DNA of 64,000 bases from Bacteroidales bacterium (lineage in GTDB: Bacteria; Bacteroidota; Bacteroidia; Bacteroidales; UBA1402), in the NCBI GenBank assembly GCA_021373135.1, contig JAJFTH010000002.1, positions 1 through 64,000 on the forward strand, given 5' to 3'. A model generated the notes under the pieces. That model saw only the letters and a program-made list of their open reading frames with translations, searched no databases and was not told where the DNA came from. The translations under genes and the position numbers were made by a program. How positions within the stretch are numbered: position 1 is the first letter of the stretch; each line of letters opens with the position of its first letter. Positions 1 through 64,000 of the stretch are shown in pieces.

Positions 1-645
1 TGCTCTGACAACGAAGAAAGCTTCTATCTGATGAATCTTATACAACATCTTGAAATGGTTGTATGCACGGTCAAATATATAATAAGATCCTGATTCATAA
101 GGAATTTCTTTCATTGCCGTAGAGTCGTGTACAGAAGCTTCGGTAATATGAAAGAATGTTGGGATCTGTGTTTCAACATCGTATAATGTATGCACTTTGA
201 TTCCACCTTTTTTCTTGCGGAATTTCGCCCACCAGAACACTGAAAGGCACAAGTCAATCGTCGTTGAATCAAAAGCGTAGACATTACCTTCAAGTTTGAA
301 GATGTCAGAAACTCGTTTCTGCCTGGCTTCGTTTACTAGATAGTAAGCATACTCTTCAAAGATGTGATAGTCTCTGTCTTGATTGGCTCTTGCCAGAGAT
401 GATTTTGAAACATTCTTGCCCATACCCAAATGATACGATTTGGAGTGATGAGCATCAAGTGCGACAATTAAATCTCTCAGACTTTCACGGTTGGACAATT
501 GCCCAAACATCAGAGAAAGCAGTTGATTCCAACATGTGAAATGCTTCACGTATCTGTTACTGTCATACTTGTGAACGATGTCGTTGAACTTATTCCTGTC
601 CAGGAAGGATGCTAACTGAGCGAAAACGTATTTATCCTTATGCAT
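1..645 (-). CDS. IS4-family DDE transposase, N-terminal ~215 residues (partial)
   Basis: This gene runs off the left edge, so only its first ~215 codons are visible, starting at ATG 645 (MHKDKYVFAQL). The N-terminal region resembles the DUF4372-type domain of IS4-group transposases common in Bacteroidetes. The first catalytic aspartate lies in YAFDSTTIDL and the second in YIFDRAYNHF, the spacing expected for a DDE_Tnp_1 domain. The catalytic glutamate (Y-(2)-R-(3)-E-(6)-K region) would be outside the window. No stop or frameshift is visible in the part seen, so the copy may be intact. Its role is cut-and-paste transposition of its own IS. Family assignment is from remembered motifs, not from a search. 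Confidence 0.85.
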   Translation of the reverse strand, partial: MHKDKYVFAQLASFLDRNKFNDIVHKYDSNRYVKHFTCWNQLLSLMFGQLSNRESLRDLIVALDAHHSKSYHLGMGKNVSKSSLARANQDRDYHIFEEYAYYLVNEARQKRVSDIFKLEGNVYAFDSTTIDLCLSVFWWAKFRKKKGGIKVHTLYDVETQIPTFFHITEASVHDSTAMKEIPYESGSYYIFDRAYNHFKMLYKIHQIEAFFVVRA

Positions 646-770
646 TTGCAATTCTCTTTAAGAATAGCAAAAGAGCAAATTGAAATCCGTTTAATCGAAA
701 ATCGCTTGTAACTAACTAAATTTCAAATATTTCAAAGATCTTTTTTTGATTTTAATGGGACAGTAATGAC
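1..770 (-). mobile_element. IS4-family insertion sequence, partial (left part outside window)
   Basis: The transposase frame enters from the left edge and ends its 5' side at 645. About 135 bp separate it from the stop codon of the BspA-like gene at 781, and the IS terminus should lie in this stretch. I could not place the terminal inverted repeat because the opposite end is outside the window, so 770 is a guess. The element would lie directly against the 3' end of the BspA-like gene without visibly disrupting it. Confidence 0.5.
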
Positions 771-780
771 TTTCCCCTTT

Positions 781-2970
781 TTATAAAGCAACTTTGAATG
801 TTTTACCCATTGTATTGACTATATAAATATGATTGGGCGGAAGGTTAATTCTAACCATGTTGTCTGTTGCTTTAATGATTTGGAGTAAAATTCCGGAGCA
901 AGTATAAACAGAAATATTTTTTTCTGAATCTATTCCTGTTACTACTATTGCATCTTGATCTGTATAAATCTTAATATTTTTTCTTTGAGCTTGAGAAATA
1001 TCAGTATATATTTTAAAAAATACCACAAATTCAATATTCATCTTGATCCCTGTTGCAGTATATGCATTGTTCGCAATGCTATCAGTGATATCAGTACCGT
1101 TCTTGGTTACTTTATCAACCACATATCCTTCATTGGGAGTGATCGTTAAGGTTACGGAGTTCCCATAATCCACGCTCTGGCTGCTGAGGATTGCTTGACC
1201 CCCTTCACCTGCAGTAACCGTTGTAGCCAATGCTATCTTTTTAAAAGTAACATTGAAAACCTGATTTTGAGTAACGGATGGAATAATGTATGAATTGTTG
1301 CTAATATTTGAAGTAATATCATTTTCATTTAATAAAACGGTTGAGAGTATATAACCCTCATTAGGTAAGAATGTGATTGTTCCAGACTTCCCTTCTTCAA
1401 TAGTTATTGATATTTTATTGAGTTCATTAATGGTTGCGACCCCTCCTTCATTACAGTTCGTTGTAATATTATAAAGTATTGAGCCATTATGGTTTACCTC
1501 AAAGGTGTTTATAAAATAATTCCATCCAGTAGCCTTTGTATATGCTGAGTAAGAATTTTCCGGAATATAAAGTTTGCATGTTGCTTTATTTATACCAGAA
1601 AATGTATTGTAACTTGCATTTGGTGGAGTTATATTATTACTGTGAACTTCTGTTAATCCTGTGCAATCATAAAATGCATAATCCCCTATAGAAGTCACAC
1701 TATCAGGTATAATTATAGAAGTCAATCCTCTACAACCATAAAATGAATGATCCCCTATAGAAGTAACACTATTTGGTATGGTTATAGAAGTTAATCCTGT
1801 GCAACTAGAAAACAGGTTATTAGGTAGTGTCTTAACGTTATCGCCGATATTTACTGTTTTTAAAGACGATTGAAATGTAAAAGCATGACTCCCAATAGAA
1901 GTGCAATTTGTTGGGTTGAAGTTAAGTGTAGTTATGCTGCAAAACCAAAAAGCATCATCCCCTATAGAGGTAACACTATTAGGTATGGTTATTGAAGTCA
2001 ATCCTGTGCAATTTGAAAAAGCATTTGCACTTATAGATGTAACACTATTGGGTATAGTGATAGAAGTTAATCCTGTACAATCATAAAATGCATAATTTCC
2101 AATAGAAGTCACACTATTTGGTATTGTATATTGTTCGGATTTTCCATTTGGATAAGCAATAAGTAAAGTCCAATCTTTATTAAATAACACTCCATCTAAT
2201 GAAGAAAAATTGGAATTATTACTGTCTACAATAATCTGAGTCAATCCTGTACAATTATAAAAAACTTGTTGACCTATAGAGGTAACACTACTAGGTATAG
2301 TAATAGAAGTCAATCCTGTACAATTATAAAATGCATAATCCCCTATAGAAGTCACATCATTTGGTATGGTTATTGAAGTTAATCCTGTGCAATTATTAAA
2401 TGCATGATTTCCTATAGAAGTCACACTATCAGGTATAGTTACAGAAGTCAATCCTGTGCAACGATCAAATGCATAAACTCCAATGGATGTTACACTACCA
2501 GGTATTGTTATAGAAGTCAATCCTGTGCAACTAGAAAAGGCATAAACTCCAATGGATGTTACACTACCAGGTATTGTTATAGAAGTCAGACTTGTACAAT
2601 TGCGGAACATATAATTCGAAATTGAGTTGTCTGAGGTGGAATAATCATAAGAAATAAAACTGACATAATAAGCACTACCGCCACTTACAATCTTAGCTCC
2701 GGATAGATCAAGTACAGAAAGCGTTCCTGAAGTAGCATTCCCTTTCACATTACTTCCGGCCATTTCACGAATATAAAGAATATCCGTTCCGTTCAAATTA
2801 CCAGTAAGCGTTAAACTTGTAATTAGATTTTTCTGGCTTGGATCAATCAATGTACTTAACGTACCAGCAGTTGCGACATTTAGGGTCACTGTAACCTGAG
2901 CCTGTAGATCAATGCCTTTAAAAAGAGCAATAACAAAAGCAATTAAAATAAATGTTTTCCTCATTCTCAT
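781..2970 (-). CDS. BspA-like leucine-rich-repeat surface protein with T9SS-type C-terminal tail
   Basis: This is a predicted secreted or surface protein of about 729 residues. I chose ATG 2970 because it gives a clean signal peptide (MRMRKTF, a hydrophobic stretch, then LQAQ); the open frame extends 16 codons further up. The body holds roughly a dozen 23-residue LRR_5 (BspA/TpLRR) units of the form [20 protein letters not shown]. Two InlB-like B-repeat modules follow (one with [18 protein letters not shown]). The last ~75 residues resemble a T9SS sorting tail ([12 protein letters not shown]... [11 protein letters not shown]). LRR_5 proteins of this group often bind host matrix or other bacteria. 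The tail fits the PorQ, PorE-like and PorT-like genes elsewhere in the window. The ligand is unknown. The neighbouring repeat units are nearly identical in DNA, so copy number may vary by recombination. Confidence 0.85.
2471..2588 (-). repeat. near-identical 69-bp LRR-coding units
   Basis: Two neighbouring LRR units share 49 identical bases (2471-2519 and 2540-2588) at an offset of exactly 69 bp, which is 23 codons. Other units in 1650-2610 are more diverged versions of the same motif. Such identity suggests recent unit duplication or gene conversion inside the BspA-like gene. Confidence 0.8.
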
Positions 2971-3015
2971 GGTTATCTTAGATTTTGCTTTAATAAATCC
3001 TCCAACAATATCTTG

Positions 3016-3023
3016 CAAATATA
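3016..3023 (-). promoter_or_regulatory. candidate -7 box of the BspA-like gene
   Basis: TATATTTG on the minus strand matches the Bacteroidetes -7 consensus TAnnTTTG. It lies about 46 bp upstream of the chosen BspA-like start codon, which supports that start. No convincing -33 TTTG is seen at the ideal distance. Confidence 0.45.
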
Positions 3024-3120
3024 TATTAAATCAAACTAATATATTCATAATCAGTGCAATTATTGTCCATGATTAATCAATTTTGTAACATAGGATATGC
3101 CTTTTCTGAAAGCCCAATCA

Positions 3121-3155
3121 TTGCAAATAGGATCACCTTTCGGATATTATTGCAG
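3121..3155. promoter_or_regulatory. 35-bp dyad, copy A (AbiEi-operator-like)
   Basis: This is an imperfect inverted repeat with outer arms TTGCAA and TTGCAG and an inner GGATATTATTGCAG half-site. It matches copy B (4905-4939) at most positions and has the same 35-bp length. It lies downstream of the abiEii stop and about 100 bp upstream of the BspA-like promoter box. It could be a second binding site for the antitoxin or a duplication left by acquisition of the module. Confidence 0.6.
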
Positions 3156-3191
3156 CCAATATATATATTTTATGCGACAGGATAGAATTAA

Positions 3192-3989
3192 CTATAGTTT
3201 ACTTATAATATCCTTTTTAATTAATTTGTATGCTTCTTGTGGATCGTAAGCTTCACCATCTCTTAATAATAATTGAGTGTCGCCCAAAAAATCATCATCT
3301 TGCATTTTTTCTTCCATATTTAGCAGGAATTCTTTTTGCGTGGGTACATTGCTGCCTACGACAAAGTTCATGTATTCGCGATAGCAAGTTAGTACTTTGT
3401 CTAAATCTAAATCTTTTTGAGTAGATACAGCGGTGTATAAGTCAAATAAATCGCGACCTTTGCGCCGTTGATAGAGTGCCCGGAGTTTTGTCCCCAACAA
3501 TTCTTCGAGTGGGTAAGTGGTAATTTCGCAAGAATCGGTATACCATTCACTATCTACGGAGTATGGGAATTTCGACCAGCCTAATACCGAAAAATGTTCC
3601 CTGCAATTTGTTTCTACCTTTAACCGAATGGGCATGACCGGTGCAATTTCGGATTCTAACCGAAAAATCAAGGTATTGTTATTGGCTTTTTGCTTTACGA
3701 CAGGTACACCAAGAAAGGATAAAACTTCATCACGAAGTTTATCTATAATTGGTTTTATTGGTCCGGCACTGATTTGCACTAAATCGATATCCTCGGAATA
3801 GCGGGGTTGTGGCGAAAGGTATAATTTGTGTAGGGCTGTACCTCCGCGAAATGCCAACGATTTTGCCAGGAATTCATCCTTAAATATTTCAGTTAGTCCA
3901 CGACAAATAATCAAGTCTTGTTCGACTTGTTCGTTTGTTTGCCATGGCACTTTGTGTCTCCATTCTTCAATAGCTGATACCGGTATCAT
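3192..3989 (-). CDS. abiEii: AbiEii/AbiGii-type nucleotidyltransferase toxin
   Basis: This 265-residue protein is a DUF1814 (AbiEii) nucleotidyltransferase, the toxin of a type IV-like toxin-antitoxin and abortive-infection pair. The nucleotidyltransferase signature is plain: GGT at residues 49-51, followed by RYSEDIDL (63-70) with the two acidic metal ligands. A later conserved K...R...D segment reads GTKLRALYQRRKGRDLFDLY. Related toxins are reported to transfer nucleotides to tRNA or otherwise block growth; the target here is not visible. It is read leftward behind abiEi, 76 bp further on, so the two are probably co-transcribed. The length is usual for the family and no disabling mutation is seen, so this copy looks intact, unlike the AbiE remnant at 59-60 kb. 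Confidence 0.88.
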   Translation of the reverse strand: MIPVSAIEEWRHKVPWQTNEQVEQDLIICRGLTEIFKDEFLAKSLAFRGGTALHKLYLSPQPRYSEDIDLVQISAGPIKPIIDKLRDEVLSFLGVPVVKQKANNNTLIFRLESEIAPVMPIRLKVETNCREHFSVLGWSKFPYSVDSEWYTDSCEITTYPLEELLGTKLRALYQRRKGRDLFDLYTAVSTQKDLDLDKVLTCYREYMNFVVGSNVPTQKEFLLNMEEKMQDDDFLGDTQLLLRDGEAYDPQEAYKLIKKDIISKL

Positions 3990-4065
3990 TCGTTTATTTT
4001 AAACAGTTGATTTTCGAGACTCGGCATAGTCAAAACAAGTTTTGCCTCTGTACTCGCTACTCAAA

Positions 4066-4881
4066 TCATTCGTCAATTTCAATTTCAGTATTAATAATTA
4101 TTTTCCATTTTTTATCTAACATCCTTTTCTCAATAGTTTTTCCGTTTTTTAGTGGAATCTTTTGAAAGCAACAATTGGCTTGTAATGCTTTTTTATATAG
4201 CTGATTAGCCAAATCTGGAGATTCGACAGCATTCTCCAATAAATAACCCAATCGTTGAATTGTAGCTGTCCTGACTATCTCAAAGAAAGCATCAGGAGTA
4301 TTTGTAAAATCCAGCACTTCTGTCAGATCGTTCAACACAGTACATGCCCTACTCAACCCACCAATTTCTTTTTCATATTGAATGATATCTGCAGCAGTAA
4401 GAGCAGGGGAGGATATTTTAACATAGCCGGTTTGAGTTTTACGTGATTCGAGTAATTCAACCGTAGGAAAATTACGGCGTGCCACAAACTGCAACCGAAC
4501 ATTTTTTTTGTTATTGTCGCGAAGTGTGGGATGTTGAATAATCACCGAGAACGCCTGTGGCTGTTGAAGAGCAGCACCATAGAATGCAGCAGCATTGAGT
4601 AATCCAACATAATAAGGACGTTTAATATGCTGCATTAAATGGTCGATATACATAACCGGAGGTAGTATTCCTTTGACCGTATATGATATTGGTACAATTA
4701 CATAAAATCCTTTCCAAACAGAAACAATACTGTTTTTTGCGGAGAGACGAGCCAGTGCACTGCGTATACCAGTGGGTTGTATATCAGGGAAAGCTTCAGA
4801 AACCTGCTCAATGGAAAAGTAGAGCTTGCCGTTTTGTTGGAGCTTGTTTATCCAGTCTTTTATGCTAGCAGCAGTATTCAT
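4066..4881 (-). CDS. abiEi: AbiEi-type antitoxin and autorepressor
   Basis: This is a 271-residue AbiEi-family protein. The first ~65 residues form a winged helix-turn-helix (IEQVSEAFPDIQPTGIRSAL...KGFYVIVP). The rest is the AbiEi antitoxin domain, with the typical PYYVGLLNAAAFYGA and SSPALTAADIIQYE segments. AbiEi proteins neutralise the AbiEii toxin and repress their own promoter by binding inverted repeats. Here a 35-bp dyad (4905-4939) lies 24 bp upstream of the start codon and contains a TATATTTG promoter box, so autorepression is strongly suggested. A second dyad lies further upstream and a third beyond abiEii. The start at ATG 4881 fits this promoter spacing. Confidence 0.88.
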   Translation of the reverse strand: MNTAASIKDWINKLQQNGKLYFSIEQVSEAFPDIQPTGIRSALARLSAKNSIVSVWKGFYVIVPISYTVKGILPPVMYIDHLMQHIKRPYYVGLLNAAAFYGAALQQPQAFSVIIQHPTLRDNNKKNVRLQFVARRNFPTVELLESRKTQTGYVKISSPALTAADIIQYEKEIGGLSRACTVLNDLTEVLDFTNTPDAFFEIVRTATIQRLGYLLENAVESPDLANQLYKKALQANCCFQKIPLKNGKTIEKRMLDKKWKIIINTEIEIDE

Positions 4882-4904
4882 TTTTCTGATTTAAGATATT
4901 ATGA

Positions 4905-4939
4905 CTGCAAATATAATCACTTTTCGGATATTATTGCAG
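4905..4939 (-). promoter_or_regulatory. 35-bp dyad, copy B: abiE operator overlapping its promoter
   Basis: The outer arms CTGCAA and TTGCAG are exact inverted repeats, and the inner parts are imperfectly symmetrical. The Bacteroidetes -7 box TATATTTG (minus strand, 4908-4915) lies inside one arm, so a protein bound here would block abiE transcription. This is the usual arrangement for AbiEi autoregulation. Confidence 0.72.
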
Positions 4940-5069
4940 CCATAATATATATTTTTTTCTAAATAGAAAGATTTTGACTCCAATGAATATAAAAGGAACC
5001 AAACAGGTTATTTATGTCAAGTTAGCGGCGCAAAATACATGAAAACCGTTGAAAAGGTTATTAGAATGG

Positions 5070-5104
5070 CTGCGATAAGTGCCGTTATTTGGATATTATC
5101 GCAG
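5070..5104. promoter_or_regulatory. 35-bp dyad, copy C
   Basis: Arms CTGCGATAA and TTATCGCAG are a perfect 9-bp inverted repeat separated by 17 bp. The total length equals copies A and B, and the inner GGATATTAT half-site is shared. It lies about 130 bp upstream of copy B. No -7 box lies inside it, so it may be an auxiliary operator. Confidence 0.6.
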
Positions 5105-5309
5105 TCAAAATATTTTGCAAGCTTTTAAGGAATGATATATTGGTTTATATATATGGTGTCTAGTGTGGAAAGTTTTTTGTGGTGATGATATTCACTAACC
5201 TTGTGAAGTTTAAAAGCAAAATTGCGTCGCCTGCGTCGCCGCGATCCTCGGTGGGGGTCCCTGCAAACAATTTCTTTTCAAAAAGCCCCTTCGGGTCTTA
5301 CGCTTAAAA
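5105..5309. other. gene-free stretch between abiE operators and terminator
   Basis: I see no open reading frame or RNA gene here. The first half is AT-rich. 5223-5300 is GC-rich (GCGTCGCCTGCGTCGCCGCG followed by G and C runs), unlike its surroundings. It could hold an island junction near the tRNA, but no direct repeat of the tRNA 3' end was found. Confidence 0.4.
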
Positions 5310-5310
5310 A

Positions 5311-5356
5311 CAAAAAAGGCCGCAATCAAACAAGTTTGATGCGGGCCTTTTTTTGT
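5311..5356 (-). terminator. intrinsic terminator downstream of tRNA-Ser
   Basis: On the minus strand a GC-rich stem (GGCCCGCATCAAAC paired with GTTTGATTGCGGCC, one mismatch) is flanked by A and T runs, giving a strong bidirectional terminator. It ends the tRNA-Ser transcript. Confidence 0.85.
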
Positions 5357-5402
5357 TTTTGAGCTACGAGCTGAAGCTCGTTTTCAGATAAATATTCTTT
5401 TG

Positions 5403-5490
5403 CGGAGAAAGCGGGATTCGAACCCGCGGTACCCTTTAGAGGTACACACGCTTTCCAGGCGTGCCTCATCAACCACTCGAGCATCTCTCC
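5403..5490 (-). tRNA. tRNA-Ser (anticodon GGA)
   Basis: On the minus strand the acceptor arm GGAGAGA (5490 inward) pairs with TTTCTCC, with one G-T pair, and the discriminator base is G at 5403. The anticodon arm CACGC-CTGGAAA-GCGTG gives anticodon GGA, which reads UCC/UCU. A variable arm with stem GTACC/GGTAC and the T-arm GCGGGTTCGAATCCCGC follow. The long variable arm and 88-nt length are as expected for tRNA-Ser. CCA is not encoded. Confidence 0.95.
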
Positions 5491-5605
5491 TTGTTAGGGG
5501 TTGGTTAGTTTCCCCAAATGCGGTCGCAAATTTAAGAAAAAAATGGGACTCGCAAAGTAAATCTGATGGAGAATATGAAAAAGAAAAGGTATTTCACGGG
5601 AGTGT

Positions 5606-6364
5606 TCAGGCTAGAAGCTGTCTGGCATTCAAGGTCGTTTGCCTTTCAACATGTTCTGCCGGAAGTTCATAGATTTCTGAAAGTTTCTGAATGACGAGGG
5701 TCATATAGGCTGATTCGTTGCGTTTACCGCGGTGGGGAACAGGGGCGAGGTAGGGTGAATCGGTTTCGGTGACGATATGTTTTAAAGGAATGTTTCTGAG
5801 AAATCGGGCGACCGGGTTTTTTTTATAGGTGATGTTTCCGTTGATGCCAAGCAGAAAACCCTCACGGGTCAGTTCCTCGGCTTGTTCCTGATTCCCTGCG
5901 AAACAATGGAAAATGCCTTTCAGACCTTTGGAATAATAGTTTCGGATAATGGGCATCAATTCGTCGAAAGCGTCCCTGATGTGGATCAGTACCGGTTGTT
6001 TCCGTCTCAGAGCCCAGTCTATCTGATAAATGAGAGCCTCTTTTTGCTCTTCAAGAAAGGTCTTGTCCCAGTAAAGGTCGAGACCGATTTCTCCGATGCC
6101 ACAGTAAGAACCGGCATCTACGATTTGTCTGATTTTGGAAAGCTCTTCGCGGAAATTTTCATGGACGTCTTCTGGATGAAGTCCTCCGAAGAAACGGAAA
6201 AAACCGGAATCAAGTTTCCTGAGCTTTTGCATCTGGCTTAAGCTTTCAACATCCGTTCCCGGTATCCATATTTCTTCGATGCCTTTATCTTTTGCCTTTT
6301 GAATCACTTCAGCAAGGTCTGTGTCGAATGTTGAATCGTATAAATGTGCGTGTGTGTCAATCAT
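5606..6364 (-). CDS. tatD: TatD-family metal-dependent DNase
   Basis: This 252-residue protein is a TatD/YcfH-type hydrolase (TIM barrel, two divalent metals), which degrades DNA 3'-5' and takes part in DNA repair or turnover in the cytoplasm. The start at ATG 6364 places the metal-binding HxH at residues 5-7 (MIDTHAHLY); the frame open further upstream is the overlap with the preceding gene. Other family marks are GEIGLDLYWD (catalytic Glu), PVLIHIRDA, GIFHCFAGN and ETDSPYLAPVPHRGKRNE. The start overlaps the stop of the preceding hypothetical gene by 8 bp, so the two are translationally coupled. Length and motifs are complete. Confidence 0.93.
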   Translation of the reverse strand: MIDTHAHLYDSTFDTDLAEVIQKAKDKGIEEIWIPGTDVESLSQMQKLRKLDSGFFRFFGGLHPEDVHENFREELSKIRQIVDAGSYCGIGEIGLDLYWDKTFLEEQKEALIYQIDWALRRKQPVLIHIRDAFDELMPIIRNYYSKGLKGIFHCFAGNQEQAEELTREGFLLGINGNITYKKNPVARFLRNIPLKHIVTETDSPYLAPVPHRGKRNESAYMTLVIQKLSEIYELPAEHVERQTTLNARQLLA

Positions 6365-7079
6365 CCCCGGAATCTTCTGCTTCGGAATGGATTTTTTCGT
6401 TCTTACGGTAGTAATAGCGTAATCCGTATATCTTGCAGTACATACGCTTTTCTTCATCCGGATAGGATTTATAGAAATCTTCCACCTCGTTCCAGAGGTT
6501 GAGGATAATCTCATCTGCCGTTTCCCGAAGGGAGGCCAATTGTTCCAAAGAACGGTTTGTGCTTTTCTGAAACGTCTTTTGGGAAATGCCGGAGTCTTTG
6601 AATATGTCGTAATGTACCCGCACTTTGGCTATGGCCGGGTTGTATATGGGTGCTCCTCCATTTTTGATACGTTCCTGTTCACCCCTGATGATGCGTTCTC
6701 CCCAACGGAGCAGTGCTTTTTCCGTACTCAGGTCCGGGACGGAAAAATTATTGGGATCGAGACCGTATAATGTCTTTTGTTCCTTTTTGATTTCATTTCT
6801 TATGACACTGAAATTCAGTACCTGGATGAAGTGGGAGATGTACAGGCGAACGGTCTTGATTTGCTGTTGGTATTTTTTTCCGGCAGTGACCTGACTGTTT
6901 AAACACATCAGATAATCATGATGTGCCCCTTCAAAGTTGGGTAGAAAAACCTCAGCTTCGTTGATGGTCTTGATTGTAAGAGCCAACTCCGGTACATTGG
7001 TTTGCCGAAAGACCTCAATGGCTGTTCGTAATGCACGAATCCTTGCCTGGTCGGTATTGGGTAATCTTCTGTATGGCAT
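6357..7079 (-). CDS. conserved Bacteroidales protein of unknown function, upstream of tatD
   Basis: This is a soluble 240-residue protein with no signal peptide or membrane segment. I do not recognise a characterised domain. The N-terminal ~90 residues are helical (ALRTAIEVFRQTNVPELALTIKT) and the C-terminal part is rich in charged residues and tyrosine (GLRYYYRKNEKIHSE). It is read with tatD (8-bp overlap) and lies 27 bp after the prenyl synthase gene, so the three probably share a transcript. Coupling to tatD hints at a DNA-related role, but this is only context. Confidence 0.75.
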   Translation of the reverse strand: MPYRRLPNTDQARIRALRTAIEVFRQTNVPELALTIKTINEAEVFLPNFEGAHHDYLMCLNSQVTAGKKYQQQIKTVRLYISHFIQVLNFSVIRNEIKKEQKTLYGLDPNNFSVPDLSTEKALLRWGERIIRGEQERIKNGGAPIYNPAIAKVRVHYDIFKDSGISQKTFQKSTNRSLEQLASLRETADEIILNLWNEVEDFYKSYPDEEKRMYCKIYGLRYYYRKNEKIHSEAEDSGDD

Positions 7080-7106
7080 AATGGAAATTGTTTTAAGAGT
7101 TTTCTA

Positions 7107-8081
7107 TTACTTCTTTCGGTCCATCAATTCATTCGCAAGATCGGTCAGTGGTGCCTTACAGGTATCTGAAACGGAAATCTTGTTTAATGACTCGAATGCC
7201 AGTTTTTGGTGCTTTTTCATTTCATTCAAACATATTTCTTTGACGCCTATCTGATTGTATATTTTTGTGATGGCCTCAATCTTTTCTTCACGGATAAAGT
7301 CAGTTTTTTTCAGCCAATAATTTAGATTGTTCAATGTGGCTTTGTCGGCATTGTTAAGTGCCTGTATCAGCAGAAAGGTCTTTTTGTTGCAGAGGATATC
7401 ACCGCCTATCTTTTTGCCGAAAGTGGCGGGATCTCCGTATACATCCAGAAGGTCATCTTTCAGCTGGAAGGCGAAACCGGTTTCAATGCCGAATTGATAG
7501 AGAAGTTCGGACTCTTTTGGGGTGGCACCGCCAATGATGGCACCCATCTTAAGGCTGGCTGCGAGAAGTACGGCTGTTTTCAGGCGGATCATTTTCATGT
7601 ATTCCCCGATAGTCACTTCTTCCTGGGTTTCAAAGTCCATGTCTAACTGCTGCCCTTCGCACACTTCGATGGCTGTTTTTGTAAAAAGAGCGAGGCATAC
7701 TTTCAGATGTTTTTCCGGCAATTGGTCCAAAATCTGGTAGGATAAGATTTGCATGGCATCCCCGGAAAGAATGGCTACGTTTTCGTCCCATTTGATGTGC
7801 ACGCAGTCCATGTTGCGCCGTTTTTCGGCTTTATCCATGATGTCATCGTGCAAGAGCGTGAAGTTGTGGAATATTTCAAGAGCCAGTGCAGGCTGTATCG
7901 CTTTTTCTATCTGGTTATCGTAAAGTTCACAGGCCATCAGGCATAGAACAGGCCTTATCCTTTTCCCCCCTACGGAAAGGACATAACGAATGGGATCATA
8001 TAATTTTGCAGGTTTTTTATCGAGATTGACCTGTTCAAGGGATATATTTATGAGCTCAATAAGCTCATTTTGTGTTCTCAT
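7107..8081 (-). CDS. trans-isoprenyl diphosphate synthase (polyprenyl synthetase)
   Basis: This 324-residue all-alpha enzyme condenses isopentenyl diphosphate with an allylic diphosphate. The first aspartate-rich motif is LLHDDIMD (residues 77-83). The second is LKDDLLDVYG near 210. GGKRIRP near 38-44 is the conserved substrate-binding loop. Product length (geranylgeranyl, octaprenyl or other) cannot be read safely from the sequence. In Bacteroidales such enzymes supply menaquinone side chains or undecaprenyl precursors, in line with ispH being nearby at 10.9 kb. It lies 27 bp upstream of the hypothetical-tatD pair on the same strand. Confidence 0.92.
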   Translation of the reverse strand: MRTQNELIELINISLEQVNLDKKPAKLYDPIRYVLSVGGKRIRPVLCLMACELYDNQIEKAIQPALALEIFHNFTLLHDDIMDKAEKRRNMDCVHIKWDENVAILSGDAMQILSYQILDQLPEKHLKVCLALFTKTAIEVCEGQQLDMDFETQEEVTIGEYMKMIRLKTAVLLAASLKMGAIIGGATPKESELLYQFGIETGFAFQLKDDLLDVYGDPATFGKKIGGDILCNKKTFLLIQALNNADKATLNNLNYWLKKTDFIREEKIEAITKIYNQIGVKEICLNEMKKHQKLAFESLNKISVSDTCKAPLTDLANELMDRKK

Positions 8082-8179
8082 TTCGAATTTTTTATTTCAA
8101 AAGTACAGATTCAATGTGTATTTAACAAAAAAAAAGGTGGTATAAAATGATAGAAGTCTTTTTCATTGCCTGATTTTTC

Positions 8180-8995
8180 CTATTTCAGACGGAAAACGAT
8201 GGGTAGGGTGTATTTTACCCGGATTGGTTTCCCGTGCTGTTTTGCAGGCTTCCATTTCGGAAGGGTATTGAGCACGCGGATTGCTTCTCTGTCGAGGTAC
8301 GGGTGAGCAGATTGTGTCACTTCTATCTGTTTCACGGATCCGTCTTTATCAATGATAAAGGTGCAAATGACGGTATTTTCAATTTTCTTGCTGGATGCCG
8401 CGTATGGGTATCTGAGATTTTTGTAGATGTATTCCATTAGACCGTCTTCTCCTCCGGGAAAGGAAGGCATTTGTTCTACGGTGAGGTAAAGTCCGTCATC
8501 AGACTCGCTTTCATCAACTTCTTCCTTTTTGGTCTCAGGCTTGGAAGTGGCAGTATCCGGCAGCAGATCTTCGGGAATGGGTTCATCAAGGTATGGTTCG
8601 TCAACGATGACCGGAATCCTTAATTTAATTTGCTCGGCAGTAAGTGGTTGCTCTTTGCTAATTTGGGGTGCCGCCTCAGCCTCAGCCTTCGCCGGTTTTG
8701 GTATATATTGTTTGGACAGTTGTTGCAATTCTACTTCCGTCAGACTTTCAGTGATATATTTATAATCTTCCAGGATATAATCAGATTCTGTATTTTGAAA
8801 GATATAGAATTCGATTTTATCAATCAGGATGGGGATGGAGACAAGCAAAGCAGCAGATAGGATGGTGATGATGAATGCCAGGATATGTCTTTTTGAAGAC
8901 GACTGTCGGATTCGATAGGCACCATATCGTTTGTTCCTGCCTTCAAAAACAAGGTCGCACCATTCTTTGGAATTTGTATTGATATATTTTCCCAC
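8180..8995 (-). CDS. tonB: TonB energy transducer
   Basis: This 271-residue inner-membrane protein passes proton-motive energy to outer-membrane TonB-dependent receptors. It has the N-terminal signature common in Bacteroidetes TonB proteins (LVFEGRNKRYGAYRIR, residues ~16-31). One membrane helix follows (HILAFIITILSAALLVSIPI). A periplasmic linker rich in Pro, Glu and Ala comes next. The C-terminal TonB domain (FPGGEDGLMEYIYKNLRYP ... VKYTLPIVFRLK) fills the last ~95 residues. No ExbB/ExbD genes are in the window. A receptor it could serve is encoded at 34.2 kb. Gene boundaries are clear; the divergent porQ promoter lies upstream. Confidence 0.92.
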   Translation of the reverse strand: MGKYINTNSKEWCDLVFEGRNKRYGAYRIRQSSSKRHILAFIITILSAALLVSIPILIDKIEFYIFQNTESDYILEDYKYITESLTEVELQQLSKQYIPKPAKAEAEAAPQISKEQPLTAEQIKLRIPVIVDEPYLDEPIPEDLLPDTATSKPETKKEEVDESESDDGLYLTVEQMPSFPGGEDGLMEYIYKNLRYPYAASSKKIENTVICTFIIDKDGSVKQIEVTQSAHPYLDREAIRVLNTLPKWKPAKQHGKPIRVKYTLPIVFRLK

Positions 8996-9131
8996 TTAAT
9001 TTTTATTCTGCTAATTCTTGCCCACAAAAGTACAACTAAATCTTTAGCAAGGAGGCCAAGATTAAAGACAAAAGTTTTATTCTGATATAAATTTGATTTA
9101 AAAAAGGGAAACCTCAATCCTTAACATCACT

Positions 9132-9159
9132 TTTGTAGTAGAAAAAATCTGTATCTTTG
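9132..9159 (+). promoter_or_regulatory. promoter of porQ-cmk-ispH
   Basis: TTTG at 9132-9135 and TATCTTTG at 9152-9159 match the Bacteroidetes -33 and -7 elements with a 20-bp offset. The porQ start codon lies 25 bp after the -7 box. Confidence 0.7.
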
Positions 9160-9184
9160 AGGGCTTTTAGAAAAAACAGAGAAG

Positions 9185-10195
9185 ATGCTTCGTAAATCGT
9201 GGATGTGTATCCTTCTGACTTTTTTGTCTTGGTCGCTATATGCTCAAAGCGGTGAGGACCTGTATCAGTTTCTGAATCTTCCCACTTCTGTTTCTGCTTC
9301 CGGAGTTGGCGGCAATTCGGTCTCTTCTGTGGAAAAGGATTTGAATTTGACCTTTCACAATCCTGCTATTTTATCTACTGAAATGAACAATGATTTTTCG
9401 GTGGGGTATATGCATTATATCTCTGATATCAATGCGGGTTCTGTTGCTTATGCCCGGAAAATTGACGACAAAAGGACGTGGATGGTGGGTGTGCGTTACG
9501 TGGATTATGGTTCCATGTTGTGGACTACTGCAGAAAATGAGATTTTGGGCGATACTTATGCTCAGGATCTGGCTTTGACAGGTGCTTATTCCTGGATGTT
9601 GTCAGAGTACTGGAGGGCTGGTGGCGGGGTGAGTTTAATCTACTCTGTTTTGGATGAATATACATCTTTTGCTCTTGCGGTTGACCTTGGTCTTTATTAC
9701 AATGATCCCGAACATTTTCTTTCAGCAGGTTTTGTCCTTAAGAATCTTGGATCGCAGATTGTATCTTATGATGGAAATTATGAAAAGATGCCCTGGGATG
9801 TACAATTTGGAGTGTCCAAGAAACTGGCGCATGCACCTTTTCGGTTTACAATGACGGTGCAAAATCTGAATAACCTGAAACTCCCCTATGAGGAAGATGA
9901 GGCGACAGAACTTGCAAGTCCGGTTTCCAAAAGCTTTGCAACCACACTTTTCAGGCATCTTTTACTTGGAGTTGAATTCGTTCCATCTGATCAATTTCTG
10001 TTGAGTCTTGGCTATAATTATCGCAGGATATCAGAATTGAGCATCAATCAGCGTACTTCTTTCGGTGGGTTTACGGTAGGTTTTTCCACTCGTGTCAAAA
10101 ATTTGCGCATAGGAGCTTCTTATGCAAAGTATCATATTGCAGGAGGCTCCTTACAAATGACGTTGGGTATGAATATGAATAAATTCGGATTATGA
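9185..10195 (+). CDS. porQ: PorQ-like type IX secretion outer-membrane protein
   Basis: This 336-residue protein has a signal peptide (MLRKSWMCILLTFLSWSLYAQ) followed by a PorV/PorQ-like barrel of the FadL-related group. Family marks are the early SVSASGVGGNSVS and the HNPAIL segment. PorQ is a T9SS accessory protein of the outer membrane, needed with PorU/PorV for maturation of exported proteins in Porphyromonas. Its stop overlaps the cmk start by 4 bp (ATGA), the usual porQ-cmk arrangement in this phylum. It follows a good promoter at 9132-9159. Together with the PorE-like and PorT-like genes here it shows that the host has type IX secretion. Confidence 0.88.
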   Translation: MLRKSWMCILLTFLSWSLYAQSGEDLYQFLNLPTSVSASGVGGNSVSSVEKDLNLTFHNPAILSTEMNNDFSVGYMHYISDINAGSVAYARKIDDKRTWMVGVRYVDYGSMLWTTAENEILGDTYAQDLALTGAYSWMLSEYWRAGGGVSLIYSVLDEYTSFALAVDLGLYYNDPEHFLSAGFVLKNLGSQIVSYDGNYEKMPWDVQFGVSKKLAHAPFRFTMTVQNLNNLKLPYEEDEATELASPVSKSFATTLFRHLLLGVEFVPSDQFLLSLGYNYRRISELSINQRTSFGGFTVGFSTRVKNLRIGASYAKYHIAGGSLQMTLGMNMNKFGL

Positions 10196-10884
10196 GAAAA
10201 CTGATTATAGCGGTGGATGGCTTTTCGTCTTGTGGCAAGAGTACCATGGCAAAAGCCTTGGCAAAGACGTTGGGCTATACGTATATTGACAGTGGGGCGA
10301 TGTATCGGGCACTTAGCCTTTATTGTCTCCGGAACGGCCTGATGAAGGATGGTTCAATAGATGAGCCTGCTTTGATGGCGGCTCTTGATGGCATCGAGAT
10401 CACCTTTGAAAAAAATGCGGAAGGTGTTTCTCAGACTTATCTGAACGGAGAAAACGTGGAAAACGAAATTCGAAATCTGGAAGTTTCGAATGCCGTCAGC
10501 ATAGTCAGTGCTGTTGGCTTTGTCCGTAAGGCTTTGGTAGCTCTACAACGCAAATTGAGTGTAGGAGGAGGTGTTGTCATGGATGGCAGGGATATCGGAA
10601 CAGTGGTTTTCCCGAATGCAGACTTGAAACTGTTTGTGACTGCCGATGCTAAAGTTCGTGCAAAAAGGCGTTATGATGAATTGGTGGAAAAAGGGCAGCC
10701 GGAAGACTTTGAAGCCATTCTTGCCAATATTGAATGGCGTGATAAGTTGGATCAGACCCGTGCTGTGAGCCCTTTGAAAAAGGCTGATGATGCAGTCGTA
10801 TTAGATAATGGGAATATGACGATAGAAGAACAGGATGCTTGGCTTCTGGAACAAGTAAACAGAAAAATTTATGGCAATTATTGA
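10192..10884 (+). CDS. cmk: (d)CMP kinase
   Basis: This 230-residue cytidylate kinase converts CMP and dCMP to the diphosphates with ATP. The P-loop reads GFSSCGKST (residues 10-18), with a cysteine where a glycine or alanine is more usual. It is followed by the CMP-binding DSGAMYRAL segment, MDGRDIGTVVFPNADLKLFVTAD and the R-rich lid (RAKRRYDEL). The start ATG overlaps the porQ stop (ATGA). Its own 3' end overlaps ispH by 14 bp, so porQ, cmk and ispH form one tightly packed unit. Length is normal. Confidence 0.95.
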   Translation: MRKLIIAVDGFSSCGKSTMAKALAKTLGYTYIDSGAMYRALSLYCLRNGLMKDGSIDEPALMAALDGIEITFEKNAEGVSQTYLNGENVENEIRNLEVSNAVSIVSAVGFVRKALVALQRKLSVGGGVVMDGRDIGTVVFPNADLKLFVTADAKVRAKRRYDELVEKGQPEDFEAILANIEWRDKLDQTRAVSPLKKADDAVVLDNGNMTIEEQDAWLLEQVNRKIYGNY

Positions 10885-11740
10885 AATTGATACCCATTCC
10901 GGCTTTTGTCTGGGTGTGGTGAATGCCATCAAAAAAGCGGAAGATTTTTTGGAAGGTCATGACACTTTATATAGTTTGGGCGATATCGTCCACAACAACA
11001 AAGAAGTGGAAAGGCTTGAGTCAAAAGGGATGAAGACCATCACACGTGAGCAGATGCTTGAAATGCATCATACGGATATTCTTTTCAGGGCGCATGGGGA
11101 GCCACCTGTAACTTACGAGAAAGCAAAAGAGCTTGGACTGAGGCTGATTGATGCCACTTGCCCGGTGGTGCTGAGTTTGCAGGCTAAAGTCCGGATAAAA
11201 TATAAAGAATTAAAAGATACGGATACACAGTTGGTCCTTTTTGGTAAGAAAGGTCATGCAGAGGTGATTGGGTTGTTGGGACAAACGGAAAATACAGCCA
11301 TTGTTCTGGAAGATTTGTCTGATGCCGGTCTTTTGGATTTTTCAAAGCCCATTGTTCTTTTTTCGCAGACCACCAAGTCGCTCGAAGAATTTCAGGCTTT
11401 GGTTTCTTTGCTTAGAGCATCCATGAATCCGGGCGTTCCTTTTGAGTATCATGATACGATATGTCGTCAGGTTGCCAATCGGATGCCGCTCATCCGGGAT
11501 TTTGCCAAACGACATGACTGTATTTTGTTTGTAAGCGGAGCCAAGAGCTCAAACGGAAAGGCACTTTATGACGCCTGTCATAGTGAAAATGCCAGGACAT
11601 TTTTTATCACAGGTCCGGATGATGTGCTCCCTTCCATGTTTTCCGAGAGTGACAGGATAGGTATTTGCGGTGCGACTTCTACTCCGGTTTGGTTGATGGA
11701 GGACGTCAAAAAACAAGTTGAAAAATGGTTGTCCGTTTGA
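10871..11740 (+). CDS. ispH: 4-hydroxy-3-methylbut-2-enyl diphosphate reductase
   Basis: This 289-residue iron-sulfur enzyme makes IPP and DMAPP in the last step of the MEP pathway. The three cluster cysteines are present at C13 (SGFCLGV), C97 (DATCPVV) and C199 (DTICRQV), matching the spacing of E. coli C12, C96 and C197. The active-site segments FRAHGEPP and SGAKSSNGKAL are also intact. The start overlaps the cmk 3' end by 14 bp, so translation is probably coupled. It could feed the prenyl synthase encoded at 7.1-8.1 kb. Confidence 0.96.
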   Translation: MAIIEIDTHSGFCLGVVNAIKKAEDFLEGHDTLYSLGDIVHNNKEVERLESKGMKTITREQMLEMHHTDILFRAHGEPPVTYEKAKELGLRLIDATCPVVLSLQAKVRIKYKELKDTDTQLVLFGKKGHAEVIGLLGQTENTAIVLEDLSDAGLLDFSKPIVLFSQTTKSLEEFQALVSLLRASMNPGVPFEYHDTICRQVANRMPLIRDFAKRHDCILFVSGAKSSNGKALYDACHSENARTFFITGPDDVLPSMFSESDRIGICGATSTPVWLMEDVKKQVEKWLSV

Positions 11741-11858
11741 TAAAAAGAGTATATTTGTCTTTTGGTTTTTGTATAGGCTCCTTATTCTAAACTGTCTTTT
11801 TTAGTGATGCTGATTAAGAATTTAGAATGGTTTTATTTATTAATTTAAGGTATTCATT

Positions 11859-12839
11859 ATGTCTGAAATCAGAACTATTGGTATTTTAACTTCGGGCGGA
11901 GACGCTCCCGGTATGAATGCAGCTATCCGTGCATTGACCCGTACTGCAATTTTCAATAACTTTAGGGTAAAAGCTATTTTTCGTGGTTATAAAGGTCTGA
12001 TAACCGGAGAAATCAGTGAGTTTAAGACTCAAAATGTCAGCAATATCATACAACAAGGCGGAACGATACTTAAAACGGCTCGTAGTGAAGAATTCCGTAC
12101 TCCGGAAGGTCGGATGCTTGCTTATGAAACGCTGGTTCGCGAAGAGATTGATGCTCTTATTGTTGTTGGTGGTGACGGTACTTTGACCGGTGCCCGCATT
12201 TTCGCTTCAGAATTCAATTATCCGATTGTAGGTGTTCCGGGTACGATAGACAATGATATTTATGGTACGGATGCAACCATCGGTTATGATACGGCTTTGA
12301 ATACCATTATTGAAGCTGTCGATAAGATTCGGGATACTGCTTCTTCTCATGATCGCCTTTTCTTTATAGAGGTGATGGGACGGGATGCCGGTTTTCTTGC
12401 TTTGAACGGTGCCATTGCTTCCGGAGCGGAAGCGGCAATTATTCCTGAAATCGCAACTGAAGTCGATCAATTGGAGGAACTTATCAAGAATGGTTTCAGA
12501 AAAACAAAGAACAGTAGCATCGTTTTGGTAGCGGAAAGTGACATCACCGGTGGTGCCATGCATTATGCCGATCGTGTGAAAAAAGAATATCCGGAATATG
12601 ATGTACGTGTTGTCATTTTGGGTCATGTTCAACGCGGTGGATCTCCGTCAGCTTATGACCGTATCTTGGCCAGTCGTCTTGGAAATGCTGCCATTGAGGC
12701 GTTGATTGAAGGGCAGCGTAATGTCATGGTGGGTATCGATGATGATAAAGTTGTATATGTGCCTTTCACTCAGGCTATTAAAAATGACAAGCCGATTGAT
12801 AAGGATCTGCTGAAGGTTTTGAGAACACTTTCCATCTAA
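11859..12839 (+). CDS. pfkA: ATP-dependent 6-phosphofructokinase
   Basis: This 326-residue enzyme phosphorylates fructose 6-phosphate in glycolysis. [14 protein letters not shown] (residues 11-24) and [14 protein letters not shown] (125-138) are the nucleotide and sugar phosphate sites. Two positions separate ATP from pyrophosphate users. Here GGDGT (104-108) has glycine rather than aspartate in its fourth position, and PGTIDND has glycine rather than lysine after the proline, so ATP is the expected donor. The gene is alone, with 118 bp upstream and a shared terminator with convergent meaB downstream. Confidence 0.96.
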
Positions 12840-12859
12840 AAAAGTAGATGTATTTATTG

Positions 12860-12897
12860 AAAAAAGCCGTTTCAAAAGTATTTTGAGCGGCTTTTTT
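12860..12897. terminator. bidirectional terminator between pfkA and meaB
   Basis: AAAAAAGCCG and CGGCTTTTTT form a perfect 10-bp stem with an 18-base loop. It serves both convergent genes, and its right edge overlaps the meaB stop codon. Confidence 0.85.
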
Positions 12898-13981
12898 AGT
12901 GTTTGTAATATTTCGTCAGAAGTTCATGAGCGGCTGCAAAGGAACTGATCTCATTATTCAGCACTTGCTGTTCCTTGACGGAAAGTAGTTTTTGAATCTG
13001 TTCATTCTGATAAAAACGTTTGCGAAGTTGCTCATTGATGCTTTCATACATCCAGTATTTAGCCTGTGAAGCTCTTTTATGTTCGAAATAATGGTTTGCT
13101 TTGGTGAAAGTGATATATCTGTAAACCATTTCTAAGACTTCAGGGACGCCACGACCTGTCAGTCCTGAATAAGTCAGGACTTCGGGACTCCATCCGGATT
13201 CATGTCCTGGAAAAAGATGCAACGCATTTTTGTATTGAGCCTGGGTCAATTTGGCCTTTTCCATATTGTCTCCGTCGGCCTTGTTGATGATGATGCCGTC
13301 GGCCATCTCCATGATGCCTCGCTTGATGCCCTGCAATTCGTCGCCGCCTCCTGTCAGTTGAATGAGCAGGAAAAAATCGACCATGGAATGGACAGCTGTT
13401 TCAGATTGCCCGACACCGACTGTTTCTACAAAAATGGTGTCGAATCCTGCGGCTTCGCAAAGAACGATGGTCTCCCGGGTTTTTCTTGCGACACCTCCCA
13501 AAGATCCGGCTGCAGGAGAAGGGCGGATAAAAGCGTTTTTCTGGATGGATAATTCTTCCATTCTGGTTTTGTCTCCCAGTATGCTACCTTTGGATCGCTC
13601 ACTGCTTGGGTCGATGGCTAAAACGGCGAGTTTTTTCCCGGATCGGATGATTTGCATACCAAAAGATTCGATGGAAGTGCTTTTTCCGGATCCCGGTACT
13701 CCTGTAATGCCTACCCGAACGGACGCTCCTGCGTATGGCAGACATTTTTCAATAATTTCCTGTGCTTTTTGCTGATGGTCAAAACGGGCACTTTCAATCA
13801 GCGTGACAGCCTGGCTTAATATCACCATATTTCCTTGAAGAATGCCTTCTACGTATTCGGATACGCTATAATCTTTTTTACGTATCGTTCTGATGCGGTA
13901 TGGATTTACGATAGGAGGCTGTTCAATGCCTTTACTAACCGATAAACCTTTGTATTTTTTATCGTTTTCAGGGTGTTTCAT
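12896..13981 (-). CDS. meaB: MeaB/ArgK-family GTPase, methylmalonyl-CoA mutase chaperone
   Basis: This 361-residue G3E-family GTPase protects and reloads the adenosylcobalamin cofactor of methylmalonyl-CoA mutase. The P-loop is GITGVPGSGKST (91-102), followed by LAVLAIDPSSERSKGSILGDKTRM (family signature) and the GTPase motifs ETVGVGQSE and NKADG. In Bacteroidales the mutase serves the succinate-propionate pathway; the mutase genes are not in this window. The start overlaps the DUF1573 gene by 4 bp, so it is the last gene of the thyA-folA-DUF1573-meaB unit. Length is usual. Confidence 0.92.
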   Translation of the reverse strand: MKHPENDKKYKGLSVSKGIEQPPIVNPYRIRTIRKKDYSVSEYVEGILQGNMVILSQAVTLIESARFDHQQKAQEIIEKCLPYAGASVRVGITGVPGSGKSTSIESFGMQIIRSGKKLAVLAIDPSSERSKGSILGDKTRMEELSIQKNAFIRPSPAAGSLGGVARKTRETIVLCEAAGFDTIFVETVGVGQSETAVHSMVDFFLLIQLTGGGDELQGIKRGIMEMADGIIINKADGDNMEKAKLTQAQYKNALHLFPGHESGWSPEVLTYSGLTGRGVPEVLEMVYRYITFTKANHYFEHKRASQAKYWMYESINEQLRKRFYQNEQIQKLLSVKEQQVLNNEISSFAAAHELLTKYYKH

Positions 13982-15069
13982 TTTTTGTCTTTGACCAGAG
14001 CGGTGACGAGAACTCTATTAAGGCTATTGTTCGGATCGTTGGTAAAGATGGAAATGCGATGTGCCACATGACCGCTGAAAGTTCCGGCATAAAAGTCAAC
14101 TTTCATTTTGATGGTTTTTCCGGCCTGTATCTCTTTTTTTTCCGGTGTAACTTTGATGCCATCATAATCGGTCATTATTTTACGAATATATAAAGGCGAT
14201 TGACCATCGTTTGTCAGTGAAAGGGCTGTTGTTTTGTTTGATTCGGCCATCATGATTCCGAAGTTGATGCGATTGTCTGAGTATGTGGCTTTTGGTGCTT
14301 TAGCAAGTTCTGCCGAACTCAAATGTGAAAAATCTTCTGTGATAAATGCACTGACCTGTATTTTGTTATTCAGGTTTGCCTTGTTATCCGGGTCTGTGAC
14401 TACATAAAAAAAGTCTTGTCTTTTCCCATAGTCTTTGGCCAATTTGGGGGTGTATTTGATGGTCAGCATGCCGGCCTCGTTGGCTCCCAAAGTCGATTTG
14501 GAGGGGATAATCCGGATATGTTTGGGCACTTTGTAAAAGGATATGTTGACAGGAAATGTGTTTGTGTTGATCATATCGATGGTTTCGGTGCGTACGCTAC
14601 CGATTTTTGCGTCAAGCAAGGATAGACTGCCTCGGCTTAGACGTAAGCCTTGTATGTCCTTTGGGTATAATACTTCTGCATTTTGCTGTTTGGATATGAC
14701 TTTCCCCTTGATGATAAGCATAATGACGGGTGAATCGATATCATTGCAGTAGATGGTGATAGATTTGTGAAAAGATCCCGGCCTTCCTACCGTATTGTAA
14801 GTCACCTTGATAGAGCTTGATGCCCCTGCTGCAATGGGTTCCTTGGAGTGAACAGGAGTGGTACACCCACAGGATGCAATGGCTTTGTGAATGACCAAAG
14901 GGCCGGTTCCGGTATTCGTGAACATGAAGTCATAAGTGGCGGTCTTGCTCTCTTCCGTGATTTCACCGAAATCATGGATTTTTGTTTTAAAGCTGATGTT
15001 TGCGCCATTTTTTGCGTTGCAAAAGGTACAAATCAGCAAAATGGTAAAAGGCAATACAATTTTTTTCAT
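13978..15069 (-). CDS. secreted DUF1573-domain protein
   Basis: This 363-residue exported protein starts with a signal peptide (MKKIVLPFTILLICTFCNA). It then carries at least two and probably three immunoglobulin-like DUF1573 modules. The first shows the family motif ISFKTKIHDFGEI...ASCGCTTP; the last reads RINFGIMMAESNKTTALSL. DUF1573 proteins are very common in Bacteroidetes and probably periplasmic or envelope-bound; no biochemical role is established. It overlaps folA and meaB by 4 bp at each end (ATGA), so it sits inside a folate/thymidylate operon without an obvious functional reason. Confidence 0.88.
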   Translation of the reverse strand: MKKIVLPFTILLICTFCNAKNGANISFKTKIHDFGEITEESKTATYDFMFTNTGTGPLVIHKAIASCGCTTPVHSKEPIAAGASSSIKVTYNTVGRPGSFHKSITIYCNDIDSPVIMLIIKGKVISKQQNAEVLYPKDIQGLRLSRGSLSLLDAKIGSVRTETIDMINTNTFPVNISFYKVPKHIRIIPSKSTLGANEAGMLTIKYTPKLAKDYGKRQDFFYVVTDPDNKANLNNKIQVSAFITEDFSHLSSAELAKAPKATYSDNRINFGIMMAESNKTTALSLTNDGQSPLYIRKIMTDYDGIKVTPEKKEIQAGKTIKMKVDFYAGTFSGHVAHRISIFTNDPNNSLNRVLVTALVKDKK

Positions 15070-15560
15070 CTTTTTAATATTTTTCTTGTATAATTCTCGT
15101 AAGAAAATGCCGGTACATCATAGGATGCATCATGCGGTTCTGTAAAGGTTTTTTCCCATTGGCTGTAATCTATTTCCGGGAAAAAAGTGTCTGCTTCAAA
15201 ATCAGCGTGAATCTTGGTGAGATAAAGCTTGTCGACAAGGGGGTATGCCTGCCTGTAAATCATGGCTCCGCCAATGAAGAACACTTTTTCGTCTGTAGAA
15301 CACATTCCCAGTGCTTCCTCAATGGAATGGGCGGTTTCGCATCCTTTGAACGTTTCTTCATCTGGGCTGAGTACGATGTTTCTGCGATTTGGCAGTGCCC
15401 CTTTGGGTAAAGAGAAGAATGTATTTCTGCCCATGATGACGGTATGTCCGTTGGTGATGGCTTTGAAGTGCTTCAGGTCATCCGGCAGGTGACAAAGTAG
15501 TCCGTTGTTTTTACCGATGGCGTTTTGATGGGCTATAGCGACAATAATTCCTGTTTCCAT
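15066..15560 (-). CDS. folA: dihydrofolate reductase
   Basis: This 164-residue enzyme regenerates tetrahydrofolate from the dihydrofolate released by thymidylate synthase. Family marks are IVAIAHQNAIGKNNGLLCHLPDDLKHFK (with the catalytic acidic residue in LPDDL), HTVIMGRNTFFSLP and FFIGGAMIYRQA. It follows thyA by 9 bp and overlaps the DUF1573 gene by 4 bp, so it is expressed with thyA and would share regulation by the 94-bp leader element in front of thyA. Confidence 0.95.
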   Translation of the reverse strand: METGIIVAIAHQNAIGKNNGLLCHLPDDLKHFKAITNGHTVIMGRNTFFSLPKGALPNRRNIVLSPDEETFKGCETAHSIEEALGMCSTDEKVFFIGGAMIYRQAYPLVDKLYLTKIHADFEADTFFPEIDYSQWEKTFTEPHDASYDVPAFSYENYTRKILKR

Positions 15561-15569
15561 AATGGTGTT

Positions 15570-16364
15570 TTATACGGCAACCGTAGCTTTGATGTGCGGA
15601 TGTGGGTTATAGTTTTCCAATATGAAATCTTCGTATGAAAAACCAAAAATATCTTTTATCTCGGGATTGATTCTCATGGTCGGCAACGGCCTTGGTTCCC
15701 GACTCAGTTGCTCCTTCACCTGTTCCAGATGATTGCTGTAAATGTGGGCATCACCAAGGGTATGGACGAAATCGCCGGCTTTCAGGCCTGTCACTTGTGC
15801 CATCATTTGAAGCAACAAAGCATAAGAGGCAATGTTGAAAGGCACTCCTATAAAAATGTCGGCACTGCGCTGATAAAGCTGCAGGCTGAGTTTTCCGTCA
15901 GCTACGTAAAATTGAAAGAAAGCATGGCAGGGCGGCAGGTTCATGTTTGGCAAATCGGCCACATTCCAGGCACTGACAATGATTCGGCGGGAATCGGGAT
16001 TGGTCTTGATGGTATGTACTGCTTCTGAAATTTGGTCAATGCTTCCACCTTTATAATCAGGCCAGGATCGCCATTGATAGCCGTATATATGACCGAGATT
16101 TCCGTCTTCGTCAGCCCATTCATTCCAAATCCTGACACCGTTGTCCTGGAGATAACGGGCATTCGTGTCTCCCTTCAAAAACCAAAGAAGTTCGTAGATG
16201 ATGGATTTCAGATGTAATTTTTTGGTGGTCAGGCAGGGAAAACCATCATCCATTTTGAAACGCATTTGATGGCCGAAAACGCTTAAAGTACCTGTTCCGG
16301 TACGGTCTTCTTTGTGTACTCCTTCGTCCAACACGCGTTGTAAAAGGTCTAAATATTGTTTCAT
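15570..16364 (-). CDS. thyA: thymidylate synthase
   Basis: This 264-residue enzyme methylates dUMP to dTMP with methylene-tetrahydrofolate. The start at ATG 16364 ([15 protein letters not shown]) gives exactly the E. coli length and puts the catalytic cysteine at residue 146 ([10 protein letters not shown]), as in E. coli. The frame is open 16 codons further up, but those codons belong to the 94-bp leader element, not to ThyA. Other marks are [13 protein letters not shown] and the C-terminal [10 protein letters not shown]. It heads the thyA-folA-DUF1573-meaB unit. Its 5' leader is the repeated element found also before topB, so expression may be controlled there. Confidence 0.96.
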
Positions 16365-16455
16365 CTGATAATCATTTTTTCGTCCAAGGTCAGATGGAAC
16401 TCGCATGTTCATTTTATCATAAACCCGGAGGTTCTTACAAACATGCTCGTTTCAT
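16362..16455 (-). promoter_or_regulatory. 94-bp leader element, copy 1 (ends on thyA start codon)
   Basis: Read leftward, it begins ATGAAACGAGCATG at 16455 and ends with TTATCAG followed by the thyA ATG. It has 11 differences from copy 2 and no indels. It encodes an initial micro-ORF of six codons (MKRACL, stop). The second reading frame is interrupted at codon 12 (TGG to TGA), but its final TGA still overlaps the thyA start as ATGA. Alternatives are a structured RNA or a dispersed repeat. Confidence 0.75.
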
Positions 16456-16476
16456 AGGAATATATCGTTCGGATGA

Positions 16477-16484
16477 CAAACCTA
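16477..16484 (-). promoter_or_regulatory. -7 box of the thyA operon
   Basis: TAGGTTTG on the minus strand fits TAnnTTTG. It lies 21 bp before the 94-bp element, so transcription would start about 14 bp before the element, placing it in the 5' untranslated leader. Confidence 0.6.
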
Positions 16485-16502
16485 CGTAAAAAAAATGAGT
16501 AT

Positions 16503-18488
16503 TTAAAACAATTTGTAGGTCGTTTTAAGAACTTTAAACTCACATCTCCGGTTAATCTGGTCGGCCGTTTGTTGCTGCTCTGCCGGCAGGGTTTCTATGA
16601 AACCTTCCGTCAGGAAAAAGCCTTCCGTCAGAAACTTGAATTTGTCTTCCATGTAGCTGTCCACTTTGGCCGGTTGGCTCTTTCCGTAACCATGGGCTTG
16701 AAGTCTTTCTTTTTCGATGCCTTGTTGTTGAAGATATTCCACGACAGATTCCGCACGTTTTTCAGACAACAGATTGTTGTACTCATCTGTTCCTACCCTG
16801 TCGGTATGGGCTCCGATTTCAATGACGATGTGAGGATTGTCCCGCAATAGTTTAACCAATTCATCCAATGCAGAGAATGATTCAGACATTAGTGTTGATT
16901 TATTGAATTCAAAAAAGATGTTTTCAATACGTATTGCCCTGTGAAGAGGGGTGAGGGTGAAGTCGAGGACGTAAGAAGTATCTTTTTCTACATTCAGGGC
17001 ATAAAACCTGTTGGAATAGTTCAGGTAAGAGCGACAGGTGGCCATCATGGCATAATCTGCGTCTTTTTCCACTTTCAGACTGTAGGTGCCGTCTTTTTGG
17101 GAACGGGTTTTGGTATTGAGCCCTTTGTCATTGACGATCCGGATGGTCGCATCAGGGATGGGCTCTCCGTAACGGTCAATCACAATGCCTTTTACTTCTG
17201 AATATGGGCTTGGACGTTCAAAGCTCCATATTTTGTCCCAGCCTCTGGGTTCTTTTCTGTTGGATGAAAAAAAACCCCGGTCTTCATTCCCAAAAAAGGT
17301 GATGCCAAAATCATCTCCGTTGGAGTTGATGTCTTTTTGCATGTTCTCGACTGTATATCCATGATCCTTATCCGGTATTGCTACAAACAGGTCAAGACCT
17401 CCAAAACCCGGATGTCCGTCTGAGGAAAAATAAAATTCACCATTTTTACGGAAATAGGGAAAAACTTCATCTCCGGGAGTGTTGATGTCCTGACCGAGAT
17501 TTTCAGGCGGTCCAAAAGTTTTTTCGCTCATTTCACACCGCCAGATATCTTTGCCGCCATGTCCTCCCGGCATGTCGGAGACGAAGTACAGGTATTTGCC
17601 GTCAGGGGAAACTGCGGGGTGTGCGAATAGGATGGTGGAGTCGCGGTAGACCTGTAGCTTTTCCGGTTTGCTCCATTCGGATCCGGAACGGACAGAACGG
17701 AACAGTTCCACTTTGGAACTTGTTTCTATCGAATCCGATTTGGTGATACAACGGGTAAAATACATCGTTTTTCCATCGGGAGAAAAGGAGGCGGCTCCTT
17801 CATCAAATTCTGAATTGACGGCACCTTCGATATATTCCGGCTTGCTCCATTTATTATTGACATCTAATTTGGATATCCAGAAATCATTATTGGGAAGTCC
17901 GGTAATCTTGCTGGCCTTTTGATCTTCTGAAATATGGGCGGAGGAAGTGATGTACAAGGTGTTATATTCGCCGGGGACCAAGACGGGCGAAAAGTCTCCT
18001 TTCCTCGAATTGAGGATGTTGGCTTTCTTCACTTCAAAACGAGTCCTTTCCTTTTTCCATTGGTCGATGTGGTGGCATGCATAAATACCGTTCAGGGCCA
18101 GCGTGTCATCCGGATGATTTTTCAGGAAAGATTCGTAAGCATTTTCGGCTTCCTGGTATTTGGCATTTTTATGGAGCGTTTGCGCAAACTTGAGATAGAC
18201 GGTGTCGCTGGAATAATTGTAACGGATGGCTTTCCTGTATTCACTTTCGGCCTTGAGCGGTTGATTGATGCGCCGGAAGCATTCTCCCCTGAGAAAGGAA
18301 GTGTGTGCCTTGAGCTTTTTTTCTTTGCTGTTGAGGTGGCGGTAGGCTTTTCCGTATTGTACGGATGCGGCATAAAATTCTCCGTATCCGTACAGCTTGT
18401 CAGCCTTGCGGACATACATTCCTGCCGAACAGCCCTCAAGGAGTAGTAGTACCGGAAAAATCCAGGAAATAATTTGTCGTAAATGCAT
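16503..18488 (-). CDS. PorE-like OmpA-family lipoprotein (TPR, PD40, CRD, OmpA)
   Basis: This ~661-residue protein begins at ATG 18488 (MHLRQIISWIF), giving a lipoprotein signal with lipobox LLEGC. Next are TPR-like helices (AEFYRKA-type repeats, ~residues 30-140) and a PD40/WD40-like propeller (VNSEFDEGAASFSPDGKTMYFTR, VSPDGKYLYFVSD). A carboxypeptidase-regulatory domain (VKGIVIDRYGEPIPDATIRI) and a C-terminal OmpA peptidoglycan-binding domain (IEIGAHTDRVGTDEYN) follow. This order is that of PorE (PG1058), a T9SS component anchored to peptidoglycan. Several paralogues share the layout in Bacteroidetes, so the PorE name is probable, not proven. It lies just downstream of queA on the same strand. 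Confidence 0.85.
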   Translation of the reverse strand: MHLRQIISWIFPVLLLLEGCSAGMYVRKADKLYGYGEFYAASVQYGKAYRHLNSKEKKLKAHTSFLRGECFRRINQPLKAESEYRKAIRYNYSSDTVYLKFAQTLHKNAKYQEAENAYESFLKNHPDDTLALNGIYACHHIDQWKKERTRFEVKKANILNSRKGDFSPVLVPGEYNTLYITSSAHISEDQKASKITGLPNNDFWISKLDVNNKWSKPEYIEGAVNSEFDEGAASFSPDGKTMYFTRCITKSDSIETSSKVELFRSVRSGSEWSKPEKLQVYRDSTILFAHPAVSPDGKYLYFVSDMPGGHGGKDIWRCEMSEKTFGPPENLGQDINTPGDEVFPYFRKNGEFYFSSDGHPGFGGLDLFVAIPDKDHGYTVENMQKDINSNGDDFGITFFGNEDRGFFSSNRKEPRGWDKIWSFERPSPYSEVKGIVIDRYGEPIPDATIRIVNDKGLNTKTRSQKDGTYSLKVEKDADYAMMATCRSYLNYSNRFYALNVEKDTSYVLDFTLTPLHRAIRIENIFFEFNKSTLMSESFSALDELVKLLRDNPHIVIEIGAHTDRVGTDEYNNLLSEKRAESVVEYLQQQGIEKERLQAHGYGKSQPAKVDSYMEDKFKFLTEGFFLTEGFIETLPAEQQQTADQINRRCEFKVLKTTYKLF

Positions 18489-18522
18489 GCTGGATAAACG
18501 GAGAAAATGCTTGCTTATTGTT

Positions 18523-19803
18523 TTATGGTACAAGAAGTGAGCTGTCTCCATAGCTCAAAAACCGGAATTGATGGCTCAGGGCATAGTCATAGATTTTTTT
18601 CCATTCATCTCCTCCCAAAAAGGCTGAAACGAGAAGCAGCAGGGTGCTGTTCGGCTGATGAAAATTGGTCAGCATGGCGTTGACAAGGTGAAACCGGAAG
18701 CCTGGGGCGATGAGCAACCGGGTGGATGCGGTGAAGACTTCGATCCCGTTTTGGTCGAGGTATCTGACAATGGCTTTTAGTGCGTCTTTGGCGTCCACGT
18801 TGATGTTATGGGGCGATTTTTCGATGGCCGTCATTTGCTTGTAGGCATACCATTGGTCAAGTGTCCATTCGTCGGGGTGGATTTCGGGACTTTTGATCAG
18901 CTTGTATCCAAACCAGTAGAGGCTTTCCAGGGTACGAACCGAGGTTGTACCTACGGCTGTGATGTGTCCAATATGATGGATGAGTGTGAGCAGGAAACTG
19001 CGGTCGACGGAGATGAATTCGCTGTGCATGACGTGGTCTGCAATCTGTTCTGAAAGGACAGGTTGGAATGTACCGGCACCGACGTGAAGTGTCACTTCGG
19101 TACGCAGGATGTTTTTTTGGTCGATGGCAGACAACACTTCAGGGGTAAAATGCAATCCGGCTGTGGGGGCGGCAACGGAACCTTCGATTTTGGAAAAGAC
19201 GGTTTGATAGGTGATTTCATCGGAAGCCTCGGTAGCCCTGTTCAAATAGGGAGGGATGGGCAACTGACCTGCCGCTTCGAGCAAGTCTCCGAATAGGAGT
19301 TTATCTCCGTTTGCGACAGGGTCAAGATCATGCCAGGTGAAACGGATCCGGTGGGCCTTGTTTTCGGTGGCAAGCTTTTCTGCCGTTAGTTGAATCTGCT
19401 TCCCATTGACGGACAATTCACGTTCCAGTTTCTCCTTTTTCCATTTTTTCAGGTTGCCGATCATACAAAGCCATTCGCAACTTTCGGTTGACTGAAAGTT
19501 TTGGGCATAATCCGCAGGAGTCAATGGTTCCAGACAAAAGACCTCAATGCGTGCTCCCGTTTCCTTATGGAAAAAAAGACGGGCGTGGATGACTTTGGTG
19601 TTGTTGTATACCAACATGCTCTTTTCTTCCAGATGGTTTGGAAGATCTCTGAAAATGGCTTCCGAGATGTTACCTTTCCGATAGATTAGCAGTTTTGAAG
19701 CATCACGCGGTTCAATGGGGAATTTTGCGATTCTTTCATCTTCAAGAGAGTAGGTATAGTCTTCAATACGGATGGATTCGATTTTCTCGAGGAGATCTTT
19801 CAT
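18523..19803 (-). CDS. queA: S-adenosylmethionine:tRNA ribosyltransferase-isomerase
   Basis: This 426-residue QueA transfers and isomerises the ribose of AdoMet to preQ1 at wobble position 34 of GUN-anticodon tRNAs, giving epoxyqueuosine. ATG 19803 (MKDLLEKIESIRIEDYTY) is chosen; the 14 codons further up lack family character. Marks are RIAKFPIEPRDASKLL, VYNNTKVIHARL, PTAGLHFTPEVL, EVTLHVGAGTF and NAMLTNFHQPNSTLLLLVSAF. It is longer than the ~350 residues typical of E. coli, as in other Bacteroidetes, because of an insert after the N-terminal domain. It lies 34 bp upstream of the PorE-like gene. Confidence 0.93.
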   Translation of the reverse strand: MKDLLEKIESIRIEDYTYSLEDERIAKFPIEPRDASKLLIYRKGNISEAIFRDLPNHLEEKSMLVYNNTKVIHARLFFHKETGARIEVFCLEPLTPADYAQNFQSTESCEWLCMIGNLKKWKKEKLERELSVNGKQIQLTAEKLATENKAHRIRFTWHDLDPVANGDKLLFGDLLEAAGQLPIPPYLNRATEASDEITYQTVFSKIEGSVAAPTAGLHFTPEVLSAIDQKNILRTEVTLHVGAGTFQPVLSEQIADHVMHSEFISVDRSFLLTLIHHIGHITAVGTTSVRTLESLYWFGYKLIKSPEIHPDEWTLDQWYAYKQMTAIEKSPHNINVDAKDALKAIVRYLDQNGIEVFTASTRLLIAPGFRFHLVNAMLTNFHQPNSTLLLLVSAFLGGDEWKKIYDYALSHQFRFLSYGDSSLLVP

Positions 19804-19975
19804 AGTCGGTTGAATTATTTTTTGTTCGGGTTTATCGGAAAGCATCCTTTTTTGATGCGTTTGACCTGGTCGAACATTTGATTCCGCTGAAGTTGACGGG
19901 CGAAAGGGTCTGCTTTTTATAACTTGAAAAGGCTGCCTTGATCAGACAGCCTCTCCGTGTTTATGCGGTTGAAAG

Positions 19976-20413
19976 TTAGAATTTGTAACGAGCGGCAAGA
20001 TTTGCACCGAATCCAAATCCGTATTTGTCCCCGGAATAGTACCCTGGACGGGTATCCAATGAAAATTGCAAAGGGATTTCTTTTAAGGTATATTCTATAC
20101 CGAGTTGACCGTTGATACCAAGACCGACCATATCACCGATAAGGATCCCTGCACCTGCACCATAATACCATTTAACGCCATCAGCGAGGCTGCTCAAATC
20201 CTTGACCCATTGATAAGTGCCGTTTAAGGATGCCCATGAATTTTCAAGGCCAAGATCTGCTTCCAAACGATTGGCTGTACCAAGATCTTTTTGATAAGAG
20301 AATTCGGCACCGAAAGCCGTGCCACCTCCAAATCTGAGACCTAAAGCTTGTTGAGCATTGGATGTTGTAACAAATGCAAAACAAATGACTAATACCGTAA
20401 ATAATTTTTTCAT
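19976..20413 (-). CDS. small outer-membrane beta-barrel protein of unknown function
   Basis: This is a ~145-residue exported protein. ATG 20413 gives the signal peptide MKKLFTVLVICFAFVTTSNA; nine further codons are open upstream but would spoil it. The mature part is made of alternating hydrophobic/polar strands rich in Gly and aromatic residues (LGLRFGGGTAFGAEFSYQ ... YGFGFGANLAARYKF) and ends in phenylalanine, as outer-membrane barrels do. It resembles small porin-like or OmpX-like proteins, but no specific function can be assigned. It is flanked by its own intergenic regions and is probably monocistronic. Confidence 0.8.
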   Translation of the reverse strand: MKKLFTVLVICFAFVTTSNAQQALGLRFGGGTAFGAEFSYQKDLGTANRLEADLGLENSWASLNGTYQWVKDLSSLADGVKWYYGAGAGILIGDMVGLGINGQLGIEYTLKEIPLQFSLDTRPGYYSGDKYGFGFGANLAARYKF

Positions 20414-20600
20414 CGTTGAAAATGTTATTGAATAAAGCAATTATAAGAGTTCAATTTCTTCACGGGGGAAGATTTCCGTTAAAAGCTGTTTTAAACAGCT
20501 GCAAAGTTATAAAAATTATCTATTCACAAAAAATCTTTGGCCATTTTAAGCTTGGAAAGGCTTCGGGATTTTGGATGAATCCTCCAGTTTATGGTTTCGC

Positions 20601-23597
20601 TTATCGTCTGCAAATTTTTTTGTAGTCGCAATAATTGCATTTTTCCGGAATATCTGTCTGTTGGAAACAGCGTTTGGAATCAAATAGTTGCTTGAGTGTA
20701 TCGTCCACTTTTTCGCGGAAAGTTTCTTCGTATTCACGGATATCTTCCACTTCTTTTTTCTGTTTGTAGGAACCGAAGTAGATGGCGGCACTGTAATCTT
20801 CCGCGGCAGCTTTGTGGATATAAAGTATCTGCGGGGTGATTTTGGCCGCCGGATATTTCTTTTTCAGAATGACGGAGTAGAGGAAAATCTGGAAAATATA
20901 ACCCGAACGGTCGGCGTTGTCTTCAAAAAGGGATTCCACGGAATCCGGTGTTTTGGGTATTCCTCCGGTTTTGTAATCAAGCACACGAAAATCGTCGTAT
21001 TTCGAATCGATACGGTCTATGATACCCCCTATCCTGAGGTTAACTTTTCCGACTTCGGTTTCGGTTACAAAGTTTTCAGAAACATGTTTTTCAATGGCAA
21101 TCATCTCGAAAGGGGCGCGCTCCTGGTCGATCTTAAGTAGGGTTTTCAGGAAACCGGTGACTAATTTCCGTTTGATGAGCTGTTCTCCGTTGAATTCCAA
21201 TGGGGCATCTTCCTTGTCAAGTTGAAAGAAGTCTTTGCGGAAATACAGGTCTACTACTTTTTCGATTTTGTAGATGCCTTTTAACCAGGGTTCCAGGTCT
21301 GAGGCTTCGATTTTCCCTGAGATTGCTCCGGATTCGAGACCTTTGTTGATGGTGTCTTCTTTGATGGCGGTTTCGACAGCTTTGGCGGAAAAATCTTTCC
21401 CCGCCTTTTTCAGTAGGATAAAGGTATAGATGTATTGAGCCGAATGGTGGAAGAAATTGCCGAGTATGGCTCCGTCAATTTCCTCCGAAACTTCCTCTGC
21501 TTTTTTCAGCCCTGCAATGTATCTGAAATAAAACCGCAACGAGCAATCTAAGAGGCTGTTCAATGCAGTAGGCGAGAAGTCCTTGATGTTCTGGTTGGTC
21601 TGGAGATCGTAGCTTTTCCGGAGGGTGTCCATGATTTCCTGCGTCTTTTCAATCCGGATAGGCCTTGGGGAAGATATCTCTATTCCGGAATTCAGGTTGA
21701 AATGTTTTACAGGGTGCTTTGATTCGACAAGCAGTTGAAGCATGAAGCGACTCATTTCCCCCCGATGGAGACCGTCGGTGGATGTGTTGTACACCAAGCT
21801 GATATTTTCGGCGCGTTGCAGCAACCGGAAAAAGTAATAGGAAAAGATAGAGTCTTTGTGCTCGGAAGTGGTCAGGTCGAAGCCCTTGCGAAGGTTGAAG
21901 GGGATAAAAGAGGTGTCTCCGCCGCCTTTTGGCAACATGCCTTCGTTCACTGAAAGCAAGAGTACGTTTTTGAAGTCAAGGTTGCGTGTCTCCAGCATAC
22001 CCATGATCTGCATACCCCGGACGGGTTCGCCTGAAAAAGGAATCGATGCCGTGGAAAGGACTTTCTGCAACAGTTTCTGGAAGGTATGGATATTGACCTC
22101 GATAACGCCGTCCTCCAATAAATTGAATATCCTGCTTGTCAGTGAATAGCACCTGAAAACGGCTTCAGCATATAAAGGATCGTATTCACCAGACTCTTCC
22201 TGAGACTGTTCGGAACGGTCTGTTTCTTCCGGTTCCCGGTTGGATTGTGCCAGTTGCCTGCAAAGTTCGAGTATGCGCTGTGAAAGATCTTTGGGACTTT
22301 CTACCGGTGTAAAGATATTTTTTAGTACATCATCTCTTTGCAGTTCTTCTGCCGAGGGTCTGAAGCTGTTTTTTGACCGTAAGTCTTTTTCGAGTTTTTC
22401 CGTTTCCTTGCTGATTTGCCGGATGAGCGGATGTTGCAGGATCGGAAGGACGAAGCGGTGATTGTACCTTCCGGTTGCGTCTTCGATAAATCCGTCTGCA
22501 TGCAGCACGGTGATTTCGTTAATCAGGTTGAAGACGGGGGTTTGTGCCATTGGAAAGCCCATGGTGACGTTCAACTCATGAATGTCGTCAGGGACACTGT
22601 GCAAGACCGGTAAAAGCAGATTTTCATTACAAAGCACAACGGCTGTTTCTTCCGGGTGAAACTCCCCCTTCTGAAGTTCCTGAATCCATTCCGGCAAGAA
22701 TCTAGCCTGGGCATTTTCGGTGGAAGCAGAAATGAACTGAATGTTTTTGGTCGTTTTTTCGAAGGTATCGAATCCAGTCTTGCCCAGTTCATTGGGAAAC
22801 TGATCCAGGTTCTGCAACATGAAACGTCCGGCTTCATGCCTTGGATTTTTGAGGTAAAAGATATCGTAATCCCAGTAGAATAAGGCTTTACCCGCTTTTT
22901 GAAGCGATGAAAAGAGCGAAATTTCACATTTGTTCAGCACGTTGAATCCTACAAATACATATTTGTCAAAGTCGAAACCGGAGGGCCCTTCCGTTTTGAT
23001 TTTTTCGACGACCCTGCGGTAAAGCATTCCTTCGTAAGCCAGTTGCTTTTCTTCCAGCATTTTTTGAAAACCATCGTACACTTCGTACAGGATATTCCAG
23101 TTTTCAATGAAACGACGTTTGAGTTCTGTCTTTCTGTCCGGATCAAAATTTTTGAAGAAAAGACGAATGGAGGCAACCTGCTCTTCAGACAGGTGCTCCA
23201 AGGTATCGGTATAGGCTGCCTGCTCCTTGATGTTGCGGAACAGCTGATGTGCATCGGCAAGATTTTTATCCACATCATCGAAATCGCTCAGCAGAATTTC
23301 TCCCCAATGGTAAAATTCGTCGAAACTTTCTTCCTTCCCGCTTTCACGGATGTAGACATGATATAGATATCCGACCAAGGCCAGGGAATCTGCTGATTTT
23401 AGTTCCGACTGTTCTCTGAACAGGTCGCTGATGGTTACAAATATAGGAGTCCAGACAGGTTTTCCTGCCAGCCTGTACAGCTGTTCGCTGAAAAATAGCC
23501 TGGCGCGGTTGTTGGGAAAGACAACAACGATGGAGGTGAGATCGTCACCATATTTGGCATAAATATCTTCGGCGGTTTGTTGGAGGAAGGATATCAT
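20601..23597 (-). CDS. AddB-like PD-(D/E)XK nuclease with iron-sulfur cysteines
   Basis: This 998-residue protein resembles AddB, the second subunit of the AddAB helicase-nuclease for double-strand-break repair. The N-terminal part looks like an inactivated UvrD-type helicase fold (IVVVFPNNRARLFFSEQL, no good P-loop). The C-terminal PD-(D/E)XK nuclease domain carries FRVLDYKTGGIP. A cysteine set (CFQQTDIPEKCNYCDYKKIC) ends the protein, as in Fe-S cluster nucleases of the AddB/Cas4 type. The AddA-like partner is at 27.9-31.2 kb, four genes away and on the same strand. Assignment is by motifs and length (AddB ~1,000-1,160 residues). Confidence 0.85.
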   Translation of the reverse strand: MISFLQQTAEDIYAKYGDDLTSIVVVFPNNRARLFFSEQLYRLAGKPVWTPIFVTISDLFREQSELKSADSLALVGYLYHVYIRESGKEESFDEFYHWGEILLSDFDDVDKNLADAHQLFRNIKEQAAYTDTLEHLSEEQVASIRLFFKNFDPDRKTELKRRFIENWNILYEVYDGFQKMLEEKQLAYEGMLYRRVVEKIKTEGPSGFDFDKYVFVGFNVLNKCEISLFSSLQKAGKALFYWDYDIFYLKNPRHEAGRFMLQNLDQFPNELGKTGFDTFEKTTKNIQFISASTENAQARFLPEWIQELQKGEFHPEETAVVLCNENLLLPVLHSVPDDIHELNVTMGFPMAQTPVFNLINEITVLHADGFIEDATGRYNHRFVLPILQHPLIRQISKETEKLEKDLRSKNSFRPSAEELQRDDVLKNIFTPVESPKDLSQRILELCRQLAQSNREPEETDRSEQSQEESGEYDPLYAEAVFRCYSLTSRIFNLLEDGVIEVNIHTFQKLLQKVLSTASIPFSGEPVRGMQIMGMLETRNLDFKNVLLLSVNEGMLPKGGGDTSFIPFNLRKGFDLTTSEHKDSIFSYYFFRLLQRAENISLVYNTSTDGLHRGEMSRFMLQLLVESKHPVKHFNLNSGIEISSPRPIRIEKTQEIMDTLRKSYDLQTNQNIKDFSPTALNSLLDCSLRFYFRYIAGLKKAEEVSEEIDGAILGNFFHHSAQYIYTFILLKKAGKDFSAKAVETAIKEDTINKGLESGAISGKIEASDLEPWLKGIYKIEKVVDLYFRKDFFQLDKEDAPLEFNGEQLIKRKLVTGFLKTLLKIDQERAPFEMIAIEKHVSENFVTETEVGKVNLRIGGIIDRIDSKYDDFRVLDYKTGGIPKTPDSVESLFEDNADRSGYIFQIFLYSVILKKKYPAAKITPQILYIHKAAAEDYSAAIYFGSYKQKKEVEDIREYEETFREKVDDTLKQLFDSKRCFQQTDIPEKCNYCDYKKICRR

Positions 23598-23765
23598 ATT
23601 TGTTCTCTTGACTTTTTGTGGGTACTAAGATAGCTTACAGAAAAAGAATCGTCGTGATTTTGCCCGGAAAAAGTTTTTGTTTTTTGTATAAAATTCTTCT
23701 TATCTAATCAAAAATATGTATTTTCGGCGGGCAAAAAAATCTAACACCTTATCAATATACATTTT

Positions 23766-25238
23766 ATGTCAAAATTGTTTATCAGAAAGTCGTTAACCCA
23801 ACTTTTAAAAGAAGCGGAACTCAATGAATACGGATTAAAGAAGCACCTGACAGCCTGGAACCTTATTCTACTGGGAGTCGGTTGTGTCATTGGTGCGGGA
23901 ATTTTTGTAATTACAGGGACGGCTTCTGCCTTATATGCAGGTCCTTCTCTGGCCATTTCATTCGTTTTATCTGCCTGTGCCTGCGCCTTTGCGGGCTTGT
24001 GCTATGCGGAATTCGCTTCTATGATCCCCATTTCCGGCAGTGCCTATACTTATGCTTATGCCACCATGGGGGAATTTATTGCCTGGATTATCGGCTGGGA
24101 TCTGATTTTGGAATATTTGTTCGGTGCTGCGACGGTGGCAGTGGGGTGGAGTGGTTATGTGAATAATTTTCTGAACCATCTGGGTTTGTATTTGCCTCAA
24201 TCCATCAGCGGCAGTCCTTTTTCCATCGATATAAACGGGTGGCATGCCACAGGGTCTTTCATCAATTTTCCTGCCATGTTCATCATTTTGCTGATGACGG
24301 CTTTTTTGGTCATCGGCATTAAGGAATCAGCCAAATTAAATGATATTGTCGTGTTGATTAAAGTGACTGTTATCTTGCTGTTTATCGGTTTTGGAATTTC
24401 GTATATCAATGTGGATAACTGGGTGCCTTTCATACCTGAAAATGCCGGAAAGTGGGGACATTATGGATGGTCCGGCATTTTGACTGGGGCAGGAGTGATT
24501 TTTTTCGCATACATCGGGTTTGATGCTGTATCCACAACTTCTCAGGAGGCTATCAATCCCAAAAGGGATTTGCCCATCGGCATTCTGGTTTCTTTGGCTA
24601 TCTGTACCATACTTTATATTGCCGTGTGTCTGACAATGACGGGTATCGTAAACTATAAGGAACTGAATGTCCCGGCACCTGTAGCCCTGGCTATCAGCCA
24701 AGCCGGGTTTTCGCTTAACTGGTTGCGTCCCATCGTCGATATTGGTGCCATTGCAGGTTTGACATCGGTGGTGCTTGTTTTGATTCTGGGACAGTCCAGA
24801 GTGTTTTTTACCATGGCGAGTGACGGTTTGCTCTGGAAAAAATTTGCCAAGGTGCATCCCAAATATAAAACACCTTATGTGACCACTATAGTTACCGGAT
24901 GTGTCTGTGCCTTGATTGCCGGCACTCTTCCCATCGGATTGTTGGGTGAAATGGTCTCCATTGGTACTTTGCTGGCTTTCACCATTGTATGCTTTGGTAT
25001 CATACTTCTTCGAAAATCAGAGCCTGATGCTCCCCGTTCTTTCAGAACGCCATGGGTACCATTCATACCCATAGCAGGAATGGTTGTATGTTTGGCGGAA
25101 ATGGCCGCATTGCCGTTTGGTACCTGGATGCGCCTTTTGGGGTGGATGGCGATAGGTTTTGTTATTTATTTCACATACAGCAGGAAACACAGCAAGATTA
25201 GAAAGGCCGCCAAAAGTCGTTCAAAGTTACGTAACTGA
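23766..25238 (+). CDS. APC-family amino acid permease
   Basis: This 490-residue integral membrane protein has about 12 to 13 hydrophobic helices. The first reads NLILLGVGCVIGAGIFVITG, the signature of the APC superfamily (cationic amino acid transporter/YfnA-like group). FFAYIGFDAVSTTSQEAINPKRDLP is the conserved loop of that group. It imports amino acids across the inner membrane; which ones cannot be told. It ends 4 bp from the convergent pit gene, leaving no room for a separate terminator. Confidence 0.92.
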   Translation: MSKLFIRKSLTQLLKEAELNEYGLKKHLTAWNLILLGVGCVIGAGIFVITGTASALYAGPSLAISFVLSACACAFAGLCYAEFASMIPISGSAYTYAYATMGEFIAWIIGWDLILEYLFGAATVAVGWSGYVNNFLNHLGLYLPQSISGSPFSIDINGWHATGSFINFPAMFIILLMTAFLVIGIKESAKLNDIVVLIKVTVILLFIGFGISYINVDNWVPFIPENAGKWGHYGWSGILTGAGVIFFAYIGFDAVSTTSQEAINPKRDLPIGILVSLAICTILYIAVCLTMTGIVNYKELNVPAPVALAISQAGFSLNWLRPIVDIGAIAGLTSVVLVLILGQSRVFFTMASDGLLWKKFAKVHPKYKTPYVTTIVTGCVCALIAGTLPIGLLGEMVSIGTLLAFTIVCFGIILLRKSEPDAPRSFRTPWVPFIPIAGMVVCLAEMAALPFGTWMRLLGWMAIGFVIYFTYSRKHSKIRKAAKSRSKLRN

Positions 25239-25242
25239 TTTA

Positions 25243-26292
25243 TCACAACATATTCGAACCGATAAAGAAGTATGCCAATGCTGCAAGCAAAGCACTGACA
25301 GGAATCGTCAGTATCCAGGCAACCATCAGCGTTTTGGTGACACCCCAGCGTACCGCTGAAAGTCGCTTGACAGCTCCAACACCCATGATGGCTCCGGTAA
25401 TGGTATGGGTGGAACTGACAGGAATGTGAAGGAATTCAGTCAAATAAAGGGTGATGGCACCGGCTGTTTCTGCGGCTACACCTTCAATGGGGGTTACTTT
25501 TGTGATTTTGGAGCCCATCGTTTTGACAATTTTCCAGCCACCTGTCATTGTTCCCAGGGATATGGCGGTAAAACAGGAAAATGCAACCCAATCAGGTAAA
25601 TCATTTGTGTTTTGAATTTCAGGGAAAAAACCCTGAGAGTGAGATGCAATCATGGCAGCAGCAATGATACCCATTACTTTTTGCGAGTCATTGAGCCCGA
25701 ACCCTATGCTGAACAACCCTGAGGAGGCCAACTGCAAATGTTTGAACCAAGTGTTTGCCTTGTGAGGGTTTGTTTTTCTGAAAAGCCATTGGATAGAGAT
25801 GGTGAGTACGGAAGATATAGCCATACCGATGGCTGGAGCCAGGATGATAAAGAGTGCAATGTTGAGAATGACATCTCCTTGTATGGACTCAAATCCGCTT
25901 GTGGTATACCCGTTTCTCATGATGGTACTCATGATGGCCGCACCCGCAAATCCACCGATCAATGTATGGGATGATGATGATGGAATTCCAAACCACCAAG
26001 TGGCCAGATTCCAGGTGATGGCAGCTATGATTCCTGAAAATATGACCGGAAGTGTGATATAATGTTCGAATACGGTTTTGGAAACTGTGTTGGCTATCCC
26101 AAATTCGCCAATAATGTATTTGGCGATAAAATAAGCAACGAAGTTCCAGAATGCAGCCCACAAAACTGCCTGAAAAGGGGTAAGAACCTTGGTTGATACA
26201 ATCGTTGCTATGGAATTGGCTGCATCGTGAAAACCATTGATATAATCAAAGAGCAATGCAAGGACAATAATTGCAATTAGGAGGCTCATCAA
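25243..26292 (-). CDS. pit: PiT-family inorganic phosphate transporter
   Basis: This 349-residue membrane protein takes up inorganic phosphate. The two internally related PiT signatures are visible: DYINGFHDAANSIATIVSTKVLTP near the N-terminus and a second half with SIGFGLNDSQKVMGII. It follows the DUF47 gene by 15 bp on the same strand, the usual pairing of a PhoU-like DUF47 regulator with Pit. It is shorter than E. coli PitA (499) because it lacks a large central loop, as other Bacteroidetes Pit proteins do. Confidence 0.93.
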   Translation of the reverse strand: MMSLLIAIIVLALLFDYINGFHDAANSIATIVSTKVLTPFQAVLWAAFWNFVAYFIAKYIIGEFGIANTVSKTVFEHYITLPVIFSGIIAAITWNLATWWFGIPSSSSHTLIGGFAGAAIMSTIMRNGYTTSGFESIQGDVILNIALFIILAPAIGMAISSVLTISIQWLFRKTNPHKANTWFKHLQLASSGLFSIGFGLNDSQKVMGIIAAAMIASHSQGFFPEIQNTNDLPDWVAFSCFTAISLGTMTGGWKIVKTMGSKITKVTPIEGVAAETAGAITLYLTEFLHIPVSSTHTITGAIMGVGAVKRLSAVRWGVTKTLMVAWILTIPVSALLAALAYFFIGSNML

Positions 26293-26307
26293 TTGATACG
26301 ATAAAGG

Positions 26308-26955
26308 TTATGCATACTTGACAACGATCGTTTTAATGATTTTGCCGACATATTCGGCAACATCAGTGGCCTTTTCAAGCTCGAACATGATCTCTTTCAA
26401 TTTGATGATTTCAATACTATCTTTTTCTTTTTCGAACAAGTCGATGATAAAATGTTCATAAACGTCATCAGCCTTATTTTCTATGTCGTGGAGTTCCTGA
26501 CAGTAACCTTTGATTTTCTTGGCGTCTTTTTTCAGGACATCCAGTTCGTCAACAGCCTTCCCGATGCAGATGACGCCTTCCTTGATCAATGCTGCCATTT
26601 CACCTGCACTGGGGGGCATGTTCGCCGGATTGTAAAGTACCATACGTTTGGCACAACTGTTGATGTAGTCCGTGACATCATCCAGCCTTCCGGCCAAATG
26701 ATTAATGTCTTCCCGGTCGAAAGGAGTGATGAAGGTTGTATTCAGGTCATCAAAAATCTTGTTTGATAACATGTCGCCTTTTTTCTCTTGTTCCTTGATC
26801 TTTTTGTAATAGTCAGCAGCTGTGGTGTGATCATAATTTCGGATAAATTCGATCAGAAGATCTGAAGCAACCAGCATGACATCTGACATTTCTTTTAATA
26901 CAGGAAAGAATTTTGGCTCTTTTGGAGTAAACTTGCTGAAAAACGAGTTGTTCAT
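26308..26955 (-). CDS. DUF47 (PhoU-like) phosphate transport regulator
   Basis: This 215-residue protein is mostly alpha-helical and belongs to DUF47, which is related to PhoU. Marks are the N-terminal FFSKFTPKEPKFFPVLKEM, the middle LAGRLDDVTDYINSCAKRM and the C-terminal LEKATDVAEYVGKIIKTIV, with acidic helix faces that may bind metal ions. Members paired with Pit transporters are thought to control phosphate uptake. It is the first gene of the DUF47-pit unit. Confidence 0.92.
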   Translation of the reverse strand: MNNSFFSKFTPKEPKFFPVLKEMSDVMLVASDLLIEFIRNYDHTTAADYYKKIKEQEKKGDMLSNKIFDDLNTTFITPFDREDINHLAGRLDDVTDYINSCAKRMVLYNPANMPPSAGEMAALIKEGVICIGKAVDELDVLKKDAKKIKGYCQELHDIENKADDVYEHFIIDLFEKEKDSIEIIKLKEIMFELEKATDVAEYVGKIIKTIVVKYA

Positions 26956-27277
26956 TGCAAAATGATTTTTTTCTGAAGTTTTATGGAGGTGAGAAGAAAA
27001 AATACACCCCTATATCATTGCTTGCAAAAGTAAAAAAAAACAATGGTTCTAAAGATATTTTATGATTAAAAATTCAAGTTATTTCATGGCTGGAATTTTT
27101 TCCGGATATGCCATTTTATGAAAAATGACAAGGCTCTCATACGTGTTTTTCAGCCTTAAGTTCCTGAATTTGATGCCAGATCAAAAGGATGCCATGATTT
27201 GTTTTGTCAATAATTTCATTTACATTCGTGCGAAAATTAATATGATACCGGGAAAACGCTTTTAATTCAATGATCTG
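26956..27277. other. divergent intergenic region DUF47 / PorT-like
   Basis: This 322-bp stretch lies between two divergent genes and must hold both promoters. I see no gene or long repeat. It is AT-rich, with an A-run at 27031-27042. Confidence 0.5.
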
Positions 27278-27859
27278 ATGAAAAATTTAATCGCTCTGAG
27301 TGCCTTTTTTATGATTTTATCTCTACAGGCTTTTTCACAGGAAACCAATGAAACGACTGAACAAACTTCCGTTAAAAAACCAAAATTTTGGATTGGCCCT
27401 AAATTTGGTCTTGACATGTCTCCGATTACCTATAACTTTAAGGAAATAAGTAATCAATTGAAAACGAACTATCAGGCTGGAATCATGATGCAGTATGGCC
27501 GTACATTATATCTGCAGCCGGAAGTCTACTATGCAAGCTATCAGATGGAAGGCTCGGAAACATCTGTCAATTTTATCAAGGTGCCGGCTATGCTTGGACT
27601 TCGGTTTGTCAATCTGGGCCTTTTCAGTCTCCATTTGATGGGAGGGCCGGCCTTCAGCTTTCAACTTGACAACAAAGATTCTTTTACAGGTAACAATACA
27701 TTCTCATGGCAGGTGGGGGCAGGAATTGACGTGTTGGGCTTCATCACGTTGGATGCGCGGTATAACTTGATCAAAGACCTGACCATAGCAGAGCAGATTT
27801 CTCAGTTCAATCAGGAAACCAGTATGCTGAACGTTACAGCTGGGCTAAAGTTCAGATAG
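27278..27859 (+). CDS. PorT-family outer-membrane beta-barrel protein
   Basis: This 193-residue exported protein has a signal peptide (MKNLIALSAFFMILSLQAFSQ). Its mature barrel of about eight strands (FWIGPKFGLDMSPITYNF, YFVNLGLFSLHLMGGPAF-like strands, ITLDARYNLIKDLT) ends LNVTAGLKFR. This is the PorT/outer_membrane_beta-brl_2 family. True T9SS PorT is longer (~230 residues), so it may be a paralogue with another role. Its stop lies 3 bp from the convergent AddA-like gene. Confidence 0.82.
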   Translation: MKNLIALSAFFMILSLQAFSQETNETTEQTSVKKPKFWIGPKFGLDMSPITYNFKEISNQLKTNYQAGIMMQYGRTLYLQPEVYYASYQMEGSETSVNFIKVPAMLGLRFVNLGLFSLHLMGGPAFSFQLDNKDSFTGNNTFSWQVGAGIDVLGFITLDARYNLIKDLTIAEQISQFNQETSMLNVTAGLKFR

Positions 27860-27862
27860 ATA

Positions 27863-30800
27863 TCAGGATTTAACGTCTTCAATCTTGTCTTCATCCACAT
27901 ACCACAAAAATCCCTGGATTCCGGTATATCCCATCTTCTTGAGTAGTGCCATATATTCCTGGACTTGTTTGTGGTATTTTTGAGCGGCTTTTCCGAATTT
28001 GAAATCGACAACGATGACATTTTCCGGCGTTTTTATGACGCGGTCGGGACGCTTGAGTTGAAGATTGCCGTTCTCGTCCGGAAAAAGGATGGAACATTCA
28101 TTGAATAGCTTGTATTTGTCAGAAAACCAATCGGATACCTCAGGTTTGCCGATGGCTTTTTTTACAAAAGCCAGGTATTCATTTGCTTCGGCTGTGGTGA
28201 CAAGGCCTTCATTCAACAAATCTTGCATGGCTGTGGGCAAATCCTCCTTGCTGCGTATTTCGGAGAAAAGTTTGTGGAGCAATTTGCCCCGGTCGATGAA
28301 GCTACTGCCGAAACCTTCGGGGTTGTGTCCCTTGCTGAATTCCAGGGAACGGTTGGATTGTTTGAACTTGGTCTTATGGATAAAGCTTTTAAAAGGCAAA
28401 GCGATGTCTTCGCCTTTTTGGCTGAGCCCTTTTTCTTCTAAGATTTCTAAAACTGTTTCAAGACTGAGTTCTCCGAAAGAAAAAGTTGCTTCTGAAGCAG
28501 TACCGGATTCTTCCGAAGATGCTTCCCTATAGTATTGCCGGAGTCCGGCCGCTTGCGGGTCTGATGTTTGTGATAAACCGTTTTGAAAGATATCTTGTAT
28601 CAGGTCGGAAATAGTGATCAGATTTCCTGTCCCTTTTTGAGGATCTTTTCCCTGACAAAAAACGATCAGATTGTGTTTGGCACGCGTAAATGCCACGTAT
28701 AGCAGATTGATACTGTCAACCCAAAGCTGCAGGGTTTCTTCTTGGTATTCCTTGTGGAAGCAGGATTCGTTCATCTCATTCCTGTAATCAATGGGCAACA
28801 GGTCAAGCTGGTTGTATGGTGCTGTCTCCGGCTGACACCAAACCTGCATGGACTTTTCATTCAGAAGTTTCCAGTCGCAGAAAGGGACCAGTACGGTGTG
28901 AAATTCCAGACCTTTGGATTTATGGATGGACATGATGCGGATGCCGTTGATGCCTGAACCGGCGGGAATGCTGGTGGTGGACATTCTTTCGTCCCAATGC
29001 TTGAGAAAAGATGCAATATCTGACAGCCCGTGCTGCAGATACTCACTGAGACCGTCCATAAAGGCGTACAGGTAGCTGTCCTGAGAAGGAATGCGGCAGA
29101 TTTGGAACATCCTGTATAATTCTTCCGCCAATTCGTATAGCGGCATGCGCTGGAGGGTATCAAAGGAATCAATAAACTCGGATGGGAGCAATGAATCCTC
29201 AGGATTGGCATCAGAGAATGTTTTCTTGTAACTCGTTTTGGAGGATACATGATTGCTTTTTTGTTGGTCCGTTCGCTTGAATATCGAGCTCATTTCTCCT
29301 TCGCGGTTGAGAACGTCTTTCTGATAATCAAATTTCAACATGGCTTCGTAAAGCGGATTTTCAGGGTCGCAGAGCAGGCGCAAGGCGTCGATGATCAGTT
29401 GAACAGCCTTGGAAGATCCAAGCAAAAAAGCCTCATCCGAGATGATATCATAGCAATAGGGGCAGTTTTCACCTTTCGTCTTTTTGTAATTGGCGAAATA
29501 GGCTCCAATCTCCGGAATGTATTTGTTTTTGCGGATCAGGATGGCAATCTGGTTGGGTTTTACGCCTTGTTCCTGCAACTCCTCCACTTTTTGTACCAAC
29601 CGTTCCAGGACGAGTTGATGGTAATCGGAGCTTAGCTTGGCGAATGGAAAGGAAACCTCGATCAGGCCTTTTGTATCCTTTTTGTTTGATTCCTGGGCCA
29701 CATCCTTGTATGCTTTTTCCAATTCTTCACTTTCGCTTTCAAATTCTTCTATATGTTTTTGGTTGATCCGTTTTTCGATCAGTTGGAAAAGGATGTTGTT
29801 GAATTCAATGATGCGGCGTTCGCTTCGCCAGTTGTTTTTCAAGACTTTTTCCTGCACTTCGGCCGGACGCATTTCCTTTCCGATATTACCCAATATGCGC
29901 CAGTCTCCGTTCCGCCAGCGGTAGATGGATTGTTTTTCATCTCCCACGATGAGGCTTTTGTATCCGTTGGCCAGACTTTCGGCCAGGAGTGGGCGGAAAG
30001 TATCCCATTGCATGCGGGAGGTATCCTGAAACTCGTCAAAAAGGATGTGGTTCAATTCTGTGCCTGTCTTTTCGTAGACAAAGGATGCGTCAGAGCCGTC
30101 AATCAGGCTTTTCAGCAGAGCATTGGTGTCAGAAAGCAGAAATCGGTTGTTCTCGCGGTTCAGTTCTTTTACTTCCCTGGATATGTCTGTCAGAAGACCC
30201 ACTTTGTTCAGGTGTGCTCCTGCAAGCCTGCAGGAAGTAATGTCCGGGTAATATTTGGCGCGGATTTGTTCGGTCTCTTCGAGCAGAGGTATGAGCTTTT
30301 CAGCTGCCAAAGCAGATATTTCCTTGTGCCTTTGGCTTTTGACCGTAGACCAACTATCCGGGCTTTCGCGGCAGGCCTGAACCCGTTTTAATTCAAATCC
30401 GCTTTTGTCGAATTTTCCCTGCTTCAACTTCAGGAAATAGCCGCAGATACCGCTTTCCTTATTGCTGAAATCTTCGACATCGAGTTCCTGTTCCTGGATG
30501 GTGTTGAAAAAAACATCGGCAGCCTGATCAATTTGTTTGATGGAATAAGATTCGAGTTCACGCAACTCCTTTTTGTATTTATTCAGAAAGCCCTTGTCGC
30601 TCAGTTTTTGATTCAAGACGCCTTCTTTTTCCTTGAAGTATTCCTTAAAAATGGTTTGTCCGAAACTTTTGAGTGCCTGATCAATTTTCCAGCTTTTGCC
30701 TTCCTGTACCAGATCCTCGATGTAGTCCGTCATCCATTTGAGAAGTTCCGGATTATTGTCGGCTTTGTCAACCATGGCGTCAACGGCATCGCTCAGCACT

Positions 30801-31231
30801 TCGGAATTGTTTAGCTCAATGTTGAGGTAAGCACCCAGACCCAATTCGCGTGCAAGGTTTCGGAGAATGGACTGAAAAAAACTGTCAATGGTCTCGATGT
30901 GGAAACGTCCGTAGTCGTGAAGGAGGAAACTCATGGCGGAGATTGCCTGACCTTTGACAAAGGTTGGTGTGACATTCAGTTCTGAACAGATGGTCTCCAG
31001 CATGTCGGTCGGTTTGGCTGCCGGATCGATCCGCATCATTTCGTAGAGGGCATTCATGATGCGCTCTTTCATTTCACCGGTAGCCTTGTTTGTAAAAGTG
31101 ACGGCCAGGATGTTGCGGTAGGATTCCGGATGGCGCAACAGCAACTTGAGGTACTCCACCGTGAGACGCCAGGTTTTTCCGGAACCTGCAGAGGCTTTGT
31201 ATATGGTCAGTAATGGAACGGTACTATTCAT
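27863..31231 (-). CDS. AddA-like UvrD/Rep-family helicase-nuclease
   Basis: This 1,122-residue protein has the AddA/RecB layout. Walker A is ASAGSGKT (residues 13-20), VTFTNKATGEMKERI is motif Ia, LFDEFQDTSRMQW is motif II and VGDEKQSIYRWRNG is motif III. IMSIHKSKGLEF is motif V and LYVAFTRAKHNLIVF is motif VI. A C-terminal PD-(D/E)XK domain (IVVDFKFGKAAQKYHKQV) supplies the nuclease. With the AddB-like protein at 20.6-23.6 kb it probably resects double-strand breaks for RecA loading and degrades foreign linear DNA. It overlaps the rmuC 3' end by 8 bp. Confidence 0.9.
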   Translation of the reverse strand: MNSTVPLLTIYKASAGSGKTWRLTVEYLKLLLRHPESYRNILAVTFTNKATGEMKERIMNALYEMMRIDPAAKPTDMLETICSELNVTPTFVKGQAISAMSFLLHDYGRFHIETIDSFFQSILRNLARELGLGAYLNIELNNSEVLSDAVDAMVDKADNNPELLKWMTDYIEDLVQEGKSWKIDQALKSFGQTIFKEYFKEKEGVLNQKLSDKGFLNKYKKELRELESYSIKQIDQAADVFFNTIQEQELDVEDFSNKESGICGYFLKLKQGKFDKSGFELKRVQACRESPDSWSTVKSQRHKEISALAAEKLIPLLEETEQIRAKYYPDITSCRLAGAHLNKVGLLTDISREVKELNRENNRFLLSDTNALLKSLIDGSDASFVYEKTGTELNHILFDEFQDTSRMQWDTFRPLLAESLANGYKSLIVGDEKQSIYRWRNGDWRILGNIGKEMRPAEVQEKVLKNNWRSERRIIEFNNILFQLIEKRINQKHIEEFESESEELEKAYKDVAQESNKKDTKGLIEVSFPFAKLSSDYHQLVLERLVQKVEELQEQGVKPNQIAILIRKNKYIPEIGAYFANYKKTKGENCPYCYDIISDEAFLLGSSKAVQLIIDALRLLCDPENPLYEAMLKFDYQKDVLNREGEMSSIFKRTDQQKSNHVSSKTSYKKTFSDANPEDSLLPSEFIDSFDTLQRMPLYELAEELYRMFQICRIPSQDSYLYAFMDGLSEYLQHGLSDIASFLKHWDERMSTTSIPAGSGINGIRIMSIHKSKGLEFHTVLVPFCDWKLLNEKSMQVWCQPETAPYNQLDLLPIDYRNEMNESCFHKEYQEETLQLWVDSINLLYVAFTRAKHNLIVFCQGKDPQKGTGNLITISDLIQDIFQNGLSQTSDPQAAGLRQYYREASSEESGTASEATFSFGELSLETVLEILEEKGLSQKGEDIALPFKSFIHKTKFKQSNRSLEFSKGHNPEGFGSSFIDRGKLLHKLFSEIRSKEDLPTAMQDLLNEGLVTTAEANEYLAFVKKAIGKPEVSDWFSDKYKLFNECSILFPDENGNLQLKRPDRVIKTPENVIVVDFKFGKAAQKYHKQVQEYMALLKKMGYTGIQGFLWYVDEDKIEDVKS

Positions 31232-32576
31232 CTGTTTCTGAATCTGCTTGTTCGTCTCCGATGCTTAGCGGCGGCAATAAGTTCTGGCTTTGGTCGGGTG
31301 GCAGGACTTCTATATGTTTCAGGCTTCGCTGGATGGCTCTGGTTCGGACACCACGGACTTTTTCCAGATCATCGCCGGCTTTGCGCAGGTTATCCTGGAC
31401 TTTATCGAGCATCCCGCCGAATTTGTCGAATTCGGTTTTGACCGCTCCCAGAATTTGCCAGACTTCGCTGCTGCGTTTTTGGATGGCCAGGGTTTTGAAA
31501 CCCATCTGCAGACTGTTCAGGATGGCACCGAGCGTGGTGGGTCCGGTAACGATGACCTTGAGCTCCCGTTGGAGGTATTCCATCAATTCCGTGCGTCGGA
31601 TGATTTCTGCATAAATGTTCTCAAAAGGGAGGAAGAGGATGGCAAAATCTGTGGTGAAAGGAGGATCGATGTATTTGTCGTGGACGTCTTTGGCCATTTT
31701 TTTGATGGTAGCCTCTAATTGTTTTGAAGTTGCAGAAACTTGTACCGTATCGCCGGAGTCGTAGGCATCGGTGAATTGTTCATAGATGTCTTTCGGGAAT
31801 TTGGCATCGATGGGCAGATATACCGGTTTATCCTTGATTTCTTTTCCGGGAAGTTTGACGGCAAATTCCACGAAGTCATTCCCACTTCTGCTGGTCTTGA
31901 CGTTGGTGTCATATTGTTCGGGAGAAAGCATCTGCTCCAGCAGCGCGCCAAGCTGAACCTCGCCGAAGGTACCCCTGACCTTGACGTTGCTCAGCACTTT
32001 TTTGAGACCACTTACATCGGTGGCCAGATTTTGCATTTCGCCCAAACCTTTTTGTACGCTTTCCAATTGCTTGCTGACCAGTTGAAAAGACTGGCTGATA
32101 CGCTCATTAAGTGTTTTTTGCAATTTTTCGTCGACGGTGGCACGCATTTCATCCAACTTCTTTTCGGTGGAAAGGATGAGGTTGTCCTGCTTGTGTTCCA
32201 TCTTGGTCGTCAAATCTTTCTGGTTGGTGGAAATCTCTGTCCTGAAGGCTGTTTGCGCCTGCGTCAGTTCGCTGCGAAGCTGGCTCATTTGCTGTCCCAG
32301 TTCATCCCGTTGTTTGTTGAGTACGCCGGTCAGTTCCTCCCTCTGTCTGTTGATGGTGGCACTAAGCTCTTCGCGGTTTTCCTTCATCCGGCTGTTATTT
32401 TCTTCGCGATTTGTTCTCAGCTCTTCGCGAATAGCCTGCTCGAGGCGTTTGTTCTCTTGCAAGAGGGTATCGAAACGGGCTGAATAATCTTCAGCTTTTC
32501 CGGATTTCTGCTTCATCAGAAGAAAAAGAAGCAAAAGGAGATTGAGGGCGGTTAAAAGGATGATGATGATTTCCAT
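31224..32576 (-). CDS. rmuC: RmuC-family DNA recombination protein
   Basis: This 450-residue protein begins with a membrane-anchoring helix (MEIIIILLTALNLLLLLFLL). A long coiled coil with many Glu/Arg heptads follows to about residue 190. The RmuC nuclease-like core has GTFGEVQLGALLEQML, YLPIDAKFPKDIYEQF and FAILFLPFENIYAEII. RmuC limits inversions and rearrangements at short inverted repeats and is related to restriction-endonuclease folds. It precedes the AddA-like gene with an 8-bp overlap, linking the two DNA-repair genes in one transcript. Confidence 0.94.
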   Translation of the reverse strand: MEIIIILLTALNLLLLLFLLMKQKSGKAEDYSARFDTLLQENKRLEQAIREELRTNREENNSRMKENREELSATINRQREELTGVLNKQRDELGQQMSQLRSELTQAQTAFRTEISTNQKDLTTKMEHKQDNLILSTEKKLDEMRATVDEKLQKTLNERISQSFQLVSKQLESVQKGLGEMQNLATDVSGLKKVLSNVKVRGTFGEVQLGALLEQMLSPEQYDTNVKTSRSGNDFVEFAVKLPGKEIKDKPVYLPIDAKFPKDIYEQFTDAYDSGDTVQVSATSKQLEATIKKMAKDVHDKYIDPPFTTDFAILFLPFENIYAEIIRRTELMEYLQRELKVIVTGPTTLGAILNSLQMGFKTLAIQKRSSEVWQILGAVKTEFDKFGGMLDKVQDNLRKAGDDLEKVRGVRTRAIQRSLKHIEVLPPDQSQNLLPPLSIGDEQADSETDE

Positions 32577-32712
32577 TTTATTTATTCAAGATTATACAGT
32601 TTTGTCGATAAAGTCAACCTCTATTTTTCGTTTCATGACAAATATCGTCATTCTATTTGATACTGCGATAAATTCAAACAAGAAGAATATTTTTTTATTG
32701 ATAAAATATAAA

Positions 32713-32720
32713 TATATTTG
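32713..32720 (+). promoter_or_regulatory. candidate -7 box upstream of the 32.9-kb lipoprotein gene
   Basis: TATATTTG fits TAnnTTTG. It lies about 145 bp upstream of the start codon, so if used it would give a long, AT-rich leader. That stretch holds three loose ACGATAT/TGATATT-type repeats (32769-32796). Confidence 0.35.
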
Positions 32721-32865
32721 TCCGTCGATTTCGTTAGATTTTATATGAAATTTATCATATCAAACATACGATATCTACGATATTTCTGATATTCCATTCG
32801 TGTTTTTAAATGATTATTTTCAAGATAGTGCTCTTAACCCCTTTATTTAATAAAAAGATAAAACT

Positions 32866-34065
32866 ATGGAAAGTCTAAAAAAAATCCTTTTGTTTGCAAG
32901 CATGAGCCTTTTTGCATTAACTGCTTGTAATGAAGATAATGAAGAAGTTTACACCAAACAGTCAACCGAAGAAGTTAAAGCAAATTTGGAGGAAGATGGT
33001 ATACAACTCCTTGATGATCTGGACGGACTGAAAAGTCTGAAAGCCGTTGAAGTACTTCAGAGCTTTAGTCAACTTTCTGGTGTGGCAAGCAACAATTATC
33101 AAAAATCCAAGACCATGGAGTATATCGCATCATTGAAGAAATCGCAAGGAATTCCGGTATTGCGTTATTCCGATGCTGCATACGACATGAGTAACATGTC
33201 AGATTTTTTTGATGATTATTCCGGCGTTTATACCTATGATAAATCAACGGGAGAGTTTGCCCGTACGAGTGATGCCACTCAAATTAAATTTATTTTCCCT
33301 TCAGAAGGTTCCTCCAGTAACAATTCGACACTGACTATTTCAAATTTTAGTGTATTAAAAACAAGTAATTCGGATTTTGAAGGTGCAGAATTTTTGAAGT
33401 CGGTTAAGATGACCTTGATTGTTGATGCTCAGACGCTATTGTCTGTTCAAATGAACGGAACCTATAACAGTGACGATATTCCATCCAACCTGACGGAAAC
33501 GATAGAATTCAAAGAAGGCTATAAGATATCCGGCACATTTGTCAATACGGAAAAATCTGTTTCAATGGATCAATCTTTCAACAAAGGAAATGCAAATATT
33601 TTAGGCTTACATTTTGATACAAAGGGCGACTATGATTATACTAATTTGAAAGATATTGATATTAAAGATATTGATGATGTCAATGATTTTCTCGAATCAG
33701 TTAATATGTGGGTTAAAGTCAAAAATATAAAAATGGTGGGTGCCCTGAACTATACTTCTTTCTTTAAGGCATTTGATGCAGCAGGATATAATAGCAATAA
33801 CGGACCTAAGACGAAGGGTGAATATGATCAGGTTGTCAAAATGTTTAACGACAATGTCAAAGGTTATTTCAAGTATGATGACAGCAATGAAATCATCGCA
33901 AAACTTGTCTTCTATACGCATGAATATCAATATGATAATGCCGATCATTATGCATTAGGGACCAAGCTGGTTTTCAATGATGGTTCGTCTGTAGATGATA
34001 GCTTTTTTAATACCGGATTCGAAGACTTTATGGAAGCTGTGGATGATTTTATGGCTGATATGTAA
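32866..34065 (+). CDS. secreted lipoprotein of unknown function
   Basis: This 399-residue protein has a lipoprotein signal (MESLKKILLFASMSLFALTAC) with the cysteine in LTAC, followed by an acidic NEDNEEVYT segment typical of surface-exported Bacteroidetes lipoproteins. The mature part is rich in Asp, Ser, Lys and Tyr and looks beta-rich; I do not recognise a domain. It lies directly before copy 2 of the 94-bp element, which starts 6 bp after its stop, and upstream of the TonB-receptor gene. A terminator (34179-34210) separates them, so co-transcription with the receptor would need read-through. Confidence 0.82.
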   Translation: MESLKKILLFASMSLFALTACNEDNEEVYTKQSTEEVKANLEEDGIQLLDDLDGLKSLKAVEVLQSFSQLSGVASNNYQKSKTMEYIASLKKSQGIPVLRYSDAAYDMSNMSDFFDDYSGVYTYDKSTGEFARTSDATQIKFIFPSEGSSSNNSTLTISNFSVLKTSNSDFEGAEFLKSVKMTLIVDAQTLLSVQMNGTYNSDDIPSNLTETIEFKEGYKISGTFVNTEKSVSMDQSFNKGNANILGLHFDTKGDYDYTNLKDIDIKDIDDVNDFLESVNMWVKVKNIKMVGALNYTSFFKAFDAAGYNSNNGPKTKGEYDQVVKMFNDNVKGYFKYDDSNEIIAKLVFYTHEYQYDNADHYALGTKLVFNDGSSVDDSFFNTGFEDFMEAVDDFMADM

Positions 34066-34071
34066 TTAGAT

Positions 34072-34165
34072 ATGAAACGAGCATGTTTGTAAAAACGTCC
34101 AAGTGGATGATAAAATGGACATGCGAGTTCCATATGACCTTAGACGAAAAAATGATTATCATGTG
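34072..34165 (+). promoter_or_regulatory. 94-bp leader element, copy 2 (orphan, followed by a terminator)
   Basis: It aligns to copies 1 and 3 over all 94 positions. At the place where the other copies have the gene's ATG it has GTG, followed by a short open frame of about 20 codons that runs through a terminator hairpin. The MKRACL micro-ORF is intact. The second frame is open for 27 codons (MFVKTSKWMIKWTCEFHM at its start). No TAnnTTTG box lies at the distance seen for the other copies, so it would be transcribed from the lipoprotein gene. Confidence 0.7.
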
Positions 34166-34178
34166 AATATGCATATAT

Positions 34179-34210
34179 GGAATGAAGGCTTGAGCCTTCA
34201 TTCCTTTTTT
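34179..34210 (+). terminator. intrinsic terminator after 94-bp copy 2
   Basis: GGAATGAAGGCT and AGCCTTCATTCC form a perfect 12-bp stem followed by six T residues. It ends transcripts from the lipoprotein gene and the orphan element, 17 bp before the TonB-receptor start codon. Confidence 0.88.
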
Positions 34211-34227
34211 AGATACTTTACATAATT

Positions 34228-36516
34228 ATGAGCAAAGGACGGATCTTATTCTTTTTTATACTCTTCCTGTATCCGTCTTGGAACCAAACATTTGGTCTCT
34301 GTCTGAAAGGCAGGATCGTTGAAGGTGGCTCCGGACGTCCGGTTGCCAACGCTCTTGTGCAGGTCTTGCATGAGAACAGAAGTCTTTTATGTGATACTTT
34401 AGGTCGTTTCGAACTGTGCGACCTGAAAAATAGAAACTGCGAAATAAAGGTTTCTCATGCATCGTACAAACCTAAAACTATTCGGGTCAGGCCAACTTTG
34501 GAAGAGTTCCTTCTTATTGAGATGGAAGAGAGAGTGGTGGAAACGAAAGAAGTCGTAGTCTATGGAGACCGTCATTATTCTTTGAATGCAGCCATGCCGG
34601 GTATGGAAACTGTCGGTCAGAAAGATATCCGGAACATTCCGGCTTTCTTAGGGGAAAAAGATGTGCTTAAGGCCATTCAGGCATTACCCGGGGTTCAATC
34701 GGTCAGTGAGGGAAATGGCGGAATTTTTGTCCGTGGTGGCGGTAACGGCCAAAATTTATTTTTGCTGGACGAGATGGAAATCATGAACCCATCGCATATC
34801 ATGGGCATCTATTCTGTTTTTAACCCCTTGACCACTGACAAGGCTGAATTGTTCAAAGGCAGTGCTCCTGTTTATTTACAAGGTCGGCTGGCTTCAACCA
34901 TCTTGGTATCTACCAAAAATCCGCTTCTGGAACATTCAGGTATTGAAGCCAATATAGGGAACATCAGTTCGACGATTTCTTTAGACAAGACTTCAGCTGA
35001 TGGGAAGGTGGGTATCATCATGGGATATCGTCGCAGTTACCTGGATGGTTTGGGTTGGATGTCTTCCCTGTTCATAACGGATGAAAAGAATTATTTCAAA
35101 AAATATGGCTATAACTTTTACGATTTCAATGGAAGGATACAGCTCAAATTGTCAGATCAAGCTTCCATTTCTGCGGGATGGTACACCGGTAAAGATGTGT
35201 TCTCCCTGAATAATGCAGATTTGATGTATAGGGCTTCAAGCAATTGGAAAAATCAGGCTTTTGATATTACTTACCGGCAATCCTCGGCAAATGGTTCCGT
35301 CTTCAGGCATTCTGTCAGCTACAGTTCAACCAGTTCCCTGTTTGATGGAGAAATCATAGAAAACGACATCTATTTGAAAAGTGTTTTTTCCAATTGGCAG
35401 CAAAAGAACCAGTGGTTTCATTCCTGGAGTCATCATGACGTACATGCAGGACTGGACTTTTTTTATCAGAAAACGATGCCGATGGATCTGAAGTATTACT
35501 ATATGGACGAGTCTTTTGACAGAAAAGCGCAATATCGCAATGAAGGTGCCACGGTGTATGCAGGTGACCATTTCAAGCTTTCGCAGAGAAGCGAAATCTA
35601 TTTTGGCCTTCGTTCAACAGTCGATTTGGCAAAGGATTCCACATACAGAAAATTACACTTTTCAGTTTCTCCTGTCATCTCTTTTTCCATCCATCCAAAT
35701 ACGGAATGTGCCTATAAGGCATCCTATTCAGCCAACAGTCAGCATCTTCATTTGGCATCCTTCAGTTCCATTCCTTTACCAAATGACATCTGGGTGTCTT
35801 CCTCGCCAAAGATCAAGCCGGAAAAGGCTCATCAACTGACGGTGGGGTATTATCGGACCTTCAATGCGTATGATTTTTCAGCAGAAATATTCGGCAAATA
35901 CATGTTGAATCAGTTACTGTTTGGTTTTGTGACCAACTCTGCCGATTACACGGATTTTGAAGATCAGTTTATGGTCGGTAAGGGGATAGCATACGGTATA
36001 GATTTGTCTCTTGAAAAGAATGAAGGGCTTTTCACCGGCTTTGTGAATTATTCCTTTTCACGATCTAAACGATCTTTTCCTAAAATTGAATCAGGACATT
36101 GGTTTAATGATAAGTACGATCGTCCGCATGACCTGAGCGTCAATGTCGCTTATCATGTTAATGACCGTTGGGATGTTTCTGCTCTTTGGACATTTGCTTC
36201 CGGTTCGAATCAGACGTTGCCGACAGGTCGTTATTGGTTGATGGGTTCCGTGATGAACGATTATGAGGGCTATAATTCTTTTAGGTTGCCAAGTTATCAT
36301 CGGTTGGATTTGTCTGCCAGTTTGCGCTTAAAACCAAGGCATTTTAAGGAATCCGTCCTGAATTTTTCGATTATCAATGCCTATAACCGGGCAAACCCTT
36401 ATTATGCATTTTTCAAGGTATTGACCGGTGAAACCAGATATAATATTAAAATCAAGTCCATGCAGGTTTCGTTATTTCCAATCATGCCTTCTGTCAGTTG
36501 GCGGTTTAAGATATAA
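34228..36516 (+). CDS. TonB-dependent outer-membrane receptor with CarboxypepD_reg N-domain
   Basis: This 762-residue receptor has a signal peptide (to about residue 23) and a carboxypeptidase-regulatory-like domain (LKGRIVEGGSGRPVANALVQVLH). A plug domain follows, with the marks EKDVLKAIQALPGVQSVSEGNGGIFVRGG and GQNLFLLDEMEIMNPSH. A ~22-strand barrel fills the rest. It takes up an unknown ligand across the outer membrane with TonB energy. It is not a full-size SusC (~1,000 residues) and has no SusD beside it; the next gene is a DUF4249 lipoprotein, a pairing often seen with this receptor subtype. That partner starts 3 bp after the receptor stop, so they are one operon. Confidence 0.92.
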   Translation: MSKGRILFFFILFLYPSWNQTFGLCLKGRIVEGGSGRPVANALVQVLHENRSLLCDTLGRFELCDLKNRNCEIKVSHASYKPKTIRVRPTLEEFLLIEMEERVVETKEVVVYGDRHYSLNAAMPGMETVGQKDIRNIPAFLGEKDVLKAIQALPGVQSVSEGNGGIFVRGGGNGQNLFLLDEMEIMNPSHIMGIYSVFNPLTTDKAELFKGSAPVYLQGRLASTILVSTKNPLLEHSGIEANIGNISSTISLDKTSADGKVGIIMGYRRSYLDGLGWMSSLFITDEKNYFKKYGYNFYDFNGRIQLKLSDQASISAGWYTGKDVFSLNNADLMYRASSNWKNQAFDITYRQSSANGSVFRHSVSYSSTSSLFDGEIIENDIYLKSVFSNWQQKNQWFHSWSHHDVHAGLDFFYQKTMPMDLKYYYMDESFDRKAQYRNEGATVYAGDHFKLSQRSEIYFGLRSTVDLAKDSTYRKLHFSVSPVISFSIHPNTECAYKASYSANSQHLHLASFSSIPLPNDIWVSSSPKIKPEKAHQLTVGYYRTFNAYDFSAEIFGKYMLNQLLFGFVTNSADYTDFEDQFMVGKGIAYGIDLSLEKNEGLFTGFVNYSFSRSKRSFPKIESGHWFNDKYDRPHDLSVNVAYHVNDRWDVSALWTFASGSNQTLPTGRYWLMGSVMNDYEGYNSFRLPSYHRLDLSASLRLKPRHFKESVLNFSIINAYNRANPYYAFFKVLTGETRYNIKIKSMQVSLFPIMPSVSWRFKI

Positions 36517-36519
36517 AGT

Positions 36520-37386
36520 ATGAAATACATCTGGGGTATATTATTTTCAGCAGTGATGGTTGCATGCAGCACTGATGTTGAATTGAAACAATCCGATTAC
36601 GATAAACAGATTGTGGTGGATGGATGGATTGAAACCAATGGCTATGCGAATGTCTATCTAACGCTGAGTTCTCCATTTTTAAGTGAATATGATTCAGCGT
36701 CCATACGGAAATCTTTTCTGAACTATGCCAAAATTACGCTGACCAATTCAGCGGATGAATCGGAAATTCTGACTTTGTTCCGATATGATGATTTTTTCCC
36801 TCCTTTTGTGTTTCGATCTGTTCAAATGAAAGGAGTGGAAGGAGAAACCTATCAGATTAAAGTGGAAGTATCCGGTAAAGTCGTAACTGCTTCAACGACC
36901 ATTCCGAAAGCACCTGTGATAACGAGTGCCCTAATGGTGCCGGTATCGGACAGCTCTGGTCTTGTAAAAATAAAAGTCCGGTCAGTGGTAAATAATACAC
37001 AAAGACTTTTTACACAGGTTCGAAGTATAAAAGCCGATCAATATTTTCACCCATCCCGCATTGCATTGTTTGATATCAAACCGGCAACTGAAGAAGAGAT
37101 AACGATCTATCGCTCTAGAGAAACAAACCTTAGTGCCATCAATTTAAAGATAGGGCCGTATTCAGGCTGGGACTTATATCATTATGCCTTGAACGATACT
37201 GTTTATCTGAAAATCGGAACGGTTGACAGCATTTCTTACAAAGTATTGAAAAGTTTATCAATGGATAATTTTTCTGTTGATAATCCGTTTACCTTCAACA
37301 CAGGAGGTGTCCAAAGCAATATTTCCGGAGGGATCGGACGCTGGACAGGCATTGGAATGGCTCCGTTGCAGATGGTGACTAAATAA
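36520..37386 (+). CDS. DUF4249-family lipoprotein, receptor partner
   Basis: This 288-residue lipoprotein has a signal peptide with the cysteine in VACSTDVELKQ. The start of the mature part (QIVVDGWIETNGYANVYLTLS) is the DUF4249 hallmark. DUF4249 proteins nearly always follow a CarboxypepD_reg TonB-dependent receptor and may act as its surface or periplasmic partner; the ligand is unknown. Here the gene follows the receptor by 3 bp. It is of usual length, and a short intergenic region with the topB promoter follows. Confidence 0.88.
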   Translation: MKYIWGILFSAVMVACSTDVELKQSDYDKQIVVDGWIETNGYANVYLTLSSPFLSEYDSASIRKSFLNYAKITLTNSADESEILTLFRYDDFFPPFVFRSVQMKGVEGETYQIKVEVSGKVVTASTTIPKAPVITSALMVPVSDSSGLVKIKVRSVVNNTQRLFTQVRSIKADQYFHPSRIALFDIKPATEEEITIYRSRETNLSAINLKIGPYSGWDLYHYALNDTVYLKIGTVDSISYKVLKSLSMDNFSVDNPFTFNTGGVQSNISGGIGRWTGIGMAPLQMVTK

Positions 37387-37426
37387 CCGAATCTTATTTA
37401 CGCTCCGGATTTCCCCCTGTTTTTCC

Positions 37427-37434
37427 TATCTTTG
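37427..37434 (+). promoter_or_regulatory. -7 box of topB
   Basis: TATCTTTG fits TAnnTTTG. It lies 23 bp before the 94-bp element, nearly the same offset as in front of thyA (21 bp). The element is therefore in the topB 5' leader. Confidence 0.62.
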
Positions 37435-37457
37435 CCGACCAAAGAAAAGAATGCCTG

Positions 37458-37551
37458 ATGAAACGAGCATGTTTTTAAAAACGTCCAAGTTTTTGATAAG
37501 ATGGACATGTAAGTCTTATATGACCTTAGACGAAAAGATGATTATCCGATG
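37458..37551 (+). promoter_or_regulatory. 94-bp leader element, copy 3 (ends on topB start codon)
   Basis: It begins ATGAAACGAGCATG and ends TTATCCG followed by the topB ATG. It has 14 differences from copy 2 and no indels. The micro-ORF reads MKRACF. The second frame is open for 27 codons (MFLKTSKFLIRWTCKSYM at its start) and its TGA stop overlaps the topB start as ATGA, which would allow coupled translation. Confidence 0.75.
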
Positions 37552-39336
37552 AAAGTTTGTATCGCAGAAAAACCCAGTGTCGCCCGTGAAATTGCAGCCA
37601 TTCTTGGTGCCAGCCAGAAGAAGGATGGTTACATGGAAGGAAACGGCTATCAGGTTACCTGGACTTTCGGGCATCTCTGTACCCTCAAAGAGCCCCATGA
37701 ATACGCAGCTGAGTGGAAGTCATGGGATTTGAGGTACCTGCCGATGATTCCTCCCCGTTTCGGCATCAAGCTCATAAATACCGAAAGCTACAAAAAGCAA
37801 TTTGCTGTAATCAACAAGCTTTTCAATGAGGCAGAAGAGATTATCAACTGCGGTGATGCCGGTCAGGAGGGAGAACTCATTCAACGCTGGGTGATGCAGA
37901 AAACAGGCTGCAAATGTCCGGTGCGTCGTTTGTGGATTTCATCCCTGACCACCGAAGCCATCAAGGAAGGATTTACCAAACTGAAACCCCAGGAAGATTA
38001 CAATTCCCTTTATGAAGCCGGCCTGCTGCGAGCCATTGGTGATTGGTTGCTGGGCATGAATGCCACCAGGCTTTATACGGTCAAATATGGCCAGAACCGG
38101 CAGGTGCTTTCCATCGGCAGGGTTCAGACACCAACGCTGGCATTGATTGTAAACCGTCAATTGGAAATTGAGCATTTTGTTCCCCAAACCTACTGGGAGT
38201 TGAAGACCGTCTATCGGGATACCACCTTTTCTGCCACCAAAGGCAGGTTTACCACCAAAGAGGAGGGTGCTGAATTTCTGGAGAAAGTGAGTGCCTCCCC
38301 ATTCATCGTTACCGACACCTCTGCCAAAAAAGGTACCGAAGCACCTCCCAGATTGTTTGACCTGACTTCCCTGCAGGTGGAATGCAACAAAAAATTTGCT
38401 TTTTCGGCGGATGAAACCCTCAAATTGATCCAGTCGCTTTATGAAAAGAAACTGACCACCTATCCGAGGGTGGACACCACTTATCTGAGTGATGACATCT
38501 ATCCAAAGATTGAGCCGACCTTGAAAGGCCTGCGGGATTATACCACTTTGACGGCACCCGTTTTGGCCGTCAAGATACCCAAGTCTAAGAAAGTATTTGA
38601 CAACAGCAAAGTGACAGATCACCATGCCATCATACCTACAGGTGTTTACCCGCTCAATATCACAGCAGAAGAACGCAAAGTTTACGACATGGTGACGAGA
38701 CGTTTCATTGCAGCCTTCTATCCCGATTGCAAATTTTCAACGACCACCGTGATGGGAGCCGTGGAGGATGTGCCTTTCAAAGTGACCGGAAAACAGATAC
38801 TTGATCCGGGATGGCGTGTCGTGTTTGAAAAAGAACCTGCTACATCCCAAAATGAGGAAGAAGAAGCATCCGGAAAAACGGTTGACGAAGAACGCACATT
38901 GCCTGTCTTTGTGAAAGGAGAACAAGGCCCTCATACTCCGGATTTGAGTGAAAAACAGACTCAGCCCCCTAAGCCATACACCGAAGCGACCCTTCTGCGA
39001 GCCATGGAAACGGCCGGAAAACTGGTCGAAAACGAGGATCTTAGGGATGCCTTGAAGGAAAATGGCATAGGCCGTCCGTCCACCCGCGCCAGTATCATTG
39101 AGACCCTCTTTAAAAGAAATTATGTCCGCAAGGAAAGAAAGAATCTGATTGCCACCCCGACGGGTGTTGAATTGATTCAGCTCATTCGGGAGGAATTGTT
39201 GAAATCGGCAGAACTTACCGGCCTTTGGGAAAAGAAGTTGCGGCAGATAGAACGGAAAGAATACAATTCGTCGCAATTTCTGGATGAACTCAAATTGATG
39301 GTTACGGAAGTGGTCAACAATGTAAAAAACGGATAA
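37549..39336 (+). CDS. topB: DNA topoisomerase III
   Basis: This 595-residue type IA topoisomerase relaxes and decatenates DNA with single-strand passage. The TOPRIM domain has the acidic motif INCGDAGQEGELIQRWV. The catalytic tyrosine lies in KKLTTYPRVDTTYLSDD. DALKENGIGRPSTRASIIETL is the conserved C-terminal signature. It ends soon after the core without an obvious zinc-finger tail, shorter than E. coli TopB (653). The start ATG is the last codon of the 94-bp leader element. It is preceded by its own promoter, so it is probably monocistronic. Confidence 0.95.
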   Translation: MKVCIAEKPSVAREIAAILGASQKKDGYMEGNGYQVTWTFGHLCTLKEPHEYAAEWKSWDLRYLPMIPPRFGIKLINTESYKKQFAVINKLFNEAEEIINCGDAGQEGELIQRWVMQKTGCKCPVRRLWISSLTTEAIKEGFTKLKPQEDYNSLYEAGLLRAIGDWLLGMNATRLYTVKYGQNRQVLSIGRVQTPTLALIVNRQLEIEHFVPQTYWELKTVYRDTTFSATKGRFTTKEEGAEFLEKVSASPFIVTDTSAKKGTEAPPRLFDLTSLQVECNKKFAFSADETLKLIQSLYEKKLTTYPRVDTTYLSDDIYPKIEPTLKGLRDYTTLTAPVLAVKIPKSKKVFDNSKVTDHHAIIPTGVYPLNITAEERKVYDMVTRRFIAAFYPDCKFSTTTVMGAVEDVPFKVTGKQILDPGWRVVFEKEPATSQNEEEEASGKTVDEERTLPVFVKGEQGPHTPDLSEKQTQPPKPYTEATLLRAMETAGKLVENEDLRDALKENGIGRPSTRASIIETLFKRNYVRKERKNLIATPTGVELIQLIREELLKSAELTGLWEKKLRQIERKEYNSSQFLDELKLMVTEVVNNVKNG

Positions 39337-39371
39337 TTTTCTAAATTTTAAGGTTGATTTGTAATGTGGAG

Positions 39372-39402
39372 TTTGCAAAATCAAGTTTATTGTGTAACTT
39401 TG
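39372..39402 (+). promoter_or_regulatory. promoter of the AAA ATPase gene
   Basis: TTTG (39372-39375) and TAACTTTG (39395-39402) fit the Bacteroidetes -33 and -7 elements with a 23-bp offset, slightly longer than usual. The start codon follows 23 bp after the -7 box. Confidence 0.6.
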
Positions 39403-39425
39403 CACATCCAATTTGAATCCAAATA

Positions 39426-40607
39426 ATGGAAACTTTTTACCGTACTCACAAATATTTGGTGGAGCATCTGCAACCCCATGTCAGGCGGCAGTTGATGGAT
39501 GAAATCGACTGGAATGACCGGTTGATTGGAATCAAAGGCAGTCGCGGTGTGGGAAAGACCACCTTTTTGCTCCAATATGCCAAGGAAAAATTTGGTACGA
39601 GTCGTTCCTGTCTATACATCAATCTCAATCAATTATATTTTACGACGCACACTTTGGTGGAATTTGCAGAAGATTTCTGTAAACGGGGAGGTAAAACATT
39701 GCTGATTGACCAGGTTTTCAAATATCCCGAATGGTCAAAGGAACTAAGAGCTATTTACGACAAATGCATAGACTTGCACATTGTATTTTCCGGCTCGTCT
39801 GTGATGAGACTTAAAGAAGAAAACCCTGATTTGTTTGATGTGGTCAAGTCCTACAATTTACGTGGATTTTCCTTCAGGGAATATTTGAACCTGATGGCCG
39901 GAACAGATTTCCCGCTTTATTCCTTGGATGATTTACTGAAAAACCACGAAAAAATCGAGGCAGAGATATTATCCAAAGTAAAGCCCCTCGATTATTTTCA
40001 GGATTATATCCATCATGGTTTTTATCCGTTTTTTCTGGAAAAACGAAACTTTTCAGAAAATTTGTTGAAAACCATGAACATGATGATAGAGGTTGATGTT
40101 CTTTTAATTAAGCAAATTGACTTAAAATATCTGGCTAAAATCCGGAAATTGCTTTATCTGTTGGGACTTGATGCACCTTGTACGCCGAATGTCAGCCATT
40201 TAAGCACTGAAATTGAGATATCCAGGGCTACTGTGATGAATTACATCAAGTATCTGAAGGACGCAAGACTGATTGATTTGTTATATCCGGTCGGAGATTG
40301 TTTCCCCAAAAAACCTTCAAGGATTTATTTGCACAATACGAACCTGATGTATGTTCTTCAGGATAAAATAAAGATTAACCGACAAGCACTTTGTGAGACT
40401 TTTTTCCATAATACGACCCATCGTGACAATAAATTGAATCAAGGGAAAAAGAACACGCAGTTTATCTTGAACGAAAATAAAACGTTCCAGATTTGCAGCG
40501 GCAAGCTGAGTGGAAAAAACAATCCGGGCATCATTTATGCCATGGATAAGATAGATACAGGCTGTGACAATGTCATTCCATTGTGGCTTTTCGGCTTTTT
40601 ATATTAG
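39426..40607 (+). CDS. AAA_14/DUF4143-type ATPase
   Basis: This 393-residue protein has a P-loop GSRGVGKT (38-45), a Walker B-like VFSGSSVMRL region and the typical LRGFSFREYLNLM segment of AAA_14 ATPases. A C-terminal winged-helix/DUF4143-like part follows (YLKDARLIDLLYP). These widespread, often strain-variable ATPases have no settled role; some may act in defence or DNA metabolism. It stands alone between topB and nifJ with its own promoter. No partner gene is visible. Confidence 0.85.
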   Translation: METFYRTHKYLVEHLQPHVRRQLMDEIDWNDRLIGIKGSRGVGKTTFLLQYAKEKFGTSRSCLYINLNQLYFTTHTLVEFAEDFCKRGGKTLLIDQVFKYPEWSKELRAIYDKCIDLHIVFSGSSVMRLKEENPDLFDVVKSYNLRGFSFREYLNLMAGTDFPLYSLDDLLKNHEKIEAEILSKVKPLDYFQDYIHHGFYPFFLEKRNFSENLLKTMNMMIEVDVLLIKQIDLKYLAKIRKLLYLLGLDAPCTPNVSHLSTEIEISRATVMNYIKYLKDARLIDLLYPVGDCFPKKPSRIYLHNTNLMYVLQDKIKINRQALCETFFHNTTHRDNKLNQGKKNTQFILNENKTFQICSGKLSGKNNPGIIYAMDKIDTGCDNVIPLWLFGFLY

Positions 40608-40648
40608 AAAAGATATAAGATTTAAATAAACACCTAATTATTATTTGT

Positions 40649-43600
40649 ATGACAAAAGAGAAAAAATTTTTGACCTGTGACGGTAATCAGGCAGCTGCAC
40701 ACATCGCTTACATGTTTAGCGAAGTTGCTGCTATTTACCCCATCACGCCGTCTTCTACGATGGCAGAATATGTGGACGAATGGGCTGCCGCCGGAAGAAA
40801 AAATATCTTCGGAGAAATTGTCCAGGTTCAGGAAATGCAATCTGAAGCCGGTGCTGCCGGTGCTATGCATGGATCGCTTCAAGCCGGTGCTTTATCAACA
40901 ACATTTACTGCTTCGCAAGGTCTGTTGCTGATGGTTCCGAATATGTATAAGGTTGCAGGCGAACTTCTTCCTGGAGTTTATCACGTGGCTGCACGTGCTT
41001 TGGCTTCTCATGCATTATCCATCTTCGGTGACCAACAGGATGTAATGGCTGTTCGTCAGACCGGTTGTGCCATGTTTGCCACAGGCTCCGTACAGGAAGT
41101 AATGGATTTGGCTTCTGTATCCCATTTGGCTGCTATCAAATCCCGCGTCCCTTTTGTTCATTTCTTTGACGGTTTCCGTACCTCTCACGAAATTCAGAAA
41201 ATTGAACAAATCGATCAGGATGAAGTTGCAGCATTGATTGACCAGGATGCTTTGAAAGCATTCCGCGAACGTGCGCTCAATCCGGAAAACCCCGTACTGA
41301 GAGGTACTGCTCAAAACCCCGATATTTACTTCCAGGCTCGGGAAGCTTGTAATCCATTCTATGATAACATCGTTCCCATTGTTGAGGAATATGTCAACGA
41401 GATGAACAAAATCACCGGACGTAAATATGGTTTGTTCGACTATTACGGAGCACCTGATGCTGATCGCGTGGTTATTGCCATGGGCTCTGCAACACAAGCT
41501 ATCCGTGAAGGTATCGACTACCTGACTGCCAAAGGCGAAAAAGTCGGTTTGGTAGCGGTACATCTTTATCGTCCGTTCTCAGCCAAACATTTCCTGGCTG
41601 CAGTTCCAAAGACTGCCAAAAAGATTTGTGTACTGGATCGTACCAAAGAACCGGGAGCCAACGGCGAACCTCTTTACTTAGATGTAAAAGATTGTTTCTA
41701 TGGTGCAAAAGAAGAACCGATCATTGTCGGTGGCCGCTATGGATTGTCTTCCAAAGACTTTACACCTGCACAAGTACTTGCCATCTACGAAAATCTGGGT
41801 ATGAATATGCCTAAAAACCATTTTACGGTTGGTATCGTTGATGATGTTACCTTTACTTCACTTCCTTTGAAAGAAGAAATCGCTCTTGGCGGCAAAGGTA
41901 TCTTTGAAGCAAAATTCTACGGACTTGGAGCTGACGGTACTGTCGGTGCAAACAAGAATTCCGTCAAAATCATCGGTGACAATACCGATAAAAAGGTTCA
42001 GGCTTATTTTGCCTATGACAGTAAAAAATCCGGTGGTTTCACTTGTTCCCACCTTCGTTTCGGCGACTCTGAGATTCGTTCCACTTACCAGGTTACAACT
42101 CCTGACTTTGTGGCATGCCATGTTCAGGCTTACATCAACCTTTACGATATCACCAAAGGTTTGAAGAAAAACGGAACATTCCTGTTGAACACCATCTGGA
42201 GTGCCGAAGAAGTAAAAAAACACTTGCCGAACAAGATTAAGAAATATCTGGCAGTCAACAACATCAGTTTCTACATCATCGACGCTACTGAAATTGCACA
42301 GACCATAGGTTTGGGCAACCGTACCAATACCATTTTGCAATCGGCATTCTTTAAGATCACCAATGTGATTCCTTATGAACTGGCTGTAGAAAAAATGAAA
42401 TATGCCATCAATAAATCGTACGGCAAGAAAGGCGAAAATATCGTCAATATGAACTATGCTGCCGTTGATCGCGGCGGAGACTATGTGAAAGTTGATGTGC
42501 CTGCAGAATGGGCAAATCTTGTAGTTGAAGAAGAGGTTGTCGATAGCAGCATTCCTGATTTTGTAAAGAGAATCGTGATGCCTATCAATGCACAGGCCGG
42601 TGACGATCTTCCGGTTTCAGCATTCAAAGGCCGTGAAGACGGTACCTGGGAACAAGGAACCGCCAAATATGAGAAACGTGGTGTTGCCGCTTTCGTCCCT
42701 GTTTGGAATTCCGACAACTGTATCCAGTGTAACCAATGCGCTTACGTTTGTCCTCATGCTTCTATCCGTCCGTTTGTCCTTGATGAAGCCGAACAGGCTA
42801 AAGCACCTGCCGGTTACAAGATGATCAAAGCTACCGGCAAACAATTTGCAGGAATGACTTTCCGCCAGCAGGTGGACGTTCTTGACTGTCTTGGTTGCGG
42901 TAACTGTGTGGATGTCTGTCCGGGTAACAGAGGCAACAAGGCTTTGTCTATGGTGCCGACCGAAGGTCAGCTTCCGGAACAGGCCAACTGGGATTTTTCC
43001 ATTGCCAATGTCAAGACCAAACAAAATCTGGTAGACATTCAGTCCAATGTCAAAAACTCACAGTTTGCAACTCCTTTGTTTGAATTCTCGGGTGCTTGCT
43101 CCGGTTGTGGTGAAACGCCATATTTGAAATTGATTTCTCAGTTGTTTGGTGACCGTCAGATGGTAGCCAATGCAACGGGTTGTACTTCCATCTATTCAGG
43201 TTCAGCTCCTTCCATGCCTTATACCAAAAACGAACAAGGCCATGGTACTGCCTGGGCAAACTCTTTGTTTGAAGACAATGCTGAATTCGGTCTGGGTATG
43301 TCTTTTGCAGTCGATGCCATGCGTGACCGTTTGGCAGACCTTTTCAAAAAAGGCATAGCCTGCGAATGCTGCAGTGACGAATTGAAAGGTTACTTTACCG
43401 AATGGCTTGAAAACCGCAATGATGCTGCCAAGACTGTTGAACTCGAAGCTAAGATCACGCCGTTGGTTGATGCTTGTGGTTGTGATATTTGCAAGGATAT
43501 CCGTCCGTTGACCAAATTTATCATCAAGAAATCTCAATGGATCATCGGTGGTGACGGTTGGGGGTATGATATCGGTTTCGGTGGTTTGGATCACGTTTTG

Positions 43601-44185
43601 GCATCCGGCAAGGATGTAAACGTTTTGGTTGTTGATACCGAAGTTTATTCCAATACCGGTGGTCAGTCTTCCAAATCAACACCAACTGCTGCTGTCGCCA
43701 AGTTTGCCGCTGCCGGTAAACGTGTCCGCAAGAAAGACCTTGGTATGATTGCTGCAACATACGGATACGTTTATGTCGCTCAGATTGCCATGGGTGCCAA
43801 CCAGGCTCAGACCTTGAAGGCTATCCGCGAAGCTGAAGCTTATAACGGACCTTCATTGATTATTGCTTATGCACCATGTATCAACCACGGTTTGAAAGCC
43901 GGTATGGGCAAAACTCAGGCCGAGGAAGCACGCGCTGTCGAATGCGGATACTGGCATTTGTATCGCTTCAATCCTGAATTGGCAGCAGAAGGCAAAAACC
44001 CCATGCAATTAGATAGCAAGGAACCTGACTGGACTAAATTCCAGGAATTCCTGATGGGTGAGGTTCGTTACAATTCTCTGAAGAAAGTTTATCCTGAAAA
44101 AGCAGAAGACTTGTTTCAGGAGACCCAAAAGAATGCCCTGTGGCGTTATGAAGGTTACAAGAGAATGGCTGAACGTCAATTCTAA
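40649..44185 (+). CDS. nifJ: pyruvate:ferredoxin (flavodoxin) oxidoreductase
   Basis: This 1,178-residue single-chain PFOR oxidises pyruvate to acetyl-CoA and CO2 and reduces ferredoxin, the central step of anaerobic sugar breakdown in Bacteroidales. The order is: N-terminal POR domain (IAYMFSEVAAIYPITPSSTMAEY), transketolase-C-like domain, the gamma segment and a two-cluster ferredoxin domain (CIQCNQCAYVCPH and CLGCGNCVDVCPG). The thiamine-diphosphate domain follows (GGDGWGYDIGFGGLDHVLA, DTEVYSNTGGQSS). A third cluster is bound by CSGCGETP and later cysteines. Length and motifs are complete. A strong terminator follows, so it is monocistronic. Confidence 0.97.
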   Translation: MTKEKKFLTCDGNQAAAHIAYMFSEVAAIYPITPSSTMAEYVDEWAAAGRKNIFGEIVQVQEMQSEAGAAGAMHGSLQAGALSTTFTASQGLLLMVPNMYKVAGELLPGVYHVAARALASHALSIFGDQQDVMAVRQTGCAMFATGSVQEVMDLASVSHLAAIKSRVPFVHFFDGFRTSHEIQKIEQIDQDEVAALIDQDALKAFRERALNPENPVLRGTAQNPDIYFQAREACNPFYDNIVPIVEEYVNEMNKITGRKYGLFDYYGAPDADRVVIAMGSATQAIREGIDYLTAKGEKVGLVAVHLYRPFSAKHFLAAVPKTAKKICVLDRTKEPGANGEPLYLDVKDCFYGAKEEPIIVGGRYGLSSKDFTPAQVLAIYENLGMNMPKNHFTVGIVDDVTFTSLPLKEEIALGGKGIFEAKFYGLGADGTVGANKNSVKIIGDNTDKKVQAYFAYDSKKSGGFTCSHLRFGDSEIRSTYQVTTPDFVACHVQAYINLYDITKGLKKNGTFLLNTIWSAEEVKKHLPNKIKKYLAVNNISFYIIDATEIAQTIGLGNRTNTILQSAFFKITNVIPYELAVEKMKYAINKSYGKKGENIVNMNYAAVDRGGDYVKVDVPAEWANLVVEEEVVDSSIPDFVKRIVMPINAQAGDDLPVSAFKGREDGTWEQGTAKYEKRGVAAFVPVWNSDNCIQCNQCAYVCPHASIRPFVLDEAEQAKAPAGYKMIKATGKQFAGMTFRQQVDVLDCLGCGNCVDVCPGNRGNKALSMVPTEGQLPEQANWDFSIANVKTKQNLVDIQSNVKNSQFATPLFEFSGACSGCGETPYLKLISQLFGDRQMVANATGCTSIYSGSAPSMPYTKNEQGHGTAWANSLFEDNAEFGLGMSFAVDAMRDRLADLFKKGIACECCSDELKGYFTEWLENRNDAAKTVELEAKITPLVDACGCDICKDIRPLTKFIIKKSQWIIGGDGWGYDIGFGGLDHVLASGKDVNVLVVDTEVYSNTGGQSSKSTPTAAVAKFAAAGKRVRKKDLGMIAATYGYVYVAQIAMGANQAQTLKAIREAEAYNGPSLIIAYAPCINHGLKAGMGKTQAEEARAVECGYWHLYRFNPELAAEGKNPMQLDSKEPDWTKFQEFLMGEVRYNSLKKVYPEKAEDLFQETQKNALWRYEGYKRMAERQF

Positions 44186-44254
44186 TCTTTTCGAAGATTG
44201 AATAGCCTTAAAAAAACCGTTATAGGTTTTTACTAATAAAAAATAAACATTTTT

Positions 44255-44291
44255 AGATGGTCCCAGGTTCAAACTTGGGACCATCTTTTTT
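44255..44291 (+). terminator. intrinsic terminator of nifJ
   Basis: AGATGGTCCCA and TGGGACCATCT form a perfect 11-bp stem, extended by GGTTC/AAACT in the loop, followed by a T-run. Confidence 0.9.
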
Positions 44292-44413
44292 GTGCGTTTT
44301 TATTCTGACTTTTCATTGTCTGGCGGTATTAAAGGACAAGACCTTTTTTGTTTTTTTGAGATCAAATTCAAAATAGAATGCTCCAAAAATAAAGATTCTG
44401 ACCAATTTGGTGT

Positions 44414-44421
44414 TATCTTTG
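44414..44421 (+). promoter_or_regulatory. candidate -7 box of glnN
   Basis: TATCTTTG fits TAnnTTTG and lies 67 bp upstream of the glnN start codon. A -33 element at the right distance is not clear. Confidence 0.5.
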
Positions 44422-44488
44422 TTTTTTATTAAAAAAGATTTGAGTTTTTCAAATTTGTTCCATAGCAACACTCAAACAAACTTTAAAT

Positions 44489-46678
44489 ATGTCTACATTA
44501 AGATTTCATTTGGTCAGAGAAGCTTTCTCACACACAGCCGTACCCGTTCAGGCACCTGCCGGAAAAACCTCCGATTACTATGGCGTGAATGTTTTTAACC
44601 GCGATAAAATGCGCAAGTACCTTTCAAAAGAAACCTATAAAGTACTTACGGAAGCTATCGATAACGGAAAAAATCTGGACCGGCAAATTGCCAACCATGT
44701 GGCGTCAGGAATGAAGATGTGGGCTATGGAAATGGGTGTAACGCATTATACACATTGGTTCCACCCCCTGACAGGCGGAACTGCGGAAAAACATGACTCC
44801 TTCATTGAACATTCCGATAAAGGGCATGTCATTGAGGAATTCGACGGAAAGATACTTGCACAGCAAGAACCGGATGCTTCCAGTTTTCCAAGCGGCGGTC
44901 TTCGCAACACTTTCGAAGCAAGGGGTTATACAGCTTGGGATCCTTCCTCTCCTGCATTTATTATGGACGATACCTTGTGTATCCCTACCATTTTCATTGC
45001 CTATACCGGCGAAGCACTGGACTTCAAGACTCCTTTACTGAAAGCTTTGTCAGCAGTAGATAAGGCTGCAACCGAAACATGCCAGTTTTTTGATCCTAAA
45101 GTGAAAAAAGTCCAAACCAATCTTGGCTGGGAACAGGAATATTTTCTGGTGGATGAAGCACTATACAGTGCGCGTCCTGACTTGATGCTTACCGGAAGAA
45201 CGCTGATGGGGCATGAATCTGCCAAAAATCAGCAGCTGGATGACCATTATTTCGGTGCCATTCCTACCCGTGTGGCCGCATTCATGAAAGAACTGGAATA
45301 TGAAAGCTATAAATTGGGCATGCCGTTGAAGACCCGTCACAATGAAGTGGCACCCAACCAGTTTGAACTTGCTCCGATTTACGAGGAAGCCAATCTGGCT
45401 GTTGATCACAACCTCTTGCTGATGGATGTGATGAATAGGGTGGCAAAACGCCATAATTTTCACGTGTTGCTGCATGAAAAACCTTTTGCAGGCATCAACG
45501 GATCAGGCAAACACAACAACTGGTCTTTAATGACTGATACCGGCGTCAACTTGTTCAACCCAGGAAAAACCGGCGAGGAAAATCTGTTGTTTGTCACTTT
45601 CCTTGTCAATACCCTGATGGCAGTCTACAAAAACAACGCACTCTTAAAAGCTTCCGTTGCTTCTGCTACGAATGAACATCGTCTGGGAGCCAATGAAGCC
45701 CCTCCTGCCATTATCTCTGCCTTTTTGGGTTCCCAGATTTCTCAGGTGCTGGATAAATTGGAAGCATCTACGACAGATGAGGCCATCAAGTTTGATGCAA
45801 AGGGTGTTTTGCAATTGGGCGTAGGTCAGATTCCTGAGTTATTGATAGACAATACAGACCGCAACCGTACTTCACCTTTTGCCTTTACAGGAAACCGGTT
45901 TGAATTTCGTGCCGTCGGGTCTTCCGCCAACTGTGCATCAGCCATTACAGCATTGAACACAGCTGTTGCCGATCAATTGATGAATTTCAACGCAGATGTG
46001 AAAAAGCATATTGCTGCCGGTGAGACCAAGGAGGAAGCTATTTTCGCCATCATCCGTGAATTAATCACCGCTTCAAAACCTGTTTGTTTTGACGGAAACG
46101 GATACAGCGATGAATGGAAAGCGGAAGCCTCAGCCCGCGGCCTTGACTGTGAAGTCAGTGTACCTGTACAGTTTGATGCTTATCTGAAGCCGTCTGTCAT
46201 CGATATGTATGCCCGGACAGGCGTTATGAGCGAAGTGGAATTGAATGCCCGTAACGAAGTGAAATGGGAAACTTACACCAAGAAGATACAGATTGAAGCC
46301 AGGGTACTTGGAGACATGGCCTTAAACCATATCATTCCTCTTGTTACGCTCTATCAGTCGTCTCTGCTTGATAATGTCTATAAACTCAAACAATTGTTTG
46401 AACCTGAAAAATACAAGAAACTGTCTGCCGAAAAACTGGATTTGATTGAAGAAATCGAATCAAATATGGATGCTGTTCATAAAATGGTCGGTTTGATGGT
46501 TGAAGCCAGAAAAGTGGCTAATAAGATTGAAAGTGAAAGAGAAAAGGCCGTCGCTTATCACGATACGGTTGCTCCATATTTCAACAAGATCCGTTATCAT
46601 ATTGACAAGTTGGAACTGATTGTCGACAACGAGATGTGGACTTTGCCAAAATATCGCGAATTGCTCTTCATCAGATAA
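44489..46678 (+). CDS. glnN: glutamine synthetase type III
   Basis: This 729-residue enzyme makes glutamine from glutamate, ammonia and ATP. The length and motifs are those of the GSIII class found in Bacteroides and cyanobacteria, not the ~470-residue GSI. Marks are MEMGVTHYTHWFHPLTG, LGWEQEYFLVDE, KTRHNEVAPNQFELAP, INGSGKHNNWSL and TGNRFEFRAVGSSAN. Two other ATG/GTG codons lie nearby, but ATG 44489 gives the conserved N-terminus. It is the main entry of ammonia into glutamine in such organisms and is probably nitrogen-regulated. The OPT transporter gene follows 37 bp later. Confidence 0.96.
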   Translation: MSTLRFHLVREAFSHTAVPVQAPAGKTSDYYGVNVFNRDKMRKYLSKETYKVLTEAIDNGKNLDRQIANHVASGMKMWAMEMGVTHYTHWFHPLTGGTAEKHDSFIEHSDKGHVIEEFDGKILAQQEPDASSFPSGGLRNTFEARGYTAWDPSSPAFIMDDTLCIPTIFIAYTGEALDFKTPLLKALSAVDKAATETCQFFDPKVKKVQTNLGWEQEYFLVDEALYSARPDLMLTGRTLMGHESAKNQQLDDHYFGAIPTRVAAFMKELEYESYKLGMPLKTRHNEVAPNQFELAPIYEEANLAVDHNLLLMDVMNRVAKRHNFHVLLHEKPFAGINGSGKHNNWSLMTDTGVNLFNPGKTGEENLLFVTFLVNTLMAVYKNNALLKASVASATNEHRLGANEAPPAIISAFLGSQISQVLDKLEASTTDEAIKFDAKGVLQLGVGQIPELLIDNTDRNRTSPFAFTGNRFEFRAVGSSANCASAITALNTAVADQLMNFNADVKKHIAAGETKEEAIFAIIRELITASKPVCFDGNGYSDEWKAEASARGLDCEVSVPVQFDAYLKPSVIDMYARTGVMSEVELNARNEVKWETYTKKIQIEARVLGDMALNHIIPLVTLYQSSLLDNVYKLKQLFEPEKYKKLSAEKLDLIEEIESNMDAVHKMVGLMVEARKVANKIESEREKAVAYHDTVAPYFNKIRYHIDKLELIVDNEMWTLPKYRELLFIR

Positions 46679-46715
46679 ACCAAGTCGTACAATATTTCGG
46701 ATTAAATCTATTTTT

Positions 46716-48707
46716 ATGGAAGAAGAAGAAAAATCCGGTTTGCCGGAAAATGCTTTCCGTGAATTGAAACCGGGTGAAGAATACAAACCCCTCATGTCTC
46801 CGGATAAAACATATCCGGAAGCTACCTCGTGGTCAATATCCTGGGGTTTGTTGATGGCTGTGCTTTTTTCAGCTGCTGCTGCTTATTTGGGTCTCAAGGT
46901 CGGACAGGTTTTTGAGGCGGCCATACCGATTGCCATCATTGCAGTCGGATTGTCCGGTGCCACCAAGCGAAAAAACGCCCTGGGGGAAAATGTGATCATC
47001 CAATCCATTGGTGCCAGCTCCGGCGTCATTGTGGCAGGTGCCATTTTTACTTTGCCTGCACTATACATTCTACAGGCAAAATATCCGGACATGACGGTCA
47101 ATTTCATGCAGGTATTCCTGAGTTCCTTGTTAGGTGGTATTTTGGGTATCTTGTTCCTGATACCGTTCCGAAAATATTTTGTCAAGGACATGCATGGGAA
47201 ATACCCTTTTCCGGAAGCAACGGCCACGACACAGGTGCTTGTCTCGGGAGAGAAGGGTGGGAGCCAGGCCAAGCCGCTTCTGATAGCCGGTCTTGTAGGT
47301 GGACTTTTTGATTTTGTGGTTGCCTCCTTCGGAGCATGGAGTGAAGCTTTCACTTCCCGGGTTCTTCCTTACGGAGCCGAAATAGCCGATAAATTCAAGG
47401 CTGTCTTTAAGATCAATACGAGTGCGGCCATTCTTGGTTTGGGCTATATTGTCGGCCTGAAATACGCAGCAATCATTTGTGCCGGTTCCGCTTTGGTATG
47501 GTGGATCATCGTCCCCATCCTCGGCCAAATGAACGATGGTACTTTACAGTGGCTGAATCCCGCCATTGTGGACTCCGTGAAAGGCATGTCCCCCGAAGTG
47601 ATATTCAGCAGCTATGCCCGCCACATCGGTATCGGGGGTATCGCCATGGCCGGCATCATCGGCATCATCAAATCTTGGGGTATCATCAAGTCTGCAGTAG
47701 GCGTGGCATCTCGAGAGCTGAAAGGAGATAAGTCACAGGTAAAAAAAGTGGATACCCGTACCCAAAGGGACCTCCCGATGAAAATTGTTGCCATTGGGGT
47801 TGTTGTCGCTTTGTTGGCTGTTTTTGCCTTTTTCTTCTTTGGTGTGATGCATTTTAATCTGTTGTATGCCGTGGTCGGCATTTTAGTGATCGGCATCATC
47901 GCCTTTCTGTTTACCACCGTTGCCGCAAACGCCATTGCCATCGTGGGTACCAATCCTGTTTCCGGCATGACCTTGATGACCTTGATTTTGGCTTCTGTCA
48001 TCATGGTCGCTGTCGGTCTGAAAGGCTCCAGCGGTATCGTTTCCGCCTTGATCATGGGCGGTGTCGTTTGTACGGCTCTTTCCATGGCCGGTGGTTTTAT
48101 CACCGATCTGAAAATCGGATACTGGTTGGGTTCAACACCGGCGACTCAGGAAAAATGGAAATTTCTCGGAACCTTGGTCTCCGCCGCTACGGTCGGTGGC
48201 GTTATCCTGATCTTAAACAAAACCTATGGCTTTGTCGGTGACGGTGCACTCGTCGCTCCGCAGGCAAACGCCATGGCTGCTGTCATTGACCCGCTGATGT
48301 CGGGCACCTCTGCTCCATGGTATTTATACGGAGTAGGAGCATTGTTGGCTGTCATCCTGACCTTTTTCCATGTCCCGGCCCTGGCCTTTGCTTTGGGAAT
48401 GTTTATTCCCCTGGATCTGAACTTGCCGTTATTGGTGGGTGGAGCCATCCAATGGTATGTTTCCACGCGCACCAAAGATCAGAAAGTGAATGAAGAACGC
48501 AAAGACAAAGGTACGCTGATTGCATCCGGTTTCATTGCCGGTGGTGCCTTGATGGGGGTGGTCAGTGCCGCCATCCGTTTCTTGGGCGCGAACTGGGTGA
48601 TGGCTGACTGGATGGCTTCTGCCGGTTCGGAATGGGTCTCATTGGGTGCTTACTTGATGCTGATCGGTTTCTTTATCTGGCAGGTGATGAAGAAAGTGAA
48701 ATTTTGA
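46716..48707 (+). CDS. OPT-family oligopeptide transporter
   Basis: This 663-residue membrane protein belongs to the OPT family. ATG 46716 (MEEEEKSGLPENAFRELKPGEEYKPL) is chosen; the longer open frame begins inside glnN. About 14-16 hydrophobic helices are present, the first with SWSISWGLLMAVLFSAAAAY. It imports oligopeptides or metal-chelate compounds; the substrate cannot be told. It follows glnN by 37 bp on the same strand, so it may share its promoter, linking peptide uptake to nitrogen supply. Confidence 0.9.
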   Translation: MEEEEKSGLPENAFRELKPGEEYKPLMSPDKTYPEATSWSISWGLLMAVLFSAAAAYLGLKVGQVFEAAIPIAIIAVGLSGATKRKNALGENVIIQSIGASSGVIVAGAIFTLPALYILQAKYPDMTVNFMQVFLSSLLGGILGILFLIPFRKYFVKDMHGKYPFPEATATTQVLVSGEKGGSQAKPLLIAGLVGGLFDFVVASFGAWSEAFTSRVLPYGAEIADKFKAVFKINTSAAILGLGYIVGLKYAAIICAGSALVWWIIVPILGQMNDGTLQWLNPAIVDSVKGMSPEVIFSSYARHIGIGGIAMAGIIGIIKSWGIIKSAVGVASRELKGDKSQVKKVDTRTQRDLPMKIVAIGVVVALLAVFAFFFFGVMHFNLLYAVVGILVIGIIAFLFTTVAANAIAIVGTNPVSGMTLMTLILASVIMVAVGLKGSSGIVSALIMGGVVCTALSMAGGFITDLKIGYWLGSTPATQEKWKFLGTLVSAATVGGVILILNKTYGFVGDGALVAPQANAMAAVIDPLMSGTSAPWYLYGVGALLAVILTFFHVPALAFALGMFIPLDLNLPLLVGGAIQWYVSTRTKDQKVNEERKDKGTLIASGFIAGGALMGVVSAAIRFLGANWVMADWMASAGSEWVSLGAYLMLIGFFIWQVMKKVKF

Positions 48708-49005
48708 GATGCTCTTTTTTATAAGGAAATCGACAGCACTCCCTTCGGGCAACGGCATAACCTCCGTCTCCGCTAGTCCATGCTTGTGTCCACTTGACTC
48801 CGGCATTTTTTGTTAGTCTCAAGAGCCGTCACAAAAAATATCGCCGGACTCTTCGTGTCCACTGCACCTGTCCGTCGAAGTCGACGTCGGCCATGCCGCT
48901 GCCCTTCAGTTCGTTTTTCGGAACGTTTAGTGCATCACGTCATTTAGTTATTGCTTTTGATGATGTTTCCACCTTCCATATATATTCGTTTTTATGAATA
49001 TTTAA
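48708..49005. other. gene-free, GC-richer intergenic region with nested inverted repeats
   Basis: No open reading frame is supported. 48747-48762 and 48889-48904 are imperfect inverted repeats (13 of 16 matching). Nested inside, ACTCCGGCATTTTTTGT near 48796 faces ACAAAAAATATCGCCGGACT (48831-48850), with GTGTCCAC on both flanks. The whole could fold into one long, imperfect stem. It may be a decayed mobile element, a non-coding RNA or the terminator region of the OPT gene. Confidence 0.5.
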
Positions 49006-49044
49006 AGTGCTATTTGAAGTAATTGTACTATATTTGTAGTGCTA
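49006..49044 (+). promoter_or_regulatory. hipBA promoter with flanking AGTGCTA direct repeats
   Basis: The -7 box TATATTTG (49029-49036) is bracketed by AGTGCTA at 49006-49012 and 49038-49044. TAG..CTA dyads and their position around the promoter suggest operators for HipB autorepression. Confidence 0.5.
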
Positions 49045-49063
49045 ACATAATATTACTTGAGTT

Positions 49064-49399
49064 ATGAATAATGGGATAAATAGTAATATATTATCACTTA
49101 TTGATAAAACACCTGCTTCAATCCTTTCCGCTTTAGCTTCACGAGTTAAACAAAGGCGATTGGAGTTGAATTGGACTCAGAAGTTTGTTGCATCAAAAGC
49201 AGGCATGCCTCTTGCAACATATCGCAGGTTTGAGTCCAAAGGGGAAGTTTCGCTTCGCGGATTGGTGATGATTGCCATTGCGCTAGGAGCGGAAGATGAT
49301 CTCTCGACGCTTTTTGCCAGGCAAAACTACCAAAGCATGGATGATTTGGTCAATAAAAAAGCTGAAAGCCAACGCAAAAGAGGAAGTAAAAATGGATAA
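49064..49399 (+). CDS. hipB: HipB-like helix-turn-helix antitoxin
   Basis: This 111-residue protein has a Xre-type helix-turn-helix at about residues 26-80 (RVKQRRLELNWTQKFVASKAGMPLATYRRFE). It precedes the hipA-like gene with an 8-bp overlap (stop TAA inside the hipA start region). HipB proteins neutralise HipA and repress their own promoter. The AGTGCTA repeats around its promoter are the likely binding sites. The N-terminal ~20 residues are an extension not needed for DNA binding. Only context supports the antitoxin role. Confidence 0.85.
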   Translation: MNNGINSNILSLIDKTPASILSALASRVKQRRLELNWTQKFVASKAGMPLATYRRFESKGEVSLRGLVMIAIALGAEDDLSTLFARQNYQSMDDLVNKKAESQRKRGSKNG

Positions 49400-50495
49400 G
49401 ATTGATCTGCTGGAAGTCTATCTCAATGAGCGTAGTGTGGGGCGAATCGCTCTGACTCCGGAGGGCTTGTGTGCGTTTGAATACGACACTGAGTGGATCA
49501 AAAACGGATATTCGATTTCTCCATACTATCTTCCGTTGAAACCGGGTTTGATGATTGCAAAACGAGACCCGTTTCGGGGCAACTTCGGGGTGTTTGACGA
49601 CTCTTTGCCTGATGGTTGGGGGAATCTGCTGTTCGACCGCTTTCTGCAGGAAAAAGGCATCAATCCATCTAAACTAACCATCCTTGAACGCCTTTCGCTA
49701 ATTGGTTCTACCGGACGTGGTGCGTTGGAGTATCGCCCGGATCGTAGCATTGCAACGGCTGATGAATTGCTTGATTTTGATAAACTGGCCGCTGAATCCC
49801 AAAAGCTCCTAACTTCATCTACCGCAACAGATTCATTGGATGAACTATACCGATACGGGGGATCATCGGGCGGTGCACGTCCCAAAGTATTTACGAAGAT
49901 GGATGGACGGGAGTGGCTTGTGAAATTCAAGGCCTCGACTGACCCCGATAATGTGGGGCAGACAGAGTATGATTATTCACTGCTTGCCAAAGCGTGCGGA
50001 ATAAAGATGCAGGAAACACGTCTTTTTAAAGGCAAGTATTTTGGTGTGGAGCGTTTTGATCGTACCGCAACCGGTAAGATCCATACAGTGAGCGCGGCAG
50101 GTTTGCTACACGCGGATTATCGGATTCCGAGCCTTGACTATTCCCTGCTGCTAAAATTGACGTTGCAATTGACCAAAGACATGGAGCAAGTTACCGACAT
50201 GTTCCGCTTGATGGTTTTCAACGCGGTGATATCCAACCGCGACGACCACGCCAAGAATTTCTCGTTTCAATACAGCCACGGACGTTGGCACTTATCACCT
50301 GCTTACGACCTGCTACCAAGCAACGGATTTAACGGCTACCACACTACAACCATCAATGGCAAAGGCGAACCAACCCGTACCGATATTCTTTCCCTGGCTG
50401 CTGAGGTAGGATTGCAAAAAAAACGTGCCGAAAGCATTTTGGAGGAGATTATCACAAAAAGTACGCCTCTCCTGTCCAAAAAAACACAAAAGTAG
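49392..50495 (+). CDS. hipA: HipA-family serine/threonine kinase toxin
   Basis: This 367-residue protein is a HipA-family kinase. ATG 49392 (MDKIDLLEVYLNERSVGRIAL) is chosen because the frame further upstream lies inside hipB. The N-terminal couple-HipA domain contains FGVFDDSLPDGWGNLLFDR. The GGSSGGARPKVF loop is the phosphate-binding/autophosphorylation region. NRDDHAKNFSF is the catalytic loop, followed by LSPAYDLLPS. HipA kinases arrest growth by phosphorylating targets such as glutamyl-tRNA synthetase. It ends about 100 bp before the leader-distal end of the CRISPR array, so the pair sits at the edge of the defence region. All key residues are present. Confidence 0.9.
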   Translation: MDKIDLLEVYLNERSVGRIALTPEGLCAFEYDTEWIKNGYSISPYYLPLKPGLMIAKRDPFRGNFGVFDDSLPDGWGNLLFDRFLQEKGINPSKLTILERLSLIGSTGRGALEYRPDRSIATADELLDFDKLAAESQKLLTSSTATDSLDELYRYGGSSGGARPKVFTKMDGREWLVKFKASTDPDNVGQTEYDYSLLAKACGIKMQETRLFKGKYFGVERFDRTATGKIHTVSAAGLLHADYRIPSLDYSLLLKLTLQLTKDMEQVTDMFRLMVFNAVISNRDDHAKNFSFQYSHGRWHLSPAYDLLPSNGFNGYHTTTINGKGEPTRTDILSLAAEVGLQKKRAESILEEIITKSTPLLSKKTQK

Positions 50496-50593
50496 ATCAA
50501 AGTTTTCCTGCATCAATAAACCCGCTTCGGATGTGTATTCGGATTGTAACACTCAAATTTTGCACTCGAGGGTCTTTGTTCAATCAGGATGGA

Positions 50594-53500
50594 ATTTCAA
50601 TTCCACATTGGTCTGATTAAAAGTCCGGAGAAAACTATTGATGTATGTCGGCGTTTGATGTTTCAATTCCACATTGGTCTGATTAAAAGATTGATTTTTC
50701 ACAATTAAGTGAGCCCTAATACTACGTTTCAATTCCACATTGGTCTGATTAAAAGCAAAGGAACCCTTCAAACAAAAAGGAAGTAACAGAAGTTTCAATT
50801 CCACATTGGTCTGATTAAAAGTGTATATACCTGACGGAACATCAATGGAACTCAGTAGTTTCAATTCCACATTGGTCTGATTAAAAGTGGGCTAAAGATA
50901 ACGAAGAGTTTATTAAGACCCCGTTTCAATTCCACATTGGTCTGATTAAAAGACAATGGAAACAACAGAATTAGTACAGCAGGAAACGAGTTTCAATTCC
51001 ACATTGGTCTGATTAAAAGGCCTGTACTTCCGGTTACATTACCAAGATTATCCCGTTTCAATTCCACATTGGTCTGATTAAAAGTTTTCAAGAGAGATAA
51101 ATCAGACCGTCAACAACTATGTTTCAATTCCACATTGGTCTGATTAAAAGTCCTTTCAGGATATCGGTTTCGTTGATGTACATAGGTTTCAATTCCACAT
51201 TGGTCTGATTAAAAGATTGATTTTTCACTGTTATACCATTTCTGTGTTATCGTTTCAATTCCACATTGGTCTGATTAAAAGGGTGACTTTTATCGTGTAG
51301 CTTTCGGCCACCTTCGTTTCAATTCCACATTGGTCTGATTAAAAGCTCGAAACGAATCTGCATAAAACGAATCCCAATCTTTGTTTCAATTCCACATTGG
51401 TCTGATTAAAAGGCTGCTATGGCTTCTTCAAAAACACGATAACCAGAGTTTCAATTCCACATTGGTCTGATTAAAAGAAAGCGCGTGGAATATATGGGTA
51501 TTGGTCGAACTGGGTTTCAATTCCACATTGGTCTGATTAAAAGCACCAATCTACAAAATGAGCTTTTAAATTATGTTGTTTCAATTCCACATTGGTCTGA
51601 TTAAAAGATCTGAGACATCATATAGCAGTTTGCTCAATTCCGAGTTTCAATTCCACATTGGTCTGATTAAAAGAGAGCGGAACGCCTATTGATAAAGCGA
51701 ATCATCTTCGTTTCAATTCCACATTGGTCTGATTAAAAGGCATGTAAGAAATTACCTATTGACACATTCTTCCAGGTTTCAATTCCACATTGGTCTGATT
51801 AAAAGGCATAGGCAACAACGAAAGGCAGCGTGTTGAGCAAGTTTCAATTCCACATTGGTCTGATTAAAAGCGCCCTAACCAGGCTTTGTAAAGGTTACTT
51901 TATTAGTTTCAATTCCACATTGGTCTGATTAAAAGGTTCAGATCCTGCGAACACAATACGGCTAACGATGTTTCAATTCCACATTGGTCTGATTAAAAGA
52001 CAAAATAAAACCTCCCGCAAGAAAAGTATCTAAGTTTCAATTCCACATTGGTCTGATTAAAAGAAAGCAGAAGGATATGGAACGTTCCTGGAAGGAAAGT
52101 TTCAATTCCACATTGGTCTGATTAAAAGTTTTTCAAATTGTTTTAGATAGTCTTTAAATTCTTGTTTCAATTCCACATTGGTCTGATTAAAAGGGAAATG
52201 GATTGCAGATGTAACTTCGGATTATACGTTTCAATTCCACATTGGTCTGATTAAAAGTGAGTAAGGAATTTGTACATGCCATTTCCATGTTGCTGTTTCA
52301 ATTCCACATTGGTCTGATTAAAAGATCTTTGGATCGTAACGCTGCCGTTGCTTCTGAAAAGTTTCAATTCCACATTGGTCTGATTAAAAGTCAGCAATTC
52401 CACATTCACACCGTTTTCCTGATTCTCGTTTCAATTCCACATTGGTCTGATTAAAAGATATTTGTTTTCCTTAATATAGTCCGCGATAATCTGTTTCAAT
52501 TCCACATTGGTCTGATTAAAAGGTTACAAACTTTCGGTCAATCACGAAAAGCTCATCTGTTTCAATTCCACATTGGTCTGATTAAAAGCAATCAGGTTGA
52601 CAACTCTTGTGAAATCTTACTGTAGTTTCAATTCCACATTGGTCTGATTAAAAGAATGCTGCTGCCAATCGGAAAATGTTTTTCATTGTCCGTTTCAATT
52701 CCACATTGGTCTGATTAAAAGCCACTCAGGTCAAAACGGATGCTACCATTTATCAGAGTTTCAATTCCACATTGGTCTGATTAAAAGAGGTTTATGCATT
52801 CTATCATATAGAGTCTTTTCCTGTTTCAATTCCACATTGGTCTGATTAAAAGTGTCACCTATGACCTCACGGAGGACCTTATGAGCCGTTTCAATTCCAC
52901 ATTGGTCTGATTAAAAGACAGTTCCTGACTGCCAATTTCAAAAACATTTCAGCGTTTCAATTCCACATTGGTCTGATTAAAAGATTAAAGAACTGAAAGG
53001 TAAATTTACACATTTCGAAGTTTCAATTCCACATTGGTCTGATTAAAAGCTCTGACGGCTCTACTCAATCAAATATGAGCACTGTAGTTTCAATTCCACA
53101 TTGGTCTGATTAAAAGATATTGTATCAATAGATGTTGTTACACTTCATAGGTTTCAATTCCACATTGGTCTGATTAAAAGGCGCGAAGAACATCCGAAGC
53201 GTACTATTTTATTTTGTTTCAATTCCACATTGGTCTGATTAAAAGTCCATTAGCCGCTCAATAGGCGTTATACGACCTACGTTTCAATTCCACATTGGTC
53301 TGATTAAAAGTCAGAAACATATTGAGCTTTTCTTGTGCAACTTTAAGTTTCAATTCCACATTGGTCTGATTAAAAGGAAACTGAAACCAAACTCGATCTG
53401 ACTTATTTTAAAGTTTCAATTCCACATTGGTCTGATTAAAAGATGGCCATCGAACATATCGTAAATTGATTTTCTATCGTTTCAATTCCACATTGGTCTG

Positions 53501-56500
53501 ATTAAAAGAACACCATATTTATCAAAAACAGCTTTAATAATTGGTTTCAATTCCACATTGGTCTGATTAAAAGTAATGACATAATTTCAGAAATAGGCTT
53601 ATATGCCATGTTTCAATTCCACATTGGTCTGATTAAAAGAAAGACGCGGACTCTCCCCATTGCCCCGAATTGACAGGTTTCAATTCCACATTGGTCTGAT
53701 TAAAAGGGCATCGACTTGGAGACTTTAGAGGGTATGATCCTGGTTTCAATTCCACATTGGTCTGATTAAAAGTTCTGGGCTGCAGCCCAGGTTAAGGGTG
53801 CTAATTAGTTTCAATTCCACATTGGTCTGATTAAAAGCCAATTGATGGATTCAAGTCTTCAACTTTTACCCTGTTTCAATTCCACATTGGTCTGATTAAA
53901 AGCAAGTCTGCTTACCGGTTTCCCGTTTTCATCCAGGTTTCAATTCCACATTGGTCTGATTAAAAGACTTTGCCATGTTCACATTCCCTATCCGGGTAAG
54001 ATCGTTTCAATTCCACATTGGTCTGATTAAAAGAACGAAATGGAATAAAGCAGATGATTGTTTACCCGAGTTTCAATTCCACATTGGTCTGATTAAAAGC
54101 AAATCCAACCATCACTTATTCGCAGATAACATCTTGTTTCAATTCCACATTGGTCTGATTAAAAGATATTGACGGGATAGAGGCGAGTGAAACTAAACCT
54201 ATGTTTCAATTCCACATTGGTCTGATTAAAAGGGTATTGACCGTCTGGTCCAACTTCTTTTTCTCTTCGTTTCAATTCCACATTGGTCTGATTAAAAGCC
54301 TTATCGGAACGTATGACGCTTCAGGAAATTTCAGTTTCAATTCCACATTGGTCTGATTAAAAGCCACTAAAGGCACATCCCAGACATCCACATACCGGTT
54401 TCAATTCCACATTGGTCTGATTAAAAGAACCGTTCCCGCATTATCCGACTTCGCGGAACAGAGTTTCAATTCCACATTGGTCTGATTAAAAGTAAATGAG
54501 AATTTAAACGCTAAAATAACCATCATAGGTTTCAATTCCACATTGGTCTGATTAAAAGATTGCTTCTCTCTCATAGATCATCTCCGCGTCCTCTGTTTCA
54601 ATTCCACATTGGTCTGATTAAAAGTAATGGGAAAAGAGTCTTTATTCAAAGGGAAATAGGTTTCAATTCCACATTGGTCTGATTAAAAGATGCCTACGCA
54701 TCAAATCCGAGTTGGTATGAAGAGTTTCAATTCCACATTGGTCTGATTAAAAGTTACATAGAATCCTAAAGCAATATCTGTATCTGCGTTTCAATTCCAC
54801 ATTGGTCTGATTAAAAGTGTGTCAGCCTCAATTAAGGATAATATTACATTTGTTTCAATTCCACATTGGTCTGATTAAAAGTTTGCTCTTACGTCCCGAA
54901 ATACCACTCTTTCGGTGTTTCAATTCCACATTGGTCTGATTAAAAGGAAAAGGAGGGTAAGTCTTTGACGGACGATAAGCGTTTCAATTCCACATTGGTC
55001 TGATTAAAAGTCATCCCGGTAGACACGATATTTTACATAATAGCAGTTTCAATTCCACATTGGTCTGATTAAAAGGGGCGGTACTATTTTCCCGGGCAAG
55101 TGTTTTTTTAGTTTCAATTCCACATTGGTCTGATTAAAAGAACCTTATATTCTAATGTGTGCAAACTATACGCAGGTTTCAATTCCACATTGGTCTGATT
55201 AAAAGAAAGCTACACGATAAAAGTCACCAACCGTGCCGCGGTTTCAATTCCACATTGGTCTGATTAAAAGAAAATGAATTTTTAAACATTGAAAGAAGCC
55301 GTTATTAGTTTCAATTCCACATTGGTCTGATTAAAAGTATGAGGAAAAAGTTGCACCTCAAAGATCAAACATGTTTCAATTCCACATTGGTCTGATTAAA
55401 AGATTTATGTCTGAATGTCGCCCATCTTCCGCACCGAGGTTTCAATTCCACATTGGTCTGATTAAAAGTAAAAGGCTGCCGAACTTCTTCACCGACACTC
55501 ATACGTTTCAATTCCACATTGGTCTGATTAAAAGGCGGGAAGATACCCTAAAACATTCAGGTTTGACAGCGTTTCAATTCCACATTGGTCTGATTAAAAG
55601 CACTAAACCCAATTAAAAAACCCGGCTTCCTATGACGTTTCAATTCCACATTGGTCTGATTAAAAGAGCGGATTTTGCGATAAATGTATCTGGGGATTCA
55701 AGTTTCAATTCCACATTGGTCTGATTAAAAGAATTTAAAGCTCGCCGTAAAATCATTAAACAACGAAGTTTCAATTCCACATTGGTCTGATTAAAAGTCT
55801 ATCTCTTTTTTACCGATATAATCTTCAAGATCTTGTTTCAATTCCACATTGGTCTGATTAAAAGAAGAAATAGAAAAGATTTTCAAATTAGAGATAACAG
55901 GTTTCAATTCCACATTGGTCTGATTAAAAGCTGATAGTTCCATACAAGGACTGAAGCACGTATAGTGTTTCAATTCCACATTGGTCTGATTAAAAGCTTG
56001 TAGATTCTTTGATTATCACCGTCAAAGAGCTGTTTCAATTCCACATTGGTCTGATTAAAAGCTGGCCGGAATAGATATAAAATTCATTCAAGAAATACTG
56101 TTTCAATTCCACATTGGTCTGATTAAAAGGAACAATATTCGTATAACCCCGCACACTGATTCAGTTTCAATTCCACATTGGTCTGATTAAAAGAAAGCTA
56201 CACGATAAAAGTCACCAACCGTGCCGCGGTTTCAATTCCACATTGGTCTGATTAAAAGTCGGCATAGCGTTCTACAGCTGTCCCCAATTCCTGTTTCAAT
56301 TCCACATTGGTCTGATTAAAAGATCGGCCTGATCTGAACTAATATGGTTCAATTCTTGTTTCAATTCCACATTGGTCTGATTAAAAGGTTTAGTTTTCAT
56401 CTTGTTCAAGAACATCAATTAGTGTTTCAATACCACATTGGTCTGATTAAAAGACAGGTATTCGTTCTCCATATTCATACTGTCTGTCGTTTCAATTCCA

Positions 56501-57105
56501 CATTGGTCTGATTAAAAGCAGAAAAACTGAATAAGTTGTCGTTAACAATACAAACGTTTCAATTCCACATTGGTCTGATTAAAAGCTGCTAAAAAACGTA
56601 TTTTTCTTCCAAATGTACCTGTTTCAATTCCACATTGGTCTGATTAAAAGTTAGCTATAAATCATCTATTGAAATTAAGTAGCGAGTTTCAATTCCACAT
56701 TGGTCTGATTAAAAGTGCTAACAAACTATAAAGAATAGTGTCTTTTTCATTGTTTCAATTCCACATTGGTCTGATTAAAAGATCGTAGATTATCTACCTA
56801 CGATTCCAAGACAAAGTTTCAATTCCACATTGGTCTGATTAAAAGAATCCGTTTTTCTTTTGTGACGATAAGCTAACCCCGGTTTCAATTCCACATTGGT
56901 CTGATTAAAAGTAGTTTGGAGTAGGCGGCCTGGATATAACTTAACTGGTTTCAATTCCACATTGGTCTGATTAAAAGGTTATAGACTTGTGGGTGTATGT
57001 GAAAATACCGGGTTTCAATTCCACATTGGTCTGATTAAAAGAAAACATACAATTATGGAAACAATCTTAAAAGCCGTTTCAATTCCACATTGGTCTGATT
57101 AAAAG
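50594..57105 (-). CRISPR. CRISPR array, 100 repeats and 99 spacers, transcribed leftward
   Basis: The 30-bp repeat reads GTTTCAAT...GATTAAAAG on the plus strand. On the minus strand it ends in ATTGAAAC, the 3' handle usual for type I-B repeats, so crRNAs are read leftward from the cas side. By hand I count 100 repeats; spacers are 34-38 bp, mostly 34-37. Repeats are identical except the first (50594, A instead of G at its outer edge) and one at 56424 (one T to A). The degenerate repeat lies at the end far from cas genes, as expected for the leader-distal end. One spacer occurs twice. Short reading frames across the array are artefacts of the repeats. Confidence 0.98.
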
Positions 57106-57328
57106 CCGACAAAACAACCAAAGTTCTTGATTGATTTTCAACCTTTTATATTTTGCAAAACTACAAATTTTTTATTGAAAAGTTGTCGATGTACAATGCT
57201 ATAAAAAGCACCGTACATCGACAATATATATTAAAGTGGTGTATTTCAGTATGTCAAAGAACTAACAGCGTACTTATTCTTCCTTTTCTACGCTCAAAAA
57301 AGCTAATTATATATTGTTCGACAATTTC
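57106..57328 (-). promoter_or_regulatory. CRISPR leader with candidate promoter and 12-bp dyad
   Basis: This AT-rich 223-bp stretch lies between the first repeat and the cas2 stop. TAGTTTTG on the minus strand (57156-57163) fits TAnnTTTG and would start transcription about 44 bp before the first repeat. TTGTCGATGTAC (57183-57194) and GTACATCGACAA (57213-57224) are a perfect inverted repeat with an 18-bp spacer. It could be a terminator for the cas genes, a leader binding site for Cas1-Cas2 or an accessory protein, or an operator. Confidence 0.7.
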
Positions 57329-57601
57329 CTAAAGAAAATTATCTATGCTACTGCGCTCTTTACCAATGATTTCCTTTTCTAGCCACTTCTCATTGCGACT
57401 TTTGAAAATGATCAGACTATCTTCGTCTTCTTTCATTATCAATTTTGCTTTTATTTGAAGTTCCTTCAGCTTCACTTCGCTTAATTCACCCTCAAAAACA
57501 GAGTTCTGAATCCAGCTAAGATATTTCCGACAGAGTTTAAGCATCTTTGCTACCCTTTTTTCTCCACAATCGTACACCAAAATAATATACACTACCACCA
57601 C
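57329..57601 (-). CDS. cas2: CRISPR adaptation protein Cas2
   Basis: This 90-residue protein is the small ferredoxin-fold partner of Cas1. The first beta strand with its conserved aspartate reads VVYIILVYDCGEKRVAKM, and RKYLSWIQNSVFEGEL is the helix-loop that follows in I-B Cas2. It forms the Cas1-Cas2 integrase that inserts new spacers at the leader end. It overlaps cas1 by 10 bp, so it is translationally coupled. The leader follows its stop codon directly. Confidence 0.93.
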   Translation of the reverse strand: MVVVYIILVYDCGEKRVAKMLKLCRKYLSWIQNSVFEGELSEVKLKELQIKAKLIMKEDEDSLIIFKSRNEKWLEKEIIGKERSSIDNFL

Positions 57602-58608
57602 ATTTTAAAAGGTTTATACTCTTCCATGCCTAACAAATGTTTGCTCAGTTTATAACACTCAAGTTTTATCAGATGTTTATAGCTCACACTACGATTTAAG
57701 GTGCGGTGTTGAATGGTTTCGTTCAAACGTTCTTCAAAAGCTTTGACGAAAATCTTTTTACCGGTTTCATTCAACAAACATCGGTTCAATTTTTTGTCGA
57801 AATGCTTTTCTTGTATTTCTTTCTTATTCAACACCTTAAAAATAACGCGATCCACCAATAACGGTTTGAAGATTTCAGAGATATCCAAAGAAAGCGAATA
57901 TCGACGTTCTCCGGGAGTGTGAAGATAGCTGATGGTCGGATTCAGTTGCGTTTGATGGATTGCTCGCAGACATTGGCTATAGCACATCATATTGCCGAAC
58001 GAAATCAAGGCATTCACTTCATTTTCGGGCGGTTGCTTGGTCCGGTTGCCCATTTCAAAGTCATTCAAAATTAGATTAAAGGCATCATAATAAGCCATCC
58101 GAATGTTTCCTTCCAACCCCATCAGTTCGTCAACAGCCGATACATTCGGAATCCTGGCTGCATAGTCTTCGATCAATTTGATGATTGGCTCCATGTCACG
58201 CCCACGACTGTTGTAGTATTTCAGGTTCTTCACCATATTGAAAGCGGCACCTTCAATAAACTTCCGAGCAATGATTACACGTTTTTTCTTATCCTGATAA
58301 TAGGCGGTTTGAGCCAAAATCATCCGACCGGAAAGCAAGAAATCCTTGGGCATAAAGGATCCGGTATAGTTCTCATAATAATCGAAAAAATGTACAGCAA
58401 TGTCATTTTGTCCCAAGAAATTGTACAAGGAACTTTTTGCAGTCAGCGAACCAAAAATATACAAATCACTGATCGTCTCAACCGGCAAATAGCGAGCCTG
58501 ACCTTCGCGTTCGATACCGTTTTCATCCTCTTCAACAGGCGTAAACTTTAAGGTATTATCCTTTCGTTCAAGATGTCCGGGGTTAAACAAATAGTAGGTT
58601 TTTTTCAT
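57592..58608 (-). CDS. cas1: CRISPR-associated integrase Cas1 (I-B type)
   Basis: This 338-residue protein is a Cas1 integrase. The catalytic glutamate lies in MGLEGNIRMAYYDAFN and the histidine in SYLHTPGERRYSLSLDISEIF, with the aspartate following. The opening YYLFNPGHLERKDNTL is the I-B form. It integrates spacers with Cas2. It overlaps cas4 by 4 bp and cas2 by 10 bp. No truncation is seen. Confidence 0.95.
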   Translation of the reverse strand: MKKTYYLFNPGHLERKDNTLKFTPVEEDENGIEREGQARYLPVETISDLYIFGSLTAKSSLYNFLGQNDIAVHFFDYYENYTGSFMPKDFLLSGRMILAQTAYYQDKKKRVIIARKFIEGAAFNMVKNLKYYNSRGRDMEPIIKLIEDYAARIPNVSAVDELMGLEGNIRMAYYDAFNLILNDFEMGNRTKQPPENEVNALISFGNMMCYSQCLRAIHQTQLNPTISYLHTPGERRYSLSLDISEIFKPLLVDRVIFKVLNKKEIQEKHFDKKLNRCLLNETGKKIFVKAFEERLNETIQHRTLNRSVSYKHLIKLECYKLSKHLLGMEEYKPFKMWW

Positions 58609-59117
58609 AGTTCAACTTCACCTGAATAACAAAAATCATAATAGCTGCAATTTTTACAGATTCTGGAATGAATCGTAGCCGGGCATTCATCACTTTCAAC
58701 AATTCGCCGGATATCATCCTCAATGACATTCAACTGCTTCCGGTCTTCATCCGATAATAAAACCTTGTTTGTCTGCCGCAACGCAGGGTATTCCAACAAA
58801 CCAGTAACGCCCTCAATGCCATTCCGTTCCAATACAAATATATAATACTTTACCTGCCATTCGTGCGCTTCTTCAATTTTATCAGATTTCTTAATTTCAT
58901 GAATTATCTTGTTGCGGGCATCGTAAAAGTCAATCTTGATGCCGTCAATCTCCATTTCCTCATAACGCTCAGGACGCTGTGGATAAGATGCCTCATGAAG
59001 CAATTTACCTTCAAAAACCAGGTCGGAAGTGTGCTCCATTGCAATTCCATTTGCAAACAGCCAAAGTTTTCGCTTGCAAACAAAATAGTAATTGAAATGA
59101 GTTCCGGTAATGTTCAT
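58605..59117 (-). CDS. cas4: Cas4 iron-sulfur exonuclease
   Basis: This 170-residue RecB-like nuclease trims new spacer precursors and helps select those with a proper PAM. The four cluster cysteines are C14 (YFVCKRKLW) and C154, C157 and C163 (RICKNCSYYDFCYSG). The nuclease site has GIKIDFYD and IIHEIKKSDK (acidic and E-x-K residues). It begins the cas4-cas1-cas2 block and overlaps cas1 by 4 bp. A 27-bp gap separates it from the chimeric remnant upstream, which separates it from cas3. Confidence 0.93.
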   Translation of the reverse strand: MNITGTHFNYYFVCKRKLWLFANGIAMEHTSDLVFEGKLLHEASYPQRPERYEEMEIDGIKIDFYDARNKIIHEIKKSDKIEEAHEWQVKYYIFVLERNGIEGVTGLLEYPALRQTNKVLLSDEDRKQLNVIEDDIRRIVESDECPATIHSRICKNCSYYDFCYSGEVEL

Positions 59118-59144
59118 ATCTAAAATGTATAAGGGCTTTTCAAG

Positions 59145-59549
59145 TTATAAGTCCATCTGTTTATATCTTTTGATTATTTCCCGATTTTCTGTGACCTTAT
59201 CTGTGACCTCACCAGTGACCTTTTCAGTGACCTCACCAGTCAAAGGAACACTAACCCGAAAAATATCATCTTCCAGAAAAACAATTTTTTCGCTTCTGGA
59301 ATATGCTTTTGAATATTTATAGACATTTCGCAGACCGGTTCCAAATTCTTCCGAACGCCCCATCTGAGTAAAGATCTGTGCCAGGCAAGGATTCTTCGGA
59401 AAAGGTTGAAAGGTGTCCGGGTACAATTGATCGTACACATGTGGCTTATTGGCATTACTTGTTTCAACCTTATTATTGTAAATGACAAATATTTCAGGAG
59501 GAACGCCTTCCTTTTCCGCAATTTTTAATATCTCGCTCTGTAAAATCAT
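59145..59549 (-). pseudogene. chimeric remnant: AbiEii N-terminus joined to AlbA_2-protein C-terminus
   Basis: This 134-codon frame starts at ATG 59549, overlapping the stop of the AbiEi-like gene as TGATG, the normal abiEi-abiEii junction. Its first ~19 residues (MILQSEILKIAEKEGVPPE) look like the start of an AbiEii nucleotidyltransferase. From about residue 20 (position ~59492) the sequence changes to the C-terminal half of an AlbA_2/Schlafen ATP-binding protein: VIYNNKVETSN, PFPKNPCLAQIF and GRSEEFGTGLRNVYKY. The nucleotidyltransferase GGT and DxD motifs are lost. The end holds 12-bp tandem units encoding EVTEKVTGEVTDKVTE. The simplest reading is an in-frame deletion that joined two genes. 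It may still be translated. Confidence 0.75.
59185..59244 (-). repeat. 12-bp tandem repeat in the chimeric remnant
   Basis: About four and a half 12-bp units with core GTGACC (plus strand) encode alternating EVT/KVT tetrapeptides. Length can change by slippage without frameshift. Confidence 0.8.
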
Positions 59550-60403
59550 CAATACATTTTTTTGATTATTTCCAACAACTTCTCTCTGGGAATATTGACC
59601 CTGATTTTCCATTTACTAATAAACTCTCCGGTGTCTTCTCCCATCGGGTCTAACAGCGTGTAGCGATTATTTACCATTTTCTGGACATCTGTTTGAAAAA
59701 CCCTGAAAGTATTCAATTCAAACAGTTCAGACAAAAAAGCTAACCGCTTCAATACTGAAATATTATTCATTTGCTTTCCATAAGCCAACAACTTGGTGCT
59801 ACTGATTTTCGCCTCATAAAATGCCCTGATCAGCTCTTCGTATCCTCCGGAATATTGCGGCAAATCAAAACAATCCAGTAAAGTCTTTTCCACATCCGTC
59901 ACCCGAAAACGCTCATTACCAAAGCCCATCTGCATGATGCCGCAGACTTTCTCAGTCTTCACCTTGACAAACTTATAGCGAACATTAAATACTTTTTTGT
60001 CCTTCTTTTGTAAACCCGATTGTGAGAAGACAACATTCGGAATCTGCTCCGTCAGATGATGAAGGTTTAACGCCGACCAGTAAGCGATGGCACTATCTTT
60101 ATGCAAAGCATTGGCGATTACGTAAGGGTTTCTGAAATTTCTAATACAGTAAAGGCCCTTTTCTATTCGCGAAAGCTGTTCATTGCGTATCAGTTTCTTT
60201 AAGACCGGCTTCAAATCATCGTATTTCTTCCCTGTTAAAGGCACGAGAGAATCTATATCAATAACGGTCATCTCGTTATCGACAAGAATATTCATTATTC
60301 TGGAATCTTCACTTTGCAAATTTGCTTTATGTGATAGTTTTTCGAATACAAGAATATTCATTATTCTGGAATCTTCACTGGTGGAAATGTTATTAAAAGA
60401 CAT
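59549..60403 (-). CDS. AbiEi-type antitoxin/transcriptional regulator without an intact toxin
   Basis: This protein (up to 284 residues) is of the AbiEi antitoxin type. A winged helix (VPLTGKKYDDLKPVLKKLIRNEQLSRIEKGLYCI) is followed by NPYVIANALHKDSAIAYWSALNLHHLTEQ and VTDVEKTLLDCFDLPQYSGG. The start is uncertain: ATG 60403 gives two copies of SEDSRIMNILV in the N-terminus, whereas the ATG inside the second copy (near 60298) would leave the 32-bp DNA repeats as a leader. A TATATTTG promoter lies at 60440-60447. The toxin that should follow is reduced to the remnant at 59145-59549, so this is probably an orphan antitoxin. Confidence 0.8.
   Translation of the reverse strand: MSFNNISTSEDSRIMNILVFEKLSHKANLQSEDSRIMNILVDNEMTVIDIDSLVPLTGKKYDDLKPVLKKLIRNEQLSRIEKGLYCIRNFRNPYVIANALHKDSAIAYWSALNLHHLTEQIPNVVFSQSGLQKKDKKVFNVRYKFVKVKTEKVCGIMQMGFGNERFRVTDVEKTLLDCFDLPQYSGGYEELIRAFYEAKISSTKLLAYGKQMNNISVLKRLAFLSELFELNTFRVFQTDVQKMVNNRYTLLDPMGEDTGEFISKWKIRVNIPREKLLEIIKKMY
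60282..60379. repeat. two identical 32-bp direct repeats, each with an AGAATA-N5-TATTCT dyad
   Basis: 60282-60313 and 60348-60379 are identical and 66 bp (22 codons) apart. Each holds AGAATATTCATTATTCT on the plus strand, whose arms AGAATA and TATTCT are complementary. They are either a coding duplication or paired operators for the AbiEi-like regulator. Confidence 0.7.
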
Positions 60404-60439
60404 ATTGACGATTATTACATTTTGTTGTTAGATTAGTGT

Positions 60440-60447
60440 CAAATATA
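60440..60447 (-). promoter_or_regulatory. -7 box of the AbiEi-like gene
   Basis: TATATTTG on the minus strand fits TAnnTTTG and lies about 37 bp upstream of the longest start (60403). Confidence 0.55.
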
Positions 60448-60476
60448 ATACTTTTATTACAACGAAAAGTAATTAA

Positions 60477-62051
60477 CTATTTTTTCTTTTCCTTATCCAA
60501 ATAATTCAAAAGAGCTTTTCCCTTCGATGTAATCTGATATTTCAAGTTTGGGCTTTGTAGGCTTACACCTTCAGGACGTTTTATCAAATCCATTTCCAAA
60601 AGCGGATCGATAAAGCGTTTGGCGTTAAAAGAATGATTCGTGACGCCTATAGCATCTAACACTTCTTTTCTTTTGCCATTGCTTTTACTTAGGCACTTTA
60701 ATATCAGAGTAGATTCATTTAATATATCTCTGGAAATCAAATTACTAACCATCTTACTAACTAAGCTACTGTCTAAGTCACTGTCCAAGCTACTGTCTAA
60801 GCTACTGTCTAGGCTTGCGCCAACATCTCTTCTCGGTATTAGAATAATAAACTCCTCCCTAACCTTATCATCAATAAGCTGAATTTGCGGACATAGCTCC
60901 AAAGCACGACGGATCCCACTTCCAGCACCGGTATATGGCAATAGTACGTTTGCATTACTGAACAGCAGTTCATTCCGCGGAATAGATACCCCTCTGCGAA
61001 TTTTTTCTTCATTAAGCGACCCAGGCAAATTGCCCGGACTTATTATTTCAACCCGGTTATCAAAAATAAACAGCCGAATGGGAGACTGATGAAAATAATC
61101 CCGGTGTACCAAGGCATTGACCAATAACTCCATCAAAACACCATAAGGAATTTCCAACTCACCAAGCGTATTAAAGCCTGGCTCTACCTGGACATTTTTT
61201 AGATTCCTCTTCAGAAATTGCATCGCCGTTTCATACTGATGACTCAAATTACCCACCATATCAGGATCATCCAGCTTATCACGAAACGAAGAAACAGTCA
61301 AATCATTCCCGAGAAAACTAATACACTTAATCGTTAATACCGGACGAAAATGCTGCGGACGTTTCCCCAAAAGTAACAATGCCGCCAGCGTTAACTCACC
61401 TCCCTCACTGGCAAGATCTATATTCTGCAAAAGCTGCAACAACGATTGTCCCGGCACAATTGCCGATACAATCTGTTCCACCGAAGTCTCCTCCATCATC
61501 TGCATCGTTATGCCTTCAGCCTTACATTTTGCAGCATACCGTTTCAGCAAAAAAAGCTTCACCGTTTTAATGGATAAATCATTTACTGAACTTTCGGGAA
61601 TTAAACAACGATCAGCGTATAGTTGCCCGCAGCTCTGCATCATTTTAGCTAATTCAGAATTGGCAAAAACTTTCCGTTTATCCGAAGCATTCTTAATCCA
61701 GACAATTCCCTTATTATCTTTATAGGGCTTATCCGTACCTTCTTTAACGGTCGCCACCAGCACATTTCCATCTTCAGTTGTGACAGTTTCAGTAATAACA
61801 ACAATGGGCGGCTTGACATTCTCGGATGCAACATTAGCCAACAAATTGGTCGCTGCCTGCAACTCATCAAATGACAATCCGTTTATCTTACCAGTCTTAT
61901 CATTCACGCCGACAATAAGTATACCGCCGTTGGTATTGCTGAAAGCTACAAGCTCTGCCCCGAGTTTGTAGGCATCGGTTATGCGCTCCTTGAACTGGAC
62001 GGTGGAGGATTCGGCGCGGGAGATTATTTGTTTTAATTGGGTGATGAGCAT
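60477..62051 (-). CDS. AlbA_2/Schlafen-type ATP-binding regulator
   Basis: This 524-residue protein starts with a Schlafen AlbA_2 domain (ESSTVQFKERITDAYKLGAELVAFSNTNGGILIVGVND). A GHKL-type ATPase segment follows (LMELLVNALVHRDYF, RVEIISPGNLPG, GAGSGIRRALE). A four-unit 12-bp DNA repeat encodes SLDSSLDSDLDSSL as a hinge. A C-terminal winged helix follows. Such proteins are frequent in mobile and defence regions and are thought to be nucleic-acid or ATP sensors; no exact function is known. It stands between cas3 and cas4 on the same strand. Its motifs differ from those of the remnant at 59145-59549, so the two are paralogues, not one split gene. Confidence 0.85.
   Translation of the reverse strand: MLITQLKQIISRAESSTVQFKERITDAYKLGAELVAFSNTNGGILIVGVNDKTGKINGLSFDELQAATNLLANVASENVKPPIVVITETVTTEDGNVLVATVKEGTDKPYKDNKGIVWIKNASDKRKVFANSELAKMMQSCGQLYADRCLIPESSVNDLSIKTVKLFLLKRYAAKCKAEGITMQMMEETSVEQIVSAIVPGQSLLQLLQNIDLASEGGELTLAALLLLGKRPQHFRPVLTIKCISFLGNDLTVSSFRDKLDDPDMVGNLSHQYETAMQFLKRNLKNVQVEPGFNTLGELEIPYGVLMELLVNALVHRDYFHQSPIRLFIFDNRVEIISPGNLPGSLNEEKIRRGVSIPRNELLFSNANVLLPYTGAGSGIRRALELCPQIQLIDDKVREEFIILIPRRDVGASLDSSLDSSLDSDLDSSLVSKMVSNLISRDILNESTLILKCLSKSNGKRKEVLDAIGVTNHSFNAKRFIDPLLEMDLIKRPEGVSLQSPNLKYQITSKGKALLNYLDKEKKK
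60763..60810 (-). repeat. 12-bp tandem repeat coding the SLDS hinge
   Basis: Four 12-bp units, three identical AAGCTACTGTCT and one variant (plus strand), lie within the AlbA_2 gene. Unit loss or gain would change only the hinge length. Confidence 0.85.
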
Positions 62052-62106
62052 AATTTTGCAAAATATTTAATACATGATATCCAATATTACATTCAAATAG
62101 TATCTT

Positions 62107-64000
62107 TCATAGAAAAATACCCGCTTCAATTTTCTTTGAATCAAATCCATATTCCGGGGAATAACATTGTTTCCAGTTCAGTAAATAGTTAAACCCGTAT
62201 TTGCTTTTATAGGGATCAAGCATCCCTGATATTGCATCAAGTTGTTTTTTATAAACAGAAATGCAAAACTGCGACATGATACTCCCCAATTTCTTCATTT
62301 CAATCTGTTTTATGACATAATCTTCAGATTCACAACGAATAGATCGCTGATAAACATCGAACACTTTACTACCTAAAACAAACTCTTCATCATCGGATAG
62401 CATCTCCATTCGTTTCAAATCGGAGTGGTTTTCAAAATATTTAAGCGGAATCGATACTGGAATAAATAATTGCTGACTGTCATTATTTTCAATTAACTCA
62501 AACTCACTATGTAGTTTTGAAAAATTAAAATCTTTGAAGTATTGATAGTATTGCCAACTTGCGTAAAAGTTACTTTTCATTTTCTTCCGTTTCTCTTCAA
62601 AGACCTTTTCGTACAAGGCATGGAATTGCTTTTTCACCAATATATCTTTATAATCATCGAAAATATCCTTGTCTGTTTGTTGAATTTTATAACGAGTGTC
62701 TGAGCCATAAATCGTACTGGTTTTATCACAATCAAATAAATAAACCGTGCAATTTTCTTTTGAAGCATTTCTATTTATACGTCCAGCTAATTGCTCATCG
62801 CTATCAATTAATGAGCGGTCTTTAAATCCCAAATCCATATCAATATCGGCACCGGCTTCTACAACTTGGGTTGATACAACAATGACCTTTGAAAATTTCG
62901 AGGCTTTGATTGATCCGATTATTTCTTTTCGTCTAAATTCTAATATATCGCCTGAAAGGAGAAGCGCCTCATATTCACTATATTTTTCATCTTGTGTTAT
63001 AATACTGAAAAAGGATGATGCTGTCTTTTTGGTAATAAACTCTATCAGAACTTTTACATGACCATTTGAGTTTAAAGCATATTGTTCTGCTTTCTCAAAC
63101 AGAAAGGCAGATAATTCAAAAAGGTATGCTTCTTTCTCACTATTATCCGGCCTCTTTCGATTCATCAACGAGAAATCAAAAGAAACCCGTCCTGAAAAAT
63201 TTGGATTCGTAAAATAACTTTCTCTGTTAGAAATCAACGAAACAAAAGTTCCTTTTAGCTGATCATGCAAAGCATCAATTTTGGGCAGTGTGGCTGACAT
63301 AATAAGAAAACGAATATTAAAGAGTCGGGCATAGTTTGCTATGAAATAAACAATTTTATCCCAATGTTCAGGATTGTAAGTCTGAATTTCATCAATTATC
63401 ACAATTGAATTACACATGCGATGTAATAAGTAATTACTTTCTTTCTCGTTTCCTTTCAAGACGTCGAAAAAACGAATGTGAGACATAAGAGCAATTGGAT
63501 AATTGACAAAAAGATTATCAACAAACAGCCGCTTCTTATTTCCATAAGAGCCATCGCCACTTTCGTGAAATCCCGCTTTCGAATGAAGTTGAATGATAAA
63601 ATCGTTATTGACATCCAAGGCCTCTTTAATCGAATTGAATGTTTGAGTAATTAAAGTAGTAAATGGGAAAACGTAAAATATTTTGTTTAATGAAGGATCG
63701 ACACTCAATAGTTCTGTTGAGAAAGCTAATGACAGATTTGTTTTTCCTGCCCCTGTCGGTGCTTCAATATAGAAACAATGCTTATTAGTATTATTTCTAA
63801 GATTAAAGACCATTTCAGCAGTGAGCTTTTGCCTAAGGATATTCAAATTTTGGTTGTTCCTTTCAATTAGTTGCTCAAACGGATATAAATGGTAATGCTC
63901 CAGTTTTGAATACAAATCCTTATTGTAAGGCTTAACGGATCTAAACTTTTCTATTAGTCTTTCTTTTTCATCAGGAGTTAAAACACCAAACTCGTCAATT
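62107..64000 (-). CDS. cas3: CRISPR helicase Cas3, N-terminal part outside window (partial)
   Basis: The frame is open to the right edge, so the ~631 visible residues are the C-terminal part of Cas3. The upstream HD nuclease domain must lie beyond 64000. Walker A is EAPTGAGKTNLSLAF, the DEAD-box-like motif II is IVIIDEIQTYNPEHW, motif III is IMSATLPK and motif VI is EQLAGRINRNA. Cas3 unwinds and degrades DNA bound by Cascade in type I interference. A TTG at 63915 is not the true start. On the 5' side cas5, cas7, cas8 and cas6 are expected outside the window. Its 3' end is followed after 55 bp by the AlbA_2 gene rather than cas4. Confidence 0.92.
   Translation of the reverse strand, partial: IDEFGVLTPDEKERLIEKFRSVKPYNKDLYSKLEHYHLYPFEQLIERNNQNLNILRQKLTAEMVFNLRNNTNKHCFYIEAPTGAGKTNLSLAFSTELLSVDPSLNKIFYVFPFTTLITQTFNSIKEALDVNNDFIIQLHSKAGFHESGDGSYGNKKRLFVDNLFVNYPIALMSHIRFFDVLKGNEKESNYLLHRMCNSIVIIDEIQTYNPEHWDKIVYFIANYARLFNIRFLIMSATLPKIDALHDQLKGTFVSLISNRESYFTNPNFSGRVSFDFSLMNRKRPDNSEKEAYLFELSAFLFEKAEQYALNSNGHVKVLIEFITKKTASSFFSIITQDEKYSEYEALLLSGDILEFRRKEIIGSIKASKFSKVIVVSTQVVEAGADIDMDLGFKDRSLIDSDEQLAGRINRNASKENCTVYLFDCDKTSTIYGSDTRYKIQQTDKDIFDDYKDILVKKQFHALYEKVFEEKRKKMKSNFYASWQYYQYFKDFNFSKLHSEFELIENNDSQQLFIPVSIPLKYFENHSDLKRMEMLSDDEEFVLGSKVFDVYQRSIRCESEDYVIKQIEMKKLGSIMSQFCISVYKKQLDAISGMLDPYKSKYGFNYLLNWKQCYSPEYGFDSKKIEAGIFL

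Follow-up and report, generated by a model that had tools for sequence, protein, structure and literature searches.

The window, by which we mean the whole stretch of 64,000 nucleotides analysed, covers part of a minus-strand locus with, in this order, cas6-cas8b-cas7-cas5-cas3 (as seen in locus L001), a SLFN/AlbA_2 ATPase-like gene, abiEi, a toxin remnant, cas4-cas1-cas2, a leader and a CRISPR array. The cas3 gene (62107-64000), whose product has 905 aa in L001, runs into the edge of the window, and cas5, cas7, cas8b and cas6 then follow beyond it. The SLFN/AlbA_2 ATPase-like gene (60477-62051; PF04326, 1.4e-21) lies in the cas3-cas4 interval, and cas4 (58605-59117; PF01930, 3.1e-54), cas1 (57592-58608; subtype I-B, TIGR03641, 467 bits against a cutoff of 304) and cas2 (57329-57601; PF09827, 7.6e-21) are adjacent open reading frames. 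When columns at least 97% conserved were compared with 80, 76 and 76 relatives, Cas1 retained 147 of 147, Cas2 33 of 35 and Cas4 39 of 39, the two Cas2 columns not retained being conservative positions. With open frames and nearly all conserved columns kept, the three genes are intact beside the leader, as the initial annotation had stated. Among the other products, Cas3 matched PADLOC Cas3b (3.8e-233) and exceeded the cutoffs of the NCBIfam helicase and HD models, and Cas8b matched its PADLOC model over residues 1-619 of 624 (6.9e-84) but had no match in the NCBIfam search. For Cas5 and Cas7 the I-B models were the best (Cas5b, 8.4e-25; PADLOC Cas7b, 2.8e-41) but fell below NCBIfam cutoffs, while Cas6 (TIGR01877, 116 bits, cutoff 58.65), Cas2 and Cas4 scored above theirs.

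A repeat scan with mismatches allowed delimited the array at 50594-57105, with 100 repeats of 30 nt and 99 spacers. Read on the plus strand, the repeat is GTTTCAATTCCACATTGGTCTGATTAAAAG, and 98 of the 100 copies are identical; these exact copies lie at 50660-57105 and a scan of the whole genome found none elsewhere. The initial annotation had counted 98 identical repeats with those at 50594 and 56424 each one base off, and the scan showed this count to be exact. The two variants (G1>A and T9>A respectively in the plus-strand reading) differ in kind: the first (50594-50623) is the trailer-terminal repeat, with its last base changed from C to T in the crRNA sense, and the second (56424-56453), the 11th from the leader, is the sole altered internal repeat and is flanked by exact repeats on either side. 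Spacers are of 34 (17), 35 (32), 36 (37), 37 (12) or 38 nt (one), so that the commonest unit of repeat plus spacer is 66 nt (37 of 99). All but one of the 99 spacers are distinct: numbered from the leader, spacer 14 (56194-56228) and spacer 29 (55206-55240) have the same sequence, and spacer 89 (51282-51315), read from the other strand, shares 23 nt with each of them. A 13-nt likeness between spacers 90 and 98 was put down to chance by our own estimate, and a lone repeat folded no better than shuffled sequences. Strong inverted repeats occur within spacers 51 (53773-53807; CTGGGCTGCAGCCCAG) and 5 (56782-56815; ATCGTAG...CTACGAT), whose targets may be structured sites. HipB-HipA-like toxin-antitoxin genes (49064-50495) adjoin the trailer end.

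We placed the leader end at 57105 and the trailer, or old, end at 50594 because the repeat in the sense of transcription, that of the minus strand, is CTTTTAATCAGACCAATGTGGAATTGAAAC. The orientation is based on the repeat end ATTGAAAC, which we take to be the I-B handle, and on relatives that share the order cas1-cas2-leader-array. The leader thus spans the 223 nt between cas2 and the first repeat (57106-57328, minus strand) and was assigned by position; its CGG end is like that of most relatives, G being found at -2 in 64 of 72 rows. We conclude, with a probability of about 0.93, that the locus is a large, well-kept subtype I-B array with intact adaptation genes beside its leader. That the array is an artefact of assembling a repetitive region is highly improbable: the assembly is in 10 contigs and 89% complete, but 98 of 99 spacers are distinct and units of ~66 nt can be put in order by ordinary short reads, and 72 related arrays look alike. 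As in the family at large, Cas4-Cas1-Cas2 would insert each new spacer at the leader side and duplicate the first repeat in every round, and new repeats would be identical because that repeat is the one copied. Cas6 would cleave the minus-strand transcript, and Cas8b-Cas7-Cas5 with Cas3 would degrade matching DNA bearing a CCN-type PAM. Point changes would post-date insertion and either stay single, as at 56424, or mark the oldest end, as at 50594; the change at 56424 fits copying from the leader repeat with a point mutation afterwards.

Relatives that bear a name, as judged from Cas1, belong for the most part to Paludibacter, with other Bacteroidales besides. Of 373 loci carrying a related cas1 we used the best 80 for comparison, and from these 80 loci took 72 further arrays with repeats of 27-32 nt, trimming array ends with at least six mismatches. 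With arrays that run off a contig or locus counted as lower bounds, 11 of the 72 have at least 100 repeats, and the median of complete arrays is 52. Internal repeats were exact in 3531 of 3573 cases, and among arrays of at least 20 repeats, the window's included (n = 50), the median exact fraction was 0.988, with 36 arrays at or above 0.98 and 21 perfect. The exact fraction (0.98) and the size of the window array are therefore ordinary for its relatives. Thirteen of the 42 internal changes fall on the last repeat base, and this final base alternates between C and T both within and between related arrays (for example L060, L070, L015 and L044). We considered that it might derive from the PAM and dropped the idea, since the published I-B PAM (PMC9367070) is free at the position where the arrays are uniform. 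Across L007-L086 cas4-cas1-cas2 is kept, with Cas1 identities of 75-88%, whereas the effector genes vary widely or have no detected homologues, and the adaptation block seems to have been exchanged among effector sets. Genes for 23S_rRNA_IVP four-helix bundles lie between cas4 and cas1 or between cas1 and cas2 in I-B loci related to this one; Pfam confirmed them in L014 (11008-11379) and L018 (9512-9913), and they are similar by eye only in L024 (4810-5121) and L064 (11233-11532); other relatives have unrelated passenger genes among their cas genes.

A secure protospacer was not found when the whole array was searched against phages and plasmids and the spacers alone against 393 genomes, the own genome included. 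Nor was one found with the whole array against three other genomes of the genus, 12 others of the family and 392 others of the order, this last search being swamped by repeat matches. The best phage match of the array had an E value of 0.2, five short array patterns gave no matches in IMG/VR, and the better plasmid matches (E from 8e-5) were split into several pieces at regular intervals, which suggests that they are themselves CRISPR arrays. The best genome match, of spacer 68 in L112 (31/37), was rejected as it lies inside a host gene, presumably for a DUF4249-like protein, and the remaining genome matches were chance-like. Spacer 1 against a 735-kb phage (29/34, without CC at -3/-2) and spacer 55 against crAssphage (27/35) were also rejected, and the spacers of L074, tried as a PAM source, matched only phages of unrelated hosts. 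When the 15 weak candidates were aligned, CC at -3/-2 occurred in two, near chance. Two matches are no more than suggestive of target and PAM: spacer 54 against rtcB of a phage (Dulem virus 39), towards the C-terminus, with 29 of 36 positions identical, including all of the first 18, and preceded by CCT, and a spacer of L065 against a Parabacteroides phage (34/38), with CCG upstream. For Bacteroides fragilis I-B protospacers, PMC9367070 describes, in its own orientation, a tendency to G at positions 2 and 3 on the downstream side, which, by our own reading, corresponds in the crRNA sense to a 5'-CCN PAM.

The initial annotation had also taken the uniformity of the repeats as suggesting a recently active array. 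The large, intact array stands, but uniformity loses its value as a sign of activity: nearly all arrays of this family have almost perfect repeats, which therefore cannot divide active from quiet arrays. The survey of relatives thereby corrects a common inference, in that identical repeats alone do not amount to recent activity. Better signs of adaptation, though indirect, are the intact adaptation proteins, a leader end like that of relatives, a target apparently sampled repeatedly and what is probably an off-target insertion, described below, the copies of which have not diverged. Spacers 14, 29 and 89 would so represent a single 46-bp target sampled three times, unless spacer 14 or 29 is a recombination copy. 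Adaptation was probably functional in the recent past. Three other genomes of the same genus, belonging to other species, have no spacer in common with the array. That the array is instead old and dormant, its identity kept by selection or a low mutation rate and not by late spacer gain, we consider unlikely. Dormancy would accord with repeats that are uniform in the family at any array size, with the failure to find a secure protospacer in phages, plasmids and 393 genomes, and with the B. fragilis I-B arrays, for which PMC9367070 gives low heterogeneity and a spacer turnover below that of other types. It sits poorly with adaptation proteins that retain all examined conserved columns bar the two conservative Cas2 positions, with one target sampled three times, and with a probable off-target insertion whose copies have not diverged.

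Between cas3 and cas4 lies abiEi (59549-60403, minus strand; PADLOC AbiEi, 8.7e-83), an orphan antitoxin-like gene, followed by a remnant (59145-59612, minus strand) that joins AbiEii residues 1-20 (85% identical to L025) to a RecG-C-like tail. These 20 residues are all that remains of the AbiEii toxin gene in the window, and the toxin is lost. Complete AbiEi-AbiEii pairs occur between the effector genes and cas4 in two relatives, directly upstream of cas4 in L031 (8470-9336) and one gene further from it in L025 (7447-8313).

Within abiEi, codons 9-41 consist, in gene direction, of AGTGAAGATTCCAGAATAATGAATATTCTTGT, 34 other bases and the same 32 bases again; in plus-strand coordinates, the copies are at 60282-60313 and 60348-60379 and the insert at 60314-60347. 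The copies are perfect and undiverged and the insert, a candidate off-target spacer, is in frame. Taking the repeat as 30 nt makes the insert 36 nt, and the period of 66 then equals, as 30 + 36, the modal unit of the array. In the genome (2,646,922 bases) this is the sole isolated exact pair of at least 21 nt at offsets 50-80, in a scan that may miss pairs across ~130 stretch borders; other long pairs lie in repeat clusters. With the scan relaxed to 24 matches in 28 and offsets of 40-95, the genome yielded 10 isolated pairs. Perfect identity over 28 bases was seen in three: the abiEi unit, a pair overlapping a tandem repeat (offset 42) and a pair resembling neighbouring tRNA genes (offset 92). 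The abiEi pair was the only one at offset 66, with one imperfect pair (25/28) at 64, and in 1.26 Mb of relatives' loci the same scan gave two pairs, at offsets 44 and 63, both imperfect. At the protein level only, alignment to the closest homologue, in L031, improved from a score of 166 to 188 when the 22 extra codons were left out; other homologues were too diverged at the N-terminus to compare.

We give about even odds to the abiEi unit being an off-target spacer insertion by Cas4-Cas1-Cas2, in which a 36-nt spacer would have been integrated and a 30-nt chromosomal site duplicated, giving a minimal new CRISPR unit inside an antitoxin gene; the same adaptation machinery as serves the array may have made it as a side product. 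Such an insertion explains the anatomy best, because transposase target duplications are far shorter than the abiEi repeat and a tandem duplication would also copy the middle; a simple tandem duplication fails since the insert does not match its own flanks. The alternative that the unit was not CRISPR-made, and arose by local duplication plus insertion through an error of replication or repair or is a pair of palindromic binding sites, has in our estimate somewhat less than an even chance. It would account for a target only weakly like the leader-repeat junction (16 of 35 identities, equalled by 5.2% of window sites by identity and 12.7% by profile), for the imperfect inverted repeat contained in the abiEi repeat, for an insert with no convincing source in phages, plasmids, 393 genomes and one IMG/VR pattern scan, and for the unit being single of its kind. 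Harder to reconcile with it are copies of CRISPR-repeat size around a spacer-sized insert unlike its flanks, at the period of the commonest array unit, as well as the uniqueness of the exact pair genome-wide, the absence of this geometry from the 1.26 Mb of relatives' loci, and a position within a cas locus that makes up 0.74% of the genome. The abiEi repeat is, moreover, not dispersed: three further near matches in the genome compare with 0-6 for shuffled sequences. We had tried it as a dispersed palindrome and rejected this, as the own-genome count was within that of the shuffles, matches in L281 and L282 were in unrelated coding frames and class-level matches were scattered along the query. 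If the insert is indeed a stray spacer, it would be a natural record of the sites at which Cas1-Cas2 inserts by mistake, from a group whose adaptation has seen little biochemical work, and a direct test of target choice would become possible.

Off-target spacer integration is a known, rarely documented event. Nivala and colleagues reportedly described, in 2018, natural off-target integrations in Yersinia pestis and Sulfolobus islandicus. Their E. coli result is cited for off-target (non-canonical) integration in PMC9456107 and PMC11788318 (Nivala et al. 2018). The abiEi unit resembles such integration in that a spacer-sized insert lies, away from any array, between two copies of a chromosomal segment as long as a repeat, and differs from it in the Bacteroidota I-B host, in lying in frame within abiEi, in its little likeness to the leader-repeat junction and in an insert for which no source was found. 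With complete AbiE toxin-antitoxin systems, such as the pairs near cas4 in L031 and L025, the window locus has AbiEi in common, in contrast to its toxin, which is cut after 20 residues. As for Bacteroidales I-B systems such as that of B. fragilis (repeat ATTTCAATTCCATAAGGTACAATTAATAC; PMC9367070), the locus shares the repeat family, the leader-array order, the cas4-cas1-cas2 block adjoining the leader and a match to the same I-B Cas1 model, and is set apart by its 100 repeats and by AlbA_2, abiEi and the toxin remnant as passengers between cas3 and cas4.
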